A stretch of 64,000 nt of DNA, taken from Deltaproteobacteria bacterium (lineage in GTDB: Bacteria > Desulfobacterota > Desulfobaccia > Desulfobaccales > 0-14-0-80-60-11). The notes below the pieces were generated by a model. The model did no database searches. It was not told where the DNA came from and saw only the letters and a list, made by a program, of their open reading frames with translations. Location of the stretch: assembly GCA_030018495.1 (NCBI GenBank), contig JASEFS010000013.1:1-64000 (forward strand). Direction: 5' to 3'. Position numbers and translations under genes: made by a program. Below are positions 1 to 64,000 of this stretch, one piece after another; positions within the stretch are counted from its first letter, which is position 1, and each line of letters opens with the position of its first letter.

Positions 1-52
1 GAGGGGGTTTGGGGGAGGGCGGGGGGCCTCAGGTCCCCCGGCCCTCCCCCAA
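1..52. repeat. C-rich/G-rich inverted repeat, copy 1
   Basis: GGGGGTTTGGGGGAGGGC on the left pairs with GGCCCTCCCCC on the right. It belongs to the same family as copies at 563-610, 690-753, 44703-44765, 47224-47262 and 57602-57660. Here it lies inside or at the end of the partial reading frame. Confidence 0.65.
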
Positions 53-563
53 ATTCACCTATTACTTCCGCCACCGGCATCAGCATCCGTCCGAAGCCGC
101 GGTTCGCGATTTTTTCGGGAAGATAAGGCTGCAGCAGCAAGAGGGGATGACGGGTCTTGACGGCGGTGAGCGTTTGCACCAGGTTCTGGAAGAGCCGACG
201 CCGTTCGGCCAGGGGGATTTGTTCGTCATAGAAGAGGCTCACCGGACCCAGCATCAGCACCAGGCTGCCGGGAGCGAGTTCGCGGGTCAACTCCTCCTGC
301 ACCAGGCGCACCAGTTGGTGGCAGGTGAAGGCCCGGGCCACCCGCACCCGGTTGAGGGCTTGCCGGGGTGAGACGCCCCGCGGCACGGCTTCCCGCACCA
401 GGCGGTAGGGGTCGAAGACATTGGCCGCGTCCACCGCCAGCACCCGCAGCCCCCGGGCCGCGGCCCAGGCTGCGGCCGCCGCGGCCGGGGACCTGATGGA
501 CTCCCCCCACAGGAGCGCCGCCCGCCCGGGCTGCAGGGAGAAAAGCGGCGTGAGATTTGAGGG
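1..563 (-). CDS. partial SOS-linked protein downstream of lexA, possibly ImuA/RecA-like; runs off left edge
   Basis: A minus-strand frame stays open to position 1, so the C-terminus is missing or lies outside. It reads as real protein: RAALLWGES where a P-loop would sit (not a canonical Walker A), then LAVDAANVFDPY, a hydrophobic LVLMLGPVSLF strand, and LLLLQPYLPEKIANRG. Genes just downstream of lexA are often ImuA/SulA-type RecA-like proteins, and this layout fits that loosely; the assignment is inference. There is no ATG, GTG or TTG in frame until GTG at 443, inside conserved-looking sequence, so the 5' boundary given is approximate. The natural start may have been displaced by the inverted repeats at 563-596. 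The last visible residues (GGGPGDLRPPALPQTP) are a translated copy of the C-rich repeat, so the end may also be altered. Confidence 0.45.
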
Positions 564-610
564 GAGGGTCGGGGGATCACTGATCCCCCGCCCTCCTAAA
601 GTCCCCTCCC
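563..610. repeat. G/C-rich inverted repeat, copy 2
   Basis: GGAGGG then CGGGGGATCA faces TGATCCCCCGCCCTCC, giving an almost perfect 16-bp arm around a 1-base centre, followed by a C-rich tail ending in CCAACCCC. It sits where the start of the partial downstream gene would be expected. Confidence 0.7.
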
Positions 611-630
611 AACCCCTTGAAAGATTCTTT

Positions 631-686
631 TCGGGAGCACGGGCATCTTGCCCGTGCTCGCACAGGCTGGAAGCCTGTGCTCCCGA
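631..686. repeat. nested palindromic repeat (GCACGGGC / GCACAGGC family)
   Basis: Two palindromes stand in tandem: GAGCACGGGCA-TCT-TGCCCGTGCTC at 635-659, and GCACAGGCT-GGA-AGCCTGTGC at 660-680. The whole is also bracketed by TCGGGAGCAC (631-640) and its complement GTGCTCCCGA (677-686), so one long stem or two short hairpins are possible. Related copies lie at 32055-32075, 32503-32552, 44794-44814, 45293-45330 and 54481-54506. It resembles REP/REPIN elements. Confidence 0.75.
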
Positions 687-689
687 TAT

Positions 690-753
690 ACGGGGTTGGG
701 AGTGGGGGTCTGGGGGAGGGGGTAGGGGGCTCAGCTCCCTGGCCCCCTCCCCC
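690..753. repeat. G/C-rich inverted repeat, copy 3, G-quadruplex capable
   Basis: GGGGGAGGGGG at 711-721 pairs with CCCCCTCCCCC at 743-753, just downstream of the lexA stop. The left tail has four G runs separated by 2-3 bases on the plus strand (691-715), which fits a quadruplex motif. No T tract follows on the minus strand, so it is not an ordinary intrinsic terminator. Confidence 0.6.
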
Positions 754-786
754 AGGCTTTTTTCTCTGACTCTTCCAGCCATAGCC

Positions 787-1413
787 TCACCTTGGCCCCC
801 GGCCTTCGAAGGACCGGTACACGCCCACCACTTTGCCCAGGATCTGCACCAGTTCCGCGGCTTCGTCGCGGGCGAAGCGCAAGGGCGCGAACTCCGGATT
901 GTCGCCTTTGAGCACCAGGCCGCCGGCCTCCTCGTACACCCGCTTGAGAGTGGCCTCATCGTTCACCAGCACCACCGCGATTTCGCCCCGGGCCACCCTG
1001 GGCTGCGCCTTGACCATGACCAGGTCGCCGGGCAGCAGCAGGGGGGACATGCTGTCGCCGGTGACCTTGAGGAGAAACACTTCCTCCCCGTGCACCCAGG
1101 AGCGCGGCAGGGGCAGGGTGTCCTCCACATGCTCGCTGGCCAAAAGCGGTCGCCCCGCGGCGATGCGCCCCACTATGGGCACCTCCACCACCTGCTCCTC
1201 GAGACGGGAGGCCAGGGACAGGCCCCGGGACAGGCCCGGCTCCCGGTGGAGATAGCCCTTGCGCTTCAAGGCCGCCAGGTGGTCCGCCGCGGCCCGGGGC
1301 TGGACCCCGAAATGGGCCGCCACCTCCCTGACCGTGGGGGGATAGCCCTGCCGGCGGCAGAACTCCTCGATAAAGGCCAGCACCAGACGCTGTCGTTCCG
1401 TTAAGGGCTTCAT
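787..1413 (-). CDS. lexA: LexA repressor
   Basis: SOS-response transcriptional repressor and self-cleaving serine protease, 208 residues, the usual family length. The N-terminal winged helix (about 1-65) starts with LTERQRLVLAFIEEF and has the PPTVREVAAHFGV recognition helix region. The S24 peptidase domain follows: cleavage site A86-G87 in RIAAGRP, nucleophile S121 in GDSMSP, and general-base K157 in ATLKRV. All catalytic parts are present, so it should be RecA-responsive. The ATG at 1413 has no Shine-Dalgarno sequence and lies only about 7-10 bases from the predicted -10, so the mRNA may be leaderless. A probable self-operator overlaps the promoter. The next gene on this strand is the partial SOS-linked frame. 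Confidence 0.97.
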   Translation of the reverse strand: MKPLTERQRLVLAFIEEFCRRQGYPPTVREVAAHFGVQPRAAADHLAALKRKGYLHREPGLSRGLSLASRLEEQVVEVPIVGRIAAGRPLLASEHVEDTLPLPRSWVHGEEVFLLKVTGDSMSPLLLPGDLVMVKAQPRVARGEIAVVLVNDEATLKRVYEEAGGLVLKGDNPEFAPLRFARDEAAELVQILGKVVGVYRSFEGRGPR

Positions 1414-1419
1414 GGCTTT

Positions 1420-1448
1420 TAGATACTATACAAAAGTATACTTGTCAA
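1420..1448 (-). promoter_or_regulatory. lexA promoter with overlapping putative LexA operator
   Basis: Reading the minus strand, a perfect -35 TTGACA (1448-1443) is followed at once by AGTATAC-TTTT-GTATAGT (1442-1425), a 7-bp inverted repeat with one mismatch and a 4-base centre. It fills the spacer and reaches the poor -10 (TATCTA, 1425-1420). This is the expected place for LexA autorepression. The box differs from the E. coli CTGT-N8-ACAG type. Confidence 0.7.
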
Positions 1449-1463
1449 GAGGAGAGTGAAAGA

Positions 1464-1532
1464 TAGTGGTTAGTGGCCAGTGGTCAGTGTCAGGGGAGTA
1501 GGGGTCAGGGATCAGGGGTTTGGGGTTAGGGG
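1464..1532. repeat. degenerate heptanucleotide tandem array (TAGTGGT/CAGGGGT type)
   Basis: About ten 7-base units of the pattern YAG(T/G)GGN stand head to tail between lexA and the aminotransferase gene. Units drift from TAGTGGT through CAGTGGT to CAGGGGT and TAGGGG. It is one of seven short period-7 arrays found in intergenic DNA in the window. Confidence 0.7.
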
Positions 1533-1619
1533 AATATATCATGCAGCGGTTCCTTTTGTACCCGGCAAACTGCCATAACCCGCTTGCCTTCCGTCCGGCC
1601 TCCTGGTATCTTGGCCTTC

Positions 1620-2789
1620 ATGAAGGAAACGTTCGACCCCGCGGTCTCCCGCCGGGCCCGGGAGATCACCCCGTTTTTGGTCATGGACATCCTGGAGCGG
1701 GCCAAGGAACTGGAGCGCGCCGGCGAGCATGTCATTCACCTGGAGATCGGCGAGCCCGACTTCCCCACCCCCGAAGTGGTCAAGGAAGCGGCCTTTCGGG
1801 CCATGGCCGCGGGGGAGACGCAGTACACCCATTCCCAGGGCTTAATTGAGCTGCGCGAGGTTTTGTGCCGGCATTATCTGGAAAAATACGGCGTCAGCCT
1901 GACCCCGGAGCAATTCATCATCACCTCCGGCACCTCTCCGGCCATGGTCCTGATTTTCGCGGGCCTCCTGGACGCGGGCGACGAAGTGCTCCTGACCGAC
2001 CCCCATTATGCCTGCTATCCCAATTTCCTGCTCCTGGTGGACGCGGTGCCCCGCTACGTGCCGGTGCGGGAGGAGGAGGGGTTCCAATTCAATCCCCCGG
2101 AGCTGGTCAAATATTTCAGCCCCCGCACCAAGGCCATCATCATCAACTCCCCGGCCAATCCCACGGGCACACTCCTGTCCGCCGAGCGCATGCGCCAGAT
2201 AGCGGACCTGGGCCCTTACATCGTGTCCGACGAAATCTATCACGGCCTGGTGTATGAAGGCAAGGAACACTCCATCCTGGAATTCACCGACCGGGCCTTT
2301 GTCATCAACGGCTTTTCCAAGCTCTACGCCATGACCGGCTGGCGGCTGGGCTACCTGATTGCGCCGCCGCAATTCGTGCGGCCCCTGCAAAAGCTCATGC
2401 AGAACTTCTTCATTTCCGCCAATCCCTTTGTGCAGCGGGCCGGCATCGCGGCCCTCACCCAGGCCGGGCCTGATATTGAACGTATGCGGACCACCTATGA
2501 CCAGCGCCGCCGCTTTCTCCTGGCCGGTCTGGAAAAGCTGGGCTTCCGCATCAAGGTGCCCCCTACCGGAGCCTTTTACGTCTTTGTCAATGCCCGCCAC
2601 CTGTCATCGGACTCCTACGCCCTGGCCTTCGATATCCTGGAGAAAGCCAAGGTGGGCGTCACCCCCGGCATCGACTTCGGCGCCGGCGGCGAGGGTTTTT
2701 TGCGGTTTTCCTACGCCAACTCCCTGGAAAACCTGGCCGAAGCCTTGAGCCGCCTGGAGCGTTATCTCTCCGAATGCGGGGTCCGGTAG
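1620..2789 (+). CDS. PLP-dependent class I/II aminotransferase (AspC/AlaT-like)
   Basis: Transfers an amino group between an amino acid and a 2-oxo acid in the cytoplasm; substrate not fixed by sequence, with aspartate, alanine or aromatic acids possible. Length 389 residues, typical of fold-type I. Visible motifs: SGTSPAM phosphate-binding region (103-109), NPTG (180-183), D204 and Y207 in VSDEIYHG, the Schiff-base lysine K234 in GFSKLYAMTGWRLGY, and the late arginine in FLRFSYANS for the substrate carboxylate. I chose the ATG at 1620 rather than an upstream TTG at 1584 because family members begin near this MKETF-type start; no clear ribosome-binding site is seen. Monocistronic, divergent from lexA. 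Confidence 0.9.
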   Translation: MKETFDPAVSRRAREITPFLVMDILERAKELERAGEHVIHLEIGEPDFPTPEVVKEAAFRAMAAGETQYTHSQGLIELREVLCRHYLEKYGVSLTPEQFIITSGTSPAMVLIFAGLLDAGDEVLLTDPHYACYPNFLLLVDAVPRYVPVREEEGFQFNPPELVKYFSPRTKAIIINSPANPTGTLLSAERMRQIADLGPYIVSDEIYHGLVYEGKEHSILEFTDRAFVINGFSKLYAMTGWRLGYLIAPPQFVRPLQKLMQNFFISANPFVQRAGIAALTQAGPDIERMRTTYDQRRRFLLAGLEKLGFRIKVPPTGAFYVFVNARHLSSDSYALAFDILEKAKVGVTPGIDFGAGGEGFLRFSYANSLENLAEALSRLERYLSECGVR

Positions 2790-3112
2790 CCGGGCCCTTG
2801 CCGGACCCGGTGCGGCGCTTCATTTCGCCGCTATTCTAAGCCCGGCAAGAGGTTCTTTACTCGCGGTCTGGTTCCGCCATTCTCCTGATTTTTCAGTTTG
2901 ACAATAAAATTAGGAAATTCCTGGGCCTTCTCTCAAATTTGGAGAAAGCAGGACTGCGGGGCCAAGAGATGTTTTCTATCGGTTATATTTAATAGTGATT
3001 TCATTAAGTTAGCCAAAATGAAAGGATGGCCGATTTGGCAGGCTTTATGCACTCCTACTTTTAAAGCAACCGCTGCCAAGCGGTTCAATACCACTGAGGA
3101 GAATGGCTAATC
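2790..3112. other. intergenic region, AT-rich, no gene supported
   Basis: Just after the aminotransferase stop there is a weak GC hairpin (CCGGGCCC/GGACCCGG) without a T tract. The rest is markedly more AT-rich than the flanks and probably holds the promoter of the small secreted protein gene, though no clear -35/-10 pair stands out. A 70-codon TTG-started frame at 2898 has no coding character. Confidence 0.5.
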
Positions 3113-3427
3113 ATGAAGAAAGTCATCAGCACTGTCACTGCCATGGCATTCGTTTTGGGTCTGGCCGCCGCCGGACTGGCCCAGACAGCCGGCAAGGATG
3201 TGGAGAAGCCCGCGGCAGGAAAGGAGACCCCTGCGGTTCAGACCCAGGCGGCTCCGGTGGAGAAGCAAGAAGCCGGCGCTGAAAAGGCCACCAAGCTGGA
3301 AACCAAATCGTCCAAGCAGGTTAAGGAAAAGGCCCAAAAGCGGGTCAAGAAAAGCAAGAAAACTGAGGGCATGCCTGAACAGCCTGCTGCGGCCCCGACC
3401 GCCGAGCCCAAGCCGGAAGTCAAGTAG
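3113..3427 (+). CDS. small secreted Lys/Ala/Glu-rich protein
   Basis: A 104-residue protein of unknown function. Residues 1-23 form a clear Sec signal peptide (MKK, a hydrophobic core VISTVTAMAFVLGLAAAG, then a LAQ-type cleavage site). The mature part is low-complexity, highly charged and rich in Lys, Ala, Glu and Pro, with KEKAQKRVKKSKK in the middle and a Pro/Ala tail, so it is probably disordered in the periplasm. A good GAGGAG ribosome-binding site precedes the ATG, and a strong terminator follows, so it looks like a single-gene unit. No catalytic motif is visible. Histone-like basic tails were considered, but the signal peptide argues for export. Confidence 0.75.
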   Translation: MKKVISTVTAMAFVLGLAAAGLAQTAGKDVEKPAAGKETPAVQTQAAPVEKQEAGAEKATKLETKSSKQVKEKAQKRVKKSKKTEGMPEQPAAAPTAEPKPEVK

Positions 3428-3467
3428 GCCAAGCTGATTGAGCCTGGCGATATTTTCGCCAGTCGGA

Positions 3468-3505
3468 TTCAGGGCCGTGAGAGTCCTCACGGCCCTGAAT
3501 TTTTT
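3468..3505 (+). terminator. rho-independent terminator of the small secreted protein gene
   Basis: A perfect 14-bp stem TTCAGGGCCGTGAG/CTCACGGCCCTGAA closes on an AGTC loop and is followed by a T run. It lies between convergent genes. Confidence 0.93.
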
Positions 3506-3546
3506 AAAGAAGCGCTGCCGTAATAGGAAATTGGTTAAACCATAAT

Positions 3547-4062
3547 TTACAATTTTTTCAGGCGCTGCTGCCTGAGGCGTTCCCGTTTGGATTTGCGCCG
3601 GGCCGGACCCTTTTTCTTAGTCCCTTGGGCCGGCGAATCGTCTTCGCCTTCGGCGGAAGCATTAGAATTTGCATTTAAATACATCGTTTCAAAGCGGGAT
3701 GCCTCTACCCAGGCGGCCCCTACACGGTCAGCCCAGTGTTGGAGTTCACGGTCTGAGCTGACCATCAAGGCGCGTTGGCGCTCATTGTTCAGCAGGCGCT
3801 TGATCACCTCATCGGCGCGCTCTCCCCGCCGGGAGAAAATAATCTTCACTCCTTGAAACAGGTCTTGGGTCTGCCTGAGTTCTCCTCCCTGCCACCCGTC
3901 AAAGACCACGGTAAGCCGGTGCTGAGGCCGGCGGCGGTGATACGCGGCTAAGGATTCGAGCAATGCCGTCCGGCCCGATTCCAAGTCACCGGCATCGAGA
4001 AAACTTAGCCTGATTGATTGGCGGATGAGGTTATAGCCGTCAATAATGATGTGTAAAGCCAT
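3547..4062 (-). CDS. NYN-domain ribonuclease, YacP/Rae1-like
   Basis: A 171-residue protein of the NYN (PIN-like) nuclease family; relatives such as Bacillus Rae1/YacP cut mRNA on the ribosome. Key acidic residues are in place: D8 in IIIDGYNLI, the aspartate in VVFDGWQGG, the RRGERADEVI helix and VSSDREL (about residue 103). The last 35 residues are a basic tail (KKKGPARRKSKRERLRQQR) likely to contact RNA or ribosome. It is transcribed alone, convergent with the small secreted protein gene and divergent from the L,D-transpeptidase gene. Nuclease assignment is family knowledge; the substrate is unknown. Confidence 0.85.
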   Translation of the reverse strand: MALHIIIDGYNLIRQSIRLSFLDAGDLESGRTALLESLAAYHRRRPQHRLTVVFDGWQGGELRQTQDLFQGVKIIFSRRGERADEVIKRLLNNERQRALMVSSDRELQHWADRVGAAWVEASRFETMYLNANSNASAEGEDDSPAQGTKKKGPARRKSKRERLRQQRLKKL

Positions 4063-4175
4063 TGCCGTAATACACCTTCCATATTAAATGTTATCATAGC
4101 TATTTTGGCGCGGCTGTTGCACGGCTTTTTGGCTTTTTTAATTGCAGCGCAGTGGCAATTTTTTTTGGCTGGACA

Positions 4176-4204
4176 TTGATTCTCCCCCGCAACTTTGCTA
4201 TTCT
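4176..4204 (+). promoter_or_regulatory. sigma70-type promoter of the L,D-transpeptidase gene
   Basis: TTGATT (4176-4181) and TATTCT (4199-4204) are 17 bases apart and about 40 bases upstream of the gene start. Confidence 0.5.
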
Positions 4205-4245
4205 GAATGTCTGTTACGCCGATATCAAAGGGGGAGGTTGATACA

Positions 4246-4884
4246 ATGCGTAACTTGTCAAGCACGTTTGTCTTCTTTATGTTGGCAGTGGGGCTCGTCG
4301 GCTGCGGGGGAACGAAGCAGGTTGCCGACAAGCCCGGCAAGCGGTCATTGCCTGTCATCGAGCCCGCTGAGCCCGTCCAGTTGACGCCCGAACAACAACT
4401 GGTCAAAGAGGTGTTGTCTAAGAACGGCTATGGGCGCGGCGGTCCGAACCCTACCATCCTTCTGGTCCGGAAAGAACCCCGCCGGCTGACGCTCTATCAG
4501 GGGCTGACGCCGTTGAAGACTTACCCGGTGGTAATCGGTCAAAACCCTGTAGGCGACAAGTTGTGCCAAGGGGATCTGTGCACCCCGGAAGGGGTTTACC
4601 ATGTGGTCACCAAGTTTGATCACCCCCGCTGGCACAAGTTCATTCTCCTTGATTATCCCAATACCACAAACTGGCTCAAATACGCCGAAGCCAAGAGAAA
4701 GGGAAAAATCCCCTACGATGCCGATATCGGCGGCGAGGTCGGCATCCATGGCACCGATGATCCCTATAAAAACCTGGCCGGGGAAAACTGGACCTGGGGC
4801 TGCGTCTCCTTATTAAACAATCATATCGAAGAAATTTATCCGCTGGTGAACGATCAAACGCTTATCATCATCACGCGGAGGTAG
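4246..4884 (+). CDS. L,D-transpeptidase (YkuD) lipoprotein
   Basis: Cell-wall enzyme of the ErfK/YbiS/YkuD family, which makes 3-3 peptidoglycan crosslinks or anchors proteins. 212 residues. The ATG at 4246 has a GGGGAGG ribosome-binding site 6 bases away; an upstream in-frame ATG at 4207 is not used because the signal peptide begins here. A lipobox LVGC puts the lipidated cysteine at C20. The YkuD domain (about 65-210) carries LTLYQGLTPLKTYPVVIG, then the catalytic HGTDD (H168) and GCVSL (C186) motif. It is a single-gene unit ending in a strong terminator. Confidence 0.9.
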   Translation: MRNLSSTFVFFMLAVGLVGCGGTKQVADKPGKRSLPVIEPAEPVQLTPEQQLVKEVLSKNGYGRGGPNPTILLVRKEPRRLTLYQGLTPLKTYPVVIGQNPVGDKLCQGDLCTPEGVYHVVTKFDHPRWHKFILLDYPNTTNWLKYAEAKRKGKIPYDADIGGEVGIHGTDDPYKNLAGENWTWGCVSLLNNHIEEIYPLVNDQTLIIITRR

Positions 4885-4910
4885 CACCGCTCACAGTCTT
4901 GGAAAAGGAA

Positions 4911-4945
4911 GGGCCGCCGGGCTGGAAGCCGGGCGGCCCTTTTTA
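4911..4945 (+). terminator. rho-independent terminator after the L,D-transpeptidase gene
   Basis: GGGCCGCC pairs with GGCGGCCC, the inner bases extend the stem, and TTTTTA follows. It lies between convergent genes. Confidence 0.9.
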
Positions 4946-4960
4946 TCGTTTCCGGATGGA

Positions 4961-6406
4961 TTACTTCTTCGGAATCTCCAGCGTGATGTAAAGGGTATGG
5001 CCGGAGCGCTTCAGGAGCAAACGGGCGAAAGAACCTTCCGGCAATTTTTTGACGAGCCCTTGGAACTGGCTCACTGAACGCACCGCCTGGCCGTTGAGTT
5101 CCAGAATGACGTCGCCCGGCCTGATGCCCGCTTCCGCGGCCGACGATCCGGGAACAACACGGACCACCACCACTCCCTGGGTTTCCTTAAGGCCGAACCG
5201 TCGGGCCATTTCCGGAGTGAGGTCGTCAACTCCCAAACCCACGGAGCTGTCTTCCTCCATCTCTTCGGGGCCGGCAGCCTGACGCTCATCTTCCAATTCG
5301 GTGACCGTAAGGGTAAAGGTCTTTTCCTTGCCTTCCCGGAGCACGGTCACCTGGGCTTTGGTGCCCGGCGGGGTGGCGGCCACCAGTCGGGGCAATTCAT
5401 TCATCTGCGTGATGGGCGTGCCGTTAAAATCGATGATGATGTCACCCCGTTTGATGCCGGCTTTATCCGCGGGGGTGCCGGGGTTGACTTCGGCCACCAG
5501 GGCTCCCTTGGTTTCCGTCATGCCGAAGGACTTGGCCAGTTCCGGCGTGACCACCTGTACCTGGACCCCCAGCATGCCCCGGGTGACCTTCCCTTTTTCT
5601 TCCAATTGAGGCAGGATGCTCTTGGCCAAATTGCTGGGGATGGCAAAGCCGATGCCCTGGCCGGTGGCCACTATGGCGGTGTTTATGCCCACCACCTCAC
5701 CCTTGAGGTTCAGGAGGGGTCCGCCGCTGTTGCCCGGGTTGATGGCCGCATCGGTCTGCAAGAAATTATCATAGGGACCGGCGCCGATGACCCGGCCCTT
5801 GGCGCTGATGATTCCCTGGGTGACAGTGTGCCCCAACCCGAAGGGATTGCCCACCGCGACCACCCAGTCGCCCACCCGGATGGCGTCGGAGTCCCCCAGG
5901 GTGAGATAAGGGAAAGGTCCGGAACCTTTGATCTGCAAAAGCGCCAGGTCGGTTTTGGGGTCCCGGCCCTTGATCTCGGCCTCATATTCCTTGCCCCCCG
6001 ACAATTTGACCTTGATCTTGTCCGCGCCTTCGATCACGTGGTTGTTGGTGACCATGAGACCCTTGGGGTCAATGATGAATCCTGAGCCCAGGGACCTCTG
6101 CTTGAAATTCTTAGGAATATCGCCGAAGAACTTCTCGAAAAAATCACGGAAGGGGTCATGGGGCCCCCCGGGTTGTCCCGGCCCGAAGGGCATGGGACCG
6201 AAAAATTCCCGCATCCGGTCCTGGCCTTTAATTAATTTTTCGGTGCTGATATTGGCCACCGCGGGCGAATCTTTCTGGGCGATTTCGGCAAAGGTGTCCG
6301 GCGCCAAACCCGCCTGGGAGCACTGGATCGGCGCCAGTCCCAGAGCCACAAGCGCCAGCAGGCCGATGAATCCGGGCATCAAAGTTTTAATTGGATTTCG
6401 CTTCAT
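4961..6406 (-). CDS. htrA: HtrA/DegP-family periplasmic serine protease
   Basis: Envelope quality-control protease and chaperone, 481 residues, typical Deg length. The N-terminus is a signal peptide (basic MKRNPIK, then GFIGLLALVALGLAP). The trypsin-like domain carries the triad H123 (NNHVIEG), D153 (KTDLALL) and S227 (GNSGGP). Two PDZ domains follow at roughly 260-360 and 385-475, so it is a full Do-type protein. Its start lies 20 bases inside the end of the upstream M16-like gene, so it is probably translationally coupled and part of the same envelope-protease operon. Confidence 0.95.
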   Translation of the reverse strand: MKRNPIKTLMPGFIGLLALVALGLAPIQCSQAGLAPDTFAEIAQKDSPAVANISTEKLIKGQDRMREFFGPMPFGPGQPGGPHDPFRDFFEKFFGDIPKNFKQRSLGSGFIIDPKGLMVTNNHVIEGADKIKVKLSGGKEYEAEIKGRDPKTDLALLQIKGSGPFPYLTLGDSDAIRVGDWVVAVGNPFGLGHTVTQGIISAKGRVIGAGPYDNFLQTDAAINPGNSGGPLLNLKGEVVGINTAIVATGQGIGFAIPSNLAKSILPQLEEKGKVTRGMLGVQVQVVTPELAKSFGMTETKGALVAEVNPGTPADKAGIKRGDIIIDFNGTPITQMNELPRLVAATPPGTKAQVTVLREGKEKTFTLTVTELEDERQAAGPEEMEEDSSVGLGVDDLTPEMARRFGLKETQGVVVVRVVPGSSAAEAGIRPGDVILELNGQAVRSVSQFQGLVKKLPEGSFARLLLKRSGHTLYITLEIPKK

Positions 6407-7787
6407 TTTTCTTCTCCTCCTCTCCCGGCGAAGGCAATGAAGAGGTGAAGCGCATCTTTTCTTCGTTGCCCACCACCACCAGGAGGTATCTATCAGGATG
6501 CAAATATTTTTTTGCCACCGTTTGGATGTCAGCCGGAGTAATATTCTTTAGCAACTCGGGATAGCGCCAGGGGTAATCCAGGCCCAAGTTATAAAACTCC
6601 ACATAACCCATAAGGGAGGCTCTTTTTGCCAAGGAATCCATTTTCCGGGGAAAACTGCCGATGAGGAATGACTTGGCGTCGTTGAGTTCTTTCTCTGACA
6701 CCGGTTCGGTGCGCAGGCGCTTTACCGTCTCGATTACCTGGGCCACCGCCTCCCCGGCGCTGGCGTTTTTGGTTTCCAGGCCCACTGCGAATGGCCCCGG
6801 CTCCAAGCCGGGGTTGAAGCTGCTCCCCACGCTGTAAGCCAGACCCAGGTTCTCCCGGATATTATCCACCAGGCGTGAGGCAAAACCGCCGCCTCCCAGG
6901 ATATAATTCATTACTTGAAAGGCATAGAAGTCTGGATTGTCTCGGGCGATCCCCAGGTGGCCCCACACAATGTTAGCCTGGGTGATGTCTTTATTGATTA
7001 TTTTTATCTCCGTTTTGTTAAGAGACGCAGGAGGCTCGATTTTAAGTTCCGGGATGGAGGCTGATTCCCAGGAGCCGAAAACCTTGTCCACCATGTCCTC
7101 GGCCTCTTGCTGCGTCAGGTCTCCGGCAATGCTGAGGATAGCGTTATTGGGCCGGTAATAAGTCCGATAAAAATCAACCAGATCATTGCGTCTGATGGCC
7201 TTAAGGCCTTCGGGCGTGCCCTTGGCCGGGTGGCCGTAAGGGTGGTTTTCAAAAAGGGCGCGGTGAAAGGCGCGGCTTGCCACAATCCCCGGTTCGTCTT
7301 CGTCAGACTGGAAGGAAGCCAGCACCTGGGACACTTTCTGCTTCACTTCGCCGGCAGGAAAGGCAGGGTTGAGCAGCACATCCTGAAACAGGTCCAAGCC
7401 GGCCGCCAGATCTTTTTTGAGCACCGTGAAGCTGATCAGGGCGTAATCATCATTACCGCTGGCAGACAACCGCGCGCCCAGGAAATCCAGTTCCTCGGCA
7501 ATTTGCGTGGCGCTGCGCTGCTTCGTCCCCTGGAGCAGGAGCAAGGCGGTCAGATTGGCTAAACCGGCTTTCCCCGGCGGGTCCCGGAGCACTCCGGCCT
7601 TGACCGTTACCTGCAGGGTCACCAGGGGCAGGCCGTGCTGCTCGGAAAAGAGCCACACCAGGCCGTTGGGCAGGCTCCTCTTGATTCCCAGGACTTGTGG
7701 AGATTCCTGGGCGGCAGCCGCCGCGCTGCCTAGCAGGAGCGTTGCCAAAATCAGCCGGGCTAGTTGTCCGTATAAGTTGATCCTCAT
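6387..7787 (-). CDS. M16-family peptidase homologue, catalytically inactive
   Basis: A 466-residue M16 (pitrilysin/MPP) fold protein whose zinc site is lost. Aligned to its neighbour, the HxxEH motif is replaced by N78-L-T-A81-L82 in GLANLTALLLLQGT. M16 proteins often work as active/inactive pairs, as in mitochondrial MPP, so this is likely the non-catalytic partner of the next gene upstream. Signal peptide: MRINLYGQLARLILATLLLGSAAAAAQ. I chose ATG 7787, 41 bases after the stop of the active gene; a TTG at 7808 is possible. The gene overlaps the htrA start by 20 bases. Confidence 0.9.
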   Translation of the reverse strand: MRINLYGQLARLILATLLLGSAAAAAQESPQVLGIKRSLPNGLVWLFSEQHGLPLVTLQVTVKAGVLRDPPGKAGLANLTALLLLQGTKQRSATQIAEELDFLGARLSASGNDDYALISFTVLKKDLAAGLDLFQDVLLNPAFPAGEVKQKVSQVLASFQSDEDEPGIVASRAFHRALFENHPYGHPAKGTPEGLKAIRRNDLVDFYRTYYRPNNAILSIAGDLTQQEAEDMVDKVFGSWESASIPELKIEPPASLNKTEIKIINKDITQANIVWGHLGIARDNPDFYAFQVMNYILGGGGFASRLVDNIRENLGLAYSVGSSFNPGLEPGPFAVGLETKNASAGEAVAQVIETVKRLRTEPVSEKELNDAKSFLIGSFPRKMDSLAKRASLMGYVEFYNLGLDYPWRYPELLKNITPADIQTVAKKYLHPDRYLLVVVGNEEKMRFTSSLPSPGEEEKKNEAKSN

Positions 7788-7828
7788 AGGCTTTCCGTTG
7801 GGTGTCAATGCCTTTCCAGCCGCGTCGG

Positions 7829-9277
7829 CTATTGTATCTGGGCCCCGGGCGTGTAGCGGCCCATCTTGGGTTTGTCGGTTTTCAGGGGGGACAGCACCCC
7901 CGTGGTGCGGTTGGACGCGACCAGGTACTGCCGGGCCACCCGCTGCAGGTCTTCAGCAGTGACCGCCTGAACTTTGGGAATGTAGTCCTTTATCAGAGTC
8001 CAGCGAGCCGTGGTGGCCAGCTTGCCCAGCAGCATGCCCCGATAAAAGAGGGAGTCCATGGACATGAAAAAACCTGCGGTGATTTGATTTTTGGCCTTTT
8101 GCAGCTCCTGGTCGCTCACCAACTGCGTTTGCAAGAGTTTTATTTCCCGCTCCAGGGCAGCTTCCAACTGGGCTATGGTTTTTCTGGGCAGCGGTTGGCC
8201 GTAAATAATAAAGGCTGAGGGATCGGCGCTGTCCAGACTATAGTCGCTGCCCACATCCAAAGCCAGCCGCTCTTTATACACCAGCCGGTGGTACAGGCGC
8301 GAAGACCGCCCTTGGGACAGCACCTGGCTCAAAAGTTCCAGGGCATAGCAGTCGGGGTTCTCCCAATTGGGGGCGTGAAAGGCCATGATGAGGAAGGGCA
8401 ATTGCGCCTCCCGCTGCACCACCACACGCCGCTCCCCATATTGCCGGGGCTCCTGGGCCGTTACCTTAGGAGGCTCCGGCCCTTTGGGTATGGTCCCGTA
8501 AATAGCTTTTATCTGAGTCAGCGTCGCCTCGGGGTCAATATCGCCCACGACTACCAGGGTGGCATTGTTCGGCTGGTAAAAGGCTTGATAATATTTGAGA
8601 AAATCGTTATGGGTCAAACTTTCCAGGTCGTGGTACCAGCCGATCACCGGCCATTGATAGGGATGGGCTTTATAGGCCGCGGCCCAGGTTTCCTCGCTCA
8701 GGAAGCTCACCGGATCATCCTCGGTGCGCAGGCGCCGCTCTTCCAGCACCACTTTCTGCTCGGTAGCAAAGGATTCAGGGCTCACCTGGAGGTTTCGCAT
8801 GCGGTCGGCTTCCATTTCCATCCAGCGCTTGAGTTCTTTGGCCGGCCCGTTTTGGAAATAAGCGGTGAAATCCCGGCTGGTAAAGGCATTGTCGGTGCCC
8901 CCGGAGCGCTGCACGGCGCGTGAAAATTCCTTGGGGCCGTACTTTTCAGTGCCTTTAAACATCAAGTGCTCGGTAAGATGGGACAGGCCCGTCTTTCCCA
9001 ATTCCTCATACCGTGAACCTACCCGGTACCAGATCTGGTGAGTGACCAGGGGAGCCCGGGGTTCCCTGAGCAACAGCACCTTCATGCCGTTGTCCAGATT
9101 GTGCTCCACCACGTTCTCAAATACCCCCGGCCCCTCGACGGCCATCGCCGGCAAGCAGCACAGAATGAGAAGCACCGTTAGGGCCAGAGCCAGGTGCCTC
9201 TTATCCCTCCTGCCAGGCGCCGATATAATTGGAAATTTTAATTTTTTCCCAAAAGTCATAATCTTTAAAGAAGGCAT
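7829..9277 (-). CDS. M16-family zinc metallopeptidase, active subunit
   Basis: Periplasmic or envelope-bound peptidase, about 482 residues. It has the inverted zinc motif HLTEH (H100, E103, H104) and the downstream glutamate in VVLEERR (about E179/E180). The C-terminal M16_C half contains the R/Y substrate region in YQPNNATLVVVGD and QGRSSRLYHRLVYKERLA. A long N-terminal part (basic stretch then ALALTVLLILCCLPAMA, about 30-46) looks like a signal peptide or anchor. The start is uncertain: ATG 9277 or ATG 9259 are better than the far upstream possibility. It is followed by the inactive M16 partner and htrA on the same strand. Confidence 0.92.
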   Translation of the reverse strand: MPSLKIMTFGKKLKFPIISAPGRRDKRHLALALTVLLILCCLPAMAVEGPGVFENVVEHNLDNGMKVLLLREPRAPLVTHQIWYRVGSRYEELGKTGLSHLTEHLMFKGTEKYGPKEFSRAVQRSGGTDNAFTSRDFTAYFQNGPAKELKRWMEMEADRMRNLQVSPESFATEQKVVLEERRLRTEDDPVSFLSEETWAAAYKAHPYQWPVIGWYHDLESLTHNDFLKYYQAFYQPNNATLVVVGDIDPEATLTQIKAIYGTIPKGPEPPKVTAQEPRQYGERRVVVQREAQLPFLIMAFHAPNWENPDCYALELLSQVLSQGRSSRLYHRLVYKERLALDVGSDYSLDSADPSAFIIYGQPLPRKTIAQLEAALEREIKLLQTQLVSDQELQKAKNQITAGFFMSMDSLFYRGMLLGKLATTARWTLIKDYIPKVQAVTAEDLQRVARQYLVASNRTTGVLSPLKTDKPKMGRYTPGAQIQ

Positions 9278-9353
9278 TTTCTCATTTTTGCCAGTGAAGA
9301 TACAGTTTCTCAGGCGAGATTGCAAGGAGGCGGAACTTTGCGGACGGCAATAT

Positions 9354-9815
9354 TCAGCTTTGCTTTCGAGTAGTTGGGATTTTCCCAAAAGCCAGGACGA
9401 AACACCCTGCCACCCCGGCGCCGGCCATGTCCCAGCCTATGTCCCTGAGGCTGCCGCTGCGGCTGTTCACCAGGGACTGGTGCCCTTCGTCCATGAGCGC
9501 CACGGCCAAGCTGCTGAATGCCGCCAAAAACAGGCAAAGGCCGCGGCGCTCCGGCCAGTGGAGCTGAAAAGAGCGGAACCAGAGGAAAGTGAGCACTCCA
9601 TAAGCCAGCATGTGCCCCAGTTTGCGCAAGGCGCCGTGGACGAAAACCAGTTGCGCCCCCGACAATTCGGAAACCCAGGAGAGAACCCACCAAATGAGGG
9701 TGAAAGTATTATGGGAAGAGCCCAAATCTCCGGAAAATAGTAGAATGGCCAGTCCCCAGAGGAGGGGAGGGCACCAGGAGTTCAGGTGCAGAGCCAGACG
9801 CGATGAGTGGTTCAT
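9354..9815 (-). CDS. VanZ-like membrane protein
   Basis: A 153-residue small membrane protein with about four hydrophobic segments. VanZ-family signatures are visible: RKLGHMLAYGVLTFLW (helix with conserved GH), then DEGHQSLVNSRSGSLRDIGWDM, close to the D.xHQ...R..s..D...N/D signature. VanZ of enterococci gives low teicoplanin resistance; the cellular role of most bacterial homologues is unknown. Start at ATG 9815 is preferred over a TTG at 9860. It lies 47 bases downstream of ftsY on the same strand and may be cotranscribed with it. Confidence 0.8.
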   Translation of the reverse strand: MNHSSRLALHLNSWCPPLLWGLAILLFSGDLGSSHNTFTLIWWVLSWVSELSGAQLVFVHGALRKLGHMLAYGVLTFLWFRSFQLHWPERRGLCLFLAAFSSLAVALMDEGHQSLVNSRSGSLRDIGWDMAGAGVAGCFVLAFGKIPTTRKQS

Positions 9816-9862
9816 TGATGTGATGTTCGTAATCCTCCCAGCCAGACGCGGCCTTGGCAAAC

Positions 9863-11062
9863 CTATCCCAAAATGGCCTCAACAAAGGCTTCGGGATCAA
9901 ACGGCTTTAAATCTTCAAGGCCCTCTCCCACCCCCAGAAAGCGCAGCGGGATGCCGGTTTCGTGGACCACGGCCAGGGCCACGCCGCCTTTGGCGGTGCC
10001 GTCCAGCTTGGTCAGGACGATGCCGGTGAGACCCACCGCCTCCTGAAACAGGCGGGCTTGGCTGACCGCGTTCTGACCCGTGGTGGCATCCAAAACCAGG
10101 AGCACCTCGTGGGGTGCCCCGGGCAGCTTCTTGGCCGTGGTGCGGTGAATTTTTTTCAACTCCTCCATCAAATTGACCTTGGTGTGGAGGCGCCCGGCGG
10201 TATCGATGTAAACCGTATCCACCCCGCGGGACAAGGCGGCGCTCAGACCGTCGAACACCACTGCGGCGGGATCGGCGCCGTGATGCTGCCGGATCACCGG
10301 CGCGCCCACGCGCTGGCCCCAGATTTCCAACTGCTCCGCGGCTGCAGCCCGAAAAGTGTCCGCCGCAATCAGCAGAGGCTGCCGGCCCGCGGCGCGATCC
10401 CTGTGGGCCAGCTTGGCAATAGTGGTGGTTTTGCCCACGCCGTTGACCCCCACCATGAGCACCACTTTGGGCCGCGCCGTTATCCGGGGCGCGGGCGCGC
10501 TGGTCAGCATCTCCAGCATCTCGGTTTTAAGGGCCGCCTTGAGGCGCTCCACATTGCTCAATTCCCGGCGCCGCACCCGCTCCTGCATGGCGCTCATCAG
10601 GCTCAGGGCGGTTTCCACCCCTAAATCGGCGGTAATGAGCAATTCCTCCAGGTCTTCCAGAAAGGCTTCATCCACAAAGGGATGTTTGGCAAAAAGCAGG
10701 TCAAACCCGTCAAGAAAAGTCTTTCTGGTGCGGCCCAGGCGCTCCCGGAAGCGGCGGAACAACCCCCTCCGGGCCTCGGGGACCTCAGCCAGGCGGGCTT
10801 CCTCTTCGGGGGAAAGCACCTCCTCATCTTCAGGGGTCTGGAGAGCCGCGGGCGCGGGAGCTTCAGCCTCAATATGGGCCTCCAGCGGCGGTTCCTCCGC
10901 CCCTGACGATGCTTCGGCCTGAATATCGGCAGGCTCCGGGGGCGCCGCCGCTTCTGCGGGTTCAGCGGCTTCCCCCGGTTCAGCCTCAGGCTCCCGAAGT
11001 TCCGGAACCTCGGCCTCCCGGGCTACCTCAGCCTTTGTTTTGCGGCGAAACCAACGGACCAT
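9863..11062 (-). CDS. ftsY: signal recognition particle receptor FtsY
   Basis: SRP receptor GTPase that delivers ribosome-nascent chains to the Sec translocon at the inner membrane. 399 residues. Residues 1-97 form an acidic, Ala/Pro/Glu-rich A domain of the kind that binds membrane and SecY in proteobacteria. The NG domain follows: helical N domain (about 100-190), P-loop GVNGVGKTT (about 205-213), [28 protein letters not shown] and a C-terminal [20 protein letters not shown]. All G motifs are intact. A VanZ-like gene follows on the same strand. Confidence 0.97.
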
Positions 11063-11137
11063 GACATTAATCTGGTAAAAATGATTTTAGTCATTATAAC
11101 CTGACTTGTTTTAAGGACAATCTTCTAAACGCTGAAA

Positions 11138-11157
11138 GGGCGACGCGTGCGTCGCCC
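11138..11157 (-). terminator. probable terminator hairpin after glyS
   Basis: The 20-base palindrome GGGCGACGCGTGCGTCGCCC lies about 45 bases beyond the glyS stop and is followed on the minus strand by TTTC. The T tract is short, so it is a weak intrinsic terminator at best. Confidence 0.5.
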
Positions 11158-11199
11158 CTCAGCAAATTAATCTAAGTGATAATCCGAATCAGTCTGTCG

Positions 11200-13284
11200 T
11201 CAAGTCGTTATTTTGGAGAAATCGGCCACTTTCAGGAAGGTCCGGCTGATCCGGGCCAGCAACGCCAGACGGTTTTGTCGTAGCTTCGGGTTTTCGGCCA
11301 TGACCAGCACCTTATCAAAAAAGGCGTCCACCGGGCCTTTGATCTTGGCCAGCGCCTGGCAGGCTCCGAGATAATTGCGGCGGCTCAAAGCTTCTTCGAC
11401 TTCCTTCTCCAGTGAAGCGGCGGCCTCATAAAGCATTTTTTCTTCCGGCTGCTCGAAAAGCGCTTCGGCTACTTCGCCTGGTGCGGCCCCCAGGGAGATG
11501 TTGATGACCCGCTTGAAAGCCACGGCCAGAGCCGGAAATTCCGGAATTTTGCGCACCTCTTCCAAAGCTTTGACCTTGTCCGCGGCCTCCACCACGTCCC
11601 GGCAGCCTGCCGCCAGCACCGCGGTCACCGTCTCATGATCGAAACCTTCGCTTAAAAGCAGATGCTGCAGCCGGGTTTGCAGGAATTCCAGAATTTCCGG
11701 GGCCGCGTCTTCCGGCTTTCTGGAAATTTTGCTTTTCAAAAGCTGCAGACTCTGCCGGACGGCTTCGGGAATATCCAGGTGCAGCCGGTGATGGCGCAGG
11801 ATGCGGATTATGGCCAGGGCATGGCGCCTGAGGCCGTAAGGGTCGGCGGCCCCGGTGGGGGTCAGTCCCACCCCGAAGAGGCCGCAAATGGTGTCCAGGC
11901 GGTCCGCCAGGCCCACCAGCACGCCTACCATATCCTCCGGCAGGTCGTCGTCCGCGTGCCGGGGGAGATAATGGCTGAAGATGGCCGCGGCCACTTCCTT
12001 GGGCTCGCCGGCATTTTCAGCATATACCCGGCCCATTACTCCCTGAAGGCTGGGGAATTCTCCCACCATCTCGGAAACGATGTCGGCCTTGCACAGGGTC
12101 GCGGCGCGCTGCACCGCCTCCGGACTTACAGCTATCGACCCGCTTTCGGAGCCGAGGTTTTGCCGGAGATATTCCGCCATGCTCCGGAAACGCTCCATTT
12201 TCTCATACGAGGTCCCGAGCAGGGAATGAAACACCACCCCCTTCAGTTCCTCCACCCACTTGGCCAGCGGCGCCCTGGAATCCACCTGGTAAAAATACAT
12301 GGCGTCGCTGAGGCGAGCCCTGAGCACCCGCTCGTGGCCCTGGCGCACTACGTCCGGGTTCCTGGTCAAGGTGTTGTTCACCGCGATAAAGTGGGGCAGG
12401 AGCTTGCCGTCCTTGCCCCGGAGCGAAAAATAGCGCTGGTGCTCCCGCATGGAGGTGATGAGCACCTCGTCGGGCAGGGCCAGGAATTTGTCTTCAAAGT
12501 GACCCACCACCACCGAGGGATATTCCACCAGGAAGGTGTTTTCTTCCACCAGTCCGGGATTCGGCACCACCTCGCCGCCCACGCTCGCGGCGGCTTTAGC
12601 CAGTTCGGCTTCCAAAAAAGCGCGGCGCTCCGCGGGGTCTACAATTACGTGAGCCCGGCGCAAGGTTTCCACATATTCGCCCGCATCCTTTACTTCCAGT
12701 TTTTCAGGAGCCAGGAAGCGGTGCCCGTGGGTGAAGCCGCCGCTGGCCACATCGGCCAGCGGAAAGGACACCACCTCTCCTCCGAACCGGGCCAGTATCC
12801 AGTGGATGGGGCGGGCGAAAGTGGTTTCCAAGGCCCCCCAGCGCATGGACTTGGGGAAATTCAGCCCTAAGATGAACTCGGGCAGGATCTCCACCAGACG
12901 CTCTTTGGTGGGGCGGCCCGAGGTTTGCTTGCGAATGCCCAGATAGACGCCCCGGGGAGTTTCCACTTCTACCAGGTCGCCCACTGTCACGCCCTGGGCC
13001 TTGGCAAAACCTTGGGCCGCGGCGGTGGGCTGGCCGTACTGGTCGAAGGCCACGGCTTTGGGGGGCCCCAAAATCTCCTGGCTCACTTCAGCCTGGCTTT
13101 CCGCCACTTCCGCAGCCACCAGCGCCAGCCGCCGCGGCGTGCCCCAGGTGACGATCTCTTTGACGGCGATGCGCTCCTGCTCCAAGCGCTTGCGCAGCGC
13201 GGCCGCCATTTCCTCCAACACCGGCGGAATGAAACGGGCCGGAATCTCTTCAGTGCCGATTTCCAACAACAACTCGCGTCCCAT
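11200..13284 (-). CDS. glyS: glycine--tRNA ligase beta subunit
   Basis: Beta chain of the bacterial alpha2-beta2 glycyl-tRNA synthetase, which charges tRNA-Gly with glycine; the beta chain binds and proofreads tRNA. 694 residues, normal size. It starts MGRELLLEIGTEEIPARF, the family N-terminus, at ATG 13284 with a GAGG site; an upstream in-frame extension to 13371 overlaps glyQ and is not used. The HD-like region (HYLPRHADDDLPED) and the C-terminal anticodon-binding helices (DKVLVMAENPKLRQNRLALL) are present. It begins 26 bases after the glyQ stop, in one operon. Confidence 0.96.
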   Translation of the reverse strand: MGRELLLEIGTEEIPARFIPPVLEEMAAALRKRLEQERIAVKEIVTWGTPRRLALVAAEVAESQAEVSQEILGPPKAVAFDQYGQPTAAAQGFAKAQGVTVGDLVEVETPRGVYLGIRKQTSGRPTKERLVEILPEFILGLNFPKSMRWGALETTFARPIHWILARFGGEVVSFPLADVASGGFTHGHRFLAPEKLEVKDAGEYVETLRRAHVIVDPAERRAFLEAELAKAAASVGGEVVPNPGLVEENTFLVEYPSVVVGHFEDKFLALPDEVLITSMREHQRYFSLRGKDGKLLPHFIAVNNTLTRNPDVVRQGHERVLRARLSDAMYFYQVDSRAPLAKWVEELKGVVFHSLLGTSYEKMERFRSMAEYLRQNLGSESGSIAVSPEAVQRAATLCKADIVSEMVGEFPSLQGVMGRVYAENAGEPKEVAAAIFSHYLPRHADDDLPEDMVGVLVGLADRLDTICGLFGVGLTPTGAADPYGLRRHALAIIRILRHHRLHLDIPEAVRQSLQLLKSKISRKPEDAAPEILEFLQTRLQHLLLSEGFDHETVTAVLAAGCRDVVEAADKVKALEEVRKIPEFPALAVAFKRVINISLGAAPGEVAEALFEQPEEKMLYEAAASLEKEVEEALSRRNYLGACQALAKIKGPVDAFFDKVLVMAENPKLRQNRLALLARISRTFLKVADFSKITT

Positions 13285-13310
13285 CGTTGTCCTCGCAGAG
13301 AAGCTGACAG

Positions 13311-14180
13311 CTATTTCTTCAACAGCGGAAATCCCATTTCTTCCCGCTGCTTGAGATAGGCTTCGGCGCACAACCGGGCCAGGTTCCGCACCCGGCCGAT
13401 GAGGCTGGCCCGTTCAGCCACGCTGATGGCTCCCCGGGCGTTCAGCAAATTAAAGGTGTGGGAGCACTTCAGGCAATAGTCATAAGCCGGCAGGACCAAC
13501 CCCTGGTCGATGATGCGCATGCTCTCTTTTTCGTACATGTCGAAAAGCTTGAAGAGCATGTCCACGTCGGCCTGCTCGAAATTGTAGATGGAGTGCTCCA
13601 CTTCACCCCGGTGATGCACGTCGCCGTAAGTGATGCCCTTGGTCCACTCCAGGTCGTAGACGCTCTCCACGCCCTGCAGGTACATGGCGATGCGCTCCGG
13701 GCCATAGGTGAGCTCCACGCTCACCGGGTTCAGGTCAATGCCGCCGGCCTGCTGGAAATAGGTGAACTGGGTGATTTCCATGCCGTCCAGCCAGACTTCC
13801 CAGCCCAGGCCCCAGGCCCCCAGGGTGGGGGACTCCCAGTCGTCCTCCACGAAGCGGATGTCGTGGTCCAGGGGGTCGAGCCCCAGAGCCCTGAGGCTGT
13901 CCAGGTAAATCTCCTGGATGTTCTTGGGGGAGGGCTTCATGATCACCTGGTACTGGTAATAATGCTGCAGCCGGTTGGGATTCTCGCCGTAGCGCCCGTC
14001 GGTGGGCCGCCGGGAGGGCTCCACGTAGGCCACGTTCCAGGGCTCCGGCCCCAAGGCCCGGAGCAGGGTGTGGGGGCTGAAAGTGCCGGCTCCCACCTCC
14101 AAATCATATGGCTGCACAATGATGCACCCTCGGTCCGCAAAGAAGCGCTCCAGGGTTATCAATAATTCCTGAAAAGTCAT
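13311..14180 (-). CDS. glyQ: glycine--tRNA ligase alpha subunit
   Basis: Class II catalytic chain of the alpha2-beta2 glycyl-tRNA synthetase, 289 residues. The highly conserved [18 protein letters not shown] opening, [20 protein letters not shown], and [16 protein letters not shown] stretches are intact. It starts at ATG 14180 with a GGTGAGG ribosome-binding site, under a good sigma70 promoter divergent from tRNA-Val. glyS follows after 26 bases. Confidence 0.97.
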
Positions 14181-14213
14181 CCGGCCTCACCTCTGTCGCG
14201 AAGGTATCCGCTA

Positions 14214-14241
14214 ATCATACTTATTATGCAATTAATGTCAA
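14214..14241 (-). promoter_or_regulatory. glyQS promoter
   Basis: On the minus strand TTGACA (14241-14236) and TATGAT (14219-14214) are 16 bases apart, about 35 bases upstream of the glyQ ATG. Confidence 0.75.
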
Positions 14242-14277
14242 GTTTTCCCACGGTTACAAGGAAAATCCGACTTTGGC

Positions 14278-14306
14278 TTGACGAGAGGAACTGCTCAGGG
14301 TATATG
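14278..14306 (+). promoter_or_regulatory. tRNA-Val promoter
   Basis: TTGACG (14278-14283) and TATATG (14301-14306) are 17 bases apart; the tRNA begins 10 bases downstream, as expected for a stable-RNA gene. Confidence 0.8.
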
Positions 14307-14316
14307 AAAAGAAAAC

Positions 14317-14391
14317 AGGCACGTAGCTCAGGGGGAGAGCACCACCTTGACGCGGTGGGGGTCTGGGGTTCAAATCCCCACGTGCCTACCA
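14317..14391 (+). tRNA. tRNA-Val (anticodon GAC)
   Basis: A complete 75-base cloverleaf. The acceptor AGGCACG pairs with CGTGCCT, followed by discriminator A and an encoded CCA. D stem GCTC/GAGC, anticodon stem CCACC/GGTGG with loop TTGACGC (anticodon GAC at 14349-14351), variable loop GGGTC, and T arm TGGGG-TTCAAAT-CCCCA. It reads the GUC and GUU valine codons. It has its own promoter and terminator. Confidence 0.96.
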
Positions 14392-14401
14392 GGATAATCC
14401 A

Positions 14402-14432
14402 GGGGTTGCGGCGATTGGCCGCAGCCCTTTTT
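14402..14432 (+). terminator. terminator of tRNA-Val
   Basis: GGGTTGCGGC pairs with GCCGCAGCCC around GATTG and is followed by TTTTT. Confidence 0.92.
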
Positions 14433-14485
14433 GTTTCACTAAAGGACTGGGCTGAAATCCACTAAGAAAATTTTTAAAATTGCCC

Positions 14486-14645
14486 TTGACATTACAAATT
14501 AAATATAGATGATATTTATAGGTTATGGCTGCTCCCGCCGGCGGTCTCCGAGATGAGCCGCAGCCGGCCCGGAGCATGGTTCTGCGGGAACCATTACAAA
14601 AACCTCCCATCTTAAGCCCCGGTCCGCCCAGCCGGGGCTTACTTG
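14486..14645 (+). ncRNA. candidate structured leader or small RNA, unassigned
   Basis: A perfect TTGACA (14486-14491) with an AT-rich tract downstream could start transcription near 14520. The following GC-rich 120 bases hold several stems: GGCTGC (14527-14532) with GCAGCC (14560-14565), ATGGTTC-TGCGG-GAACCAT (14576-14594), an A-rich ACAAAAACC single strand, then TAAGCCCCGG/CCGGGGCTTA (14613-14641). No T tract follows the last stem. I could not match it to 4.5S, 6S or a named riboswitch. It precedes the small zinc-ribbon gene by about 140 bases, so it could be that gene's leader. Confidence 0.35.
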
Positions 14646-14787
14646 GTCTTAGGAGCTTTCTCCCCGACCCCTGCATGATCATTTTTCTGTTTTTCCTTGA
14701 TAACCCCGATTTCAATGCTTAGTTTATGAAAGTTGCGGTTATGCCTGCATTTTTAGGCAGCAATTTCCGGAAAAGGAAGGAGGCCAC

Positions 14788-14967
14788 ATGTCCAAAAGGA
14801 AATATACCGTCCGGGCCGAGTGCCCTGCCTGCGCTTGCGGCGATATCACCTTTTTGGGCCCGGAAAAGCTCCGGGAGAAATTCATCGGCAAGGAAGAGGA
14901 AATAGAAGTGCTCTGCCCCATGTGCGGCACCAAGACCAAGGGCAAAGTCGAGGAAGAGAAAAGTTAG
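14788..14967 (+). CDS. small zinc-ribbon protein
   Basis: A 59-residue protein with a very strong AAGGAGG ribosome-binding site before ATG 14788. It has C12-P-A-C15, C17 and C43-P-M-C46, the two-knuckle pattern of a zinc ribbon, separated by a 26-residue linker (LGPEKLREKFIGKEEEIEV). It ends in a charged KVEEEKS tail. The function is unknown; such ribbons bind nucleic acid or partner proteins. Base and residue use fit a genuine gene. The nearest genes on the other strand are unrelated. Confidence 0.75.
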   Translation: MSKRKYTVRAECPACACGDITFLGPEKLREKFIGKEEEIEVLCPMCGTKTKGKVEEEKS

Positions 14968-15088
14968 GCTTTAAGGAAAAGGCGGATTAACTCAAGATAG
15001 GAAGCCGGCCACCAGCGCCCGGGAGCCTTGGCGGCCCCGGGCCTTAAATTAGTTTTCCCGGTCAAATAACGAGCCCACGGCCGCGCGG

Positions 15089-16096
15089 TTATGATGGTGT
15101 TTGGCCGGGTAACAGGACTAATGGCGGCAATCCCCTCTCTTCCACATTTTCCCGGGTTTTCAAAGCATAATCCCGGCCGCTCAGCCGACCCAAGACCAAA
15201 AGCCGCTTGGCCATTTGCAGCAAGCCCGCCGCGGCCTGCGATTTGCCGTGCAGCAGGAGTTGCGGGGCTGTTCGGTTCACCGCCTGTTCCACCACCGGGT
15301 CATAATCCAAGGTTCCCAAAATTTGGGGGCGCAAACGCAGGTACTCGGAACATACCGTGCGGATAATCTCCGGGGACCTTTCCTCCCCTTCAGCCCGCAC
15401 CATGTTGACCACCAGGAAGAGCTGAAAATCGTCCAAAATCCGTTTTATGCGAAAGTAAATTTCCGGAGCGAAATCCCTGATTTTCTCCAGAAGCTGTGCC
15501 AATGAGGTGAACGAGGCGGCTGCGTCCTGGCGATCGATTTGGGCCAACAGCCGAAAAAGCTCCTCTTGTTTGGCGAATTCCAGGGAAAGCTTGCGGTACA
15601 GGGCCGCCTTGATAAAACCGTAAGAACTCTGCAGCGATGTGGTTTGAGCGGTGCACAAAGCGATTTTGCCGGGAGAATAGTTGAATAAATCCAAAATATT
15701 GAAGGATGTGCCTGCGCCCAAATCCAGGAGCACGAAGTCGGCGGGGAGATCGGCGATTTCCTGCAAAAGCTTGATTTTTTGAGAATGAGTGGGATTGGCC
15801 GAACCCAGGATATCATCGGCGCCGCAGATGAGCCCCAGGCCCTCATAGGCGGTTGGTATGACAGCGTCTTCCAGCCGTTTCAGCTTTCCCTGGAGAAAAT
15901 CCTCCAGAGTCACCGCGGGATAACGCACCCCCAACAGCGTATGGAGATTGGCCCCACCCAAATCGCCGTCGATAAGGATCACCTGCCGGCCCAAGCGGGA
16001 CAGCACCAGCCCCAGCCCCAGGGTGAGGATGCTTTTGCCTATCCCGCCCTTGCCGCCGCCGATGCTCCAGACGCGAATGCTGGCGCTGTTCAGCAT
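15089..16096 (-). CDS. MinD/FleN-like P-loop ATPase
   Basis: A 335-residue MinD/ParA-family ATPase. The deviant Walker A GGGKGGIGKS (13-22) with the signature lysine K16, the switch I region DGDLGGANLH (about 43-52) and the Walker B-like FVLLDLGAGTS are clear. The DxGGAN motif and overall length resemble FleN/FlhG or the delta-proteobacterial MinD-like group rather than cell-division MinD, and no minC or minE lies nearby. It follows the PilZ-like membrane gene by only 17 bases on the same strand, so the two likely act together in polar or surface organisation; this is inference. Confidence 0.85.
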   Translation of the reverse strand: MLNSASIRVWSIGGGKGGIGKSILTLGLGLVLSRLGRQVILIDGDLGGANLHTLLGVRYPAVTLEDFLQGKLKRLEDAVIPTAYEGLGLICGADDILGSANPTHSQKIKLLQEIADLPADFVLLDLGAGTSFNILDLFNYSPGKIALCTAQTTSLQSSYGFIKAALYRKLSLEFAKQEELFRLLAQIDRQDAAASFTSLAQLLEKIRDFAPEIYFRIKRILDDFQLFLVVNMVRAEGEERSPEIIRTVCSEYLRLRPQILGTLDYDPVVEQAVNRTAPQLLLHGKSQAAAGLLQMAKRLLVLGRLSGRDYALKTRENVEERGLPPLVLLPGQTPS

Positions 16097-16113
16097 GACT
16101 TGCCTGTTTCAGA

Positions 16114-16716
16114 TCAGACCCGGCGTCGCCGCCACAACCAGATACCTGCTATCAGTACCATGAATCCGCCAGTTGCCAGGGTGGCGTAGCCGTAAATCTC
16201 AGGCACAGTTTGGGGGAAAGCCAACAAGCCCCCTCCCGCCGCCGCGAGCGCCGCGCCGAAACCCAGCAATACCAAAGCCCTTATGCCGGACCGGCGGTTT
16301 TTGACCTGAACCCGGTCCCATTGGTGCCACAGGTCTTTGATGTCCTTGGGAGTATGAAGAATCTCATCTTCCAGGAGCTTTTGGACTTCAGGAGTCGGCT
16401 TGGCCAACTCCATTCCCAGGAAAACCGAAACTCCTTCGGGGCCGGCCTGCTTGAGCCAGGAGATTCTTCCCGATATGGACTCCATCGCCCCCGACCTGCT
16501 GGCCGGCAGGCGCAACTGACTTTCGTGGCCGGTCAGGGTTTCCCATTCCACCCATCCCACCGATTGGGAAACCTTCAAGGTCAAAACGCCGGCGGCAAAG
16601 TTTTGCACCACCACCGGCAGGCGCAAGGGGACTTCGCCGGGATTGACACCGATTTCCAAGATCAGGGAAGTTCCCCCTGTCCGTCTTGGCGCTTCATGAT
16701 CGAACTCTCTTGGCAT
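16114..16716 (-). CDS. PilZ-like domain protein with two C-terminal membrane helices
   Basis: A 200-residue protein. Residues about 15-120 are a beta-rich segment resembling the PilZ barrel (repeated strands, GVSVFLGMELAKPTPEVQKLL), but I do not see a full RxxxR and D/NxSxxG c-di-GMP motif, so ligand binding is doubtful. Two hydrophobic helices follow (about 145-167 and 172-192) and a WRRRRV tail. It is encoded 17 bases upstream of the MinD-like ATPase, and the pair is probably one operon. PilZ assignment is tentative; the membrane topology is well supported. Confidence 0.6.
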   Translation of the reverse strand: MPREFDHEAPRRTGGTSLILEIGVNPGEVPLRLPVVVQNFAAGVLTLKVSQSVGWVEWETLTGHESQLRLPASRSGAMESISGRISWLKQAGPEGVSVFLGMELAKPTPEVQKLLEDEILHTPKDIKDLWHQWDRVQVKNRRSGIRALVLLGFGAALAAAGGGLLAFPQTVPEIYGYATLATGGFMVLIAGIWLWRRRRV

Positions 16717-16845
16717 CCTTTCCCCGCAATGGTCAAGACCGTGCTTCTTAATGTCAAGTTTTATGCCAAAAATGATATCCCAAAGTAATCAGTCGCTTAA
16801 TTAAATTAACCAATAAAAACGTTCAAAAAGAATAACTTTTATGGT

Positions 16846-17904
16846 TCAGGTTTTTAAACATTTTTTTACAAATCCACTGTTGTCATTTTTATATGGCAAT
16901 TGATTTATGGCAGCCAGGACTTCCTCTACCCCGATATCTTCCACTTTCCCGGAAGAAACCAACACGCGGTGGGGGGTGTGCCAGGGATACCAGTTTGAGG
17001 CCTTGCCCGGATTCATTAAAGCCACCATCGGCTTTTTAGCCGCGGCCGCTATATGAAGGGAGCCTGTATCCAGGGTCAATGCTGCATCAACGCCATGAAG
17101 CGCGGCAATCAGCGCTCCCAGGCTGAAGGTGGGATAGGCTAAGACGCCGCCTTGAAAGCGCCTGATAATTTCTGCGGCCGACTCATCGTCGCCGGGATAG
17201 GTGGGGCTTTTTTCGGAGCCGGGAGCCCAGAGGATAAGCACCTCCATGGCGCCTTGGGCCAGGAGGCGCTCGATCAGGGCGATAAACTTTGCCACCGGCC
17301 ACCGGTTGTGCCTGATGCGGGCGCTGATGGCCAGGGCCAGGAGAGGCCTGTCCCAGTGACGGCGGCCGGTGGCTAAGAACGCGGCGAACTTTGCCACCTC
17401 GGATGCCTCCGGCTCCAAAACCATCTCACCCGGCTCGCCGGTTATACCCAGGGGGGCCAGGAGTCTGTATACCTTCATGACCTCATGTTCCGGCTCCCGC
17501 GTCTCCGGTATGGCTACATTGTAAAAAAACCGGCCCTGGCCGTCCCGGCAGTAGCCGATGCGCTTCCTGGCTCCGGTATAAAAAGTAAAGTGAGACAGGG
17601 TGCGGTTGTACATGCCGCAGCCGATGGCTACGTCATAGCTTTCCCGGCGGATTTGCCGGAACAGCTTGAAATTTTCCCAGAGGACCGCAAACTTGTGACG
17701 CTCCAAAGCATGCTTGGGCTTCTGAAAGACATAAACTTTGTCAATGTCGGGGTGGTTGGCGATCACTTGCGCATTATACGTGTTGACCAGGATGCTCAGG
17801 CGGGCCCGCGGGAAGCGTTGCCGCACCGCCCGGATAGCCGGGGTGGTGCACACCAGGTCCCCGATGTTATCCCGGCGGATGAAGATGATCTTTTGGAGGT
17901 CCAT
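16846..17904 (-). CDS. glycosyltransferase family 9 (heptosyltransferase-like)
   Basis: A 352-residue GT9 enzyme that transfers heptose or a related sugar from an ADP-sugar to the LPS core, acting on the inner leaflet. The ATG at 17904 starts the canonical MDLQKIIFIRRDNIGDLV (N-terminal Rossmann with GD loop); a longer frame to 17949 is less likely. The C-terminal domain shows LTLDTGSLHIAAAAKKPMVALM, where family members have DTG/S.H.A.A.G.P.V.L. gmhA elsewhere in the window makes the heptose precursor, so LPS core synthesis is consistent. Monocistronic. Confidence 0.85.
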   Translation of the reverse strand: MDLQKIIFIRRDNIGDLVCTTPAIRAVRQRFPRARLSILVNTYNAQVIANHPDIDKVYVFQKPKHALERHKFAVLWENFKLFRQIRRESYDVAIGCGMYNRTLSHFTFYTGARKRIGYCRDGQGRFFYNVAIPETREPEHEVMKVYRLLAPLGITGEPGEMVLEPEASEVAKFAAFLATGRRHWDRPLLALAISARIRHNRWPVAKFIALIERLLAQGAMEVLILWAPGSEKSPTYPGDDESAAEIIRRFQGGVLAYPTFSLGALIAALHGVDAALTLDTGSLHIAAAAKKPMVALMNPGKASNWYPWHTPHRVLVSSGKVEDIGVEEVLAAINQLPYKNDNSGFVKKCLKT

Positions 17905-17949
17905 TACGGCCGGAGACAAGACTTTATTTGTTTGCCGATGCATTGACAA

Positions 17950-18087
17950 GATGAGGCATCGCCCCCATCCCGGACCCTTCCCCCAACTTCCTAAGGGGGA
18001 TGAGGGAGCTTGAGGGAGGGGCGGTGTTCCCCGGCTCTCCTCCCGGTCGCGGTTATGACTTAAAAATAATATGTTGCGTCGATTTAC
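17950..18087. repeat. C/G-rich intergenic repeat, no gene
   Basis: Contains CCCCCAACTTCCTAAGGGGG and further G-rich text (GAGGGAGC repeated), an imperfect inverted repeat of a kind common in intergenic DNA. It may help end the methyltransferase transcript. No T tract is visible. Confidence 0.4.
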
Positions 18088-19263
18088 TCAACCTCTATTT
18101 TCCCCCCACACCGCAAAGACCGGGTCTGAGTGGAGCAACTGCGGGTAATAGCGGTCCGTGCCGGGACGGGGCCAGCCTCGGGAAGAGTAGGTTTCGAGGT
18201 CGGTAAAAGCCCCGGAGCGCAGGAAGTATTCCAGGACCAGGCCGACCCGCTCGAATTCTGCGAGTTCCGTCCAGATCCTGATCGCCTTGGGGGGAAACCA
18301 GCGGTGGGAAAACGTCTGGATATGGAGGCCGCCGGGTTTCAAAATCCGGGCGATCTCCGCGAAAATATCGAATGGCCGGACCAGATATTCCACCGAGAGA
18401 TTGCAGATGACCGCATCAAACACCCCGTCCGCGAAAGGCAGGCGCGGCTCCAAATTAAGGTCGTGCACGACATAGTCGCTCAATTGGGTATTGCGGCACA
18501 GTTCTTCTTCGTTCAGCCCCAGACCGATAACTTTGAGCGGCATCGTTTCGGGCAGGTGCGACTGCCAGCTGCTCATCAGGTCCAGCACCTCGGTTTCCGG
18601 CTTGAGGAGACGTTCATAGAGGGCGGTTATCGAATCCCGGGCCTTGGCGTCAACGTGGCTCACCAAGCGGGACTTTTCATAAAAAACCGTGTCAATCTCC
18701 TCATCAGGCCTGACAAACGGCTCGTCTGCAAAAAAATCCGTGGGAAGACCCCGCCACCGGGCCTGCATGCCAGGGCCGGAAGTGGCGAGATTCAGCCAGT
18801 CCCGGCATTCGCCCCCGGTCTCCGAGCGCTTTTCGACAACGCCTAAAACTTCGACTTCCATCTTGAACTTCACCCCGGCCAGGGGATGATTAAAATCAGC
18901 GGCAAAATGCCGGGGCTCGATGCCGACGCAGCGCCAGGGCACGATGCTGCCCGAATAGCCGGGGAGCAGCCCTCGGGGATAAAACCTTCCAAACCGAGGT
19001 GTTTCCCGCCCGCCCCGGAAACTTCGCAAAGGGAAACGAAAAATTTTATCAGGATCGTACCTCTCGATGAGCCGGCCTTCCTCCAGAATGTGGATACGGG
19101 TTCCTGCCCGGAGATCATTCAAAGCTTCACGCAGGCCGGGCGGCAGAATATCCGCGTCCCGCCAGATATTGCAGGGAACAAAATATTCCTCCTGATGCCG
19201 GGCCTCCTGGCTGCGCCAGGTCAGGCGCCACAGCATGTTGACCACGCGCTTGTCGATTTTCAT
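18088..19263 (-). CDS. SlyD/FKBP-like domain fused to an S-adenosylmethionine methyltransferase
   Basis: A 391-residue two-domain protein. Residues about 28-145 resemble SlyD-type FKBP: ILPPGLREALNDLRAGTRIHI, then ERYDPDKIFRFPLRSF, and the signature DFNHPLAGVKFKMEVEVL. Residues about 215-391 form a class I methyltransferase: DLMSSWQSHLP replaces the usual GxGxG, then VIGLGLNEEEL, DLNLEPRLPF, FDAVICNLSVEYL and ILKPGG. The DLMSSW...SHLP motif defines an uncharacterised methyltransferase family also known from plants. The fusion suggests that a folding or proline-isomerase module presents a protein substrate; this is inference. ATG 19263 is preferred to an upstream TTG at 19284. Confidence 0.8.
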   Translation of the reverse strand: MKIDKRVVNMLWRLTWRSQEARHQEEYFVPCNIWRDADILPPGLREALNDLRAGTRIHILEEGRLIERYDPDKIFRFPLRSFRGGRETPRFGRFYPRGLLPGYSGSIVPWRCVGIEPRHFAADFNHPLAGVKFKMEVEVLGVVEKRSETGGECRDWLNLATSGPGMQARWRGLPTDFFADEPFVRPDEEIDTVFYEKSRLVSHVDAKARDSITALYERLLKPETEVLDLMSSWQSHLPETMPLKVIGLGLNEEELCRNTQLSDYVVHDLNLEPRLPFADGVFDAVICNLSVEYLVRPFDIFAEIARILKPGGLHIQTFSHRWFPPKAIRIWTELAEFERVGLVLEYFLRSGAFTDLETYSSRGWPRPGTDRYYPQLLHSDPVFAVWGENRG

Positions 19264-19356
19264 GTCGTCTGATTTTTTTTCCAAGAAGCTTTCAGTCGCC
19301 GATCATCAGAATCGGGGAATTATCCAGGACCAGAAAGAGCAGGCGGCGATCAGATT

Positions 19357-20283
19357 TTATGACCTTTTATTTTTCTGAAGCCGCTGCCGGCGAATCTCAA
19401 AGAGAAACACCGCGCCTGCCGCGGCGGCGTTCAGGGAATTGATTGCCGGGGCGGATAAGGGAATAGCCGCAACCGCGTCGCACTGCCGGCGCACTCTGGG
19501 CCGCAGACCCTTGTCTTCGCTGCCGATGACCACCACCAGGGGCACGGTCAGGTCAATATCATAGAGATTTTGGGGCGCCTTGGCGTCACTGCCGACAATC
19601 CATAGCCCTGCCTCTTTCAACCGCATCAGGCTGTCGGCCAGGTTGGTCACCCGGTAAATCTTTAAGGATTCCAAGGCCCCGGCGCCTGCTTTCATAACAG
19701 CCGGAGTGACTCCCACGGCGCGGTCCTTGGGGATGATAAGTCCATGCGCGCCCGCGGCCAGGGCGCTGCGGCAAAGGTTTCCCAGGTTCATGGGGTCCGT
19801 GATGCCGTCCGCGGCCACCAGGATGGCGGGTTCGCTCAAGGCCGCCAGATGCTCCAGCAGTTCCGCCATTTGAAAGTAGCGGTAACTGCCGCGGCGGGCC
19901 ACAATGCCTTGATGGTGCGCCGTCCCTGCCAGGCGGTCCAGAGCGGCCCTCTCCTGAACGCGCCAGCGCACCCCCAGGCTTTGGGCCAGTTGACGTGCTT
20001 CACTCACCCAATTTCCCTTTACGCCCCGGGCGATGATCACCTCTTCCACCGGATTGTCCTCAGCATGGCGCAAAGCCGCCAGAACAGGATGGCGCCCGTA
20101 AATGATGCCGCTCACGTACCGTTTGCCTGAAAAGGACCCTTGGCTTAAAACCTCAGGCCGCTTCCTGACCTCCTGATTTTTAAATTCAGGGGAACTCCCG
20201 GTTCCCCTCCCATAATTCCGGGAAGCGGCACATATATGGCTTCTCCCGGCTGTTACTTTCGTCGCAATATTAGGTATAATCAT
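19357..20283 (-). CDS. rlmB: TrmH/SpoU-family RNA 2'-O-methyltransferase (RlmB-like)
   Basis: SPOUT methyltransferase, probably for 23S rRNA G2251. The core begins at VSGIIYGRHPVLAALRH and carries the three SpoU motifs: DGITDPMNLGNLCRSALAAG, VVVIGSEDKGLRP and PLSAPAINSLNAAAAGAVFLFE (the last with the conserved SLNVSxA-like loop). The frame is open from ATG 20283, giving 308 residues, but the first 50 residues look non-conserved; a GTG at 20115 is the likely alternative start. It is divergent from the recombinase gene. Whether it is RlmB or the related TrmH cannot be told from sequence alone. Confidence 0.85.
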   Translation of the reverse strand: MIIPNIATKVTAGRSHICAASRNYGRGTGSSPEFKNQEVRKRPEVLSQGSFSGKRYVSGIIYGRHPVLAALRHAEDNPVEEVIIARGVKGNWVSEARQLAQSLGVRWRVQERAALDRLAGTAHHQGIVARRGSYRYFQMAELLEHLAALSEPAILVAADGITDPMNLGNLCRSALAAGAHGLIIPKDRAVGVTPAVMKAGAGALESLKIYRVTNLADSLMRLKEAGLWIVGSDAKAPQNLYDIDLTVPLVVVIGSEDKGLRPRVRRQCDAVAAIPLSAPAINSLNAAAAGAVFLFEIRRQRLQKNKRS

Positions 20284-20308
20284 CTAAGATAGTACAGAGT
20301 TCAAGTCT

Positions 20309-21571
20309 ATGCTTGCGGAAGTTCAACTATTTCTTAAGGACCTGCAGCGCCAGGAACTGCCCCCCGCGGTGTGGGAGGCCTACGTCCAGGATTTAGGGGA
20401 ATTACTCAATTTTCTCCAGGACCTGGGCCGCGCCCATTGGTCCGCGGTAGAGGCTGAAGATATCCAGAAATACCTGCAAACCTTGAAGGACCGGGGCATC
20501 CCGCGCTCCAGCCTGGACCGCCGCCTGAAGGTTCTCCGCGGTTTTAACGATTTTCTTCTCCAGGGCCGCTGCATTGCCGCCAGCCTGCTGCCGGCCGCCG
20601 CGCCAGACGCCTCTCCCTCCCAGGTACTGAGCCAGCCGGAATTGCAGGCCCTCCTGACCGAACTGGCCGAAGCCGGTCCGGATCATCTGGACGAGATGCT
20701 GGAGCAGTTCTATCATTATTTAGGGGTGGAACGCGGCCTGGCCTCCCTCACCCTGGAGTCTTATGCCGGCGATCTCCAGGATTTCCGGGAATTTTTGGAC
20801 CGGCTGGGCCGCACTGCCTGGGAAGAGGTAACGCTGGCCGACCTGCAAAACTATTTGGCGGAACTGGCGGCCAGGGGTCTGGCCCCCACCAGCCGGGCCC
20901 GGCGCTTGTCGGCCTTGCGCCAGTTCTTCCGCTTTCTGCAGCAGGAAGAAAAGCTGGCGGCCAACCCGGTGGAGCTCCTGGACTCCCCGCGGCTGCCCAT
21001 GAAGTTGCCGGAGGTGCTCAGCGAATCGGAAGTGGAGGCCCTGCTGGCCGCGGCCGACCCCTCCACGCCCCTGGGACTCAGGGATGCGGCCCTGCTGGAG
21101 GTGCTTTACGCCACCGGCCTCAGGGTCTCCGAGCTGGTGGGCCTGACTCTCAAGCAGGTGGACCTGCGCCGGGGGGTGGTGCGGCCCCTGGGCAAGGGGC
21201 GCAAGGAGCGCCTGGTGCCCATGGTCCCTCAGGCCGTGGAAAAATTGCGCCGGTACCTCAAGGAGGGGAGACCCCGATTGCTCAAGGATAAAGACAGCCC
21301 GTTTGTTTTTCTGAACAGCCGCGGCGGCCCCCTGACGCGCCAGGGTTTTTGGAAGATTCTGCGCAACTATGCCAGAAAGGCCAACGTCAGGCAATTGAGC
21401 CCCCATGTTCTGCGCCACTCCTTTGCCACGCATTTGCTCTCCCGGGGGGCGAATCTCCGGGTCCTGCAATTGCTCCTGGGCCACGCGGACCTGGCCACCA
21501 CCCAAATCTACACGCACCTGGAGGCCGAACGCCTCAAGGCCGCCCACCAGAAGGCGCATCCCAGATCATGA
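20309..21571 (+). CDS. XerC/XerD-type tyrosine recombinase with a duplicated N-terminal domain
   Basis: Site-specific recombinase of the Xer family, which resolves chromosome dimers at dif. It is 420 residues, about 120 longer than usual. The catalytic set is complete: R272 (ATGLRVSEL), K296 (GKGRKER), H366 and R369 (SPHVLRHSF), H392 (LGHADL) and nucleophile Y401 (TQIYTHL). The normal core-binding domain is at about 129-225. A second SAM-like domain occupies about 5-95, followed by VLSQPELQALL (106-116), which mirrors the VLSESEVEALL linker at 236-246, so the N-terminal unit looks tandemly duplicated and diverged. Its TGA stop overlaps the next ATG (ATGA). It may be the cell's Xer enzyme or a lineage variant. 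Confidence 0.88.
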   Translation: MLAEVQLFLKDLQRQELPPAVWEAYVQDLGELLNFLQDLGRAHWSAVEAEDIQKYLQTLKDRGIPRSSLDRRLKVLRGFNDFLLQGRCIAASLLPAAAPDASPSQVLSQPELQALLTELAEAGPDHLDEMLEQFYHYLGVERGLASLTLESYAGDLQDFREFLDRLGRTAWEEVTLADLQNYLAELAARGLAPTSRARRLSALRQFFRFLQQEEKLAANPVELLDSPRLPMKLPEVLSESEVEALLAAADPSTPLGLRDAALLEVLYATGLRVSELVGLTLKQVDLRRGVVRPLGKGRKERLVPMVPQAVEKLRRYLKEGRPRLLKDKDSPFVFLNSRGGPLTRQGFWKILRNYARKANVRQLSPHVLRHSFATHLLSRGANLRVLQLLLGHADLATTQIYTHLEAERLKAAHQKAHPRS

Positions 21572-24267
21572 GCCCTAATCGCCCTGCGCCGCGCCGCACT
21601 CTGGAGGTCATCACCACCCATTTAAATGCGGATTTCGACGCCCTGGCCTCCATGGTGGCCGCCAAGAAGCTCTATCCCGACGCGCTGCTGGTCTTTCCCG
21701 GCGCTCAGGAGGGCAGCCTCAGGGACTTCTTCGTGCGCTCCAGCTTCTACTTCCTGGATTTCACCCGAGCCAAACATGTGGCTCCCGAGGAAATCAAGCG
21801 CCTTATCCTGGTGGACACCCGCCAGCTTTCCCGCATCGGCAAATTCGCGGACGCGGCCCTTTCCGGGGAAGTGGACATTCACGTTTACGACCATCATCCC
21901 GACAGCCCCGAGGACGTTCACGGCAGCGTCGAGGTGGTTGAGCCTTTAGGCTCCACCACCGCCATTCTCACCCGGATTCTCCGGGAAAAAGGCGCGGAGC
22001 CCACACCCCAGGAGGCCACCATCATGGTCCTGGGAATCTTCGAAGATACGGGTTCTTTCACCTTTTCCTCCACCACCCCGGAGGATTTGGAGGCTGCTGC
22101 CTACCTCCTGCGCCGGGGCGCCGACCTCAATGTGGTGGCGGAAATGGTCACCCGGGAGCTGACCGCTGAACAAGTGTCCCTGCTGAACGAGCTTATCCAA
22201 AACCTCAGCACCTTCAAAGTCAACAATATAGAGGTGGTTATCGCCCGGGGCGCCACTTCCCAGTATGTGGCCGATTTCGCGGTCTTGGCCCACAAGCTCA
22301 TGGATATGGAAAATATCCAGGTGCTTTTCGCCCTGGCCCAAATGGAGGAGCGGGTCTACATCGTTGGCCGCAGCCGCATCCCGGAAGTCAATGTGGCCGA
22401 AATTCTCGGCGAGCTGGGCGGCGGCGGCCATGAATACGCCGCGTCTGCTGCGATCAAGGGCAAGCCCCTGTCCCAGGTGGAAGAAAAGCTCAAACAGGTG
22501 TTGCAGACCCATATTCACCCCCAGCGCCGGGCTCGGGAGATCATGTCGTTCCCGGTCAAGTCGATCGAGCCGACAGCCACTTTGGAAACCGCGGAGCTCC
22601 TTCTCAACCGCTACAGCGTCAACGCCCTGCCGGTCATCGATAACGGCCAGCTTTTGGGGATGATCAACCGGCAGACCGTGGAAAAAGGCATCTATCACGG
22701 CCTTAAAAGCCACCAGGTCCGCGATTACATGACCCACCCCATTGCCACGGTGGGGCCGGAAGCCACCCTGGCCGAAATCCGGGAGGCCCTGGTCATCAAC
22801 AAGCAGCGCCTCCTGCCCGTGGTCGCCGACGGCCGGGTCATCGGGGTGATCAGCCGCACCGATCTCCTGCACCTGCTCATCGACCATGAGGAAGAGGCTC
22901 AATGGGCCCAGCCCCTGCGCAAGAAAAACATCGTCAGCATGATGCGGGAGCGCCTCCCCGCCCATATCCTGAAGATTCTCGAGCAGGTAGGGAGAGTAGC
23001 CGAAGAGCTGGGTTACCACGCCTACGCGGTGGGCGGCTTTGTCCGGGACCTGTTCCTCAAGGAGGAGAACCTGGACATCGACATCGTCATCGAAGGGGAC
23101 GGCGTGGAGTTCGCCCGGCGTTTTGCGGCGCGCTACGGCGCCCGGGCCCGCATATTTCAAAAATTCAAGACCGCAGTCATTATTTTCCCGGACGGCTTCA
23201 AGATCGACGTGGCCACGGCGCGCACCGAATATTATGAAGCCCCGGGGGCCCTGCCCGTGGTGGAATACAGCTCCATCAAGATGGACCTCTACCGCCGGGA
23301 TTTCACCATCAACACCCTGGCCATAAATTTGAATCCCGGGGAGTTCGGCACCCTGCTGGATTTTTTCGGGGCCACCCGGGACCTGAAGGAGCGGCGCTTA
23401 AGCGTGCTGCACAACCTGAGCTTCGTGGAAGATCCCACCCGGGTGTTCCGGGCCATCCGCTTTGAGCAGCGCTTCGGCTTCCGCATCAGCAAGCTGACGC
23501 TCAACCTGATCCAGAACGCGGTGAGAAACAACTTTTTCGACCGCCTGTCGGGTCCGCGCCTGTTTCAGGAGTTAAAGCTCATTCTGTCCGAGGAAAATCC
23601 CATCCCCGCCGTCGCCCGCCTGGCGGAGTTGGACCTGCTCAAAGCCCTGCACCCCCGCCTTTGGTTTGACGAAGGCACCCGGGCAATGCTGGAGCGGGTG
23701 CAGGCGGTGCTCTCCTGGTTCGACTTGCTGTATCTGGATGAAACTTATGACAAATGGCTGGTCTATTTCCTGGGTTTGGTGGAACCCCTCAAGCCCGAGG
23801 AACTTAAGGAAATGATGATGCGTTTCAAGCCTTCCCCCAAGGTGGCGGCGGCCATCTTGACCGGCAAAGAAGGCGCGGACCAGGCCCTGCTGAAACTCTT
23901 CCGCTTGGGGGATGAGCCCAGGCGGAGCCAGATTTATCACCTGCTATCCCCGTTGGCCACGGAATATCTCCTTTACATGATGGCCAAGTCCCGCCAGGAG
24001 GCTTCCCGCCGCGCCATTTCCTTGTATTTCACCCACTTGAAGCACTTGAAGCCGGAATTGAAAGGGCGGGACCTTATCGCTCTCGGTTATCAGCCCGGTC
24101 CCCAGATCAGCGAAATGCTCAAACTCCTCCACGAAGCCCGCTTGAATGAGGAGGTGCAGACCATCGGCCAGGAGTTGGCGCTGATTCGCCAGCATTACGG
24201 CAGGGGAGGCGGGAGGGCCACGGGGGAGGAAATGCGGCCCGAAGAGTCAGCCGAGGGCATTTCCTGA
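21568..24267 (+). CDS. DHH-CBS-tRNA nucleotidyltransferase (CC- or A-adding type)
   Basis: An 899-residue multidomain protein. In order: DHH phosphoesterase domain (THLNADFDALASM at 17-29, YDHHPDS with DHH 108-110); DHHA1 domain with GGGGH (284-288); two CBS modules (about 320-440); and a class II poly(A)/CCA nucleotidyltransferase from about 475 (GG at 489-490, DxD metal ligands D503 and D505, RRDFTINTLAI, EDPTRVFRAIRFEQRF) with helical tail. In several bacteria such long enzymes split CCA addition into A-adding and CC-adding forms, so this may add only part of CCA. The ATG overlaps the recombinase stop by 4 bases, and the two are translationally coupled. Confidence 0.93.
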   Translation: MSPNRPAPRRTLEVITTHLNADFDALASMVAAKKLYPDALLVFPGAQEGSLRDFFVRSSFYFLDFTRAKHVAPEEIKRLILVDTRQLSRIGKFADAALSGEVDIHVYDHHPDSPEDVHGSVEVVEPLGSTTAILTRILREKGAEPTPQEATIMVLGIFEDTGSFTFSSTTPEDLEAAAYLLRRGADLNVVAEMVTRELTAEQVSLLNELIQNLSTFKVNNIEVVIARGATSQYVADFAVLAHKLMDMENIQVLFALAQMEERVYIVGRSRIPEVNVAEILGELGGGGHEYAASAAIKGKPLSQVEEKLKQVLQTHIHPQRRAREIMSFPVKSIEPTATLETAELLLNRYSVNALPVIDNGQLLGMINRQTVEKGIYHGLKSHQVRDYMTHPIATVGPEATLAEIREALVINKQRLLPVVADGRVIGVISRTDLLHLLIDHEEEAQWAQPLRKKNIVSMMRERLPAHILKILEQVGRVAEELGYHAYAVGGFVRDLFLKEENLDIDIVIEGDGVEFARRFAARYGARARIFQKFKTAVIIFPDGFKIDVATARTEYYEAPGALPVVEYSSIKMDLYRRDFTINTLAINLNPGEFGTLLDFFGATRDLKERRLSVLHNLSFVEDPTRVFRAIRFEQRFGFRISKLTLNLIQNAVRNNFFDRLSGPRLFQELKLILSEENPIPAVARLAELDLLKALHPRLWFDEGTRAMLERVQAVLSWFDLLYLDETYDKWLVYFLGLVEPLKPEELKEMMMRFKPSPKVAAAILTGKEGADQALLKLFRLGDEPRRSQIYHLLSPLATEYLLYMMAKSRQEASRRAISLYFTHLKHLKPELKGRDLIALGYQPGPQISEMLKLLHEARLNEEVQTIGQELALIRQHYGRGGGRATGEEMRPEESAEGIS

Positions 24268-24318
24268 AATAATGCGGTTTTCGGTTTTGAAGGGCGGGGC
24301 GCTGCCCGCCATAAAAAT

Positions 24319-24348
24319 CGGTTCAGCCGCGGCGGCGCGGCTGAACCG
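24319..24348 (-). terminator. terminator after the mutase B12-binding subunit
   Basis: A perfect 13-bp stem CGGTTCAGCCGCG with loop GCGG. On the minus strand it is followed by ATTTTTA; it can also stall the convergent plus-strand transcript. Confidence 0.88.
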
Positions 24349-24367
24349 CATTTGCCTTCACCTCAAT

Positions 24368-24772
24368 TTAATTCTTTTTAACATTTTCCCGGATGTACTT
24401 GATGATGTCGCCGGTGTCCGTGCCGGGGGTGAAGATCTCCGCGATGCCGGCCTGCTTGAGGGCCGGGATGTCTTCATCCGGGATGATGCCGCCGCCCAGC
24501 ACGAGGACATCCTCAATGTTTTTGTTTTTTAAAATTTCCATCACCCGGGGGAACAGATAACCGTGGGCCCCGGACAGGCAGCTCATGGCGATGACGTCCA
24601 CGTCCTCCTGGATGGCCGCGGCCACGATCTGCTCCGGCGTCTGGCGCAGGCCCGTATAGATCACCTCCATGCCGGCGTCCCGGAGCGCGGCGCAAATGAC
24701 CTTGATGCCCCGGTCATGGCCGTCCAACCCCGGTTTGGCGGCCAATACGCGAATTTTCCTGGCTTCTTGCAT
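24368..24772 (-). CDS. methylmalonyl-CoA mutase, B12-binding (C-terminal) subunit
   Basis: A 134-residue cobalamin-binding Rossmann domain encoded apart from the catalytic chain. It has the DxHxxG motif D17-G-H19-D-R-G22 (H19 is the lower cobalt ligand), SCLSGAH and [12 protein letters not shown]. Together with the large subunit it converts succinyl-CoA and methylmalonyl-CoA. Split mutases of this kind are typical of archaea and some Desulfobacterota. It is on the same strand as the large subunit, 233 bases downstream; a terminator follows. Confidence 0.95.
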
Positions 24773-25005
24773 GATGCCCTCTCCTTATCCATGGCGCAAT
24801 TTTTTGAGAGCGTGCTCGCTGGCGGGGAGACCCGCTGGGCATTTAGTGCTTAAGCGGCAAGAAAGTTATTCCCCCTCACCCTGACCCTCTCCCCCCAGCG
24901 GGGGAGAGGATTAATAAATTTGGTTTTTTTCTCAAGTAATATTTTTCACATCGAGGCCTTGGCTTACAGCTTACAGCTTATAGCTTATAGCTGACCGCTG
25001 CTTCC
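24773..25005. repeat. intergenic repeats: C/G palindrome and a heptanucleotide array
   Basis: A perfect 10-bp palindrome CCTCTCCCCC-CAGC-GGGGGAGAGG lies at 24886-24909. A period-7 array of GCTTACA and GCTTATA units (two of each, plus a degenerate fifth) lies at 24962-24996. The two mutase genes are thus separated by repeats. Confidence 0.7.
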
Positions 25006-26673
25006 CTATGCCGCGGCGGCCTCATATTCTCCGAACACAGCCCTGAGGGTGTCGCAGACCTCGCCCAGGGTGGCCAGGGCCTTGACAGCTTTCAGAATAG
25101 GCGGCATCAGGTTGGCGTCGCCCGCGGCCGCGGTCTTGAGTTCCGCCAGGGCCTGCTGCACCGCGCCGTTGTCCCTGGTGCTCTTGAGTTCCTTCAGACG
25201 GGCGATCTGGCGATCCGCCACGGCAGGATCGACCTTGAGCAGATCCTTGGGCTTTTCCTCTTCGGCCACCTGGAACTTGTTCAAGCCCACGATGGTGCGT
25301 TCGCCGGACTCGATTTCTTTCTGATAGCGGTAGGCGCTGTCCGCGATCTCCTTCTGGATGAAGCCCTTCTCGATCGCGGCCACGGCCCCGCCCATCTTGT
25401 CGATCTGGTCGATATATTCCTGAGCCTTGGCTTCGATCTGGTCCGTGAGATTTTCTATAAAATACGACCCGGCTATCGGGTCCACCGTATCGCATACCGC
25501 GGTTTCGTGGGCGATGACCTGCTGAGTTCTGAGGGCCACCTGCACGGCCAGCTCCGACGGCAGGGCCAGGGCCTCGTCAAAGGAATTGGTGTGCAGGGAC
25601 TGGGTGCCGCCCAACACCGCGGCCAGGGCCTCATACGCGGTGCGCATGATGTTGTTCAGGGGCTGCTGGGCCGTGAGCGAGCATCCCGCGGTCTGGGTAT
25701 GGAACCTGAGCATCTGGGAGCGGGGGTCCGCGGCCCCGAAGCGCTCCTTCATGATCTTGGCCCACAGTCGCCGGGCCGCCCGGAATTTGGCGATCTCCTC
25801 AAAGAAGTCCAGGTGCGAATTGAAAAAGAAGCTCAGGCGCGGCCCGAACTCGTCCACTTTAAGGCCGGCCTGAATGGCGGCTTCCACATAAGCGATGCCG
25901 TTGGCCAGGGTAAAGGCCACTTCCTGCACCGCGGTGGAGCCGGCCTCCCGGATGTGGTAGCCGCTGATGCTGATGGTGTTCCACTGGGGCACGTTTTCGG
26001 TGCAGTACGCGAAAATGTCGGTGATCAGCCGCATGGAGGGCCGGGGCGCGAAGATATAAGTGCCCCGGGCCGGGTATTCCTTCAAGATATCATTTTGCAC
26101 CGTGCCCCGGAGTTTGTCGAAGGGAACCCCCTGCTTTTCCGCCACCGCCAGATACATGGCCAGGATGACGGCGCACGGGGAGTTGATGGTCATCGAGGTG
26201 CTCACCTGCTCCAGGGGTATCCCCTGGAAGAGCCGTTCGATATCCCACAATGAGTCGATGGCCACGCCCACCTTGCCCACTTCCCCCTGGGCTAGGGGAT
26301 GATCCGAATCGTAGCCGATCTGGGTGGGCAGGTCGAAGGCCACGGACAACCCGGTTTGCCCCGACTTCAGGAGAAAATGGTAGCGTTCGTTGGTCTCCTC
26401 CGCGCTGCCGAAGCCGGCATACTGACGCATGGTCCAATACCGGCCGCGGTAGGCCGTGGGCTGCACCGCGCGGGTGAAGGGATATTGGCCGGGCATACCC
26501 AATTTCTCGATATAATCAAAATCCTGCATGTCCAGAGGAGTATACACCCGGGCCACGGGAATGCCGGAGGTGGTGGCGAACTCCGCTTTTCTCTCCGGCA
26601 TTTTCTTCAAGACCTTCTCTACCTGGGCTTCGTATTTGGCCTTGAGCTCTTGCAACTTCTGGAGATCATCCAT
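25006..26673 (-). CDS. methylmalonyl-CoA mutase, large (N-terminal) catalytic subunit
   Basis: A 555-residue TIM-barrel subunit of the B12-dependent mutase. It has the [14 protein letters not shown] opening, [36 protein letters not shown], and the conserved region around [14 protein letters not shown], with [23 protein letters not shown] and [21 protein letters not shown]. The length matches the large chain of split mutases. The pathway is propionate or succinate metabolism, or dicarboxylic acid degradation; no other members are in the window except the B12 subunit downstream. The ATG is at 26673. Confidence 0.95.
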
Positions 26674-26870
26674 AAGCCTACCTCGCGTTTTTCATTAAGC
26701 TTGGGGATAGCTTGGGATATGGCTTCCCGCCTCCACAAGCGGCTGTTCCACCCCCAAAATAACCTACCGCAAGCCGCGGGTCAAGCCGGAGATGAGGCAA
26801 TTTGAAGGAGATACGCAGGATTTCCGGGCCGGGCCAACGTGAACCGCATTATGGGGGAGTTGACCGTAAT

Positions 26871-26906
26871 AAAAAAGGCCAGCCGCCCTGGCGGACGGCC
26901 GGCCGG
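26871..26906 (-). terminator. terminator after the HMGL-Cache gene
   Basis: A GC-rich stem (GGCCGGCCG-type arm facing CGGCTGGCC) at 26877-26906 is followed on the minus strand by TTTTTT (26876-26871). It lies 22 bases past the stop. Confidence 0.85.
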
Positions 26907-26928
26907 AAAAGGCCGGGATGAGGGGCCT

Positions 26929-28758
26929 CTAAATCTCCCCGTCCTGCTCCATCTTGACCAGGTCTTCGAAGCGGATATCCATGCCCAGGACGCCCTGGAT
27001 TTCATCGTTGTCGTCCCGGATGGGCAGGCTCACCGTGATGCACAGCGCCCCCGTGAAACGGGAGGTGTAAAAATCCGAAACGTAAACCTTGCCGCTCTTT
27101 ATGGGTTCGATGAACCAGGGCCGGTTGGACAGGTCTTCATCCAGGCCCATGGTCTCGTACTTGGCCCGGTCCACGATATGGGTGATGTTGCGGGTGGTCT
27201 TCCGCCCTTCCAGGTTGGTTACATACATGAACTGGATAAAGGGGTTGTTGTCCAGGACGCGCTGCATGACGGGTTCCTGCCGGGCCGGGTCCATGGAGCG
27301 GATTTCCTCGCGCTGGGCCAGGTCTTCGGCCAGGTGCGCCGCCAGCTTGTAAGCCTTGTCTTTGAGCTGGTCGAATTCCGACACGAAAAGCTCCGGCAGG
27401 TACTTTCGGGCCAGCCCTTCCATTTCCTCGTTGGAGATGGAGGTGCACCGGCCGCCTTCGTACCATTCCATGATGCGCTTGTGGATTTTGATTACCCCCG
27501 GATGCATCTTGTCCACCTGGTTGTCGCCGGTCAAATTCAGTTTGGCGTTGATCCAGTGGACGATGCCGGCCTTGCCCGATTTGTCGGTGATGGTGATGGT
27601 CAGGGGTCGCCGCAGAATTTTGGCCGTATCAAAGGCGTTGTAGATTTCTTCGTTCTTCAGGAGGCCGTCGGCGTGGATGCCGGCGCTGGTGGCGTTGAAG
27701 CTGTTGCCCACAAAGGGGAAGTTGGGCGGAATGCGGTAGTGCAGCTCCCGCTCGAAATACTCGGCGATGTCGGTGATCACCGTGGTGTCGATGCCGTCGT
27801 TGCTGCCCCGGAAGCCGATGTATTCCATGATCAGTGCTTCGATGGGAGTATTGCCGGTGCGCTCCCCGAAGCCCAGCAGAGTGCCGTTCACCGCGCCGCA
27901 GCCATAGAGCCAGGCCGTGACCCCGTTGATGAAGACTTTGTGAAAGTCGTTGTGGCCGTGCCATTCCATCAGATGGCCGGGCACGCCGGCGTCTTCGATC
28001 ATGGCCCGCACCAGCCGGGGGACGCTCCGGGGCAGCGCGGCGCCGGGGTAGGGCACCCCGAAACCCATGGTGTCGCACAGGCGGATCTTCACGTCGATGC
28101 CGCTTTCTTCCCGGAGGCGCATCAGTTCCAGGGCAAACGGGACACAAAAGCCGTAGATGTCGGCCCGGGTGATGTCTTCGAAATGGCAGCGGGGCACGAT
28201 GCCGTGGTCCAGCGCGGCTCTGGCGATATTCAGATACTCTTCCATGGCCCGGCGCCGGTTCCAGTTCAGCTTGAGGAAGATATGATAGTCGGAAACGGAA
28301 GTCAGGATGCCGGTCTCCCTCAGGCCCATGTCTTTCACCAGGGTCAGGTCCGCAGGGTTGGCCCTTATCCAGCCGGTGATCTCCGGGAAGAGATAGCCCC
28401 GCTCCCGGCAGCGCTCCACCGCTTCCTTGTCCTTGGCGCTGTACAGGAAGAATTCGCTCTGGCGGATAATGCCCTTGGGGCCGCCCAAGCGGTGCAGCAT
28501 GTCGAAGATATCGACGATCTGCTTCACGGTGTAAGGCGGCCGGGCCTGCTGCCCGTCCCGGAAAGTGGTGTCCGTGATGAGCATCTGCTCCGGCGGCTGG
28601 GGCATGACGAATTTATAGTCAAAATCGATGCGGCCGATTTCCGTGTACGGAAAAATATCCCGCATCAAATTGGGTTCTTCCACCTCGACGAGGCGGTGCC
28701 GCCAAAAATGGCTGTGCTCATGGTCCAAAAGCCGCCGATCAGGATTCCAACGTGCCAT
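26929..28758 (-). CDS. HMGL-like carboxyltransferase (candidate Re-citrate synthase) with C-terminal Cache-like domain
   Basis: A 609-residue DRE-TIM enzyme related to isopropylmalate, homocitrate and Re-citrate synthases. ITDTTFRDGQQARPPYT (R67, D68) is the signature of the acetyl-CoA condensing group, and HGHND (about 266-270) supplies metal-binding histidines. Many such proteins are mislabelled histone-lysine methyltransferase; the Re-citrate synthase of Clostridium kluyveri and Desulfovibrio belongs to this group, so citrate formation is the leading idea. The C-terminal 110 residues (about 495-605) look like a Cache/PAS sensor domain: FMYVTNLEGRKTTRNIT, NRPWFIEPIKSGKVYVSDF, ITVSLPI and GVLGMDIRF. 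It precedes the mutase genes on the other side. The start is ATG 28758. Confidence 0.75.
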   Translation of the reverse strand: MARWNPDRRLLDHEHSHFWRHRLVEVEEPNLMRDIFPYTEIGRIDFDYKFVMPQPPEQMLITDTTFRDGQQARPPYTVKQIVDIFDMLHRLGGPKGIIRQSEFFLYSAKDKEAVERCRERGYLFPEITGWIRANPADLTLVKDMGLRETGILTSVSDYHIFLKLNWNRRRAMEEYLNIARAALDHGIVPRCHFEDITRADIYGFCVPFALELMRLREESGIDVKIRLCDTMGFGVPYPGAALPRSVPRLVRAMIEDAGVPGHLMEWHGHNDFHKVFINGVTAWLYGCGAVNGTLLGFGERTGNTPIEALIMEYIGFRGSNDGIDTTVITDIAEYFERELHYRIPPNFPFVGNSFNATSAGIHADGLLKNEEIYNAFDTAKILRRPLTITITDKSGKAGIVHWINAKLNLTGDNQVDKMHPGVIKIHKRIMEWYEGGRCTSISNEEMEGLARKYLPELFVSEFDQLKDKAYKLAAHLAEDLAQREEIRSMDPARQEPVMQRVLDNNPFIQFMYVTNLEGRKTTRNITHIVDRAKYETMGLDEDLSNRPWFIEPIKSGKVYVSDFYTSRFTGALCITVSLPIRDDNDEIQGVLGMDIRFEDLVKMEQDGEI

Positions 28759-28774
28759 AATTTCCTTCCATTTC

Positions 28775-28854
28775 GTTCAGTTTTCAGTTTTCAGTTTCCA
28801 GTTTTCCGTAAAGCAGGTCTTGCCACGGAAAACGGTAAACGGTAAACGGAAAAC
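28775..28854. repeat. heptanucleotide arrays in inverted pair (GTTTTCA / ACGGAAA)
   Basis: About five GTTTTCA-type units at 28775-28810 are followed by about four ACGGAAA/ACGGTAA units at 28826-28854. The two arrays are partly complementary (GTTTTCCGT against ACGGAAAAC), so a hairpin is possible in this 100-base gap. Confidence 0.7.
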
Positions 28855-28858
28855 GATC

Positions 28859-30640
28859 TTATTTTTCCAGTCTCAAACCCAATTCCAACAGCTGCTCCGT
28901 CTCCACCTTGGCCGGGGCCCGGGTCATGAGGCAAGCGGCTTTCTGGGTCTTGGGAAACGCGATTACTTCCCGGATGGACTTGACTCCGCAGAGAATGGCC
29001 ACCAGGCGATCGAACCCGAAGGCCACGCCTCCGTGGGGCGGCGCGCCGTAATCCAGGGCCTCCAATAGAAAGCCGAATTTTTCTTCAGCCTCTTCTTTAG
29101 AGAGCCCCAACACGTCGAACACCTTGTCCTGAACGTCCCGCCGGTAGTTGCGGATGCTGCCGCCGCCGATTTCCTGGCCGTTCAACACCAGGTCGTAGGC
29201 CCGGGCCCGCACCTTCTCGGGCTTGGTGCCCAGCAGAGGAATGTCTTCCTCCCAGGGCGCGGTGAAGGGATGGTGCACGGCTACGTGGCGCCGTTCCTCG
29301 TGGTCATATTCCACTAAAGGGAATTCAGTGACCCACACCAGGTTGTAAGCGCCTTCCGGGATGAGCCCCTCACGCTGCCCCAGGTGCAGGCGTATCTGGC
29401 CCAACGCGGTGTTGGCCACCATAGGGCTGTCGGCCACAAACAGGATCAGGTCCCCTTCCCGGGCCTGAAGCCGCTCGTTAATGGCGGACTTGACCCCTTC
29501 CGGGAAATATTTGGCCAAGGGGGATTGCCAGCCGTTGGCCTGGAGCTTCACCCAGGCCATGCCCCGGGCGCCGTAAACCCCGGCCAAATCGATGAGGTCG
29601 TCCAGGTCCTTGCGGGACAGCCTGGCCATTCCAGGGGCGCATAGAGTCTTGACTATGCCGCCCTGATCCACCACCTCCCGGAATTGACGAAATTCCGCTT
29701 CCTTGGCCAGGTCCGTGACGCTGTTCAATTCCAGCCCGAACCGCATGTCAGGGCGGTCCAGTCCGAACCGGGCCATACACTCGGCATAGGTCAGGCGGGG
29801 AAAGGGCAAGGCCAGGTCAAGGTCGAGCAGTTCCTTAAACAGGGAGGCCATGAGCCCTTCCACTACCCGGAAGATGTCTTCTTCAGTGATGAAGGACATC
29901 TCCATGTCAATTTGGGTGAATTCCGGCTGGCGGTCGGCCCGCAGGTCCTCGTCCCGGAAACAGCGGCAGATCTGGTAATAGCGCTCCAGCCCGGCCACCA
30001 TCAGAAGCTGCTTGAACAATTGGGGCGATTGGGGCAGGGCGTAGAACTGGCCGGGGTTGACCCGGCTGGGCACCAGGTAATCTCTGGCCCCTTCCGGCGT
30101 GCTCCGGGTGAGGATAGGGGTCTCCACTTCGATAAACCCCTGGCCGTTCAGGTACTGCCGGGTCACCTGAGCAGCCCGGTGCCGGAAAAGGATGTTTTTC
30201 ATAACCAGGGGCCGGCGCAAATCCAAGTAGCGGTACTTCAGCCGCAGGGTCTCGGAAACGTCCACCCGGAAGTCTTCCAATTCAAAGGGAGGCGTTTTGG
30301 CCGCGTTCAAGATGCGCAGCTCCTCCACCAGCACCTCGATCTCCCCGGTTTCCATCTGAGGATTCACCATGTCCGGGGGCCGGGGCTGCACCACGCCCCG
30401 CACCGCCATGACCCACTCGTCCCGGAGCGCGCCGGCTTTCTTATGCGTGTCAGGCTGCACTTCCGGATTGAACACCACCTGGGTCATCCCCTCCCGGTCC
30501 CGCAAATCCACAAAAATGACGCCGCCATGATCCCGGGCGCGCTGCACCCACCCCATGAGCACCACTTCTTTACCCACGTCCGAGATTCTTAAACCTCCGC
30601 AGGAATGGGTGCGTTCAAGCCCCTCTAACGATTCCAGCAC
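28859..30640 (-). CDS. aspS: aspartate--tRNA ligase
   Basis: Bacterial-type class II aspartyl-tRNA synthetase, 593 residues. Present are the N-terminal OB anticodon-binding domain (VVLMGWVQRARDHGGVIFVDLRDREG), class II core motif 2 (CFRDEDLRADRQPEFTQID), GAD insertion, and motif 3 (GVAFGFDRLVAILCG). It starts at GTG 30640, one base after the hisS stop, with its AGGAAGGA ribosome-binding site inside the end of hisS; the two are translationally coupled. Whether it is discriminating or also charges tRNA-Asn is not visible here. Confidence 0.97.
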   Translation of the reverse strand: MLESLEGLERTHSCGGLRISDVGKEVVLMGWVQRARDHGGVIFVDLRDREGMTQVVFNPEVQPDTHKKAGALRDEWVMAVRGVVQPRPPDMVNPQMETGEIEVLVEELRILNAAKTPPFELEDFRVDVSETLRLKYRYLDLRRPLVMKNILFRHRAAQVTRQYLNGQGFIEVETPILTRSTPEGARDYLVPSRVNPGQFYALPQSPQLFKQLLMVAGLERYYQICRCFRDEDLRADRQPEFTQIDMEMSFITEEDIFRVVEGLMASLFKELLDLDLALPFPRLTYAECMARFGLDRPDMRFGLELNSVTDLAKEAEFRQFREVVDQGGIVKTLCAPGMARLSRKDLDDLIDLAGVYGARGMAWVKLQANGWQSPLAKYFPEGVKSAINERLQAREGDLILFVADSPMVANTALGQIRLHLGQREGLIPEGAYNLVWVTEFPLVEYDHEERRHVAVHHPFTAPWEEDIPLLGTKPEKVRARAYDLVLNGQEIGGGSIRNYRRDVQDKVFDVLGLSKEEAEEKFGFLLEALDYGAPPHGGVAFGFDRLVAILCGVKSIREVIAFPKTQKAACLMTRAPAKVETEQLLELGLRLEK

Positions 30641-30641
30641 C

Positions 30642-31910
30642 TCAGTTTCCTTCCTCAGCCGCGGCCAGGTTTTTGAGGGCGGATTTGAGCTCCATAATGC
30701 GAATCGATTCCTGGGAGCCGCTTTTCATGTCCCGCACCACAATTTCTCCCGCAGCCAGTTCCCTGTCTCCCAATATCGCCACCCACCTGGCCCCCAGCCG
30801 GTCGGCCAGGGACATTTGGGCCTTCAAGGACCTGCCGTCGAAGTCCATCTCTGCGGCCAGTCCTGCACCTCTCAGCTCCTGTACCAGGGTCAGACACCGC
30901 TCCAAAGCCGACCGGCCCAGAGCCGCCAGAAAAACGCTCTGGTCGGCGCTCCGGCCCTCCGCTTCGGGCAGGACTTCCAGCAGCCGGTCTTCCCCGATAG
31001 CAAAGCCGAACCCCGGCAGGTCAGGCCCGCCCAACTCCCGGATCAGACCGTTGTAGCGCCCGCCCCCGGCCACCGCGTCCTGCGCGCCGAGTGCCGCCGC
31101 GGTTACTTCGAACGCGGTGCGGGTATAATAGTCCAACCCCCGCACCAGCCGCGGCTGCTCCTCAAAATCGATGCCGAATTGTTCGAGGAGGGTCAGCACC
31201 CTTGAGTAATGACGGCTGCAGGCCTCGCAGAGGGAATCTTTCAGGACCGGCGCGGTTTTGAGCAGCTCCCGGCAGGTCTGCGACTTGCAGTCCAGCACCC
31301 GCAAGGGGTTGACCTCCCGGCGGCGCAGGCAGTCCGGGCACCAGCCCTCCCGGCTGAACAGGAAGAGCTTCAATTTGGCCTTGAAATCCTCCTGGCATTC
31401 GGGACAGCCCAGAGAGTTGACAAGCAGCCGCAGGTTGCTTAACTTGAGGCGGCCCAGAATCTCCCAAAGCATGAGGATCACTTCCGCGTCCAGCTCCGGG
31501 GCGTCAGAGCCCAAGGCCTCGCAGTTGATCTGGTAAAACTGCCGGTAGCGCCCTTTTTGAGGCCGCTCATAGCGGAACATGGGGCCCATGAGGAAGTACT
31601 TTTTGACCCCGGCGCCTTTCTCCAGGCGGTTTTCCAAAAAGGCCCTGACCACCTGGGCGGTGGCTTCGGGCCGCAGGGTCACCGAATCCCCGTGCCGGTC
31701 GATAAAGGTGTACATTTCTTTGGCCACGATATCGGTGTCCGTGCCGATGGAGCGCGCGAAGAGCTCCGTGCGCTCCAAAAGCGGCAGGCGCAGCTCGCGG
31801 TAGCCGTAAAGTCGAAAAACTTCACGGGCCGTCGTCTCCACCCACTGCCACCGTTCGGATTCCGGCGGCAGGATATCCTTCATGCCGCGCACGGCGCGAA
31901 TCAATGCCAT
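30642..31910 (-). CDS. hisS: histidine--tRNA ligase
   Basis: Class II histidyl-tRNA synthetase, 422 residues, normal length. Motif 1 (MKDILPPESERWQWVE), motif 2 (GPMFRYERPQKGRYRQFYQIN), the histidine-specific LVRGLDYYTRTAFEV and motif 3 (GFGFAIGEDRLLEVL) are all seen. The C-terminal anticodon-binding domain follows. It has a cysteine-rich insert (CPECQEDFKAKL, WCPDCLRRREVNPLRVLDCK) of the zinc-knuckle kind found in some bacterial HisRS. aspS follows 1 base later in the operon. Confidence 0.96.
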   Translation of the reverse strand: MALIRAVRGMKDILPPESERWQWVETTAREVFRLYGYRELRLPLLERTELFARSIGTDTDIVAKEMYTFIDRHGDSVTLRPEATAQVVRAFLENRLEKGAGVKKYFLMGPMFRYERPQKGRYRQFYQINCEALGSDAPELDAEVILMLWEILGRLKLSNLRLLVNSLGCPECQEDFKAKLKLFLFSREGWCPDCLRRREVNPLRVLDCKSQTCRELLKTAPVLKDSLCEACSRHYSRVLTLLEQFGIDFEEQPRLVRGLDYYTRTAFEVTAAALGAQDAVAGGGRYNGLIRELGGPDLPGFGFAIGEDRLLEVLPEAEGRSADQSVFLAALGRSALERCLTLVQELRGAGLAAEMDFDGRSLKAQMSLADRLGARWVAILGDRELAAGEIVVRDMKSGSQESIRIMELKSALKNLAAAEEGN

Positions 31911-32054
31911 AGCTGCTTACCTAAAAATAATAAACTTAATCAAATCAGCGCCAAGATGCAATATGATTTATGTCTCCGCCCGTCCCCGGCATGGACGACC
32001 CTTCAATGCAAGGGCAGGAAGACCCTTTTCCAGCTTGCGCAAATTAGTCTAAAT

Positions 32055-32075
32055 GCACAGGCGGGACGCCTGTGC
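32055..32075. repeat. palindromic repeat (GCACAGGC family)
   Basis: GCACAGGCG-GGA-CGCCTGTGC, a 9-bp arm palindrome in the 288-base gap upstream of hisS. The rest of that gap shows no gene. Confidence 0.7.
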
Positions 32076-32198
32076 CAGCCACCGCCGGATGGGCTGCATG
32101 ACCGCACCCATCCGAGGAAGCAAGGCAGGCCGGGCAATTGCCCTTGACATCGCCAAGAGGTCCAGGTAAGGGGAAGGGAAACCACGCCGGAGAACTCC

Positions 32199-32402
32199 AT
32201 GCCTTATGTGAATATCAAGATAACCAGGGAAGGAGCCACCCCGGAACAAAAGCTCCAGCTCATCCAGGGTGCAACCAGACTGCTGCAGGAGGTCCTGGGG
32301 AAAAACCCTCAAACCACCGTGGTGGTAATCGATGAAGTCGACACCGACAACTGGGGGATCGGTGGGGAAAGCGTCACCGCGCGCAGAAAGCGGGGAGAAT
32401 AA
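32199..32402 (+). CDS. 4-oxalocrotonate tautomerase family protein
   Basis: A 67-residue member of the tautomerase superfamily, whose N-terminal proline (P1 after Met removal) acts as the catalytic base. It starts MPYVNIKITREG, and the second half has VVVIDEVDTDNWGIGG, as in 4-OT. The C-terminus is basic (TARRKRGE). Small isomerases of this type act on 2-hydroxymuconate-like compounds; the native substrate is unknown. It is an isolated gene flanked by repeats on both sides. Confidence 0.9.
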   Translation: MPYVNIKITREGATPEQKLQLIQGATRLLQEVLGKNPQTTVVVIDEVDTDNWGIGGESVTARRKRGE

Positions 32403-32405
32403 TAG

Positions 32406-32459
32406 GAGTGGTCAGGGGTCAGGGGTCAGGGGCTAAGAGATTTGGGATCAGGCAGGGGT
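32406..32459. repeat. heptanucleotide array (GGTCAGG type)
   Basis: Three perfect GGTCAGG units and several degenerate ones follow the tautomerase stop. The unit matches, in part, the array near 1464-1532 and the one at 58693-58714. Confidence 0.7.
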
Positions 32460-32502
32460 TATAAATCATTGGACCTGCTCTGGCCTTAATTCCAACCGGG
32501 TG

Positions 32503-32552
32503 GCACAGGCTTTCCAGCCTGTGCACTCAGGGGCAAGAGCCCGTGCTCCCGA
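32503..32552. repeat. palindromic repeat, decayed composite copy
   Basis: GCACAGGCT-TTCC-AGCCTGTGC (32503-32524) is followed by the remains of the second palindrome, GGGCAAGAGCCCGTGCTCCCGA, the same right-hand end as the copy at 631-686. Confidence 0.65.
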
Positions 32553-32642
32553 ATTCCTATCTGAGGGGAGTTCGAGGAGAGGGCGGGGGCCTTCTATCTC
32601 CTGGTACTCCCTTCGAATTAGCTATTCCATAATACTATTGTT

Positions 32643-33596
32643 TTAAAATTGAATTTCGAAGAGCGAGCTGATGGAATCCTCCTGATGGATGCCGGTTATG
32701 GCCCGGGCCAGCAGGTGTGAAACCGTGAGCTGGACGATCTTGGAGGACTTTTTCGCTTCTTCGGAGAGCGGAATGGTGTCGGTCACCACCAGTCGGTTCA
32801 GGTCGGATTTTTGGATGCGGTCCACCGCGGGGCCGGAGAGCACCGCGTGGGTGCAGCAGGCGTTGACATTCAAGGCTCCGTGACCCTTAATGACCTGGGC
32901 CGCCTGGGTCAGGGTGCCGGCGGTGTCCACGATATCGTCCATAATCACCACCTCTTTGCCCAGAACGTCGCCGATGAGGTTCATGGCCTTGGCCTTGCCC
33001 GGCGCGTCCCGCCGCTTGTCGATCAGCCCCAAAGTCGCGCCCAGGCGCTTGGCGTAAGCCCGGGCCCGGGCCACGCCGCCGGCGTCCGGGGAGACGATGG
33101 CCAAGTCGTTCTTGAAATGGTCGTGAATATAGGGAATCATCACAGGCGAGCCGTAGAGGTTGTCCACCGGGATGTCGAAAAACCCCTGTATCTGGCCCAC
33201 GTGCAGGTCCATAGTGAGGATGCGGCTGGCCCCTGCGGTGGTGATGAGGTCGGCCACCAGCTTGGCGGTGATGGGGACGCGGGGCGCCACCTTGCGGTCC
33301 TGGCGGGCATAGCCGAAATAGGGAATCACCGCGGTGATGCGCCGGGCCGAGGCCCTTTTCACCGCGTCGATCATGATCAGCAGCTCCATCAAATTCTGAT
33401 TGGCCGGCGGGCAGGTGGGCTGAATCAGGAAGACGTCCCGGCCGCGTACATTTTCGCCTATCTCCACCCGGATTTCGCTGTCGCTGAACGTCGTCACCAG
33501 GGCCTGGCCCAAGGGCACCTTAAGATGCGCGCAGATTTTCTGGGCCAACTCCGGATTGGCGTTGCCCGTAAAGATACGCAGATCATTATTCAGCAT
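32643..33596 (-). CDS. prs: ribose-phosphate pyrophosphokinase
   Basis: PRPP synthetase, 317 residues, the normal length. It makes phosphoribosyl pyrophosphate from ribose 5-phosphate and ATP for nucleotide, histidine and tryptophan synthesis. Signatures are present: [31 protein letters not shown], the metal-binding [18 protein letters not shown], and the PRPP loop [18 protein letters not shown]. Monocistronic; no strong terminator is visible after its stop. Confidence 0.97.
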
Positions 33597-33657
33597 GTGG
33601 GATTTATTCCTTGGATATCATTGGGGATTGATGCGTATCCCATCAGGGGTCGGCGCG

Positions 33658-34356
33658 TTATATTAAATCAAACGGCAGAGATTCGGCAAGGGTAATTTCG
33701 GGGGGAGTGACAATTTCCTGGAAAACCGCGATCTTTACGCCATTGTTGTGGGCCCTGGCTAATTCTGCGGCATAGGCGGGGTCAACCCTGGCTGCCGGAC
33801 GGAAAATTTCCGCATCGCCCCGTTGCACCACAAAGATCTGCCAGCATTCGTGGCCCTGGCGGGCGAGAGCCTGCAACTCCAGGAGATGGCGGCGCCCCCG
33901 GCTGGTAACCCCATCCGGAAACAACGCCACTCCATTCTCCACCCAGGTAACGCTTTTCACTTCTATGAACAGAAGATGCCCGCCTGCGTCCGCCACGAAA
34001 TCCAGGCGCCCGCCGCCGAAGAGGGTGACTTCGGGCCGGCAGCGCACCAGCGGCGGACATCCGGGCAGCCCCGGCCCTTGCAGGGCTTTGCCGATCAGGC
34101 GGTTGGGCACCAAAGTGTCGATGCAGGTCCAGCCGTCGGCAATCCGGGAAAAGCGCCAGGTGTAGAGGGTCTTGCGGCCGGAGCGCGCGTCTCTGGTCAG
34201 CAGGAGCTCCAGGCCGGGAGCCATACAGCCCGTCAGGGCCCCGGAGTTGGGCACATGCACCCAGACGCGCTCCCCTCCGGTCAATTCCACTTCCGCCAAA
34301 AACCGCTTTTCCCGGCGCAGGAAAAGGCCGGGAATCAAAGGGGAATCAAAGCGCAC
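33658..34356 (-). CDS. sfsA: SfsA family DNA/RNA nuclease
   Basis: A 232-residue protein of the SfsA family (formerly sugar fermentation stimulation protein), now known as an OB-fold plus PD-(D/E)XK nuclease. Visible: HVPNSGALTGCM, the DFVADAGGHLLFIEVKSVTW catalytic stretch (D...EVK), FPDGVTSRGRRHLLEL and the C-terminal VDPAYAAELARAHNNGVKI. The biological substrate is unknown. It begins at ATG 34356; the stop lies 61 bases from the prs start. Confidence 0.92.
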   Translation of the reverse strand: MRFDSPLIPGLFLRREKRFLAEVELTGGERVWVHVPNSGALTGCMAPGLELLLTRDARSGRKTLYTWRFSRIADGWTCIDTLVPNRLIGKALQGPGLPGCPPLVRCRPEVTLFGGGRLDFVADAGGHLLFIEVKSVTWVENGVALFPDGVTSRGRRHLLELQALARQGHECWQIFVVQRGDAEIFRPAARVDPAYAAELARAHNNGVKIAVFQEIVTPPEITLAESLPFDLI

Positions 34357-34429
34357 GGAAGAAAGGGAAGCTTGCAGGATTTAAGCGGTTAGGCCGGTAG
34401 CGTTTTAGCGGGCCTTCCTTTGAATTTTA

Positions 34430-34462
34430 ACCGAAAACTGAAAACTGAAAACCGAAAACCGC
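34430..34462. repeat. heptanucleotide array (ACTGAAA/ACCGAAA)
   Basis: Four and a half 7-base units ACCGAAA/ACTGAAA lie between sfsA and the outer-membrane protein gene. It is the complement type of the GTTTTCA array at 28775, so the same unit recurs 6 kb away. Confidence 0.75.
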
Positions 34463-34463
34463 C

Positions 34464-35069
34464 TTAAAAGGCGTACCACACCCGGAACCAGTTTTGAAAG
34501 CCTTCCTTGCGGTCGCTGTTGCCGGTATCCACTTGGCTTTGAAAGGTGAAGCTCCAGCGCCCCAGGTCATACTTGATGCCGGGCCCGAACCCCATGACCA
34601 TGTCGCCGTAGCGCTTCTGGAAATAGGAGGCATCGTCGGTTTTCGGGTGGTACAAAAAGCCGCTCAGCCCGACGCGCAAGTTGGGAAGCAAAGCATAATC
34701 CATGGAATACTTAAACAACAGCGGCGATTGCACCGGGATTTCCGGTCTGAAGTTGGTTTTGTCGCCATTATAAAGGAAGGAAATGCGCACCTCGACATCG
34801 TGAGAAAATCTCAAAACGGCATCGTCGTCAGCAGGCCCCGTCAGGAGACCGCCGAAAGGGGCTTTGCCTGACCAGATAAGATGCGAATCCTTGTCAGAAG
34901 GCTTATCGCCGAAGAGTTGGGCTTCCATGGGGGATTGGGAGATATCGGCGGCGACGGGTGAAATCCAGGTAGGCCATGAGGTCGAGGCATTGCTCAGTCC
35001 CGGCCATACGGCCAGAGACAGCAACCCGATGATCGCGACCAGCCAGGTCTTCCCCCGCTGACCCAGCAT
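34464..35069 (-). CDS. predicted outer-membrane beta-barrel protein
   Basis: A 201-residue exported protein. It has a signal peptide (KTWLVAIIGLLSLAVWPGLSNAS) and a mature part rich in alternating aromatic strands (DYALLPNLRVGLSGFLYH, FGPGIKYDLGRWSFTFQSQ) with Gly/Asp turns. The C-terminal residue is phenylalanine in FRVWYAF, the signal for BAM-dependent insertion into the outer membrane. About 8 strands are likely. The ligand or role is unknown; similar proteins belong to the MipA/OmpW-like or porin-related hypothetical groups. Monocistronic. Confidence 0.75.
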   Translation of the reverse strand: MLGQRGKTWLVAIIGLLSLAVWPGLSNASTSWPTWISPVAADISQSPMEAQLFGDKPSDKDSHLIWSGKAPFGGLLTGPADDDAVLRFSHDVEVRISFLYNGDKTNFRPEIPVQSPLLFKYSMDYALLPNLRVGLSGFLYHPKTDDASYFQKRYGDMVMGFGPGIKYDLGRWSFTFQSQVDTGNSDRKEGFQNWFRVWYAF

Positions 35070-35140
35070 TTCTTATCCCCCTTTTTTTATGTCCCAATTT
35101 TAATATTAAATTGTGAGCTTTGTGAAGTCAAGGGAAAGAG

Positions 35141-36079
35141 TTACAAAGCCCGCCCGTAAATCTCAGACAGGATCTCCCGGCCTCCCATATCCAGGAGGCG
35201 TTCCGCCAGAGTCCGGCCGATGCCTGCCGCTTCCTCAGTCGGCCCGGAAGCGCGCTCCCGGAGCACGGTGCGGCCGTCCATGTCGCTGATCAGGGCCTCC
35301 AGGGTGAGATGCTCGCGGTCCACCGTCCCCAGCGCCGCCACCGGCACCAGGCAGCCGCCTTCCAGGCGCTCCAGGAAGGCCCGCTCCGCGGTCACGGCAA
35401 TGCGGCTGGGGGGGTCGTCCAGGAAAGCGAGAATTTCCGCCATCTCCCGGTCCTGCTCCCGGATTTCCAGTCCCAGGGCGCCCTGGCTGACAGCCGGGAG
35501 CATTTCTTCGGTTGACAGGAAGCCCCGGGGGATGTGGCTGAGCCCCAGGCGCTTGAGCCCCGCCGCGGCCAGAATGATGGCATCCAGCCCCTGTTCCGTC
35601 ATCTTGCGCAGGCGGGTGTCCACATTGCCCCTCAGATGCACCACTTCCAGGTCCGGCCGCCGGTGCAGAATCTGCACGCGGCGGCGCAGGCTGCCGGTGC
35701 CGATCCGGCCGCCGGGGGGAATCTCGGCCAGTGAATTATAAGTATTGGAGATAAAGGCGTCCCGCCAATCCTCCCGCCGCGGCACCGCGCCCAGGGTGCA
35801 GCCTGCGGGCATCTCGGCAGGCATGTCCTTGAGGCTGTGGACGGCCAAATCCACTTCGCCGGCCAGCAGAGCCTCTTCGATTTCCTTGATAAACAGGCCC
35901 TTGCCCCCCACCTTGGCCAAGGGCACATCCTTGAGCTTGTCCCCTGTGGTCTTGATGACGACCAACTCGGTGGAGAGCTGGGGATGGTGCTCCTTCAACC
36001 TATGCTCCACCTGGCGGGTTTGGGCCAGGGCCAGGGCGCTGCCCCGGGTGCCGAGGCGGATAGTGCGGGTGAACGCCAC
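35141..36079 (-). CDS. hemC: hydroxymethylbilane synthase (porphobilinogen deaminase)
   Basis: Tetrapyrrole-pathway enzyme that joins four porphobilinogens, 312 residues. It starts RTIRLGTRGSALALAQT. R150 (HLRGNVDTRLRKM), K-rich VGGKGLFIKEIEEALL and the dipyrromethane-cofactor cysteine C243 in RLEGGCLVPVAAL are intact. The product feeds heme, siroheme and cobalamin; the cobalamin-dependent mutase in the window fits. It starts 3 bases after the FmdB-type gene stop, in one operon. Confidence 0.96.
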   Translation of the reverse strand: MAFTRTIRLGTRGSALALAQTRQVEHRLKEHHPQLSTELVVIKTTGDKLKDVPLAKVGGKGLFIKEIEEALLAGEVDLAVHSLKDMPAEMPAGCTLGAVPRREDWRDAFISNTYNSLAEIPPGGRIGTGSLRRRVQILHRRPDLEVVHLRGNVDTRLRKMTEQGLDAIILAAAGLKRLGLSHIPRGFLSTEEMLPAVSQGALGLEIREQDREMAEILAFLDDPPSRIAVTAERAFLERLEGGCLVPVAALGTVDREHLTLEALISDMDGRTVLRERASGPTEEAAGIGRTLAERLLDMGGREILSEIYGRAL

Positions 36080-36082
36080 GCT

Positions 36083-36322
36083 TTATCCGCAGGAACTGCA
36101 GGAAGTGGCCGAACAGCCGCTGCAGGAGCTGGAGCTCTTGGAAGAAGACGATGACGGCGTGGACATGAACGAATGATAGTCCACTTTAAAGGCGCAGGCG
36201 CTCATCAGCTTCTTTACGTCCTTTTGACCGCAGAACGGACATTCCACCTCCGGGTCGCTGCCGAACACCAGCTTTTCGAAGTCCTTATCGCAACCGGCGC
36301 AGTGAAACTCAAAGATAGGCAT
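36083..36322 (-). CDS. FmdB-family zinc-ribbon protein
   Basis: A 79-residue protein with the FmdB-type start MPIFEFHCAGCDKDFEKLV. Zinc knuckles are C8-C11 and C28-C31. The last 30 residues are almost only Ser, with Cys and Thr (SSSSSKSSSSCSGCS), a low-complexity tail typical of the family. Function unknown; often proposed as a transcriptional or regulatory zinc protein. It is read with hemC, and a second FmdB-type gene lies at 50 kb. Confidence 0.88.
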   Translation of the reverse strand: MPIFEFHCAGCDKDFEKLVFGSDPEVECPFCGQKDVKKLMSACAFKVDYHSFMSTPSSSSSKSSSSCSGCSATSCSSCG

Positions 36323-36381
36323 GATCCTGTTAATCCTCCTGAAATTACCGTCTCGGGCGAAAAATTAAAACCAGGACAGGT

Positions 36382-36888
36382 TCAGTTCATTCGCCACAAG
36401 GCAAAATTCAATACCGCCGCAAAACTCACCCAAAGCCAGTAGGGCAAAAGCAGCAGGCCGGCGGCGGGCGCCAGACGCCAAAACTTCATCAGAGTCCCCA
36501 GGATGGCCAGCCACAGGAGCACAATCTCTGCGAAGGCCAACCCCGGCTGCTTAAGCCCGAAAAAGAGGAACGACCAGAGGCCGTTCAGCAGAAGCTGGAG
36601 CACAAACAGCCCCAAAGCCGGCCCGGCGTCGCCGAAGTCCCGGTCGCGCCATACCAGCCATGCAGCCACGGCCATCATGATATACAGAATGGTCCACACC
36701 GGCCCGAAAACCCATCCGGGCGGGGTGAAGACGGGCTTGGCCAATTGCCGGTACCAAACTTCCGGGGTGAACTGCGAGCCGAAGGCGGCCACCCCGAAGC
36801 ATAAGGCCAGCCAGAAAAAAAGGCCCGACCACGAACGTCCGGTGCTTATTTCTCCGTCAGGCTTGCCTCCGGGCGCGGCAGTATTCAC
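36382..36888 (-). CDS. tspO: TspO/MBR family membrane protein
   Basis: A 168-residue five-helix membrane protein of the tryptophan-rich sensory/peripheral benzodiazepine receptor family. It binds porphyrins and sterols in homologues. Signature residues are the KPVFTPPGWVFGPVWTILYIMM stretch with many Trp, Pro and Tyr, and LNGLWSFLFFGLKQPGLAF. It lies 59 bases upstream of the FmdB-hemC pair on the same strand, so a tetrapyrrole link is plausible. The start is ATG 36888. Confidence 0.92.
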   Translation of the reverse strand: MNTAAPGGKPDGEISTGRSWSGLFFWLALCFGVAAFGSQFTPEVWYRQLAKPVFTPPGWVFGPVWTILYIMMAVAAWLVWRDRDFGDAGPALGLFVLQLLLNGLWSFLFFGLKQPGLAFAEIVLLWLAILGTLMKFWRLAPAAGLLLLPYWLWVSFAAVLNFALWRMN

Positions 36889-37007
36889 AATAATTTATTA
36901 TAATCATTTTTTGCTCAAATGCATTATAGGCACATATTTTGCCGCGGTCAGCGGCTCCATTCCTTGGGTGAAGAGGACAATGGACAAGATCGGCGGATTG
37001 GAAGAAA

Positions 37008-37385
37008 TTACTTCCGCTCCACCCGCACCGTCGCTCCTTCCGGTATGAGCCCCAGGCAGCAGGGATCGCCGCTGATTTTGCCTACCAGATTGACCGCGCT
37101 GGCCGGGCGGATTTCCCCGGGCACGCTGGTAGGCGTCAGCCCGAAGAACAGGCAGAAAGCCTTGCCCGAGGGCCAGTAGGCCAGGTCCCCCACGTCCACC
37201 TTCATGGCGGCGGTGTCGTCCAGGTCCTGCACCACCTGGGGCACAGGGAAATAAATCTCGTCGCCCCAACGGTGGGCTTGCCCCTCAAAGGGCAGGGCGT
37301 CCGCCAAAGCCCTGGCGGTGGGGGTGTCCGTGAGATATCCCTCCAGTCGCACATTTTCTGCAATAATCACAATCTCAGTGGGCAT
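37008..37385 (-). CDS. cyclophilin-like fold protein (TM1367 type)
   Basis: A 125-residue protein of the cyclophilin-like (PF04126/DUF369-like) group. It starts IVIIAENVRLEGYLTDTPTA and has ALPFEGQAHRWGDEIYFPVP and the CLFFGLTPTSVPGEIRPA segment. The fold resembles cyclophilin, but the isomerase residues are not those of active PPIases, so activity is doubtful. Its ATG overlaps the end of the deoxyhypusine-synthase-like gene by 11 bases, so the two are probably coupled. The longer start at 37442 is not used. Confidence 0.8.
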   Translation of the reverse strand: MPTEIVIIAENVRLEGYLTDTPTARALADALPFEGQAHRWGDEIYFPVPQVVQDLDDTAAMKVDVGDLAYWPSGKAFCLFFGLTPTSVPGEIRPASAVNLVGKISGDPCCLGLIPEGATVRVERK

Positions 37386-38334
37386 GATCTTCCTCCCATG
37401 TTTCCGCCGCCAGCGCGGCCAGCAAGGGCAAAAGGATTTCATGATGGCCGGTCAGGGCATACCCCCGGCCCGTGCCCAAGGTAGGCCGCCGCACCACGTT
37501 GGTGAGGGGCCGGTAATGCTGAATAAAGTCCAGGTTGACGGTAGTGACGGACTCCACCCGATGTCCCAGGTTCCGGGCCAGGGTCAGGGCCTTGACAAAA
37601 ACCTCGGGCAGGATTACGGCAGAGCCCAGGTTCAGGTACATGCCTTCGGCCAGTTCGCTCACCAGCGCGGCAAACAGGCGAAAATCCAGATGAGTGGCGG
37701 CCCCCAGGGCCTCGGGGTCCATTGACGGATGCAAGTGAATGATATCGGTGCCGATGGCTACATGCACCGTGGCCGGCACCTGATGCGCCGCGGTCGCGGC
37801 CAGGATGCTCAGGTCCTTGCAGGGAAAATCGCTTTCCAGGAGCCGCCGGCCCACCGCCTGGCCCAAACCCAGGCCGGCCCGCCCGGCCCAGGAGACGGCT
37901 TCATTGAGGAACTCCGCCGTTTCCCTGGCCATGCCGAAGCGGCCGCAGCCTATCTCCTGGTCCACGTCCTCGGAAGTCTGACCGGCCATGGCAATTTCCG
38001 CGTCGTGGATGATGCCGGCGCCGTTTAAGGCCACCCCGGTGATCAGGCCCCGGCGGATGAGATCGATTATGACCGGATTGAGGCCCACCTTGATGGGATG
38101 CGCGCCCATGCCCAAAATAACCTGCCGTTTGGCTCGCCTGATTTTTACCCAGGCCGCAGCTATTTCCCGCAAGTCCCGGCTTGCCAGAATGTCCGGCAGC
38201 CGGTCCACGAAATCCCGGAAAGTCCCGCCTTTTTCCCAAGCCCGGCCGAAACTTTGCCGGCTGACCTTGGACCGGCGCTCTTTGAGACTGTAAGTCTTGA
38301 TGCCTGACAGGGACAGGGGCTCAATTTTTTTCAT
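37375..38334 (-). CDS. deoxyhypusine-synthase-like protein of unknown function
   Basis: A 319-residue conserved protein. The segment GMGAHPIKVGLNPVIIDLIRRG, then VALNGAGIIHDAEIA, and SILAATAAHQVPATV match the layout of deoxyhypusine synthase, an NAD-dependent Rossmann enzyme. Where those enzymes carry the catalytic lysine (GGGxxKNH), this has GSAVILPEVFVKA, so the lysine is shifted or lost. Bacteria do not make hypusine, so another spermidine-type or unrelated reaction is likely. It ends inside the cyclophilin-like gene, and gmhA lies upstream. The assignment rests on a fold-level resemblance. Confidence 0.6.
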   Translation of the reverse strand: MKKIEPLSLSGIKTYSLKERRSKVSRQSFGRAWEKGGTFRDFVDRLPDILASRDLREIAAAWVKIRRAKRQVILGMGAHPIKVGLNPVIIDLIRRGLITGVALNGAGIIHDAEIAMAGQTSEDVDQEIGCGRFGMARETAEFLNEAVSWAGRAGLGLGQAVGRRLLESDFPCKDLSILAATAAHQVPATVHVAIGTDIIHLHPSMDPEALGAATHLDFRLFAALVSELAEGMYLNLGSAVILPEVFVKALTLARNLGHRVESVTTVNLDFIQHYRPLTNVVRRPTLGTGRGYALTGHHEILLPLLAALAAETWEEDHAH

Positions 38335-38372
38335 TTGAGTAGAAGCACCTTTTAAAAATTAACCCGAAGGGC

Positions 38373-38966
38373 TCAAGAATCCGCAAACTTCTCCGGGAAC
38401 AGGAGGAAGTCAACCAGGTCGCACAAGACATGCCCTACCAGGATATGCATCTCCTGAATCCGAGGAGTATTGCGGGAAGGGACCACGATGGCCGCCTCCG
38501 CCTGGCCCGCCACCGGGCCGCCGTCGCCGCCGCTCAGGGCCATGGTCCTGAGGCCCAAAGCCCGCGCCTCTTCCAGAGCCAAGACGACGTTAAGGGAGGA
38601 GCCGCTGGTGCTGATGCCCCAGGCCACGTCTCCGGGCCGCCCCAAGGCCTTTACCTGCTTGACGAAAACCTCGGCAAAGGCGTAATCGTTGGCGATGCTC
38701 GTCAACACCGACGTGTCCGTAGTGAGGGCCAGGGCCGCCAGGGGCGGGCGCTCGACCTGAAAGCGGTTGACAAACTCCGCGGCGATATGCTGGGCGTCGG
38801 CCGCGCTGCCGCCGTTGCCGAAAATGAGGACTTTGCCGCCGGCTTTGAAGGTGTCGGCCAGCAGGCGGGCCGCGGCCGCAATGGTTTCGGCATGTTCCGC
38901 CACCAGGCGCTCCATGAGGCGCCGGGCATCCGCCACCGCGCCGGCCAGTCGGGCCAAGAGGTCCAT
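38373..38966 (-). CDS. gmhA: phosphoheptose isomerase
   Basis: SIS-domain enzyme that converts sedoheptulose 7-phosphate to D-glycero-D-manno-heptose 7-phosphate, the first step of ADP-heptose for the LPS core. 197 residues. Seen: FGNGGSAADAQHIAAEFVNRF, ALTTDTSVLTSIANDYAFAEVF and ISTSGSSLNVVLALEEAR, with the catalytic histidine region IQEMHILVGHVLCDL. The GT9 gene at 16.8 kb would use the product. It starts at ATG 38966 with an upstream GGAGG. Confidence 0.95.
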   Translation of the reverse strand: MDLLARLAGAVADARRLMERLVAEHAETIAAAARLLADTFKAGGKVLIFGNGGSAADAQHIAAEFVNRFQVERPPLAALALTTDTSVLTSIANDYAFAEVFVKQVKALGRPGDVAWGISTSGSSLNVVLALEEARALGLRTMALSGGDGGPVAGQAEAAIVVPSRNTPRIQEMHILVGHVLCDLVDFLLFPEKFADS

Positions 38967-39017
38967 GTTCCCTCCTGTAAATATGTCGCTCGTTCTCAGT
39001 TTAACCAGCCGGAGATA

Positions 39018-41558
39018 TTACGCGAGCATGGCGGAATATCTTTCCGTGTTAAAATACAGTGCTTTGGCCAATTTGATGAGCTGTTTCGCCAAAGGCGCCG
39101 CGCTTGCGTCCCGGTCAGCCCGGGCGACCAGAGCCGGAAACCGGTCCTCCATTAAGGAGAAGAAAAAATTTTGCGATTCGGTCAATTCCAGGGTAATGGG
39201 TATGCGCCGCATCATGGTCAAAAATTTGTTCAGGTTCTGCGCGTTTTTTTCGTTCAAGTGAGCCGACAGTTTTCTGAGTTGCTGACTGAGAAGGCCCTGT
39301 AAGATTCGGGCCCCTTCCCCTGATTCCAGCTTGAAACCCATCAGGGCCGCGTCCTGGATCAATTCCCGCAGTTCGCCGGAGGTCGCGAACAGCTCGGGTT
39401 CAGGCTCCATGGTGCGGAGGATCTGAACCAATTTACGGTTCAGGGAAATCTCGCCTAAAGCCCGATAGAGGCGCGGCACCGGCAGTCCTTCGTGCGCCAT
39501 GGCCTTGAGCAGGGGCTTTGCTTCATTGAAGTGATGCGCCACAGCCGCCACTGCTTCTTCGTGGTTGGGCAACAGCAAGTCCCTAAAGACGCTCTCTTTT
39601 TCCTCCTGGAAGACGTCGTGCACGGTGAGATAATCTTCTCCCAGGCGCTTGGCCATCAGGGAAATGAGGTCCTCCGGCGCGGCTTCCAAGACGGCAAAGA
39701 GTTCTCGCTGCAGCGCCTTGAATTCCGCGGGATCGGGGTCGCGTAGCACCTGGGTGCGATATAGATAACTCCCCAAATATGCCGTGAAAAAGGCCAAATT
39801 GCGGACTGCCAGAGTAATTCCGGAAGTGATGCGCAGGCGCCCGGCGGCAAAATCAATGGAGGCTTGGGTATGCACCTGGTGCTCCAGGGCTTCCACCTTA
39901 AAATGGTATACCCGGGCCAGGCACTGGCGCTCCCGGTTCTTCAGCAAGGAAATGACCCAGTGGTTGACGATCTTTGCAAAATCAACTATGGCCGGTTTGA
40001 TGTGCCGCTCATAAATCTGGCGGCCGTTGCCTTCGGCGGGGTTATTGCTCACCGCCGGCTCCAGTTGCTCGAGAAAAGCCGGCTCCAGAGGCTCCTTGCT
40101 GAAATATTGGCCGAGCTGCAGGGCGCGGGCCGCGTATTTCAGTACCTGCAAGGTTTCCAGGCCGGCCAGATCGGCGAAAAACCAGCCGCAGCTGGTGTAC
40201 ATCAACAGCGCGTGGCGCTGCATCTCCAGGAGCCTTAAGGCCGCCACCCAATCCTCCCGGGCCAACCCCGGCCTGCCCTCCCGGGCGAAGAATTTTTCCA
40301 TAACCTCAATCTGGCGGTTAAGAATTACCTCGATATAAGAGTTGCGCGCCGCCCAGGGATCGCGGAAATATTTTTCACCTGCCTGAGTGAATATTTCGGC
40401 CAAACGCTTGCTTAAAAAATCGAAGGATTGTTTAAGCGGGGCCCGCCATTTTTGCTGCCATTCAGGCGGCCCGCCGGTGGAGCAGCCGCAATCCTCCCGC
40501 CAGCGGCCCACGCCGTGAGCGCAGCTCCAGGAACTGCCTTCGCCCCGGTCCCCCAAGGCCAGCTCCACCATCAGCCGGGGCGGCGCCGCTTCCAGAAAGG
40601 CCGCATAGTTGGTGACCGCGAACCCTTTCTGCGGCACGGCATGGACCAGGGCGTGGGCCAGGGACAGTTCCCCGAATTTTTTGTGGTGCCCGTAATTCTC
40701 CCCGTCTGTAGCCACATGCATAAGCTGCGGGCGCTTTTTTTCCGTCGAGAAAGGCTCTGTCAGCCGCGCCGCCAGCAGGTAGCTGTCTTTGATCAACTCC
40801 CCGAAACTGATCTGAGCAGCCACTTCTCCATTGTAAAAAAACACATCGATATAATTGCGCTTATCCGGGTCGCCTGACATATCAGGGATAAAGCAGCGGT
40901 AGGGCTGAGTGGTGTCCAGGGTGTGGGCCTGCACCGCCTCCCAGCTCCCTCCGGTGAGAGGGCGCACTCGCTTGGCTTGCTGAGGGGCCAAAATTACAAA
41001 TTTCATCCCGTGGTCCACCAGGGAAGCCAGGGTAGGATAATTCACTGCGGTTTCCGGCAGCCACATGGCTTCGGCCGGCCGGCCGAAACGGTGCTCGAAG
41101 TCCTGAAGCCCCCAGATTATTTGAGTTTCCCGGTCCCGGGGCGAGAGCAGGGGCAAAATGGCGTGGTTGTATGCTTGGGCGATGGCGTTGCCGTGCCCCA
41201 AGCGAAACAGGCTGCGCCGGTCCGCATCCAGAATCCGTTGATAAGTCAGGGGCGCGTGCGTTTGAAGCCAGGACATCAAGGTGGGACCGAAGTTAAAGCT
41301 TATAAATTCGTAATTATTGACGATATCGAGAATATGAGCGGAGCCGTCGTAAATGCGGGCGCAACTGTTGGGAGTATAGCACTCAGCCGCGATGCGCGTG
41401 TTCCAATCATGGAAAGGCTGGGCGCTGGGCTCGGTTTCAATCTCCTCGATCCAGGGATTCTCCCTCGGCGGCTGGTAAAAATGGCCGTGGATCACCACAT
41501 ACCCCTTCGGTCCTGTCAGCGCCGCCACCTGGTCCACGTCAACCTCCCGGTCAAGCAA
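39018..41558 (-). CDS. glycoside hydrolase family 57-like protein with DUF3536
   Basis: A large (846-residue) cytoplasmic protein. The N-terminal 330 residues are a GH57 barrel: VVIHGHFYQPPRENPW opening, WLPETAV with nucleophile E169, and HVATDGENYGHH with D285. The rest matches the DUF3536 helical region (GWFFADLAGLETLQVLKYAARALQL). The family is common in Desulfobacterota and cyanobacteria; amylopullulanase or branching activity is inferred from other GH57 members. The true start is uncertain: the given TTG, or a GTG within the first ten codons. Monocistronic. Confidence 0.85.
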   Translation of the reverse strand: MLDREVDVDQVAALTGPKGYVVIHGHFYQPPRENPWIEEIETEPSAQPFHDWNTRIAAECYTPNSCARIYDGSAHILDIVNNYEFISFNFGPTLMSWLQTHAPLTYQRILDADRRSLFRLGHGNAIAQAYNHAILPLLSPRDRETQIIWGLQDFEHRFGRPAEAMWLPETAVNYPTLASLVDHGMKFVILAPQQAKRVRPLTGGSWEAVQAHTLDTTQPYRCFIPDMSGDPDKRNYIDVFFYNGEVAAQISFGELIKDSYLLAARLTEPFSTEKKRPQLMHVATDGENYGHHKKFGELSLAHALVHAVPQKGFAVTNYAAFLEAAPPRLMVELALGDRGEGSSWSCAHGVGRWREDCGCSTGGPPEWQQKWRAPLKQSFDFLSKRLAEIFTQAGEKYFRDPWAARNSYIEVILNRQIEVMEKFFAREGRPGLAREDWVAALRLLEMQRHALLMYTSCGWFFADLAGLETLQVLKYAARALQLGQYFSKEPLEPAFLEQLEPAVSNNPAEGNGRQIYERHIKPAIVDFAKIVNHWVISLLKNRERQCLARVYHFKVEALEHQVHTQASIDFAAGRLRITSGITLAVRNLAFFTAYLGSYLYRTQVLRDPDPAEFKALQRELFAVLEAAPEDLISLMAKRLGEDYLTVHDVFQEEKESVFRDLLLPNHEEAVAAVAHHFNEAKPLLKAMAHEGLPVPRLYRALGEISLNRKLVQILRTMEPEPELFATSGELRELIQDAALMGFKLESGEGARILQGLLSQQLRKLSAHLNEKNAQNLNKFLTMMRRIPITLELTESQNFFFSLMEDRFPALVARADRDASAAPLAKQLIKLAKALYFNTERYSAMLA

Positions 41559-41669
41559 GATTCTCCACCCGATCCGGGCTCATGATAATGCCACCCTCCA
41601 TCCCTGTCAACCTGGATGCCGGCAACGAACGATGCAACAAAAATCGCCGGAAAAAAAATCTCCCGCTAG

Positions 41670-41697
41670 TTGACAAAAGCAGTTAATAAAATAAACT
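41670..41697 (+). promoter_or_regulatory. promoter of the rplU-rpmA-obg operon
   Basis: TTGACA (41670-41675) and TAAACT (41692-41697), 16 bases apart, about 38 bases before the rplU start. Confidence 0.7.
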
Positions 41698-41734
41698 TAA
41701 CAGGTTCAAAGTCAATTTAGTTGAGGAGAATGCT

Positions 41735-42046
41735 TTGTTTGCCATCATCCAAACCGGTGGGAAGCAGTATCGGGTCTCTCCCGGTGATGTCCTGCGAGTG
41801 GAAAGGCTGCCCGGCGAGCGCGGCGATGAAGTGTCCCTGACGCAAGTACTGATGGTAGCCGGCGATGATGAAATACAAGTGGGCCGGCCCTGGCTGGAAG
41901 GCGCCGCGGTGAAAGGCGAAATCCTCAGGCAGGGCAAAGCCAAGAAAATTATCGTCTTTAAAAAGAAACGGCGCAAGAAATATCGCCGCAAGCAGGGCCA
42001 CCGGCAGCTCTATACCGCTTTGCAGGTCAAGGAAATTATTGTATAA
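41735..42046 (+). CDS. rplU: ribosomal protein bL21
   Basis: A 103-residue large-subunit protein with FAIIQTGGKQYRVSPGD at the start and KKKRRKKYRRKQGHRQLYT before the end, as in bL21. The start is TTG 41735, read from a GAGGAG site 6 bases upstream; an ATG at 41730 is in another frame. First gene of the rplU-rpmA-obg set. Confidence 0.96.
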   Translation: MFAIIQTGGKQYRVSPGDVLRVERLPGERGDEVSLTQVLMVAGDDEIQVGRPWLEGAAVKGEILRQGKAKKIIVFKKKRRKKYRRKQGHRQLYTALQVKEIIV

Positions 42047-42097
42047 AAGTACAAAAGGCGGCGCAGTTCCGGCCGTCTGACACAAGGAAGAAACACC

Positions 42098-42355
42098 ATG
42101 GCACACAAAAAAGCTGGCGGCAGTTCACGCAACGGCCGGGACAGCGCAGGCAAACGCCGGGGCGTTAAACGCTTCGCCGGCCAGGAAGTAAAGGCTGGCA
42201 GCATCCTGGTGCGCCAGTGCGGCACCAGGCTCCATCCCGGCACCAATGTTGGGCTGGGCAAGGATTTCACCCTGTTCGCCAAAGTCGACGGGGTGGTGGC
42301 CTTTGAAGCCTTCGGCAAAAACAAGAAGAGAGTCAGCGTTTATCCCATCGCTTGA
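42098..42355 (+). CDS. rpmA: ribosomal protein bL27
   Basis: An 85-residue protein with the canonical [21 protein letters not shown]-terminus that reaches the peptidyl-transferase centre. No N-terminal cleavable extension (as in Firmicutes) is present. Its stop codon overlaps the obg start. Confidence 0.97.
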
Positions 42356-43395
42356 GAGCCTTTCCTGACGAGGCCGAAATCACCGTCCGGGGCGGGCACG
42401 GCGGCGCCGGTTGTGTCAGCTTCCATCGGGCCCGCTTCCAGCCCCGGGGCCGTCCTGACGGCGGCAACGGCGGCGCCGGCGGCGATGTCATCCTGGAAGC
42501 CTCCGAACATACCCGCACTCTCGCCTATTTTCGCAGACGCCGCCTCTTTCAGGCCGACCGCGGCCAGCCCGGGGGCAAGCAAGACCGCCTGGGCAAGAGC
42601 GGCTCCCCTCTCATAGTCATCGTACCTCCGGGGACCCTGGTGCATGATGCTGATTCCGGGAACTTTCTCGGCGAACTCCTGTCGCCCGGCGACCGCTTAG
42701 TAGTGGCCAGGGGCGGCCGGGGCGGCAAGGGCAACGCTCATTTCACCTCCTCCCGCCTGAGGTCGCCGCGTTTCGCCCAACCCGGTGAGCCGGGCGAAGA
42801 ACGCCGCCTGCGCCTGGAACTCCAGGTCCTGGCGGATGTGGGGCTCATCGGCGCCCCCAACGCCGGCAAAACCTCCCTGCTGCGCGCCTTGACCGCGTCT
42901 TCAGCCCGGGTGGACGTCTTTCCCTTCACCACCTTGACGCCGCAATTGGGCGTCCTGCAAACCGATCCCGCCCTGGCGGCGAAACCCATCATCCTGGCGG
43001 AAATTCCCGGCCTCATTCCCGATGCCCATAAAGGCAAAGGCCTGGGTCTGCGATTCCTGCGCCACCTCAGGCGCACCCGACTGCTGGTGCAGGTGATCGA
43101 TATCAGCCGGATCGAGCCGGAAAATCCTTTAGGGCCTATGGAAGAACTGGAGAGGGAAATGCGGGCTTTTGATCCCCGATTGCTCTTAAGACCCCGCCTC
43201 ATCGCGCTGAACAAAATCGATCTGATTTCCCCGGAATTCCCCCTGGAGCAAGTGATGCAGGAGTACCGCCGCGCCGGCCCGGTTTTTCCGGTGTCAGCCG
43301 CTACCGGGGAAGGCCTGGTCCCGTTGCGCCAAGCCGTATTGGAGGAAATAGCCCGACTGGGGGACGACAAGGAGCCGGAGCAAGCCTTGGAATGA
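42352..43395 (+). CDS. obgE: Obg/CgtA GTPase
   Basis: Ribosome-assembly and stress GTPase, 347 residues. The glycine-rich Obg fold comes first ([43 protein letters not shown]), then the G domain: P-loop [11 protein letters not shown], switch region [14 protein letters not shown]3 AEIPGLI, G4 NKIDL and G5 SAATGEG. G3 shows E where most Obg proteins have D (DIPGLI), and the switch after it is [10 protein letters not shown]. It starts at TTG 42352, inside the rpmA stop (GCTTGA). Confidence 0.95.
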
Positions 43396-43472
43396 AAGGC
43401 CGCCGCGACTGCTCAAGTTTATTTCGCACTTGGAAGGGAATGAAAGCGCGTCAAGTCTGAGCTATTTTAGCC

Positions 43473-43502
43473 CTGACATTTTCTTTAAAATGGAGGTATA
43501 AT
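43473..43502 (+). promoter_or_regulatory. proB promoter
   Basis: CTGACA (43473-43478) and a perfect TATAAT (43497-43502), 18 bases apart. Transcription should begin about 20 bases before the proB ATG, which has no Shine-Dalgarno sequence. Confidence 0.7.
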
Positions 43503-43529
43503 CGGGAAAATACCTCTGAATTCAAGACA

Positions 43530-44669
43530 ATGGACGCCTCACGTTTAGATTATCTCAGCAAGGCCCGCCGCATCGTCCTCAAACTGGGGAGCGCCGTGCT
43601 TACCGCGGCATACGGCTTGAACCATCTTCTCATACAGCGCCTGGTGGCCGAAATCGCCGCGCTGCGCCAAAACGACCGTCAGTTTGTCTTGGTCTCGTCC
43701 GGCGCGGTGGCCGCGGGGGTTCATAAGCTTAAGCTCAGTGAAAAGCCCCAAGGCATCCCCCAGCAGCAGGCCGTGGCCGCAGCCGGTCAGAGCAGCCTGA
43801 TGTACACCTATGAGGAAGCCTTTGCCGTCCACGCCGTCAAGGTGGCCCAGATTCTCCTCAGCCATGACGACCTGGCGGCCAGAAGCCGCTTCCTTAACGC
43901 CCGCAACACCATCTTCACCCTGCTTCAATGGGGGGTTTTGCCCATCATCAACGAAAACGACACCGTGGCCACGGAGGAGCTGAAATTCGGGGACAACGAC
44001 AACCTGGCCGCGTTGATTTGCAACCTGGTGGAGGCCGACCTGCTCATCCTCCTGACCAACACCGACGGCCTTTACGCCCGGGACCCCAGGGAAGACCCGG
44101 ACGCCCCGCTTCTTTCCGTGGTGGAAACCACCGACCCGAAACTGCACAAAGTGGCGGGCAAACGCCCCAACGCCTTGGGGCGGGGCGGCATGCTGAGCAA
44201 AATTCAGGCCGTCCGCAAGGCCGGAGCCATCGGCATCCCCAGCGTTATTGCCAACGGCCTTACGGCGGGAATTTTGGAGGCGGTCTTCTCAGGCCGGGAA
44301 GTGGGCACCCTGTGCCTGCCCCAAGCCCAGAAACTCAAGAGCCGGCAATATTGGCTGGCGTACAATGTCAACCCGGAAGGGGCCATCCTGGTGGACACCG
44401 GCGCCCGGGAGGCCCTGGTGCGCCAAGGCAAAAGCCTTCTGCCCGCGGGCGTCCTCGAGGTCTTCGGGGGCTTCCGCAAGGGTGCGCCCGTCAGCCTCAT
44501 GGACCCGGACGGCCAAACCTTCGCGGTGGGCCTGAGCAACTACTCCAGCCGGGACATCAACCGCATTAAGGGCAAAAAGACTCAGGAAATCGCCCAGTCC
44601 CTGGGCCACAAGGACTACGACGAAGTCATTCACCGGGACAACCTGGTGGTTTTTCCGGAGTTTGGGTAG
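43530..44669 (+). CDS. proB: glutamate 5-kinase
   Basis: First enzyme of proline synthesis, 379 residues. The amino-acid kinase domain is intact (RRIVLKLGSAVLT, VSSGAVAAGVHKL, NENDTVATEELKFGDNDNLAAL, LLTNTDGLYARDP) and a C-terminal PUA domain follows (GAILVDTGAREALVRQGKSLLP). Feedback inhibition by proline is expected for the family. Its partner proA lies 1.3 kb downstream, separated by a toxin-antitoxin-like island rather than adjacent as usual. Confidence 0.96.
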   Translation: MDASRLDYLSKARRIVLKLGSAVLTAAYGLNHLLIQRLVAEIAALRQNDRQFVLVSSGAVAAGVHKLKLSEKPQGIPQQQAVAAAGQSSLMYTYEEAFAVHAVKVAQILLSHDDLAARSRFLNARNTIFTLLQWGVLPIINENDTVATEELKFGDNDNLAALICNLVEADLLILLTNTDGLYARDPREDPDAPLLSVVETTDPKLHKVAGKRPNALGRGGMLSKIQAVRKAGAIGIPSVIANGLTAGILEAVFSGREVGTLCLPQAQKLKSRQYWLAYNVNPEGAILVDTGAREALVRQGKSLLPAGVLEVFGGFRKGAPVSLMDPDGQTFAVGLSNYSSRDINRIKGKKTQEIAQSLGHKDYDEVIHRDNLVVFPEFG

Positions 44670-44702
44670 GGGCGTCAATGGCGGGGGGATTAAAGGATTT
44701 TT

Positions 44703-44765
44703 GGGGAGGGTGCTAAGGGTCGCGGACCTTTACCCCCTCCCCCAAACCCCCACCCCCAATCCCAT
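44703..44765. repeat. C-rich inverted repeat, copy 4, G-quadruplex capable on the minus strand
   Basis: GGGGAGGG then AAGGGTC pairs with GGACCTTTACCCCCTCCCC, followed by C runs of five, five and three separated by 1-3 bases. Same family as copies near 1, 563, 690, 47224 and 57602. It follows proB. Confidence 0.65.
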
Positions 44766-44793
44766 AAACGGTCGATAGCATATATGATGGATA

Positions 44794-44814
44794 GCACGGG
44801 CATCCTGCCCGTGC
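44794..44814. repeat. palindromic repeat (GCACGGGC family)
   Basis: GCACGGGCA-TCC-TGCCCGTGC, directly before the DUF4160 gene. Confidence 0.8.
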
Positions 44815-44832
44815 AGAACCGGAAATTACTCA

Positions 44833-45066
44833 ATGCCCACCATTCTCCGCATTCAGGGTTACCGGTTTTTCTTTTTCAGTAACGAGGGCTTCGAAAAGCC
44901 TCATATCCATGTGGAATCTGGAGATAACTACGCCAAATTCTGGCTGAACCCGGTGGCCTTGGCTTCTTCCTTCGGATATAATTCTTCTGAAATCACCCGC
45001 TTAAGAAAATTGGCAGAAAAACACGAAAAACTTTTCTTGGAGAAGTGGCATGAGTACTTTGCCTAA
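44833..45066 (+). CDS. DUF4160 domain protein
   Basis: A 77-residue protein with the DUF4160 pattern MPTILRIQGYRFFFFSNEGFEKPHIHVESG. Such proteins are found next to DUF2442 genes and have been proposed as toxin-antitoxin pairs; the function is not established. It overlaps the next gene by 17 bases. Confidence 0.85.
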   Translation: MPTILRIQGYRFFFFSNEGFEKPHIHVESGDNYAKFWLNPVALASSFGYNSSEITRLRKLAEKHEKLFLEKWHEYFA

Positions 45067-45286
45067 AGCCAAGGTAGTGTTGATTATGGATGTTTCCTTT
45101 GTTGATGATTCCATGCAAGTCAATTTGACCGATGGCCGGGAGATCCGAGTGCCTTTGGAATGGTTCCCCAAACTCAGGGACGCCGGCCCGGAAGCACGCC
45201 GTAACTGGCGCCTGATCGGCAAAGGCATCGGCATCCATTGGCCGGATTTGGACGAGGATTTATCATTGGAAGGACTTTTAAAATAA
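45050..45286 (+). CDS. DUF2442 domain protein
   Basis: A 78-residue protein with the DUF2442 signature LTDGREIRVPLEWFPKL and NWRLIGKGIGIHWPDLDEDLS. The pair with DUF4160 is common on mobile or accessory DNA. It starts at ATG 45050 within the preceding gene, so the two are coupled. Confidence 0.85.
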   Translation: MSTLPKAKVVLIMDVSFVDDSMQVNLTDGREIRVPLEWFPKLRDAGPEARRNWRLIGKGIGIHWPDLDEDLSLEGLLK

Positions 45287-45292
45287 TTTCTA

Positions 45293-45330
45293 CATCCTGC
45301 CCGTGCCGTAGCCGCAGGCTTCAGCCTGCG
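45293..45330. repeat. palindromic repeat, half copy plus CGCAGGCT palindrome
   Basis: CATCCTGCCCGTGC is the right half of the GCACGGGC palindrome, and CGCAGGCT-TC-AGCCTGCG follows at 45313-45330. It separates the DUF2442 and HEPN remnants. Confidence 0.6.
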
Positions 45331-45360
45331 CTGTTCATTTTTACATGAGGACAAGTTGCC

Positions 45361-45907
45361 ATGGCCAGCCGCGCCCGTGATTGGTTCAATCAGGCCCTTC
45401 GTGACTTGGAGCAGGCCGAAGATTCCCAAAAAGCCGAGCGTCACGAGTGGGCTTGCTTCGCGGCCCAGCAGGCCGCGGAAAAAGCGGTGAAAGCTCTGCA
45501 CCTGCATCATGGGCAGGAGGCCTGGGGCCACATCGTGGCTAGACTGTTACAAGAGCTGCCGGAAGAAATTTCCGTTACAGAAAAATTAATCGAAAAGGCG
45601 AAAGTGCTGGACAACTTTTACATTCCGGCCCGCTATCCCAACAGTCCCGGACGTCCTGCGCATCGGCTATTTCGGCTCCTATGCTCGGGGTGACTGGGGC
45701 GTGGGCAGCGACCTGGACGTGATTATTATCGTAGATAAATCAGCTAAGCCCTTTGAAATGCGGGCCAGTGAGTGGGATACCCGGGAAATCCCCGTCCCCA
45801 CGGATGTCCTGGTTTATACGCAGGAAGAATGGGGCAATCTCCATCAGACCCGAATTTCCATCAGGAAAATAGAACTTGAAACAATATGGATTTATGGTCA
45901 GGGATAA
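45361..45907 (+). pseudogene. fused remnants of a HEPN-MNT toxin-antitoxin pair
   Basis: The first 333 bases encode a HEPN domain start (RDWFNQALRDLEQAEDSQKA, ACFAAQQAAEKAVKALHL, DNFYIPARYPN), which then runs into SPGRPAHRLFRL and a stop at 45693 without its usual C-terminal half. In the next frame, from about 45644, the sequence reads PDVLRIGYFGSYARGD and GVGSDLDVIIIV, the GS-x-ARG-x-SD-x-D core of a minimal nucleotidyltransferase, to 45907. So the end of HEPN and the start of MNT seem to be deleted, with the join near 45640 out of frame. Neither product should work. A GTG-started 68-residue piece at 45701-45907 could still be translated. Confidence 0.75.
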
Positions 45908-45954
45908 AGGAATTAATAATTAAGTTCAAACCAAAGTGAAGTTCTGGGGAGTGT

Positions 45955-47211
45955 ATGGATATTGCTAAAAACATCAGAGAAATATCTTTCGAAGCCAAAC
46001 AAGCCGCCCGGCCCTTGGGGAGCCTCTCCCGGGCCGTCAAGGACAACGTGCTTTTGCGCATGACGGAGCTCTTGAAGGAGCGCCAGGCGGAAATCCAGGC
46101 GGAGAACGCCAAGGACGTGGACGCGGCCAAAAAGGACGGCCAGGGCGCGGCCTTCATCGACCGGCTCACCCTGTCCGACAAGGTCATGGACTCCATGGTC
46201 AAGGGGCTCAAGGAAGTGGCCGCGTTGCCCGACCCGGTGGGCGAGGTCACCAAAATGTGGCGCCGGCCCAACGGCCTCCTGGTGGGCCGGGTGCGCATCC
46301 CCCTGGGCGTCATCGGCATCATCTACGAATCCCGCCCCAACGTCACGGTGGACGCCGCGGCCCTGTGCTTGAAGAGCGGCAACAGCGTCATCCTGAAAGG
46401 CGGCAAAGAGGCCATCAACTCCAACCTGGTCCTGGCCAGGGTGATGCAGGAAGCCCTCTGTGAAGCCGGTATCCCCAAAGGGGCCATTCAGGTCATCCCC
46501 TCCGTGGCCCGGGAAGCGACCCTGGAGCTTCTCAAACAGGACGACCTGGTGGACCTGATCATCCCCCGGGGCGGCGAGGGCCTTATCCGCTTTGTGGCCG
46601 AGAACTCCCGCATCCCGGTCCTGAAGCACTATAAAGGCGTCTGCCACATATTTGTGGATGACGGCGCGGACCTGGACCTGGCCGAAACCGTGTGCTTCAA
46701 CGCCAAGGTGCAGCGCCCCGGCGTGTGCAACGCCATGGAGACCATGCTGGTGCACGAGGCCGTCGCGCCGGTCTTCCTGCCCCGCATGCACCACCGCTTT
46801 CGGGAAGCCGGGGTGGAACTGCGGGGCTGCCCCCAAACCCAAAAAATCGATCCCAACGTCAAGCCCGCCACCGCGGAAGACTGGGGCAACGAATTCCTTG
46901 ACCTCATCCTGGCCGTGAAAGTGGTGCCGGATATGGACGCGGCCATGGAGCATATCGCCCAATACGGCTCCAACCACACCGAGGCCATCATCACCAGGGA
47001 CCTGGACCGGGCGCAGCGGTTCCTTAAGGAAGTGGACTCCTCCTTGGTGCTGGTGAACGCCTCCACCCGCTTCAATGATGGCGGCGAACTGGGCCTGGGC
47101 GCGGAAATCGGCATCAGCACCAGCAAACTCCACGCCTTCGGCCCCATGGGCCTGGAGGAACTCACCACCACCAAGTTCATCGCCTATGGCTCAGGGCAAA
47201 TCCGGACCTGA
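45955..47211 (+). CDS. proA: glutamate-5-semialdehyde dehydrogenase (gamma-glutamyl phosphate reductase)
   Basis: Second enzyme of proline synthesis, 418 residues. NADPH-dependent aldehyde-dehydrogenase fold with catalytic cysteine in [15 protein letters not shown] (about C260), the [22 protein letters not shown] region, and [13 protein letters not shown] at the end. It starts at ATG 45955 with GGGGAG upstream. It is separated from proB by the accessory island. Confidence 0.96.
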
Positions 47212-47223
47212 GATTGTTTTGAG

Positions 47224-47262
47224 GACCCCACCCCCAACCCCTTTATCAGTGGGGAGAGGAGT
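47224..47262. repeat. C-rich inverted repeat, copy 5, short
   Basis: CCCCACCCCCAACCCC faces GTGGGGAGAGGAG in the 75-base gap between proA and nadD. Less complete than the other copies. Confidence 0.4.
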
Positions 47263-47286
47263 TTTAAGGGTAATAGCGGGAGGCCT

Positions 47287-47958
47287 TTGATCCCTAAAGC
47301 CAAAATAAGGCGGCTGGGCCTTTTCGGGGGGACGTTCAATCCCGTCCATTACGGCCACTTGCGGACCGCGGAAGAGGTGGCCGAGGCCTTGCGCCTGTCC
47401 CAATTGTGGTTCATCCCCGCGGCCCTGCCGCCGCATAAGGCGTCAAAAGAGGTCACGCCTTTTGAGATGCGCCTTCACATGGCCCGGCTGGCGGTGGGCC
47501 GGCATCCCCTCCTCAAGGTCTCGGACCTTGAGGCCAGGCGGCCCGGCAAGTCTTATACTATCGAAACGCTGCGCATCCTGCGGGAACAATTCGGCCGGGA
47601 AGCCGACCTTTATTACATCCTGGGCCTGGACGCGGTCCTGGAAATCCAAACCTGGAAGGACTACCGCGATCTCTTTACCTTGAGCCATTTTGTGGTGCTG
47701 GACCGCCCCGGTTACGACCGCAGCCACCTGGGGGAGTTCCTGCGCCGCGAGGTTCATGTAGATTTCCGGGAATTACCCGATGGCCAAGGCTTCCACCACC
47801 CTTCCGGGTATCAGGTGCTTTTCCAGGAAACCACCCTCCTGGATATTTCCGGCACCCAGATCCGCAGGCTGGTCAGGGAAGGCCGTTCGGTCCGTTACCT
47901 CTTGCCGGAGGCCGTCCGGCGGTATATATTAGAGAAAAAGCTGTATCTTAGAGATTAA
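47287..47958 (+). CDS. nadD: nicotinate-nucleotide adenylyltransferase
   Basis: NAD biosynthesis enzyme joining ATP and nicotinate mononucleotide, 223 residues. Nucleotidyltransferase motifs are clear: GLFGGTFNPVHYGHL (HxGH), WFIPAALPPHK, YYILGLDA and TTLLDISGTQIRRLVREGRS (ISxTxIR). The start is TTG 47287 with GGGAGG just upstream. It is followed by the MITE-like repeat and rsfS. Confidence 0.95.
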   Translation: MIPKAKIRRLGLFGGTFNPVHYGHLRTAEEVAEALRLSQLWFIPAALPPHKASKEVTPFEMRLHMARLAVGRHPLLKVSDLEARRPGKSYTIETLRILREQFGREADLYYILGLDAVLEIQTWKDYRDLFTLSHFVVLDRPGYDRSHLGEFLRREVHVDFRELPDGQGFHHPSGYQVLFQETTLLDISGTQIRRLVREGRSVRYLLPEAVRRYILEKKLYLRD

Positions 47959-47962
47959 GTAC

Positions 47963-48114
47963 AATAGTTCAGAAATTCGCCAACGTATTTTTCTCCTTAA
48001 GCGTTTTTGCGCCCTTAGCGTGAAATGATTTTTTCCTCTCGCAAAGACGGCAAGGCGCAAAGGTCGTAAATATGTTACCGAATTTATAAAAAGTTGTACT
48101 AAGCTCGGGATGCC
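47963..48114 (+). repeat. MITE-like dispersed repeat, copy A
   Basis: About 150 bases bounded by AGTACAA on the left and TTGTACT on the right (terminal inverted repeats), filling most of the gap between nadD and rsfS. Its interior, from TTCAGAAATTCG through CCTCTCGCAAAGACGGC to ATATGTTACCG, reappears inverted at 57692-57830 with roughly 80 percent identity. No reading frame is present. Confidence 0.75.
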
Positions 48115-48174
48115 AGCCCGAAGCCCATGAAAAGGGATTAACAATCAGGGAGCTTTGGCGTCAAAAATACAAAC

Positions 48175-48585
48175 TTGCCATTGAAAGCTAAAAGCATAAA
48201 AAAGCGCTTGCCCAAGAGTTCTTTGAGTTCGGAAGCGCTGGTGGCGTTGGCCGTCAAGACCATCACCGCCCACAAAGGCCTTGATCCGGTGGTGCTGGGG
48301 GTGAAGGGCATGTGCGGTTTTGCCGATTATTTCCTCATCTGCTCCGGCACCTCCCGCCGGCATGTGGCGGCCTTGGCCCAGCATGTGGAAGAAGCAATGG
48401 ACGAAGCCGGAGTCAAGCCCCTGGGGACGGAGGGCCTCCAGGACGGCCATTGGGTCCTCTTGGATTACAACGATCTGGTAATCCACATCTTCCTTCAGCC
48501 TATGAGGGAATTTTACGACTTGGAAGGTTTGTGGGCCGATGCCGAAAGGATAAATCTTTCCGGTTCGGTCTCAGAGCCGGTTTAG
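48175..48585 (+). CDS. rsfS: ribosomal silencing factor RsfS
   Basis: Binds bL14 and blocks ribosomal subunit joining under starvation. 136 residues from the first possible start. RsfS pattern: GVKGMCGFADYFLICSGTSRRHVAALAQHVEEAM, GLQDGHWVLLDYNDLVIHIFLQPMREFYDLEGLWADA. The start is not fixed: TTG codons at 48175, 48181 and 48208 have no ribosome-binding site, and the conserved part begins near residue 18. Follows nadD as in many genomes. Confidence 0.93.
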   Translation: MPLKAKSIKKRLPKSSLSSEALVALAVKTITAHKGLDPVVLGVKGMCGFADYFLICSGTSRRHVAALAQHVEEAMDEAGVKPLGTEGLQDGHWVLLDYNDLVIHIFLQPMREFYDLEGLWADAERINLSGSVSEPV

Positions 48586-48614
48586 CGGGGACTGACCATC
48601 CTTCCGACAGGCTT

Positions 48615-50027
48615 ATGAAAAAATATTCCCTCGTGTGGCGGCTCACCGCCATCTGTCTGGCCGTTCTTCTGGCCCTGCCGGTGCCCGGCTACGGCTTCAT
48701 GGACAGCTTGTCCGTCGAGAAAGAAAAGCAGATCGGCGAGGAATTCACTCAGCAGCTTCAGCAGTATTACCACGTTATCGGAGACCCCTACCTGACCTCC
48801 TACATCAACCGCGTAGGCCGGCGGCTGGTGAATCAATTGGGCCCAACGCCTTATAATTTCCGCTTTTTTATCCTGGAGGACCCCACCACCAATGCCTTCG
48901 CGGTGCCTGGGGGGTACATATTCGTTACCACCGGCTTTATCCGGGCCATGGAACGGGAAGGGGAACTGGCGGGGGTGCTGTCCCATGAAATTTCGCATAT
49001 TTATGCCCGACACCTGGCGCGGCAGATGGACAAGTCCAGAGTGGTCACCATAGCTTCGGTGTTGGGGGCCCTTGCCAGTGTCTTTCTGGGGGTCGGCCCC
49101 CTGGCTCAGTCTCTTATGGTGGGTTCCGTGGCCGCGGGCGAGTCGGCCATGCTGAAGTACAGCCGGGAGCACGAACATGAGGCCGACAGCCTGGGGTTCA
49201 AATGGATGGTGAAGGCCGGCTATAATCCCCGGGATATGATGAGCATTTTTCAAAAACTGGGGCGGCGGCGCTGGTTTGAAGGAGGGGAGATACCCGTCTA
49301 TCTGAGCACCCATCCCCACACCGACAGCAGGATTGTGGATTTTTCCCACCAATTGAGCAGTTATCAAGGAAATCTGCCTCCGGAGCAGGACCCGGAAGAG
49401 TTCCACTACTTCGCCCTCAAACTGGAAGCCCTCACCGGCAACGCCGCTGCCTTGCTGCGGCGGATGACCCAGGAAAGCCTCCGGGACCCTGATAATCCCC
49501 GTTATCACTACGGCAAGGCTTTGGCCTTGTCCAAAATGTCGCGTTATGATGAAGCCGACGTTGAATTTAACAAGGCCTTGAGCCTCTCCCCGGGCAATTT
49601 CCTTATAGAACGCGACTTGGCCATCCATTACTTTAACCAGAACCATTTTGCCGAGGCCCAGAAAAATTTGGAGCGCCTGATGGGGGCCCATCCCCAGGAT
49701 GAAGCCGTGCTCTACTACCTGGGTCGCATCTACCAGGAAAAAAAGCAGACCGATCAGGCCCTTAATCTCCTGGAAAAGGTGCACAATCTCAACCCGACTT
49801 TTATTGACGTCTATTACAACCTGGGCACCTTATACGGGGAGAAAGGCAGAATCGGGCTGGCCCATTATTACCTGGGCTTCCATAGTCTCAAGGCCAAGGC
49901 CTATCCCCTGGCCCTTTTCCATTTCAGGAAAGCCATGCCAAACCTGGCATCCAGTGATCCTCGGTATAACGAAGTGCGGCAGCAGATCGCCAGACTCACC
50001 AAAATGAAGGTCAGGGTGGCGAATTGA
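48615..50027 (+). CDS. M48 family metalloprotease with TPR repeats (BepA-like)
   Basis: A 470-residue periplasmic protease/chaperone resembling BepA/YfgC, which aids outer-membrane protein assembly. It has a signal peptide (LTAICLAVLLALPVPGYG), zinc motif HEISH (H124, E125, H128), the third ligand region SREHEHEADSLG (about 185-197), then TPR-like helices (ALALSKMSRYDEADVEFNKAL, DEAVLYYLGRIYQEKKQTDQAL, YYNLGTLYGEKGR). It starts at ATG 48615, 29 bases after rsfS. Consistent with the HtrA and M16 proteases elsewhere in the window. Confidence 0.93.
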   Translation: MKKYSLVWRLTAICLAVLLALPVPGYGFMDSLSVEKEKQIGEEFTQQLQQYYHVIGDPYLTSYINRVGRRLVNQLGPTPYNFRFFILEDPTTNAFAVPGGYIFVTTGFIRAMEREGELAGVLSHEISHIYARHLARQMDKSRVVTIASVLGALASVFLGVGPLAQSLMVGSVAAGESAMLKYSREHEHEADSLGFKWMVKAGYNPRDMMSIFQKLGRRRWFEGGEIPVYLSTHPHTDSRIVDFSHQLSSYQGNLPPEQDPEEFHYFALKLEALTGNAAALLRRMTQESLRDPDNPRYHYGKALALSKMSRYDEADVEFNKALSLSPGNFLIERDLAIHYFNQNHFAEAQKNLERLMGAHPQDEAVLYYLGRIYQEKKQTDQALNLLEKVHNLNPTFIDVYYNLGTLYGEKGRIGLAHYYLGFHSLKAKAYPLALFHFRKAMPNLASSDPRYNEVRQQIARLTKMKVRVAN

Positions 50028-50075
50028 GGACATTTACCGGGATCAAGAATCCATTGTTAAATCGGGGTAAGCGCC

Positions 50076-50435
50076 ATGCCTATTTACGAATTTCGCTGCC
50101 GGGATTGCCGCCGCATCTCCGATTTTCTTGTACTGAATCTCAATGAAGAATTCTCGCCGGTGTGCAAACGCTGCGGCAGCCAATCCATGGAACGCGTGCT
50201 CTCCCGGGTGAACGTGCGGCTTTCTGAAGAAACCCGGTTGGAGCGCCTGGCTGACCCTTCCCTGTGGGGCGGCCTGGATGAAAACGACCCCAAAAGCATG
50301 GCCAAAATGTTGAAGAAGCTGGGACCTGAACTGGGGGAGGATTTTCCGGGTGAAATAGACCAAATGGTGGAGGAGGCCATGGAAAGCGAGGGCGGTGAAA
50401 GCGGGGATGCCCTGGCTGATGAAGGAATTGATTAG
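50076..50435 (+). CDS. FmdB-family zinc-ribbon protein
   Basis: A 119-residue protein beginning MPIYEFRCRDCRRISDFLV, with cysteines C8/C11 and C30/C33 in CKRCGSQSMERV. The second half is acidic (LGEDFPGEIDQMVEEAMES). Second FmdB-type gene in the window; unknown function. It sits 48 bases downstream of the M48 gene and may be cotranscribed. Confidence 0.88.
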   Translation: MPIYEFRCRDCRRISDFLVLNLNEEFSPVCKRCGSQSMERVLSRVNVRLSEETRLERLADPSLWGGLDENDPKSMAKMLKKLGPELGEDFPGEIDQMVEEAMESEGGESGDALADEGID

Positions 50436-50503
50436 AAGTTTAATCCGAGCAGCAAAAAATCTCCTAACGGGCCGGCACTTCATTGCTTGCCGGCGCTCCT
50501 GCC

Positions 50504-51244
50504 TTATTCCCCCTTGGTCTTCAATTTAGTGGCGCCGCTTTTGGGTTTGTTTTGGGCGGTGCTCACGGGCTTGGAAGGACTGGCGGCTCGCGCCTTCTGA
50601 TCGCTGGCCGCCGCGCCTTTCTTTTGGAGCTCCGCCACCTTCGCCGGGGAGGACTTTTTGTCAGCGGCTTTCCCCTTCGCCAGGGTGGTGGCGGATGTTT
50701 TGGCTTTTGATCCAGCGGCACCCTTTTTGGCAGACTTATAAGTTGAGGTGTCCAGGCTGTTCTGGAATTTCAGCTTCTTGGCCACTTCCTCCCGCAACCG
50801 TCGCAATTCCTCCTCTTTCATCTTTTGACGGCTGGCGGAACTGGCATTAGGCTTGCTTTTTTTGGCGGCTTGGGACCCTGCCGGAGCTGGGGCGAACGCC
50901 CCGGCGATGGAGCCTTGCTGAGGCACTGGCGCGGCAGGGTGGACCGGCGCGGCGGCTGTCGGGCCGGTCTCCGGCTGCTGCACGGCCGGCGGCCCCGCCG
51001 GCGCGAATAAAGACATATTTGCCTGAGGAAGGTTCCAGGGCTGCACGGCCTTGACGGCTTCCGGTCCCAGAAGCCCCCAGTTATGCAGCACTCGATAAAT
51101 ATCGCCCCGGCCGGCCAAGGTGCCCACGGCGAAACTCATCATCACCAGGCCGATGACGCCCACCAGGGAGAAGACGGTTTCTTTGACCCCCAAGGTAAGC
51201 TGCCATTTGCTTTTCCTGGTCTTCCTGCCCCGACCTTCGGACAT
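50504..51244 (-). CDS. single-pass membrane protein with Lys/Ala-rich low-complexity tail
   Basis: A 246-residue protein. One transmembrane helix (ETVFSLVGVIGLVMMSFAVGTLAG, about 21-44) follows a basic N-terminus. The rest is Ala/Pro- and Lys/Ser-rich (KTSATTLAKGKAADKKSSPAK), with a short coiled segment QKMKEEELRRLREEVAKKL. It probably has a long disordered periplasmic region. Proteins located after argS in Desulfobacterota are often SPOR-domain proteins, but no SPOR domain is seen. I took ATG 51244, which has a GGAGGGGGG site, not the upstream start at 51283. Confidence 0.7.
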   Translation of the reverse strand: MSEGRGRKTRKSKWQLTLGVKETVFSLVGVIGLVMMSFAVGTLAGRGDIYRVLHNWGLLGPEAVKAVQPWNLPQANMSLFAPAGPPAVQQPETGPTAAAPVHPAAPVPQQGSIAGAFAPAPAGSQAAKKSKPNASSASRQKMKEEELRRLREEVAKKLKFQNSLDTSTYKSAKKGAAGSKAKTSATTLAKGKAADKKSSPAKVAELQKKGAAASDQKARAASPSKPVSTAQNKPKSGATKLKTKGE

Positions 51245-51407
51245 AAGGATCCCCCCTCCTGGTGCCTTTGCCGCCGGTGACAAAATCTTGTTTTCCCAGC
51301 CCGACCGCTGTTCCGGACAATGGGCCGGTATACTCTGAATCCGCTTGTGGCTGATGAAGGAAATGCGTGGAACTTCAACTTATCGGTCTCCCCCCGATAT
51401 CCACGCT

Positions 51408-53072
51408 TTACATGCTTTCCGGGGCGCTGACCCCCAAAAGGCCCAAGCCGTGGGCCAGAACGGTTTTGACGCCCTTCACCAAAGCGAGGCGCGCCCTGGT
51501 GAGATCCGCGTCCTCGGTTATGAACCGGTGATTACGATAATAACTATGCAACTGGGAGGCCAGTTCCGTCAAGAAATAAGTGATGCGGTGAGGCTCCAAA
51601 TTGGCGGCCGCGCCTTCCACCACCTCCGGGTACGCGGCCAGTCGTTTGGTCAGGTCCACCTCCTCCGGCAGGGAAAGCAGACGAAACAGCTCCTGATTAG
51701 GCTCCGCTTCTTCCAGGCCCTCGGCGCCGGGCTGCCGGAACACGCTGGCCAGGCGGGCGTGGGCATACTGCACGTAATACACCGGATTTTCTGCGTTTTG
51801 CTGCTTGGCCACTTCCAGGTCAAAGTCCAGGTGCGCATCGGATCGCCGCGTCAGGAAGATGAAGCGGGCCGCGTCCTTGCCCACTTCGTCGATAACCTCC
51901 CGCAGGGTGACAAAGGTGCCGCCCCGGGTGGTCATGGCCACCGGCTCCCCCTGCCGGAGCAAGGTCACCAACTGCACCAGCATAATGCGGAGGCGGTCCT
52001 TGAAGCTCATCGCCTGGGCCGCGGCCATCAGGCGGGGCACGTAGCCGTGATGGTCAGCGCCCCACAAATCCACCACCTGGTCAAAGCCCCGTTCGAACTT
52101 CTGGAGGTGATAGGCAATATCCGAAGCGAAATAGGTGGTGGCGCCGCTGGAACGCCGGACCACCCGGTCCTTGTCGTCCCCGAAGCGGGAGGCCGCAAAC
52201 CACAAGGCTCCTTCCCGCTCATAGACCAAACCGGCCTCTTTCAGCCGCGCAAAGGCGCGCTCCACCCAGCCTTCCTCATAAAGGGAGGTCTCGCTGAACC
52301 AGCGGTCAAAGGTGACGCCGAAGTCTTTCAGGTCCTGGTTGATGCCGGCCAGGATCCGGTCGCCGGCGTAGCGCCCCAGGGCCTGGAGCGCCGCCTCCTC
52401 CGGCTTTTCAGGAACTGAGCCGCCCTCGGCCAGGTACTGCCGGGCCAGGTCCTTCATGTAGTCGCCCTGGTAGCCGTCTTCAGGGAACTCCACCGCCTCC
52501 CCCTGCAGCTCTTTTGCCCGGTAATAGAGGGATTTGCCCAGGGTGAACATCTGGTTGCCCACGTCATTGATATAGTATTCCCGCTCCACCTGGTGGCCGG
52601 TGGCGGCCAGCAGGTTGGCCAGCGCGTCCCCCAGGGCCGCGCCCCGGCCGTGGCCGATGTGCAGGGGGCCGGTGGGATTGGCGCTTACAAACTCCACCTG
52701 AACCCTTTTTCCCCTACCCAGGTCGCTGTTGCCGTAGGCCGGCCCCAATTGATGTATTTCGGGCAGGACCCTGAACCAGTAGGCATCCTCAATGAAAAAA
52801 TTAATGAAGCCGGGCCCGGCGATCTCCACTTTGGCCAGAAAACCCGGCGGCGGGGAGAGATTCTCTATGAGAATTGACGCGATTTGGCGCGGGGGCCGCT
52901 TGGCCTGGGAGGCCATGACCAGCGCGATGTTGCTGGCCAAGTCGCCGTGCTCCGCCAGCTTCGGCGTCTCGATTTCAAAGACAGGGAGTGATTCAAAGGC
53001 CAACTCGCCCTTGGTCTTGGCCGTTTGGGCGGACGTGGACAGTATTTCCCGTAAAATTTCCTTAACGCGCAT
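51408..53072 (-). CDS. argS: arginine--tRNA ligase
   Basis: Class I arginyl-tRNA synthetase, 554 residues. N-terminal Add-1 domain, then PTGPLHIGHGRGAALGD (HIGH motif), and the DALR-type anticodon-binding C-terminus (YYVQYAHARLASVFRQ, SYYRNHRFITEDADLTRARLALV). The ATG is at 53072, 97 bases after the small Cys protein stop. Last tRNA ligase of the purE-alr operon. Confidence 0.96.
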   Translation of the reverse strand: MRVKEILREILSTSAQTAKTKGELAFESLPVFEIETPKLAEHGDLASNIALVMASQAKRPPRQIASILIENLSPPPGFLAKVEIAGPGFINFFIEDAYWFRVLPEIHQLGPAYGNSDLGRGKRVQVEFVSANPTGPLHIGHGRGAALGDALANLLAATGHQVEREYYINDVGNQMFTLGKSLYYRAKELQGEAVEFPEDGYQGDYMKDLARQYLAEGGSVPEKPEEAALQALGRYAGDRILAGINQDLKDFGVTFDRWFSETSLYEEGWVERAFARLKEAGLVYEREGALWFAASRFGDDKDRVVRRSSGATTYFASDIAYHLQKFERGFDQVVDLWGADHHGYVPRLMAAAQAMSFKDRLRIMLVQLVTLLRQGEPVAMTTRGGTFVTLREVIDEVGKDAARFIFLTRRSDAHLDFDLEVAKQQNAENPVYYVQYAHARLASVFRQPGAEGLEEAEPNQELFRLLSLPEEVDLTKRLAAYPEVVEGAAANLEPHRITYFLTELASQLHSYYRNHRFITEDADLTRARLALVKGVKTVLAHGLGLLGVSAPESM

Positions 53073-53169
53073 GACGATTCAGGTGAATAAGAAACAAAAG
53101 GAATTAAGGAGAATATTTACCGGATTTTTCAGGAAAGGGAAACCGGGAACCCTGGGCTTTGGCAAAAAA

Positions 53170-53340
53170 TTACTTTTCTTTCTGCGGTTGCTCCTCCGGC
53201 ACTTTGCCCTTGAGGGTCAGGTCCCTGGTGAATTCCAGGCATTTTTGCCCGTGGGCCAGGGAAAATTTTTTCTGGCAATCCTTGCGCCAGGCGCAGATTA
53301 TACAAATTTCCGGCTCTTTTTCGTCCTTGCGGCTGATCAC
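53170..53340 (-). CDS. small four-cysteine protein coupled to alr
   Basis: A 56-residue protein starting at GTG 53340, whose first bases form GTGA with the alr stop. An AGGAG site lies inside the end of alr, so translation is coupled. Cysteines are at 13, 16, 22 and 34 in CIICAWRKDCQKKF...C, a CxxCx5Cx11C pattern followed by FTRDLTLKGK. It probably binds zinc or an iron-sulfur cluster. Similar short proteins occur in Desulfobacterota, from memory; function unknown. It runs between alr and argS. Confidence 0.75.
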   Translation of the reverse strand: MISRKDEKEPEICIICAWRKDCQKKFSLAHGQKCLEFTRDLTLKGKVPEEQPQKEK

Positions 53341-54467
53341 GGCTCGACTCCTGTAAAACGCCTGGGGTTGGCCGTCCCTAAGGCGCAGTAAATTTCATAA
53401 CTGATGGTTTGGGCCCACCCGGCCAGCTCATCCCCGCTAAGGCGGTCGCCGCCGTCCTCGCCCAAAAGCGTTACCGGCTCCCCCACCTCAACGTCCGGAA
53501 TATGGGTCACCTCCACCATGGTGAGGTTCATGCACACCCGGCCCCGGATGGGAGCCCGCCGGCCTTTGATGAGGACCTCGCCCCGGTTGGACAAGAGGCG
53601 GCTGTAGCCGTTGCAGTAGCCCACCGGCACCACCGCCAAGTCGCACCAATCCGGGGTGACATACGTGCCGCCGTAGCTGATGGAGGTCCCCGGCGGCAGG
53701 CGCTTCAGTTGCACCACCTGGCTCCTGAGGGACATCACCGGCTTCAGGTCCACCGGGGCCGGCCGGCCCGGCGCGGGAGGCGAGCCGTAGAGCATGATTC
53801 CGGGCCGCACCAGGGAAAAATGGGCGGCTTTGACATCCAGGAGGGCCGCGCTGTTGGCAATGTGACTCAAAGGCAAGTCAAAACCCTTGAGCCGGGCCGC
53901 GGCCAGCAGTTCCTCAAATTCGCTTATCTGCCTGTAAGTATACGTTTTATCTTCCAAGTCCGCCATGGCCAGATGGGATATCAAGCCGCGCACTTCAAGA
54001 TTGCCGCAGGTCTTGAGCCTCTCCAGCACGGGCAATACTTCTTGAGGCGCCACTCCCAGCCGGCCCATGCCTGTATCCACTTTCAGGTGCACCCCCACCT
54101 TTTTGAATTGGGCTGCCGCGGCCGCGTCCAGGGCCTCGGCCACGTCCAGGCGGTAAAGGGCCACCTCAAAGTCCTGGCTGACCACGTGATTGGCATCTTC
54201 CGGCAGGATGCCCAGAAGTATCAATATGGGCAGGGAAATGCCGGCCAGCCGCAAGGCCCGGCCCTCCTCCACGGAGCCCACCCCCAGGTAGTCGGCCCCG
54301 GAAGCAGCCAGAGTCCGGGCGCACCCGAGCAGCCCGTGGCCGTAGGCGTCGGCCTTGATGACCGGCATCATCTTGACCCCGGGAGCGCATAGGCGGCGCA
54401 AACGCTCAAAATTATGGCGCAGCGCCCCCAAATCGATTGCCAGGTCCACCATGTCGGTGATCATCAT
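53337..54467 (-). CDS. alr: alanine racemase
   Basis: PLP enzyme that makes D-alanine for peptidoglycan, 376 residues. PLP lysine K38 in VIKADAYGHG, the opposite-face tyrosine in SISYGGTYVT, and HSNIANSAALLD (here SHIANSAALL) are present. The C-terminal GRVCMNLTMVEV has N where most have D (CMDQ). It is preceded by purE on the same strand and followed, with a 4-base overlap, by the four-cysteine protein. Confidence 0.95.
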   Translation of the reverse strand: MMITDMVDLAIDLGALRHNFERLRRLCAPGVKMMPVIKADAYGHGLLGCARTLAASGADYLGVGSVEEGRALRLAGISLPILILLGILPEDANHVVSQDFEVALYRLDVAEALDAAAAAQFKKVGVHLKVDTGMGRLGVAPQEVLPVLERLKTCGNLEVRGLISHLAMADLEDKTYTYRQISEFEELLAAARLKGFDLPLSHIANSAALLDVKAAHFSLVRPGIMLYGSPPAPGRPAPVDLKPVMSLRSQVVQLKRLPPGTSISYGGTYVTPDWCDLAVVPVGYCNGYSRLLSNRGEVLIKGRRAPIRGRVCMNLTMVEVTHIPDVEVGEPVTLLGEDGGDRLSGDELAGWAQTISYEIYCALGTANPRRFTGVEP

Positions 54468-54480
54468 GGGTTCGGCCCTT

Positions 54481-54506
54481 TTGCAGCCTCAGGCTTTAGC
54501 CTGCAA
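54481..54506. repeat. palindromic repeat (CAGGCT type)
   Basis: TTGCAG and CTGCAA bracket CAGGCT-TT-AGCCTG in the gap between purE and alr. Confidence 0.55.
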
Positions 54507-54535
54507 AGATCCTCTTCATTTCCGATGGGACGAGC

Positions 54536-55048
54536 TCAACTCCCGCGATATTCAGGGGGTATGGTCTCCGACTGTTTAATCACGCTTTCTTCCAGCTCCT
54601 GCTTGTGGCGGCGCAGCCTCTCCGCTAGACGGTCATCGCTCAAAGCCAATATCTGGGCCGCGAAAATTGCGGCGTTCCGGGCTCCCGCCGATCCCAAGGC
54701 CATGGTGGCCACCGGCACCCCCGCGGGCATCTGCACCGTGGCCAGGAGGCTGTCCAAACCTTGCAGCGCGGAACTGGGGATGGGCACCCCGATTACCGGC
54801 AGCGTCGTCAGGGAGGCGATCACCCCGGCCAAGTGCGCCGCGGCTCCCGCGGCCGCAATGAGGACCTTTACACCTCGGTCCGAGGCCTCTCGCGCATAGG
54901 ACTCCAGCCGCTTCGGGGAGCGATGCGCCGAGGCCACCGCCACTTCCACGCCGACGCCCCATTCTTTCAGCAAGGCTGCGCCGGGCTCCACTAATTGCCA
55001 ATCCGAGGCGCTGCCCAAAACTATGCTTACCTGAACCGGTGCCGCCAT
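54536..55048 (-). CDS. purE: N5-carboxyaminoimidazole ribonucleotide mutase (PurE)
   Basis: Purine-pathway carboxymutase, 170 residues. It starts VSIVLGSASDWQLV and has SAHRSPKRLESYA, the GAAAHLAGVIASLTTLPVIGVP strand and SLLATVQMPAGVPVATMALG; this is the class I (bacterial) type, which works with PurK. purK is not in the window. First gene of the purE-alr-argS operon. Confidence 0.95.
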   Translation of the reverse strand: MAAPVQVSIVLGSASDWQLVEPGAALLKEWGVGVEVAVASAHRSPKRLESYAREASDRGVKVLIAAAGAAAHLAGVIASLTTLPVIGVPIPSSALQGLDSLLATVQMPAGVPVATMALGSAGARNAAIFAAQILALSDDRLAERLRRHKQELEESVIKQSETIPPEYRGS

Positions 55049-55102
55049 ACCATTATCCTTTCCTCAGAAGGCATTTTTATCGGGAATAAGAAACGTCAAC
55101 CT

Positions 55103-55297
55103 CTAATCATCCGGCAATGCCCTTGACCGAGTCCAGCTTCCCGCTGCAGGCTCCTCCAGGTCGCCGGGCAGCGTGAGCAAGGCTCGGACACCGTCTGATA
55201 AGCCCGCACTTTGAAGAAGTTTCCCCGGCCAGTCAAGAAGCGGGGCGACTTCCTCCAAAATCTGGGCCGCCATACGCGAATCAATACCAGGCCGCAA
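55103..55297 (-). CDS. small hypothetical protein overlapping the mltB-like gene end
   Basis: A 64-codon frame started by TTG 55297 (or ATG 55273) overlaps the stop of the transglycosylase gene by 17 bases. The product is partly helical (ILEEVAPLLDWPGKLLQSAG) with a Pro/Ser tail. There is no ribosome-binding site and no recognisable family. It fills the only sizeable gap before purE; weakly supported. Confidence 0.3.
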   Translation of the reverse strand: MRPGIDSRMAAQILEEVAPLLDWPGKLLQSAGLSDGVRALLTLPGDLEEPAAGSWTRSRALPDD

Positions 55298-56111
55298 GCC
55301 TCAACACCGTATCCGCGTAAGCGTCGGAATTGTTGTATGCCAGAACGGCCCGCCGCCAGGTGTTCCGGTTTTCCTGGCGAAAGCCGCTCTTGCTCAGGTA
55401 GTTGGCGATGCTGAAAATGGCATCCGGGTGGGTGAAGAGGTCCACTTTGCCGTCCCCGTCGCCGTCTTTGCCGCAGCGCGCCAGGCTGGAGGGAAGAAAC
55501 TGGGCGTAGCCCATGGCCCCGGCCCAGGAGCCGCAATATTGATAAGGATCAAGCCGGTTTTCCTGGCAGTACTTTAAAAAAATCTTCAGCTCCCGGCCGG
55601 CCCAGGCCGCTTTTTTCCGCAATCTTGCTTGCAGGTTCGGGCTCAAATCGGCCTCCGCCATGACTTCCGGGGTGTCCATCACCGCCAGGGAGGCAAAGAC
55701 ATTGAAAACCGGGTACTTGCCCGTGATGTTTCCCAGGTTGGTCTCCACCGTCAGGATGGCCACGATGACCTCGGGCGCGACCCCATAGAGGCTCATGGCC
55801 TGATGGAGCTTGACTCGATGCTCCTTAAGATAGGCGCGGCCGCGAGCCACCACTTCGGGTTTCAGAAAATGGGAGTAATCCGCGGCCCGCTCTTTGCGCA
55901 GGTAGGCGATTTTGCGGACCACGTCAGGCATAAACCGGTTGCGGGGGTCCGCAAAGGTCCGCAAAACGAAGTCTTTGTCCACCCCCTGCCTGATTAGCTG
56001 ATACTTCAAATCTGTGTAGGCGATGGGTACATTGTAATTTTCTGCCCCGGCGTGTCCCGCCAGCAGCCCCAAAACGGCCAAACCGAACGCCGCAATACAC
56101 AGTCGCACCAT
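55281..56111 (-). CDS. lytic murein transglycosylase (MltB/SLT family 3)
   Basis: A 276-residue peptidoglycan lytic transglycosylase. It has a signal peptide (CIAAFGLAVLGLLAGHAGA), catalytic glutamate in ILTVETNLGNITGKYPVFN, and the MltB-type SWAGAMGYAQFLPSSL and NNSDAYADTVLRL segments. Acts in cell-wall turnover; compatible with murB and the L,D-transpeptidase in the window. No lipobox is seen, so it is probably periplasmic. The ATG is at 56111. Confidence 0.93.
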   Translation of the reverse strand: MVRLCIAAFGLAVLGLLAGHAGAENYNVPIAYTDLKYQLIRQGVDKDFVLRTFADPRNRFMPDVVRKIAYLRKERAADYSHFLKPEVVARGRAYLKEHRVKLHQAMSLYGVAPEVIVAILTVETNLGNITGKYPVFNVFASLAVMDTPEVMAEADLSPNLQARLRKKAAWAGRELKIFLKYCQENRLDPYQYCGSWAGAMGYAQFLPSSLARCGKDGDGDGKVDLFTHPDAIFSIANYLSKSGFRQENRNTWRRAVLAYNNSDAYADTVLRLAAWY

Positions 56112-56350
56112 GACTCCTCCCCCTCCGTGCTGCTTTAGACGCTACCGTGAAACCCTGAATTTGTCAAGGTATGAGGCGATTCCGGACTTTGCCGGCTTCG
56201 AGGCAGCCCCAGTGGGTCGCCGAGTAGCCAAACCTGGACAGCCGGGTATTTCATCGCCTTCATTATTGCTTTGAGGATGGGCTATTCTGTGTAAATATGG
56301 ATTCAGCCAACCGCGGTTAAGCTATGGCGGGTGTTAGCTGAGTAAAAGCG

Positions 56351-57295
56351 ATGAAGATTTTGCTCTCCAATCCGGGGGCCGGGGTTTACCTGGGGCACCC
56401 TTTGGCGCCGCTGACCACCTGGAAGATCGGCGGTCCGGCCGAGTACCTGGCGGTGCCCCAAGACCTGGAAGACGTCTATAAGATTTTGAGCCATGCCTAC
56501 CGCCGGGGCCGGCCGGTCTTTTTTCTGGGGCGGGGCTCCAATGTCCTCATCAGCGACGCCGGACTGCCGGGCCTGACCCTGCACCTGGCCAAAAGCCTGC
56601 AAAAATTGGCCAGGCAGGGGGAGGTTATCAGGGCCGGAGCCGGGGTGTCCCTGCCGCGCCTGGCGCAAGCCGCGGCTGACTGGGGCTTGGCTGGCTGCGA
56701 ATTCCTGGCGGGCATCCCCGGCACCGTGGGCGCGGCGGTGCGTCTGAACGCCGGGGCGCAAGGCAGTAATCTGGGCCAGCTCTTGAAGCGGGCCTGGGTG
56801 CTGACCCCCCGGTTGCAGTTGTTGGAATTTGCCGCGCCTGAACTGGGTTTCGCCTACCGATCCTCCCTGCTCCTGAACTTTCCCCACTGGCTGGTGGTGG
56901 AAGCGGAATTCGCCCTCACCGCAGAAGCCCCGCCGGAGGCCATCCAGGCCCGCATGCGGGATTTCCTGGCGGCGCGGCGGGCCAGCCAGCCCAGCAACCC
57001 CCGGAGCTGCGGCAGCGTCTTTAAAAATCCGCCGGACGGCCCCCCGGCCGGCTATCTCATAGAACAGGTCGGCTTCAAGGGGCGGCGCTGCGGCGGCGCC
57101 CAGGTGTCCTGGAAGCACGCCAATTTTATTCTCAACCAGGGCGGGGCTACGGCCGCGGATATCAAGACCCTCATCCACCAGATTCAGGAGACGGTGTGGG
57201 TGCGCTTCGGCATCAAACTGGAGAGAGAAGTGGTTTTCCTGCCGGAGGATCTGAACATGCCGAGCCGCGAGGAAGCTCGGCATCCGGGCGGCTAG
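56351..57295 (+). CDS. murB: UDP-N-acetylenolpyruvoylglucosamine reductase
   Basis: FAD/NADPH-dependent enzyme that completes UDP-MurNAc, 314 residues. It has TTWKIGGPAEYLAVP, FLGRGSNVLISDAG, AGIPGTVGAAVRLNAGAQGSN (A where many have GG), the catalytic AYRSS and SCGSVFKNP serine, and the late glutamate in LEREVVFLPED. Type I MurB. Its stop overlaps the convergent J-domain gene end by 4 bases. It is not in a mur operon here. Confidence 0.95.
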   Translation: MKILLSNPGAGVYLGHPLAPLTTWKIGGPAEYLAVPQDLEDVYKILSHAYRRGRPVFFLGRGSNVLISDAGLPGLTLHLAKSLQKLARQGEVIRAGAGVSLPRLAQAAADWGLAGCEFLAGIPGTVGAAVRLNAGAQGSNLGQLLKRAWVLTPRLQLLEFAAPELGFAYRSSLLLNFPHWLVVEAEFALTAEAPPEAIQARMRDFLAARRASQPSNPRSCGSVFKNPPDGPPAGYLIEQVGFKGRRCGGAQVSWKHANFILNQGGATAADIKTLIHQIQETVWVRFGIKLEREVVFLPEDLNMPSREEARHPGG

Positions 57296-57594
57296 CCGAA
57301 AGACTTGAAGACGCCGGCCCCGAGAAAACGTTTTAAAACCTCGTAGGAGTTGCGTGCCGCGATAAACAGGGCGGTATTCGCCTGCAAGGCGTCTGGTCGG
57401 GCCTGGCGGTTGAGGTCGGGATGGTAACGTTTAGCCTTCTCCCTGAAGGCTCTCTTTACCTTCGCCATACTCAGGGTTTGCCAGAAATCCCGGGACGCGG
57501 CCTGTTCAAGCCCGAACAGCCGGACCGCGGCCACCCTCAACTCGGTGATTTCCTGGGGTGATATTTTGCGACGCGGAAACATATTTAAGGCCAT
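57292..57594 (-). CDS. J-domain (DnaJ-like) protein
   Basis: A 100-residue protein whose middle carries KVKRAFREKAKRYHPDLNRQ, with the HPD tripeptide that stimulates Hsp70 ATPase, flanked by helices (WQTLSMA, TALFIAARNSYEVLKRFL). It has no Gly/Phe or zinc domain, so it is a type III J protein. The partner DnaK is elsewhere. It ends 4 bases inside murB (convergent). Confidence 0.88.
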   Translation of the reverse strand: MALNMFPRRKISPQEITELRVAAVRLFGLEQAASRDFWQTLSMAKVKRAFREKAKRYHPDLNRQARPDALQANTALFIAARNSYEVLKRFLGAGVFKSFG

Positions 57595-57601
57595 TCTTTA
57601 T

Positions 57602-57660
57602 TGGGGGGGCTGGAGACCCGAGGCCCATACCCGCTCCCCCAAACCCCCCACTCCCAATTC
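57602..57660. repeat. C-rich repeat, copy 6, G-quadruplex capable on the minus strand
   Basis: Four C runs (CCC, CCCCC, CCCCCC, CCC) spaced 3 bases apart follow a GGGGGGG/CCC inverted part. The tail CCCAATTCC matches copy 4. Confidence 0.6.
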
Positions 57661-57691
57661 CTTATGATCATTGAGGGGCCAAGTGCAGATT

Positions 57692-57830
57692 TTTATAATC
57701 CGGTAACATATTTCGCGACCTTAGCGCCCTGCCGTTTTTGCGAGAGGAAGAAATTTTTCACGCTAAGGCGCAAAAACGGTTAGAGAGAAAAATACCTTAA
57801 CGAATTTCTGAACCATGGTACTAAGCCTAT
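57692..57830 (-). repeat. MITE-like dispersed repeat, copy B (inverted relative to copy A)
   Basis: Read on the minus strand it aligns with 47963-48114 over its whole length: TTCAGAAATTCG, TATTTTTCT, CGTTTTTGCG, CTTAGCGTGAAA, CCTCTCGCAAA, AAATATGTTACCG and ATAAAAA are shared. Terminal inverted repeats are less well kept than in copy A. Confidence 0.75.
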
Positions 57831-58117
57831 GCAAGCTCGGGTAATTCGGGTGCAGAGAACATGCCACCGCGGGAAGGCGGCCGGGAACCATCCTGAGAGC
57901 AGCTAAAGTTAATTTTATCTAATTAAAAATATTGACTATTTTCTTAAAAAAGGTCTTTCCGCCTTATGAGTTAAATCGAATATAAGTTCACCGATTCAGA
58001 CGATATAAAAAATCTTTGTTGAGAATTCTGGACGCGCCGAGCCGCTTTCTTCGGTGGACGAACGCCCCAAAGATGATTAAGAATAAATAACGGTAAATTC
58101 ACTGGGGAGGACATTGA

Positions 58118-58687
58118 ATGATTCGGCGGGAGGTTTGGTATTTCGACAAGGCAGGGCCTGAGAACACCCAGGCTTGTCTGGAGTTGATGGAACGGGCGGC
58201 GGCTGAGGGTTTTCAGCATATCGTGGCCGCTTCCACCACCGGCGATTCCGGCGCCCAGGCGGCCCGGCGGCTGGCCGGGAAAAAGGTGAATTACGTGGTG
58301 GTGGGCCACAGTGTGGGCTTTAAAGGCCCCAATATTGACGAGTTCCTGCCGGAGCACTACAACGAGATCACCGGCATGGGCGGCAAGGTGCTCAAGGCGA
58401 CGATTCTCACCCATTCCCTGGAGACGAGCCTCGCGGACATGTTTAAGGGGAGCGCGCCCACCCTGCTCATTGCCAATACCCTCAGGCGTCTGGGCCAAGG
58501 AATAAAGGTCTGCTGCGAGATCGTCATGGAGGCGGTGGACGCCGGCCTCATCCCCGAAGAGGCCGAGGTGCTGGCCGTGGGCGGCACCGCCCGGGGCTGG
58601 GACACCGTGGCCGTCATCAAAAGCGCCGCGTCCAAGCGCTTTCTGAAGCTTTCCGTCCTGGAAATCTGGGCCAAACCCAGGGTGTGA
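58118..58687 (+). CDS. stand-alone pyruvate kinase C-terminal (alpha/beta) domain protein
   Basis: A 189-residue protein resembling the PK C-terminal domain: HIVAASTTGDSGAQAARRLAGKKV, VVVGHSVGFKGPNIDEFLPEHY and EVLAVGGTARGWDTVAVIKSA. It lacks the catalytic TIM barrel, so it is not a kinase. Such single-domain proteins occur in archaea and Desulfobacterota with unknown function; regulatory effector binding is a guess. It starts at ATG 58118 with GGGGAGGA just upstream. Monocistronic. Confidence 0.8.
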   Translation: MIRREVWYFDKAGPENTQACLELMERAAAEGFQHIVAASTTGDSGAQAARRLAGKKVNYVVVGHSVGFKGPNIDEFLPEHYNEITGMGGKVLKATILTHSLETSLADMFKGSAPTLLIANTLRRLGQGIKVCCEIVMEAVDAGLIPEEAEVLAVGGTARGWDTVAVIKSAASKRFLKLSVLEIWAKPRV

Positions 58688-58692
58688 AGAAG

Positions 58693-58714
58693 CAGGGGTC
58701 AGGGGACAGGTGTC
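58693..58714. repeat. heptanucleotide array (GGGGTCA) with an inverted partner
   Basis: Three units of GGGGTCA, GGGGACA and GGTGTCA are followed 35 bases on by CACCTGACACC, so the tract can form a hairpin in the gap between convergent genes. Confidence 0.55.
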
Positions 58715-58773
58715 AGACTCCTGGTTTCAGGTTTCTTAGTTCACTTTCCGGCACCTGACACCCGGCACCTGGC

Positions 58774-59712
58774 CTACGCCGGCGGCGGGCCGAAGTTTTC
58801 GCGGTAGCGCTGCCAGAAGTCCTGGAGGCTAAGGGTGTGCTCCTGGGTTCCCTGATGTTCCACCGCGTAGCTGGCAATGGTGGCGCCCATTTGAGCGGCG
58901 CTGGTCCAAGGCAGCCTTAGAATCAATCCTTTCATAAGGCCGGCCCGGTAAGCGTCCCCCGCGCCCGTGGGGTCCAGCACCCTGGCGGGTCTGGCCGCGG
59001 GCACGTGATGTGTGACGCCGGCGAGCAGCAATTCCGAACCTGCTTCGCCCTTTGTCACGATCAGCGCTTCAGCCAGAGCCATGGTCTGCTTTTGGCTGAG
59101 CGCGGTCTTTTGTTGGAACATCTCCAGTTCGTAATCATTGACGATCAGCGCCAAAGCGCCGGTGGCCATTTCTTTGAGTTCCGCCGCGCCCCAGGCCGGG
59201 ATGGATTGGCCGGGATCAAAAATATACGGCACCCCTCTGTCTTTGTAAAAGCGGGTGTAGGCCAGCATGTCCTCGAGGTTGCCGGGCGCGACGATGGCCA
59301 GGGCGGCATCGGGGTTTAGGCCGTCGAAGGCAAACTGCGAAGGATGCTTCATGGCTCCGGGGTTGAAGCCGGTGATCTGGTTGTCCGCGAGGTCCGTGGT
59401 GATGTACGCGCCCGCGGTGAACTCCGCATCGATGGGCCGGATGCCGTCAAGCGAAAGGCCCAGGCCCGCGAGCCACTCCCGGTAGGGCCCGAAGTCCTTG
59501 CCGCAGGTGGCCAGAATCAGCGGCTTTTCCTCCAAGAGCGCCAGGTTGTAGGCGATGTTGCCGGCGGTGCCCCCGAAGCGCTCCGTCAGGCCGTTGACCA
59601 TGAAGCAGACATTCAATATGTGGATTTTCTCCGGCAGGATGTGGTCGGCGAACCGCCCGGGGAAATCCATGATGCGATCATAGGCCAGAGAGCCGGATAC
59701 GAAAATGCGCAT
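58774..59712 (-). CDS. PfkB-family carbohydrate or nucleoside kinase
   Basis: Ribokinase-like kinase of 312 residues, closest in pattern to adenosine kinase. N-terminal MRIFVSGSLAYDRIMDFPG, GGTAGNIAYNLALL, and the C-terminal PfkB signature DPTGAGDAYRAGLMKGL with catalytic aspartate. The substrate is not determined; adenosine kinase-like members are frequent. It starts at ATG 59712 with AAAGGA upstream; a GTG-type extension to 59742 is unnecessary. A palindrome cluster lies upstream. Confidence 0.85.
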   Translation of the reverse strand: MRIFVSGSLAYDRIMDFPGRFADHILPEKIHILNVCFMVNGLTERFGGTAGNIAYNLALLEEKPLILATCGKDFGPYREWLAGLGLSLDGIRPIDAEFTAGAYITTDLADNQITGFNPGAMKHPSQFAFDGLNPDAALAIVAPGNLEDMLAYTRFYKDRGVPYIFDPGQSIPAWGAAELKEMATGALALIVNDYELEMFQQKTALSQKQTMALAEALIVTKGEAGSELLLAGVTHHVPAARPARVLDPTGAGDAYRAGLMKGLILRLPWTSAAQMGATIASYAVEHQGTQEHTLSLQDFWQRYRENFGPPPA

Positions 59713-59743
59713 GGCGGTCCTTTCAGCATTCGGGTATATCATC

Positions 59744-59881
59744 CGGTTCCCAAGCTCCTGCTTGGGAACCGTCCTGGGTTACAAAGCTCTGCTTTGCTTA
59801 AGACCCGCAATAATGGCGGCACATTTCTGTTGCCGAGCGGAGCTTGGCGTCCATCGGCGTCCCCAAGCAGGTGCTTGGGGG
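59744..59881. repeat. cluster of four palindromes around AAGC/GCTT
   Basis: CGGTTCCCAAGC-TCCT-GCTTGGGAACCG (59744-59771), AAAGC-TCT-GCTTT, GCCGAGC-GGA-GCTTGGC, and CCCCAAGCA-GG-TGCTTGGGG (59862-59881) fill the 210-base gap between the PfkB gene and folC. All share the AAGC-N-GCTT core, like a family of related hairpins in tandem. Confidence 0.75.
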
Positions 59882-59921
59882 CGAAAGATTTATGTGAGAA
59901 GTTCACGCCGGAATCGGAATC

Positions 59922-61199
59922 TCAACCTTCCAGGTATTCCTTGGCTTCCCCCACTGTATACAAGGAGCCGGTGACCACGATGCGGTCCTGGGGGCCGGCC
60001 AGGCTTTGGGCCCGGCGGACGGCGTCGGCCACCCTGGGCTCGACCAGGGTTTCGATCCCGTAGGCTTGGGCCTTTTGGGCCAGCACCTCCGGTTTGGCGG
60101 CCCGATAGTAGCGGGGCTGGGTGAAAATGGCCATATCGGCTTGGGGCAGCAGACGCCCGATAATAGCGGGAAAATCCTTGTCAGCCATGATGCCCAGTAC
60201 CATGATAACGCGGCCGTTTTTGCGCAGGCGTTTCAGACTTTCGGCCAACACCCGGGCCGCCGCGGGGTTGTGGGCCCCGTCCAGGATTACCCTGGGGTCC
60301 TGGGCTGTCTGCTCCAGGCGCCCCGGCCAGCGGGCCTGCTGCAAGCCCGCCCGGATGGCAGCTTCGGGTATGGTGAAACCCTGCCCTTCCAGAACCTCCA
60401 GTGCCGCCAGGGCCACCGCGGCGTTGCGGTACTGGTGGCGGCCGGGAAGATTGGTCAAGAGATGTTCGAGTTTCCAGGCAAGCCCCTCATAGGAGAACTG
60501 CCCGCCAGGGCCGCCGCGGCTGTGAAAATCCACCCCCCGCACGTACATTGGAGAGCCGAGTTCCCGGCAACGTTGTTTAAACAGATTGAGCACCCGCTTC
60601 TGCTCGGCGCCTGTCACCAGGGGCGCTCCAGGTTTGATGATGCCCGCCTTTTCGCCCGCCACCGCGCTCAAGGTGTGGCCCAAAAATTCCATGTGATCCA
60701 TGGAGATGTTGGTAATTACCGATACCAGGGGCTGGACGATATTGGTGGCGTCCAGCCGACCACCCATGCCGGTTTCCAAAATGACGGGGTCGGCCTTCTC
60801 TTGAAAAAAGAAAAGAAAGGCCATGGCCGTGGCGAACTCGAAGAACGTCGGCGGTTCGGAAGCATCGATCACCGCCCGCACCTGGTTGATGAGGTCCAAC
60901 AGGCGGCCGGCTGAGATGTCCCGGTCGTTAAGGCGGTAGCGCTCCTGGAAGTGCACCAGATGGGGCGAAGTGAACAGGCCCACCGGATAGCCGGCCCTGG
61001 TGAGGACCGCGGAAAGCATGGCGGCCACCGAACCCTTGCCGTTGGTGCCCGCCAAATGCACGTAGCGGCCTTGCTGATACGGCAGGCCCAGGCGCTCCAC
61101 CAGGCGGATGGTGGAGGACAGGCCGAACTTGATGCCGTATTTCTGCAAATCAAAAACCCAGGCTTCCGCCTGGGCCAAGTCGCTGAAAGGCTTATTCAT
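59922..61199 (-). CDS. folC: bifunctional folylpolyglutamate/dihydrofolate synthase
   Basis: Mur-ligase-family enzyme, 425 residues. P-loop GTNGKGSVAAMLSAVL, ITNISMDHMEFLGHTLSAVAGEKAGIIKPG, and the C-terminal DGAHNPAA and MVLGIMADKD are all present. Adds glutamate to folate and pterin precursors. Its ATG overlaps the stop of the upstream lipoprotein gene by 4 bases (ATGA). Confidence 0.95.
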   Translation of the reverse strand: MNKPFSDLAQAEAWVFDLQKYGIKFGLSSTIRLVERLGLPYQQGRYVHLAGTNGKGSVAAMLSAVLTRAGYPVGLFTSPHLVHFQERYRLNDRDISAGRLLDLINQVRAVIDASEPPTFFEFATAMAFLFFFQEKADPVILETGMGGRLDATNIVQPLVSVITNISMDHMEFLGHTLSAVAGEKAGIIKPGAPLVTGAEQKRVLNLFKQRCRELGSPMYVRGVDFHSRGGPGGQFSYEGLAWKLEHLLTNLPGRHQYRNAAVALAALEVLEGQGFTIPEAAIRAGLQQARWPGRLEQTAQDPRVILDGAHNPAAARVLAESLKRLRKNGRVIMVLGIMADKDFPAIIGRLLPQADMAIFTQPRYYRAAKPEVLAQKAQAYGIETLVEPRVADAVRRAQSLAGPQDRIVVTGSLYTVGEAKEYLEG

Positions 61200-61630
61200 T
61201 TGGCGCGGTCGAACTCCTTGTATTCGTGGCTCATGACCGTTTCGCCGTCAGGTTTGAAGCGGACTGTGAGAGTGCTCTGGACGATTTCGCCTTTGGTTTT
61301 GATCGGCACTTTTTTTATCCGCTTCTCTTCGTCCACGAAAAACGGGGTGGTGGACTGGGGTTCCGGCTCCTTATAAAGATTCTTGCCGGGCAATGCGGGG
61401 GCGTCTTTATAGCTCACATATTTAAAAATCACTCCGGATGGGCTCCGGTCCACTTCCTGGGGATCGCCGAACCACAAAAGTATTTCATGCTTCGTGGTTT
61501 TGCCGTTCTGAATGCGGGACACGTAATTCGGATTAATGCCTTCGCGGTTCAAGCCGCGCCAAGCTCCAAAAATCAGCGACAGCGAAATAAAAAAAAGGAG
61601 CAAGCCGCTTTTTGACACAAACTTCTTCAT
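61196..61630 (-). CDS. SmpA/BamE-like small exported protein
   Basis: A 144-residue exported protein with an SmpA/OmlA (BamE-like) domain: INPNYVSRIQNGKTTKHEILLWFGDPQEV, then a strand-rich body (SYKDAPALPGKNLY, LTVRFKPDGETVMSHEYKEF). The N-terminal segment KSGLLLFFISLSLIFGA is a signal sequence, but no clear lipobox is seen. BamE aids the outer-membrane assembly machine; this one may only share the fold. It starts at ATG 61630 with a GAGGAAAG site. It overlaps folC by 4 bases. Confidence 0.8.
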   Translation of the reverse strand: MKKFVSKSGLLLFFISLSLIFGAWRGLNREGINPNYVSRIQNGKTTKHEILLWFGDPQEVDRSPSGVIFKYVSYKDAPALPGKNLYKEPEPQSTTPFFVDEEKRIKKVPIKTKGEIVQSTLTVRFKPDGETVMSHEYKEFDRAK

Positions 61631-61679
61631 CTTTCCTCGCACTCCCTTCCTTAGACGAATTATTTCCGAGAAAAAGCCT

Positions 61680-62351
61680 TTAACTCAACAGCACCGCGAT
61701 AATGCCGCCCAGGAAAATGGCGTCAAAGGTGCCGGCGCCGCCGATGGAAGCCACCGGCGCCCCCATTTGGCTGATCTCTTTGAGTTTCAGCAAATCGGCC
61801 CCGATTAGAGTGCCCATGGTGCTGGCGATATAGGCGCTGGGCGCTCTAAGCTCCGGCGGGCAGAGCAGGTAGGCGCCCAGCGCCGCCAGGATGGGCGGCA
61901 CCAGCCCCGGCACCGCGATTCCCAAACCCTTCACCGGCCTGGCCAGGCGGTTCATGGCAAAAATCACCACGCCCGTGGTTATGAGCATTCCCAGGGAAAA
62001 TTCCATTTTATAGAGCAGGTAAGCGCTGATGCCTATGGGAATCAGGGCGCCCCCCACATTGACCGCGAGCACGGTCTGCTGGCGTCTGGGCATCCGCGGC
62101 AGGCGTACCCGCATGCCGAAATAGGAGATTACCTGCTCGGCCATAACCTCGCGGCTTTCCATAGTGTAAATGGGAATATTCACCAGGCTGCCCAGCAGGG
62201 TCAGGATAAGCAGCCAGAATATCATGGAAGGCGAGATGCCCAGCCTGATGAAAGCCTCGCCTATCATGCCCACCAGCAAAAACGGCAGCAGGAATATGGC
62301 CATAAAGAAAAAGGCCAGCATCAGGAAAAAAATGAGAGGCGGGAAAATCAT
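61680..62351 (-). CDS. DUF1614 multi-pass membrane protein
   Basis: A 223-residue protein with about six or seven hydrophobic helices, starting FPPLIFFLMLAFFFMAIFLLPFLL. A DUF1614 pattern is visible (VNIPIYTMESREV, GGALIPIGISAYLLY, GMLITTGVVIFAMNRLARPVKGLGIAVPG, ASIGGAGTFDAIFLGGIIAVLL). Function unknown. It is on the same strand as the folC-BamE pair, 49 bases upstream of them, and probably in the same operon. Confidence 0.85.
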   Translation of the reverse strand: MIFPPLIFFLMLAFFFMAIFLLPFLLVGMIGEAFIRLGISPSMIFWLLILTLLGSLVNIPIYTMESREVMAEQVISYFGMRVRLPRMPRRQQTVLAVNVGGALIPIGISAYLLYKMEFSLGMLITTGVVIFAMNRLARPVKGLGIAVPGLVPPILAALGAYLLCPPELRAPSAYIASTMGTLIGADLLKLKEISQMGAPVASIGGAGTFDAIFLGGIIAVLLS

Positions 62352-62442
62352 AAATCATACCTCGCAACAGGAAGGGAAGGGAGAAGCGGTTTGTTCATTT
62401 TCTTTCCTTTATCATTATCGCCCTTCGCCTTTCCGCCCTGCC

Positions 62443-63387
62443 TCACCTGTCCAGACCATAGGCCCGGATTTTCAGGTTTAATTCATCGAGCGAAATGCCC
62501 AGCACTTCCGCGGCTTGCTGGCGGTTCCTGGACAATTTTTCCAAAGTTTTGATGATGAGTTGGCGTTCCAATTCCGGCAGTGACGGCTCTTCCTCACCCT
62601 CGCCTGAGGCTTCGAAAAAATAGCCTTGCAAAGCCAGGGGCAGGTCCTTTAGAGTCAGCGCCTCCGACTGGCACACGATGACCCCCCGCTCGATGACGTT
62701 TTCCAGCTCCCGGATATTGCCGGGCCAGGGATAATTCTGAAAGGCCTGCATTACTTCGGGAGACAAGGATTGCACCGGCCGCTGGTACTTTTCGCGGAAA
62801 TGGTTCAGAAAGTATTCGGCCAGGCGCGGCAGATCATCCAGCCGGTCCTGCAGCGCCGGGAGAGTGATGGGGAAGACGTTCAGCCGGTAATACAAATCCT
62901 CCCGGAAGCTTCCCTCCCGCACCATGGCCTCCAGGTCGCGGTTGGTGGCGGCGATGACCCGCACGTCCACTTTCACGGTGCGGGTGCCTCCCAGGGGTTC
63001 GAACTCCATGGTCTGAAGGACGCGCAGAATCTTGGCCTGAATGGCCGGGGAGAGTTCGCCGATTTCGTCCAGGAAAAGGGTGCCGCGATGAGCCAGAACG
63101 AACCGCCCTTCTTTCCGGGCGGTGGCCCCCGTGAAAGCCCCCCGCTCATGGCCGAAGAGCTCGCTTTCCAGCAGGGTCTCCGGCAGGGCCGCGCAATTGA
63201 CCGCCACGAACGGGCCCTGATGCCGCGGGCTGTTCAGGTGGATGGCCCGGGCCGCCAGTTCCTTGCCGGTGCCGGTTTCGCCCAACAACAGGACGGTGGC
63301 GTCCGCAGGGGCCACCAACTCCAGGAGATTGAGCACCTCCCGCATGCGGGGCGAGTCGCCGATGATGCCTGGAAACCGGAAGCTCAC
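62443..63387 (-). CDS. sigma54-dependent transcriptional activator lacking a sensory domain
   Basis: A 314-residue bacterial enhancer-binding AAA+ protein. Walker A GETGTGKE, the sigma54-contact loop GAFTGA, Walker [12 protein letters not shown], sensor region [10 protein letters not shown], and R-finger region [14 protein letters not shown] are intact. A Fis-type HTH ends the protein ([21 protein letters not shown]). There is no receiver, PAS or GAF domain, since it begins at [13 protein letters not shown]. Regulation may rest on another protein. It starts at GTG 63387, overlapping the upstream gene stop by 4 bases (GTGA). Confidence 0.92.
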
Positions 63388-64000
63388 CTGCTTTGTCCCT
63401 TCCGCCTCCGCAAGGCGTGCACTACGCCGTGACAGCGGCAGGCCGTGGCAATGAGAAGATTGCTGTGAATCTCGGCAATTTCAGTGGGCAAAGCCGCCAG
63501 TTCTCCGGGGGGATAACCGCCCACGCCGGGGGCCAGTTGACGGGATGCCATCACTATAATCTGAAAACCCGAAAGGTCCATAGCCGCGAGCTCCTCATAT
63601 AAAGCCGGAGTACGGCTTTCCCCGGTAACCGGGCAGAAATCCTCAGGAGCGGGGCAGTCATCCGGGCAGAGATGAGTGGCCCGGCTCAGGTAGACCTCAC
63701 CTTGGGGCCCCCGTACGGCTGACGGCGCAAGGCTTTCAACCTCCTGGGGCGCCGCCATGATTTCCCAGTCAAGGGCCGCGGGTTCTGCCATAAGCCTTGC
63801 CAGCGCGACATGCACCGGCATCATGGGAATGAGCCAGTCCCAGGAAGCGAAATTCGCCAAATGTTCCCGTAAAAAAGTCGTCACCTCTGCGGCAATTCGC
63901 TCCACCCGGCGTTCCCCGTCCGATGGCAGGGCCTCCAACGCCGCGGGGTTTTGATCGACGATAACAAACCGGGCCGCAGGATCGCAGGCGCTGAGACGCG
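63384..64000 (-). CDS. partial Rossmann-like protein with C-terminal cysteine cluster; 5' end off right edge
   Basis: The frame enters from the right edge with no start inside the window; visible part about 205 residues. It begins [18 protein letters not shown], which looks like the second strand and acidic residue of a TrkA-N or other NAD-binding Rossmann fold. The middle holds [15 protein letters not shown] cluster [13 protein letters not shown] (4 Asp/Glu, 3 Cys) and a final CRCHGVVH suggest metal or iron-sulfur binding. Its stop overlaps the sigma54 activator start, so the two are translationally coupled. Function unknown; it may sense a signal for the activator. Confidence 0.6.

Follow-up and report, generated by a model that had tools for sequence, protein, structure and literature searches.

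We found that the gene at positions 26929–28758 on the reverse strand of the window, the 64,000-nucleotide stretch of DNA analysed here, encodes an enzyme that is best interpreted as a Re-citrate synthase, with the activity of this copy judged from its orthologs, and that this enzyme carries a Cache domain at its C-terminus. Re-citrate synthase is the alternative that anaerobes have to the ordinary citrate synthase, to which it is unrelated. The Cache fusion is the rule in the phylum, and since both parts lie in one frame in 145 of 153 homologs, it is neither a chance join nor an assembly artefact. No description of such an enzyme–Cache fusion was found in the open-licence literature; the kind of enzyme is known, and what is new there is the recognition of the Cache domain as its part. 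We consider it probable that the protein is a Re-citrate synthase whose cytoplasmic Cache pocket binds a small carboxylate and tunes the enzyme.

Layout of the protein and identity of its catalytic part

The open reading frame starts with ATG and runs through 609 amino acids to a stop codon (Table 1). The Pfam scan was made on a copy of the protein without the first methionine, so that 1 has to be added to its coordinates. In this Met-less numbering, HMGL-like (PF00682) was matched at 59–332 (E 3e-25), MCP-like_PDC_1 (PF22673) at 495–599 (E 5.2e-16; 59.5 bits against a curated cut-off of 27) and dCache_1 (PF02743) at 479–599 (53.8 bits against a cut-off of 45), which places the Cache models at about residues 480–600 of the full protein. 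The match to YkuI_C was weak (19.3 bits, cut-off 26). PADLOC gave no match to anti-phage defence.

Table 1. Features of the synthase gene and of the genes beside it (positions in the window; residues of the full-length protein).
Feature	Position	Strand	Remarks
Re-citrate-synthase-type condensing enzyme with C-terminal Cache domain	26929..28758	-	complete ORF, 609 aa, 70.1 kDa
N-terminal extension, residues 1–55	28594..28758	-	common to many Cache-less relatives, whose matches begin at residue 1 or close by
HMGL-like/DRE-TIM catalytic barrel, residues 60–333	27760..28581	-	PF00682; signatures ITDTTFRDGQQ and HGHND
Post-barrel part and helical linker before the Cache domain, residues 334–464	27367..27759	-	weak HCS_D2 match, below cut-off
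Cytoplasmic Cache (first-PDC-type) domain with long N-terminal helix, residues 465–609	26932..27366	-	PF22673, PF02743, model and KinD matches
R546-P547-W548	27115..27123	-	R and W align with PctA R126 and W128; R546 aligns with the site altered in KinD R131A chains
Y564	27067..27069	-	aligned with PctA Y144
D594	26977..26979	-	aligned with PctA D173
aspS-like gene	28859..30640	-	directly upstream; name from sequence
hisS-like gene	30642..31910	-	upstream of aspS; name from sequence
Methylmalonyl-CoA mutase large (N-terminal) subunit	25006..26673	-	downstream; PF01642 and TIGR00641 over cut-off
Methylmalonyl-CoA mutase B12-binding small subunit	24368..24772	-	PF02310 and TIGR00640 over cut-off

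The catalytic part contains the DTTxRDGxQ and HxHND signatures by which condensing enzymes of the HMGL/DRE-TIM fold are recognised, and among 51 aligned sequences H267, G268, H269, N270 and D271 were invariant and T62–Q71 near-invariant. Its best structural match was the homocitrate synthase 6ktq_A (Z 32.5). When the full-length model (pLDDT 82.9, pTM 0.68, with an uncertain interdomain geometry) was compared with the PDB, homocitrate, isopropylmalate and citramalate synthases mostly scored Z 30–32.5, HMG-CoA lyases about 23–25 and biotin carboxyltransferases 19–20. The preliminary description had grouped the N-terminal part with Re-citrate and isopropylmalate synthases while labelling the protein a carboxyltransferase. 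The grouping agrees with the homolog identities and the near-exclusion of Si-citrate synthase, both of which favour the Re-citrate type; the label has to be dropped, as no PYC_OADA match was found and the best carboxyltransferase listed reached Z 19.6 against 32.5 for homocitrate synthase.

Several other assignments were tried and were rejected or found no support. For a biotin-dependent carboxyltransferase (PycB/OadA or transcarboxylase 5S), PYC_OADA was not one of the six families that the Pfam scan listed at E values up to 10; for a NifV homocitrate synthase, the equivalog model TIGR02660 gave 134.9 bits against a cut-off of 462.9; and for a LeuA/CimA-type enzyme, the Pfam scan showed LeuA_dimer (PF08502) to be absent from the window protein and present in both paralogs, the LeuA and CimA of its own genome. 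The last result also answers the case that had been named as refuting a sensor domain, namely that the C-terminal part is the ordinary leucine-binding domain. No equivalog model was over its cut-off for the window protein.

These two paralogs, each over the cut-off of its own model, were the only further proteins of the genome that the window protein matched, at 26–33% identity. Much closer relatives occur in Brocadia and other Planctomycetes, Clostridia and Lentisphaerae, which are 54–64% identical over the catalytic part (58–62% for those of Brocadia). An excerpt of one report gives a Kuenenia gene as 55.1% identical to the Re-citrate synthase of C. kluyveri and posits it as a Re-citrate synthase (PMC8027424), and an excerpt of another divides Re-citrate synthases into at least two groups, with those of Syntrophus and C. 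kluyveri together and the heliobacterial one apart (PMC12016533).

An ortholog of 629 amino acids and 71,766 Da in genome G374 could be aligned gap-free with the window protein over 602 residues, at 64% identity, and its Cache domain scored 45.7 bits with PF22673, over the cut-off, and 32.1 bits with dCache_1, under the cut-off of 45. We take this genome to be Syntrophus aciditrophicus SB and the ortholog to be SYN_02536. The purified Strep-tagged Re-citrate synthase SYN_02536 reportedly has four subunits of 72,892 Da, and acetyl-CoA and oxaloacetate are said to be the only substrates that it used. With a Strep-tag, the G374 ortholog comes to 72,806 Da, 86 Da below the reported mass, and one more small residue would close the gap. 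The link between the ortholog and the purified Syntrophus enzyme thus appears strong, and a purified relative that carries the Cache domain apparently exists. Another ortholog, 67% identical to the window protein and also with a Cache domain, was found in the genome that we take to be Thermodesulfatator indicus. For T. indicus, a Re-citrate synthase homolog and glutamate formation via the oxidative branch, as followed by 13C tracing, are given in an excerpt of a published study (PMC12743299). Judged by sequence comparison, with the Syntrophus naming presumed, the window enzyme appears nearer to proven Re-citrate synthases than to LeuA, CimA or NifV.

Replacement of the ordinary citrate synthase predicts that the two types should complement each other among genomes, and this was observed. 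The window's own genome, 99.97% complete, has an NADP-isocitrate dehydrogenase over cut-off and no match to PF00285 (Si-citrate synthase) in a search that was positive in 13 of 14 control genomes. Among 148 genomes of the phylum that were 90% complete or more, in which the window-type protein was scored at E up to 1e-60, PF00285 was found in 78 and the window-type synthase in 75: both occurred in 11 genomes, the window type only in 64, the Si type only in 67 and neither in 6 (Fisher p 4.6e-23, not adjusted for shared ancestry). Nine of the PF00285 genomes have partial matches only, which we read as the sort that ATP-citrate lyase would give; without them, the counts were 9, 66, 60 and 13, respectively. 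As a counter-point, 11 of the 75 carriers also have a PF00285 match, while 64 of the 75 are without any.

The Cache domain and its pocket

The AlphaFold2 model of residues 465–609 had a mean pLDDT of 88.3 and showed a helix at positions 2–17 of the segment followed by the Cache core. Its best match in the PDB was the sensor of the sporulation kinase KinD (4jgo_B; Z 16.7, rmsd 3.0, 133 residues aligned), which was also the best sequence-profile match of the Cache part (E 2e-9). WalK and amino-acid chemoreceptors came next in the structure comparison and CitA, DcuS and DctB somewhat lower, with Z at least 8 for 225 of 999 PDB chains. No stretch of the window protein is hydrophobic enough for a membrane helix (the maximal 19-residue Kyte–Doolittle mean is 1.03), which indicates that the Cache domain is cytoplasmic. 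The extracellular location that is usual, though not universal, for the Cache superfamily therefore does not apply to this domain, fused as it is to a cytosolic enzyme. A Cache-like C-terminal part within a cytoplasmic enzyme had been proposed at the outset, and the Pfam matches over cut-off and the fold match to KinD identify it as a true Cache domain; its length, given there as the last 110 residues, needs correction to about 130.

R546, W548, Y564 and D594 were identical in 34 of 34 aligned proteins, in which identity to the window protein ranged from 43 to 92% over the Cache part and from 65 to 90% over residues 55–400. A profile alignment pairs these four residues with the amino-acid chemoreceptor PctA as given in Table 1, where positions in the aligned chain were turned into PctA numbering by a constant, presumed offset of 8. 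The dCache_1AA motif (Y121, R126, W128, Y129, Y144, D146 and D173) is present only in part: the position of Y129 is F549 in the window protein (F in 32 and Y in 2 of the 34 proteins), that of D146 is S566, and that of Y121 is E, A, T or V. According to an excerpt of the published work on this motif (PMC10104139), R126 of PctA hydrogen-bonds the ligand carboxyl, W128 and Y144 are favourably placed and line the pocket, Y129 has a structural role, and amino-acid and amine sensors have the final aspartate in common. R546 also aligns with the residue by which the R131A chains of KinD depart from the wild type, and the KinD entry 4jgp is titled as a pyruvate complex. A conserved arginine at the site of PctA R126 and KinD R131, together with this pyruvate entry, makes a carboxylate the natural guess for the ligand.

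A search with the Cache profile found no second protein of the same Cache family in the window's own genome. Elsewhere in the phylum, MCP-like proteins with a C-terminal Cache domain were seen at L085 3330–4634 (+), L086 3102–4397 (+), L087 3236–4531 (+), L088 3136–4440 (+) and L084 3955–5577 (−). The L087 protein, the sole one of the five that was scanned, matched MCPsignal and has no obvious membrane helix. All five resemble chemoreceptors of the cytoplasmic type in which the sensor is C-terminal.

Distribution, history and gene neighbourhood of the fusion

We surveyed 391 genomes of at least 98% completeness, of which 153 have a strong match to the window protein, and by hand count 145 of these homologs extend at least to residue 602 and so include the Cache domain. 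Among the other eight, the matches end at residue 457 (G043), 459 (G249), 433 (G242), 367 (G232) and 377 (G276), some perhaps at contig ends, and those of G303, G333 and G440 were not among the matches listed. A hand count in the 148-genome set gave a similar picture, with 72 of 75 homologs reaching residue 603 and G043, G063 and G153 as the exceptions. All 59 genomes drawn as relatives had some match, and the close ones were mostly full length.

Of 120 relatives, 80 related loci were kept: 34 have the Cache end, 45 from other phyla (L038–L075 and L077–L083, with Brocadia and Clostridia homologs among them) end at residue 446–472 without it, and L024 is cut by a contig end. Since these Cache-less relatives are presumably active, the Cache domain would not be required for catalysis. 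Versions without the Cache domain also occur in a few genomes within the phylum (G043, G063 and L102, the last of 455 amino acids), and these are useful as natural truncation controls. In a tree of the catalytic part, built from 50 of the 51 aligned rows after L036 was left out as too short, Cache-bearing and Cache-less proteins were separated by a single change with moderate support (91/85; in 92% of bootstrap trees); the Cache-bearing row L037 forms a long branch beside this split. This would be explained most simply by a single gain close to the root of the phylum or a single loss on the way to the other groups.

The hisS-like, aspS-like and synthase genes are collinear in the window. Of 45 Cache-bearing loci with sufficient sequence, 38 have an aspS gene directly upstream on the same strand, compared with 1 of 34 in the Cache-less group, which for the neighbourhood count comprised 47 loci including L024. 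Of 39 Cache-bearing loci that have at least 6 kb of downstream sequence, 18 have the large subunit of methylmalonyl-CoA mutase no farther than 4.5 kb downstream, as against 0 of 28 Cache-less ones. Thus, the mutase link is regional and by itself gives no pointer to the ligand, and the mutase neighbours carry less weight than first assigned to them, the upstream aspS being the steadier neighbour. In some relatives, further genes separate the enzyme from the mutase, such as those for a biotin carrier and an OAD_beta sodium-pump subunit in L006 (9857–12176) or a Carboxyl_trans gene in L026 (10560–12122), while in the window the mutase comes straight after the enzyme.

Beyond the mutase genes, the window contains at 20309–21571 (+) a XerC/D-like integrase, a single protein that has two SAM-like stretches (PF02899 twice) at its N-terminus, and at 21349–24267 (+) a long open reading frame with DHH, DHHA1, two CBS stretches, a PolyA polymerase head and RNA-binding domains, which probably encodes an A- or CCA-adding enzyme that has sensor domains. 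Outside the window, the same genome has a nifD over cut-off at G000:C1:13959–15506, and no NifV over cut-off was found in this genome.

Proposed control of the enzyme and comparison with known systems

The C-terminal domains of LeuA and CimA mediate inhibition by leucine and isoleucine, respectively. In the mechanism that we propose, the window enzyme would convert acetyl-CoA and oxaloacetate to citrate, the entry to 2-oxoglutarate and glutamate, with the Cache domain standing where LeuA and CimA have their leucine- or isoleucine-binding domain. The Cache pocket would bind a carboxylate, for which glutamate or another amino acid, 2-oxoglutarate, citrate, pyruvate and short organic acids are candidates, and the bound carboxylate would tune the activity of the enzyme. 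The domain is most likely an allosteric carboxylate site, as we infer from the pocket residues, and by analogy with the leucine feedback on LeuA, glutamate acting as an inhibitor would be a first guess. A wider version of this proposal, which we put forward tentatively, as something that may well turn out otherwise, is that throughout the phylum the Cache domain directly controls the initial step of the TCA cycle, as the first case of a Cache domain serving a metabolic enzyme as its allosteric domain, that the domain was captured from a receptor-type protein in place of LeuA_dimer or RAM, and that it went unnoticed in the purified Syntrophus enzyme.

The domain could also be a structural or dimerisation module that aids the oligomer and binds no ligand, its pocket being a relic. 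Dimerisation is among the roles that PAS and Cache domains can have, as stated in an excerpt of published work (PMC8694187), and the loss of two positions of the amino-acid motif and the existence of Cache-less relatives would fit such a role. However, the invariance of R546, W548, Y564 and D594 is more than dimerisation alone would need, and the same four residues are kept in two MCP-type Cache domains of just 33–35% identity; we therefore regard a purely structural module as unlikely, though as an explanation to be taken seriously.

The catalytic part might also form a product other than citrate, such as homocitrate for nitrogenase or 2-methylcitrate from propionyl-CoA, the latter fitting the mutase neighbours. 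The nifD without a NifV over cut-off leaves the homocitrate supply of the genome without explanation, and methylmalonyl-CoA mutase adjoins the gene, joined in relatives by carboxyltransferase/decarboxylase subunits. Nevertheless, the NifV equivalog score of the window protein is below even that of the genome's own LeuA (309.4 bits), the linkage to the mutase is confined to the 18 of 39 loci, the distribution complements that of Si-citrate synthase, and the S. aciditrophicus enzyme reportedly took only acetyl-CoA and oxaloacetate, so that another product seems improbable. More improbable still is that the Cache domain couples the enzyme to a signalling partner, as it might by pairing with soluble chemoreceptor-like proteins, so that metabolism reports to behaviour. 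It would accord with the five genomes of the phylum in which the C-terminal Cache domain of an MCP-like protein is 34–37% identical to that of the enzyme, but the window's own genome gave no second match to the Cache profile, and the enzyme and such receptors were not seen co-localised.

Among the extracellular sensors of prokaryotes, Cache domains are the most common, and their signal transfer has usually been studied across a membrane. A soluble Cache enzyme of the kind proposed would offer a direct read-out, in which a ligand is added and citrate is measured. If Cache control of the Re-citrate synthase is true, it would explain how anaerobes without the ordinary citrate synthase govern the entry of carbon into glutamate synthesis, and it would be a case of a regulatory domain swapped within the LeuA/citrate-synthase superfamily.

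Compared with known systems, the window enzyme shares its catalytic part with the Re-citrate synthases of C. kluyveri and S. aciditrophicus, and the 629-residue ortholog assigned to Syntrophus has the Cache domain as well, whereas the clostridial and Brocadia members lack it, their matches ending at residue 446–472. We know of no description of a Cache domain in a proven Re-citrate synthase. LeuA and CimA have the same HMGL/DRE-TIM fold with a C-terminal add-on, which is LeuA_dimer (PF08502) in their case and a Cache domain in the window protein. The Sulfolobus homocitrate synthase 6ktq, the nearest catalytic structure, also has a regulatory tail (its title names a dRAM construct), but the tail domain and the end product are different. 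KinD is a membrane kinase, and its sensor (4jgo/4jgp), the best profile and fold match of the Cache part, was solved as a chain longer than one Cache module. YkuI_C and Diacid_rec are described as mainly intracellular Cache families in an excerpt of the literature (PMC4822843). Both sit on signalling or regulatory proteins, whereas the window domain sits on a metabolic enzyme and scores far better as MCP-like_PDC_1.

Follow-up and report, generated by a model that had tools for sequence, protein, structure and literature searches.

DhiTA, the DUF4160/DUF2442 gene pair of Dickeya dadantii 3937, has been shown to act as a toxin-antitoxin system (PMC8198452), and gene deletion has established a toxin-antitoxin function for the DUF4160/DUF2442 persistence module of a Thermus plasmid (PMC12724237). 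HEPN-MNT pairs constitute the type VII toxin-antitoxin systems, in which MNT nucleotidylates HEPN (PMC7641770, PMC11586414); they have a precedent inside a biosynthetic operon, the lysine operon of Thermus (PMC2701414). Repetitive extragenic palindromes (REPs) are short repeats tagged by GTAG, whose mobility is attributed to RAYT transposases (PMC3733652). Parts of all three kinds lie together between proB and proA in the locus described here, which belongs to a 64,000-nucleotide window, the whole stretch of DNA analysed, from a 3.46-Mb genome of 63 contigs (G000) whose closest ProA relatives are Desulfobaccales or deltaproteobacterial MAGs.

Gene content of the proB-proA gap

The 1,288 bp between proB and proA, both full length, hold an intact DUF4160/DUF2442 pair followed by a broken HEPN/MNT pair (Table 1), so that the separation of the two genes described in a first-pass annotation of the window stands, with the domains identified by Pfam. 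Upstream of proB is what we take, from reading the translation, to be a gene for an Obg-like GTPase, and 3' of proA lie genes presumed on the same basis to be nadD- and rsfS-like. The repeat copy right after proB is distinct from both palindromes; it recurs in most family genomes at ~74-95% identity, in many places in G000-G021. The sole match to RNA families in the gap was a chance-level microRNA family far under cut-off, and a promoter/terminator scan of the gap gave no clear excess over shuffled sequence, the REP2 hairpin scoring as terminator-like. Many relatives have a gene of DUF2007 type (PF09413, as tested for the L006 copy) immediately 5' of proA (L002, L003, L006, L007, L010, L133); it also occurs downstream of proB in L136 and is absent from the window.

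Table 1. Positions of genes, remnants and repeats in and around the gap (window coordinates)
Feature	Position	Strand	Basis
proB, glutamate 5-kinase, 379 aa, intact	43530..44669	+	TIGR01027 1.5e-125, plus PUA domain
Dispersed repeat copy, CCC/GGG-run-rich	44692..44772	no strand	DNA search with island sequence, matched by query positions 26-106
REP1, perfect 9-bp hairpin GCACGGGCA-TCC-TGCCCGTGC	44794..44814	no strand	dispersed repetitive extragenic palindrome
DUF4160 protein, 77 aa, intact, DhiT-like toxin candidate	44833..45066	+	PF13711 1.6e-17
DUF2442 protein, 78 aa, intact, DhiA-like antitoxin candidate	45050..45286	+	PF10387 3.2e-23
Second copy, in direct orientation, of the REP1 right half CATCCTGCCCGTGC at 44801-44814	45293..45306	no strand	sequence comparison
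REP2, GTAG-tagged 8-bp hairpin CGCAGGCT-TC-AGCCTGCG	45308..45330 (hairpin 45313-45330)	no strand	dispersed REP
HEPN remnant, 15 foreign residues following 95 native ones before the stop	45361..45693	+	PF05168 3.5e-28, profile positions 1-92 of 117
MNT remnant, keeps GSYARGDWGVGSDLD	45641..45907	+	PF01909 3.5e-10, from profile position 14
Junction left by the 162-bp deletion, as judged against intact relatives	45645..45646, uncertain by a few bases	no strand	alignment with intact relatives
proA, glutamate-5-semialdehyde dehydrogenase, 418 aa, intact	45955..47211	+	NF001221 1.6e-182

The DUF4160/DUF2442 pair

Both domain matches exceed the Pfam cut-offs, and DUF4160 comes first and overlaps DUF2442, in the order also found in relatives. 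We file the window DUF4160 as a relative of DhiT rather than as DhiT itself because its score against the DhiT equivalog model NF048015 (25.7 bits) falls below the cut-off of 100. Among solved structures, DUF2442 gave a weak match to PDB 3k8r and DUF4160 none that was convincing. Compared with relatives, DUF4160, DUF2442 and the HEPN remnant all have dN of 0.11-0.26 and dS above 1 or saturated, which shows past evolution under purifying selection; being intact and having been so constrained, the pair is probably active. By analogy with the Dickeya and Thermus systems, DUF4160 would be the toxin here and DUF2442 its neutralising partner.

Close DUF4160-DUF2442 pairs occupy other sites in relatives, lying between a pgpA-like and a cinA-like gene in both G007 and G014; the G007 DUF4160 is 79% identical to that of the window, and the G014 copy is interrupted by stops. 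Since homologous pairs thus sit elsewhere in relatives, we read the pair as mobile. Two further pairs (L169, G012:C41; L170, G002:C16) adjoin what seems from its sequence to be the gene for the large carbamoyl-phosphate synthase subunit, again a housekeeping context for this gene combination. In two distant pairs, L171 (G010:C144) and L172 (G009:C29), words of 39 nt and 22 nt are common to both flanks.

The broken HEPN-MNT pair

Aligned with the intact pairs of five relatives (G003, G004, G007, G008, G009), the window pair is complete except for 162 bp absent after ~45645, which bears out the earlier proposal that a deletion broke it. The loss takes the histidine of the HEPN motif RYPNSH, the HEPN C-terminus and the start of MNT. 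HEPN of the five intact relatives has 129 aa and contains RYPNSH, which conforms to RX4-6H, the HEPN RNase motif (PMC11586414, PMC3710099); the window copy reads RYPNSP, continues with 14 more foreign residues and lacks 34 C-terminal residues. MNT has lost its start and ~34 N-terminal residues and retains GSX10DXD, the next standard start in its frame (GTG, 45701) lying past the GS motif. The first-pass annotation had the two parts joining out of frame near 45640, as after a deletion; they do meet in different frames, near 45645, but the offset is already present in the intact relatives, whose HEPN and MNT genes overlap in different frames, and 162 bp make a whole number of codons; the offset is thus inherited rather than a product of the deletion.

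Adjacent HEPN (PF05168) and MNT (PF01909) domains are present in the window; a complete HEPN with RX4-6H is absent, and of a complete MNT gene with GSX10DXD only the motif remains. By these features we class the pair as a remnant and not as a member system. The motif histidine is not universal in PF05168 (TM0613 lacks it), and replacements of it have been noted (PMC3710099), so the loss of the 34 C-terminal residues is the stronger sign of inactivation. The copy is most likely dead; its HEPN would formerly have been an RNase under the control of MNT nucleotidylation. The deletion is probably recent, because the HEPN remnant shares the purifying selection seen in DUF4160 and DUF2442; for its age within the genus the one available comparison, G001, is an 84% complete genome in which proA had no match.

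A second intact HEPN-MNT of the same subfamily, suggested earlier as something to look for, was not found in the rest of the genome. On contig C14 (L165, G000:C14:37000-38200) a distant MNT gene precedes a HEPN gene that is short (78 aa) and seems truncated, the opposite gene order. Against a library of anti-phage defence systems MNT gave weak matches to candidate systems only (PDC-S09, best 3e-7), and the other gap proteins gave none.

Dispersed palindromes

The hairpins at 44794-44814 and 45313-45330 are perfect and exceed chance, which predicts 0 and 0.14 matches over the window. That palindromes lie on both sides of the island, as first described, is correct in so far as there are two of them; the right one, however, stands between DUF2442 and HEPN, and only the DUF4160/DUF2442 pair is bracketed. 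Both are ordinary dispersed REP repeats of a known kind. In the genome the REP1 core has 27 sites (18 exact, 9 with one mismatch) and the REP2 core 13 copies. REP2 reads GTAGC-CGCAGGCTTCAGCCTGCG and many other copies in the genome are GTAG-tagged too, as expected of GTAG REPs; the REP1 tag reads GATAG in the window and GGTAG in the copy on C54. Four Y1_Tnp genes are present, and no RAYT gene was seen flanked by exactly these REPs. One, on C10 (L161, G000:C10:20300-22600), encodes a Y1-type transposase and holds a REP1-like, non-identical palindrome, GCACAGGCATCTTGCCTGTGC, in its 5' coding part. The proB-proA slot of G007, G021 and G016 also has REP-like hairpins, of different sequence. Elsewhere in the window (635-680), two adjoining REP palindromes of the CACGGGC and CACAGGC types form a composite element.

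Occupancy of the slot in relatives

The comparison covered ~20 family genomes, and the HEPN search 22, in which every HEPN match of at least 60% identity lay in the proB-proA slot. The pair is intact between proB and proA in G003, G004, G007 and G008; in G009, whose contig does not include proB, it lies intact immediately 5' of proA. The pair is damaged or partly lost in three more: G006 keeps a C-terminal HEPN scrap; in G016 a Y1 transposase gene stands upstream of MNT where HEPN would be; and G015 has MNT with a frameshifted HEPN, a single-base lesion of a type that may be an assembly error, the relatives being mostly or all MAGs. HEPN-MNT is absent from the slot in family members G005, G011 and G021 and in order members DYEV and VGSX. 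Its presence at the same place in five relatives intact, and in three more broken or partly lost, marks HEPN-MNT as an old resident of the slot. The simplest reading is that the pair entered once, in an ancestor of the family, was inherited and decayed repeatedly; against this stands the HEPN tree, whose deep node is poorly supported and in which G000 does not group with G003.

In the ProA tree G003 is the sister of G000 (support 0.99). Its slot contains DUF2442 (78%) and no DUF4160, neither palindrome adjoins DUF2442, and DUF2442 lies 37 nt from HEPN as against 74 nt in the window; the shorter spacing and the lack of palindromes fit a later REP insertion in the window lineage. G003 is also one of the genomes in which the toxin candidate is gone and its partner kept (DUF2442 there, MNT in G016 and probably in G015). 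Judged from these gene remnants, toxin candidates were lost first in several places, and this recurrent loss of toxins with survival of antitoxins is the most informative pattern in the comparison.

Proposed history and alternatives

In the account that we consider very likely, toxin-antitoxin genes were gained and decayed in the ordinary way within a run of housekeeping genes, with parts of known kinds and no new system. The proB-proA gap would be an insertion-tolerant slot in an obgE-proB-proA-nadD-rsfS run. A HEPN-MNT pair would have entered it in the family ancestor and been inherited there, and a DhiTA-like DUF4160-DUF2442 pair would have been added upstream before the split from sister G003; later, in the window lineage, the 162-bp deletion would have eliminated the region of the HEPN active site together with the start of MNT, and REP elements would have landed around the DhiTA-like pair. 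Gene content, the deletion, the conserved slot and the dispersal of the repeats are observed; the order of events is what we infer.

The first-pass annotation had proposed that repeat-bounded insertion would explain the layout. In its most specific form, DUF4160-DUF2442 would have entered a composite REP1-REP2 element by way of the 14-bp direct repeat CATCCTGCCCGTGC (44801 and 45293), and the flanks, minus one repeat copy and the pair, would indeed read as full REP1 followed by full REP2. Two of the four exact genome copies of CATCCTGCCCGTGC flank the pair, and the other two (C14, C54) each have another REP-like palindrome a few bases after them, like the right-hand copy. Yet G003 has DUF2442 in the slot, 37 nt from HEPN, with neither palindrome; the nearest homologues (G007, G014) lack hairpins or notable shared words in their flanks; and HEPN-MNT, which is outside the repeats and older, would go unexplained. 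We consider such an insertion unlikely. For the island as a whole the proposal fares no better, given the five relatives with intact HEPN-MNT in the same slot, the DUF2442 of G003 without palindromes and the dispersed nature of the REPs: the annotation had itself named the same gene order without repeats in relatives as evidence to the contrary, and the slot comparison comes close to that. A further reading, in which toxin-antitoxin pairs are brought or directed into runs of housekeeping genes by REPs and their RAYT transposases, could draw on the REP parts flanking the window pair and on the hairpins or shared repeat words flanking more distant DUF4160 pairs in G009 and G010; we give it a very low probability.

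Alternatively, the genes might owe their retention to regulation of the proline genes and not to a toxin-antitoxin role, given how long HEPN-MNT has resided in the same slot across several genera and how antitoxin genes outlast toxins (DUF2442 in G003, MNT in G016, probably in G015). Ordinary decay already predicts antitoxin persistence, however, and the slot lacks these genes in G005, G011, G021, DYEV and VGSX, which leaves regulation quite improbable. Least credible to us is a HEPN-MNT remnant that still functions, whether fused by a frameshift or made as two short proteins. The frames overlap at ~45587-45690, where a +1 shift could join them, and the MNT catalytic motif is kept, but 54 codons of conserved sequence are gone, including the C-terminal part of HEPN and the MNT N-terminus, and the MNT frame has no standard start before the GS motif. 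Intact relatives encode two separate overlapping genes, on which ground we reject a frameshift fusion; no conserved fusion or frameshifting was seen.

Comparison with known systems

Read as gain and decay, the locus offers a toxin-antitoxin slot inside a conserved biosynthetic run that has been occupied, is shared by different genera and has been vacated again, toxins apparently going before antitoxins in several lineages; it is a useful worked case of toxin-antitoxin decay, in line with existing knowledge. The palindromes resemble GTAG REPs (PMC3733652) as short GTAG-preceded hairpins in many copies, in a genome that also has suitable Y1 transposase genes, and differ from typical ones in the modest copy number of each exact core and in the GATAG of REP1. 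The HEPN-MNT pair belongs to the HEPN-T/PF05168 subfamily of type VII systems, represented by PDB 1ufb (TT1696) and 1o3u (TM0613). An intact relative matches 1ufb over nearly its full length (2.7e-41) and keeps RYPNSH and GSX10DXD, whereas the window copy is without the motif histidine, the C-terminal end of HEPN and the beginning of MNT; HEPN precedes MNT here, the reverse of the usual order in HEPN-MNT (PMC3710099). The DUF4160/DUF2442 pair shares with DhiTA and the Thermus module (PMC8198452, PMC12724237) the same two Pfam domains, a toxin candidate encoded first and overlapping genes; it differs from them in an overlap of 17 nt instead of 3 and in missing the DhiT equivalog cut-off.
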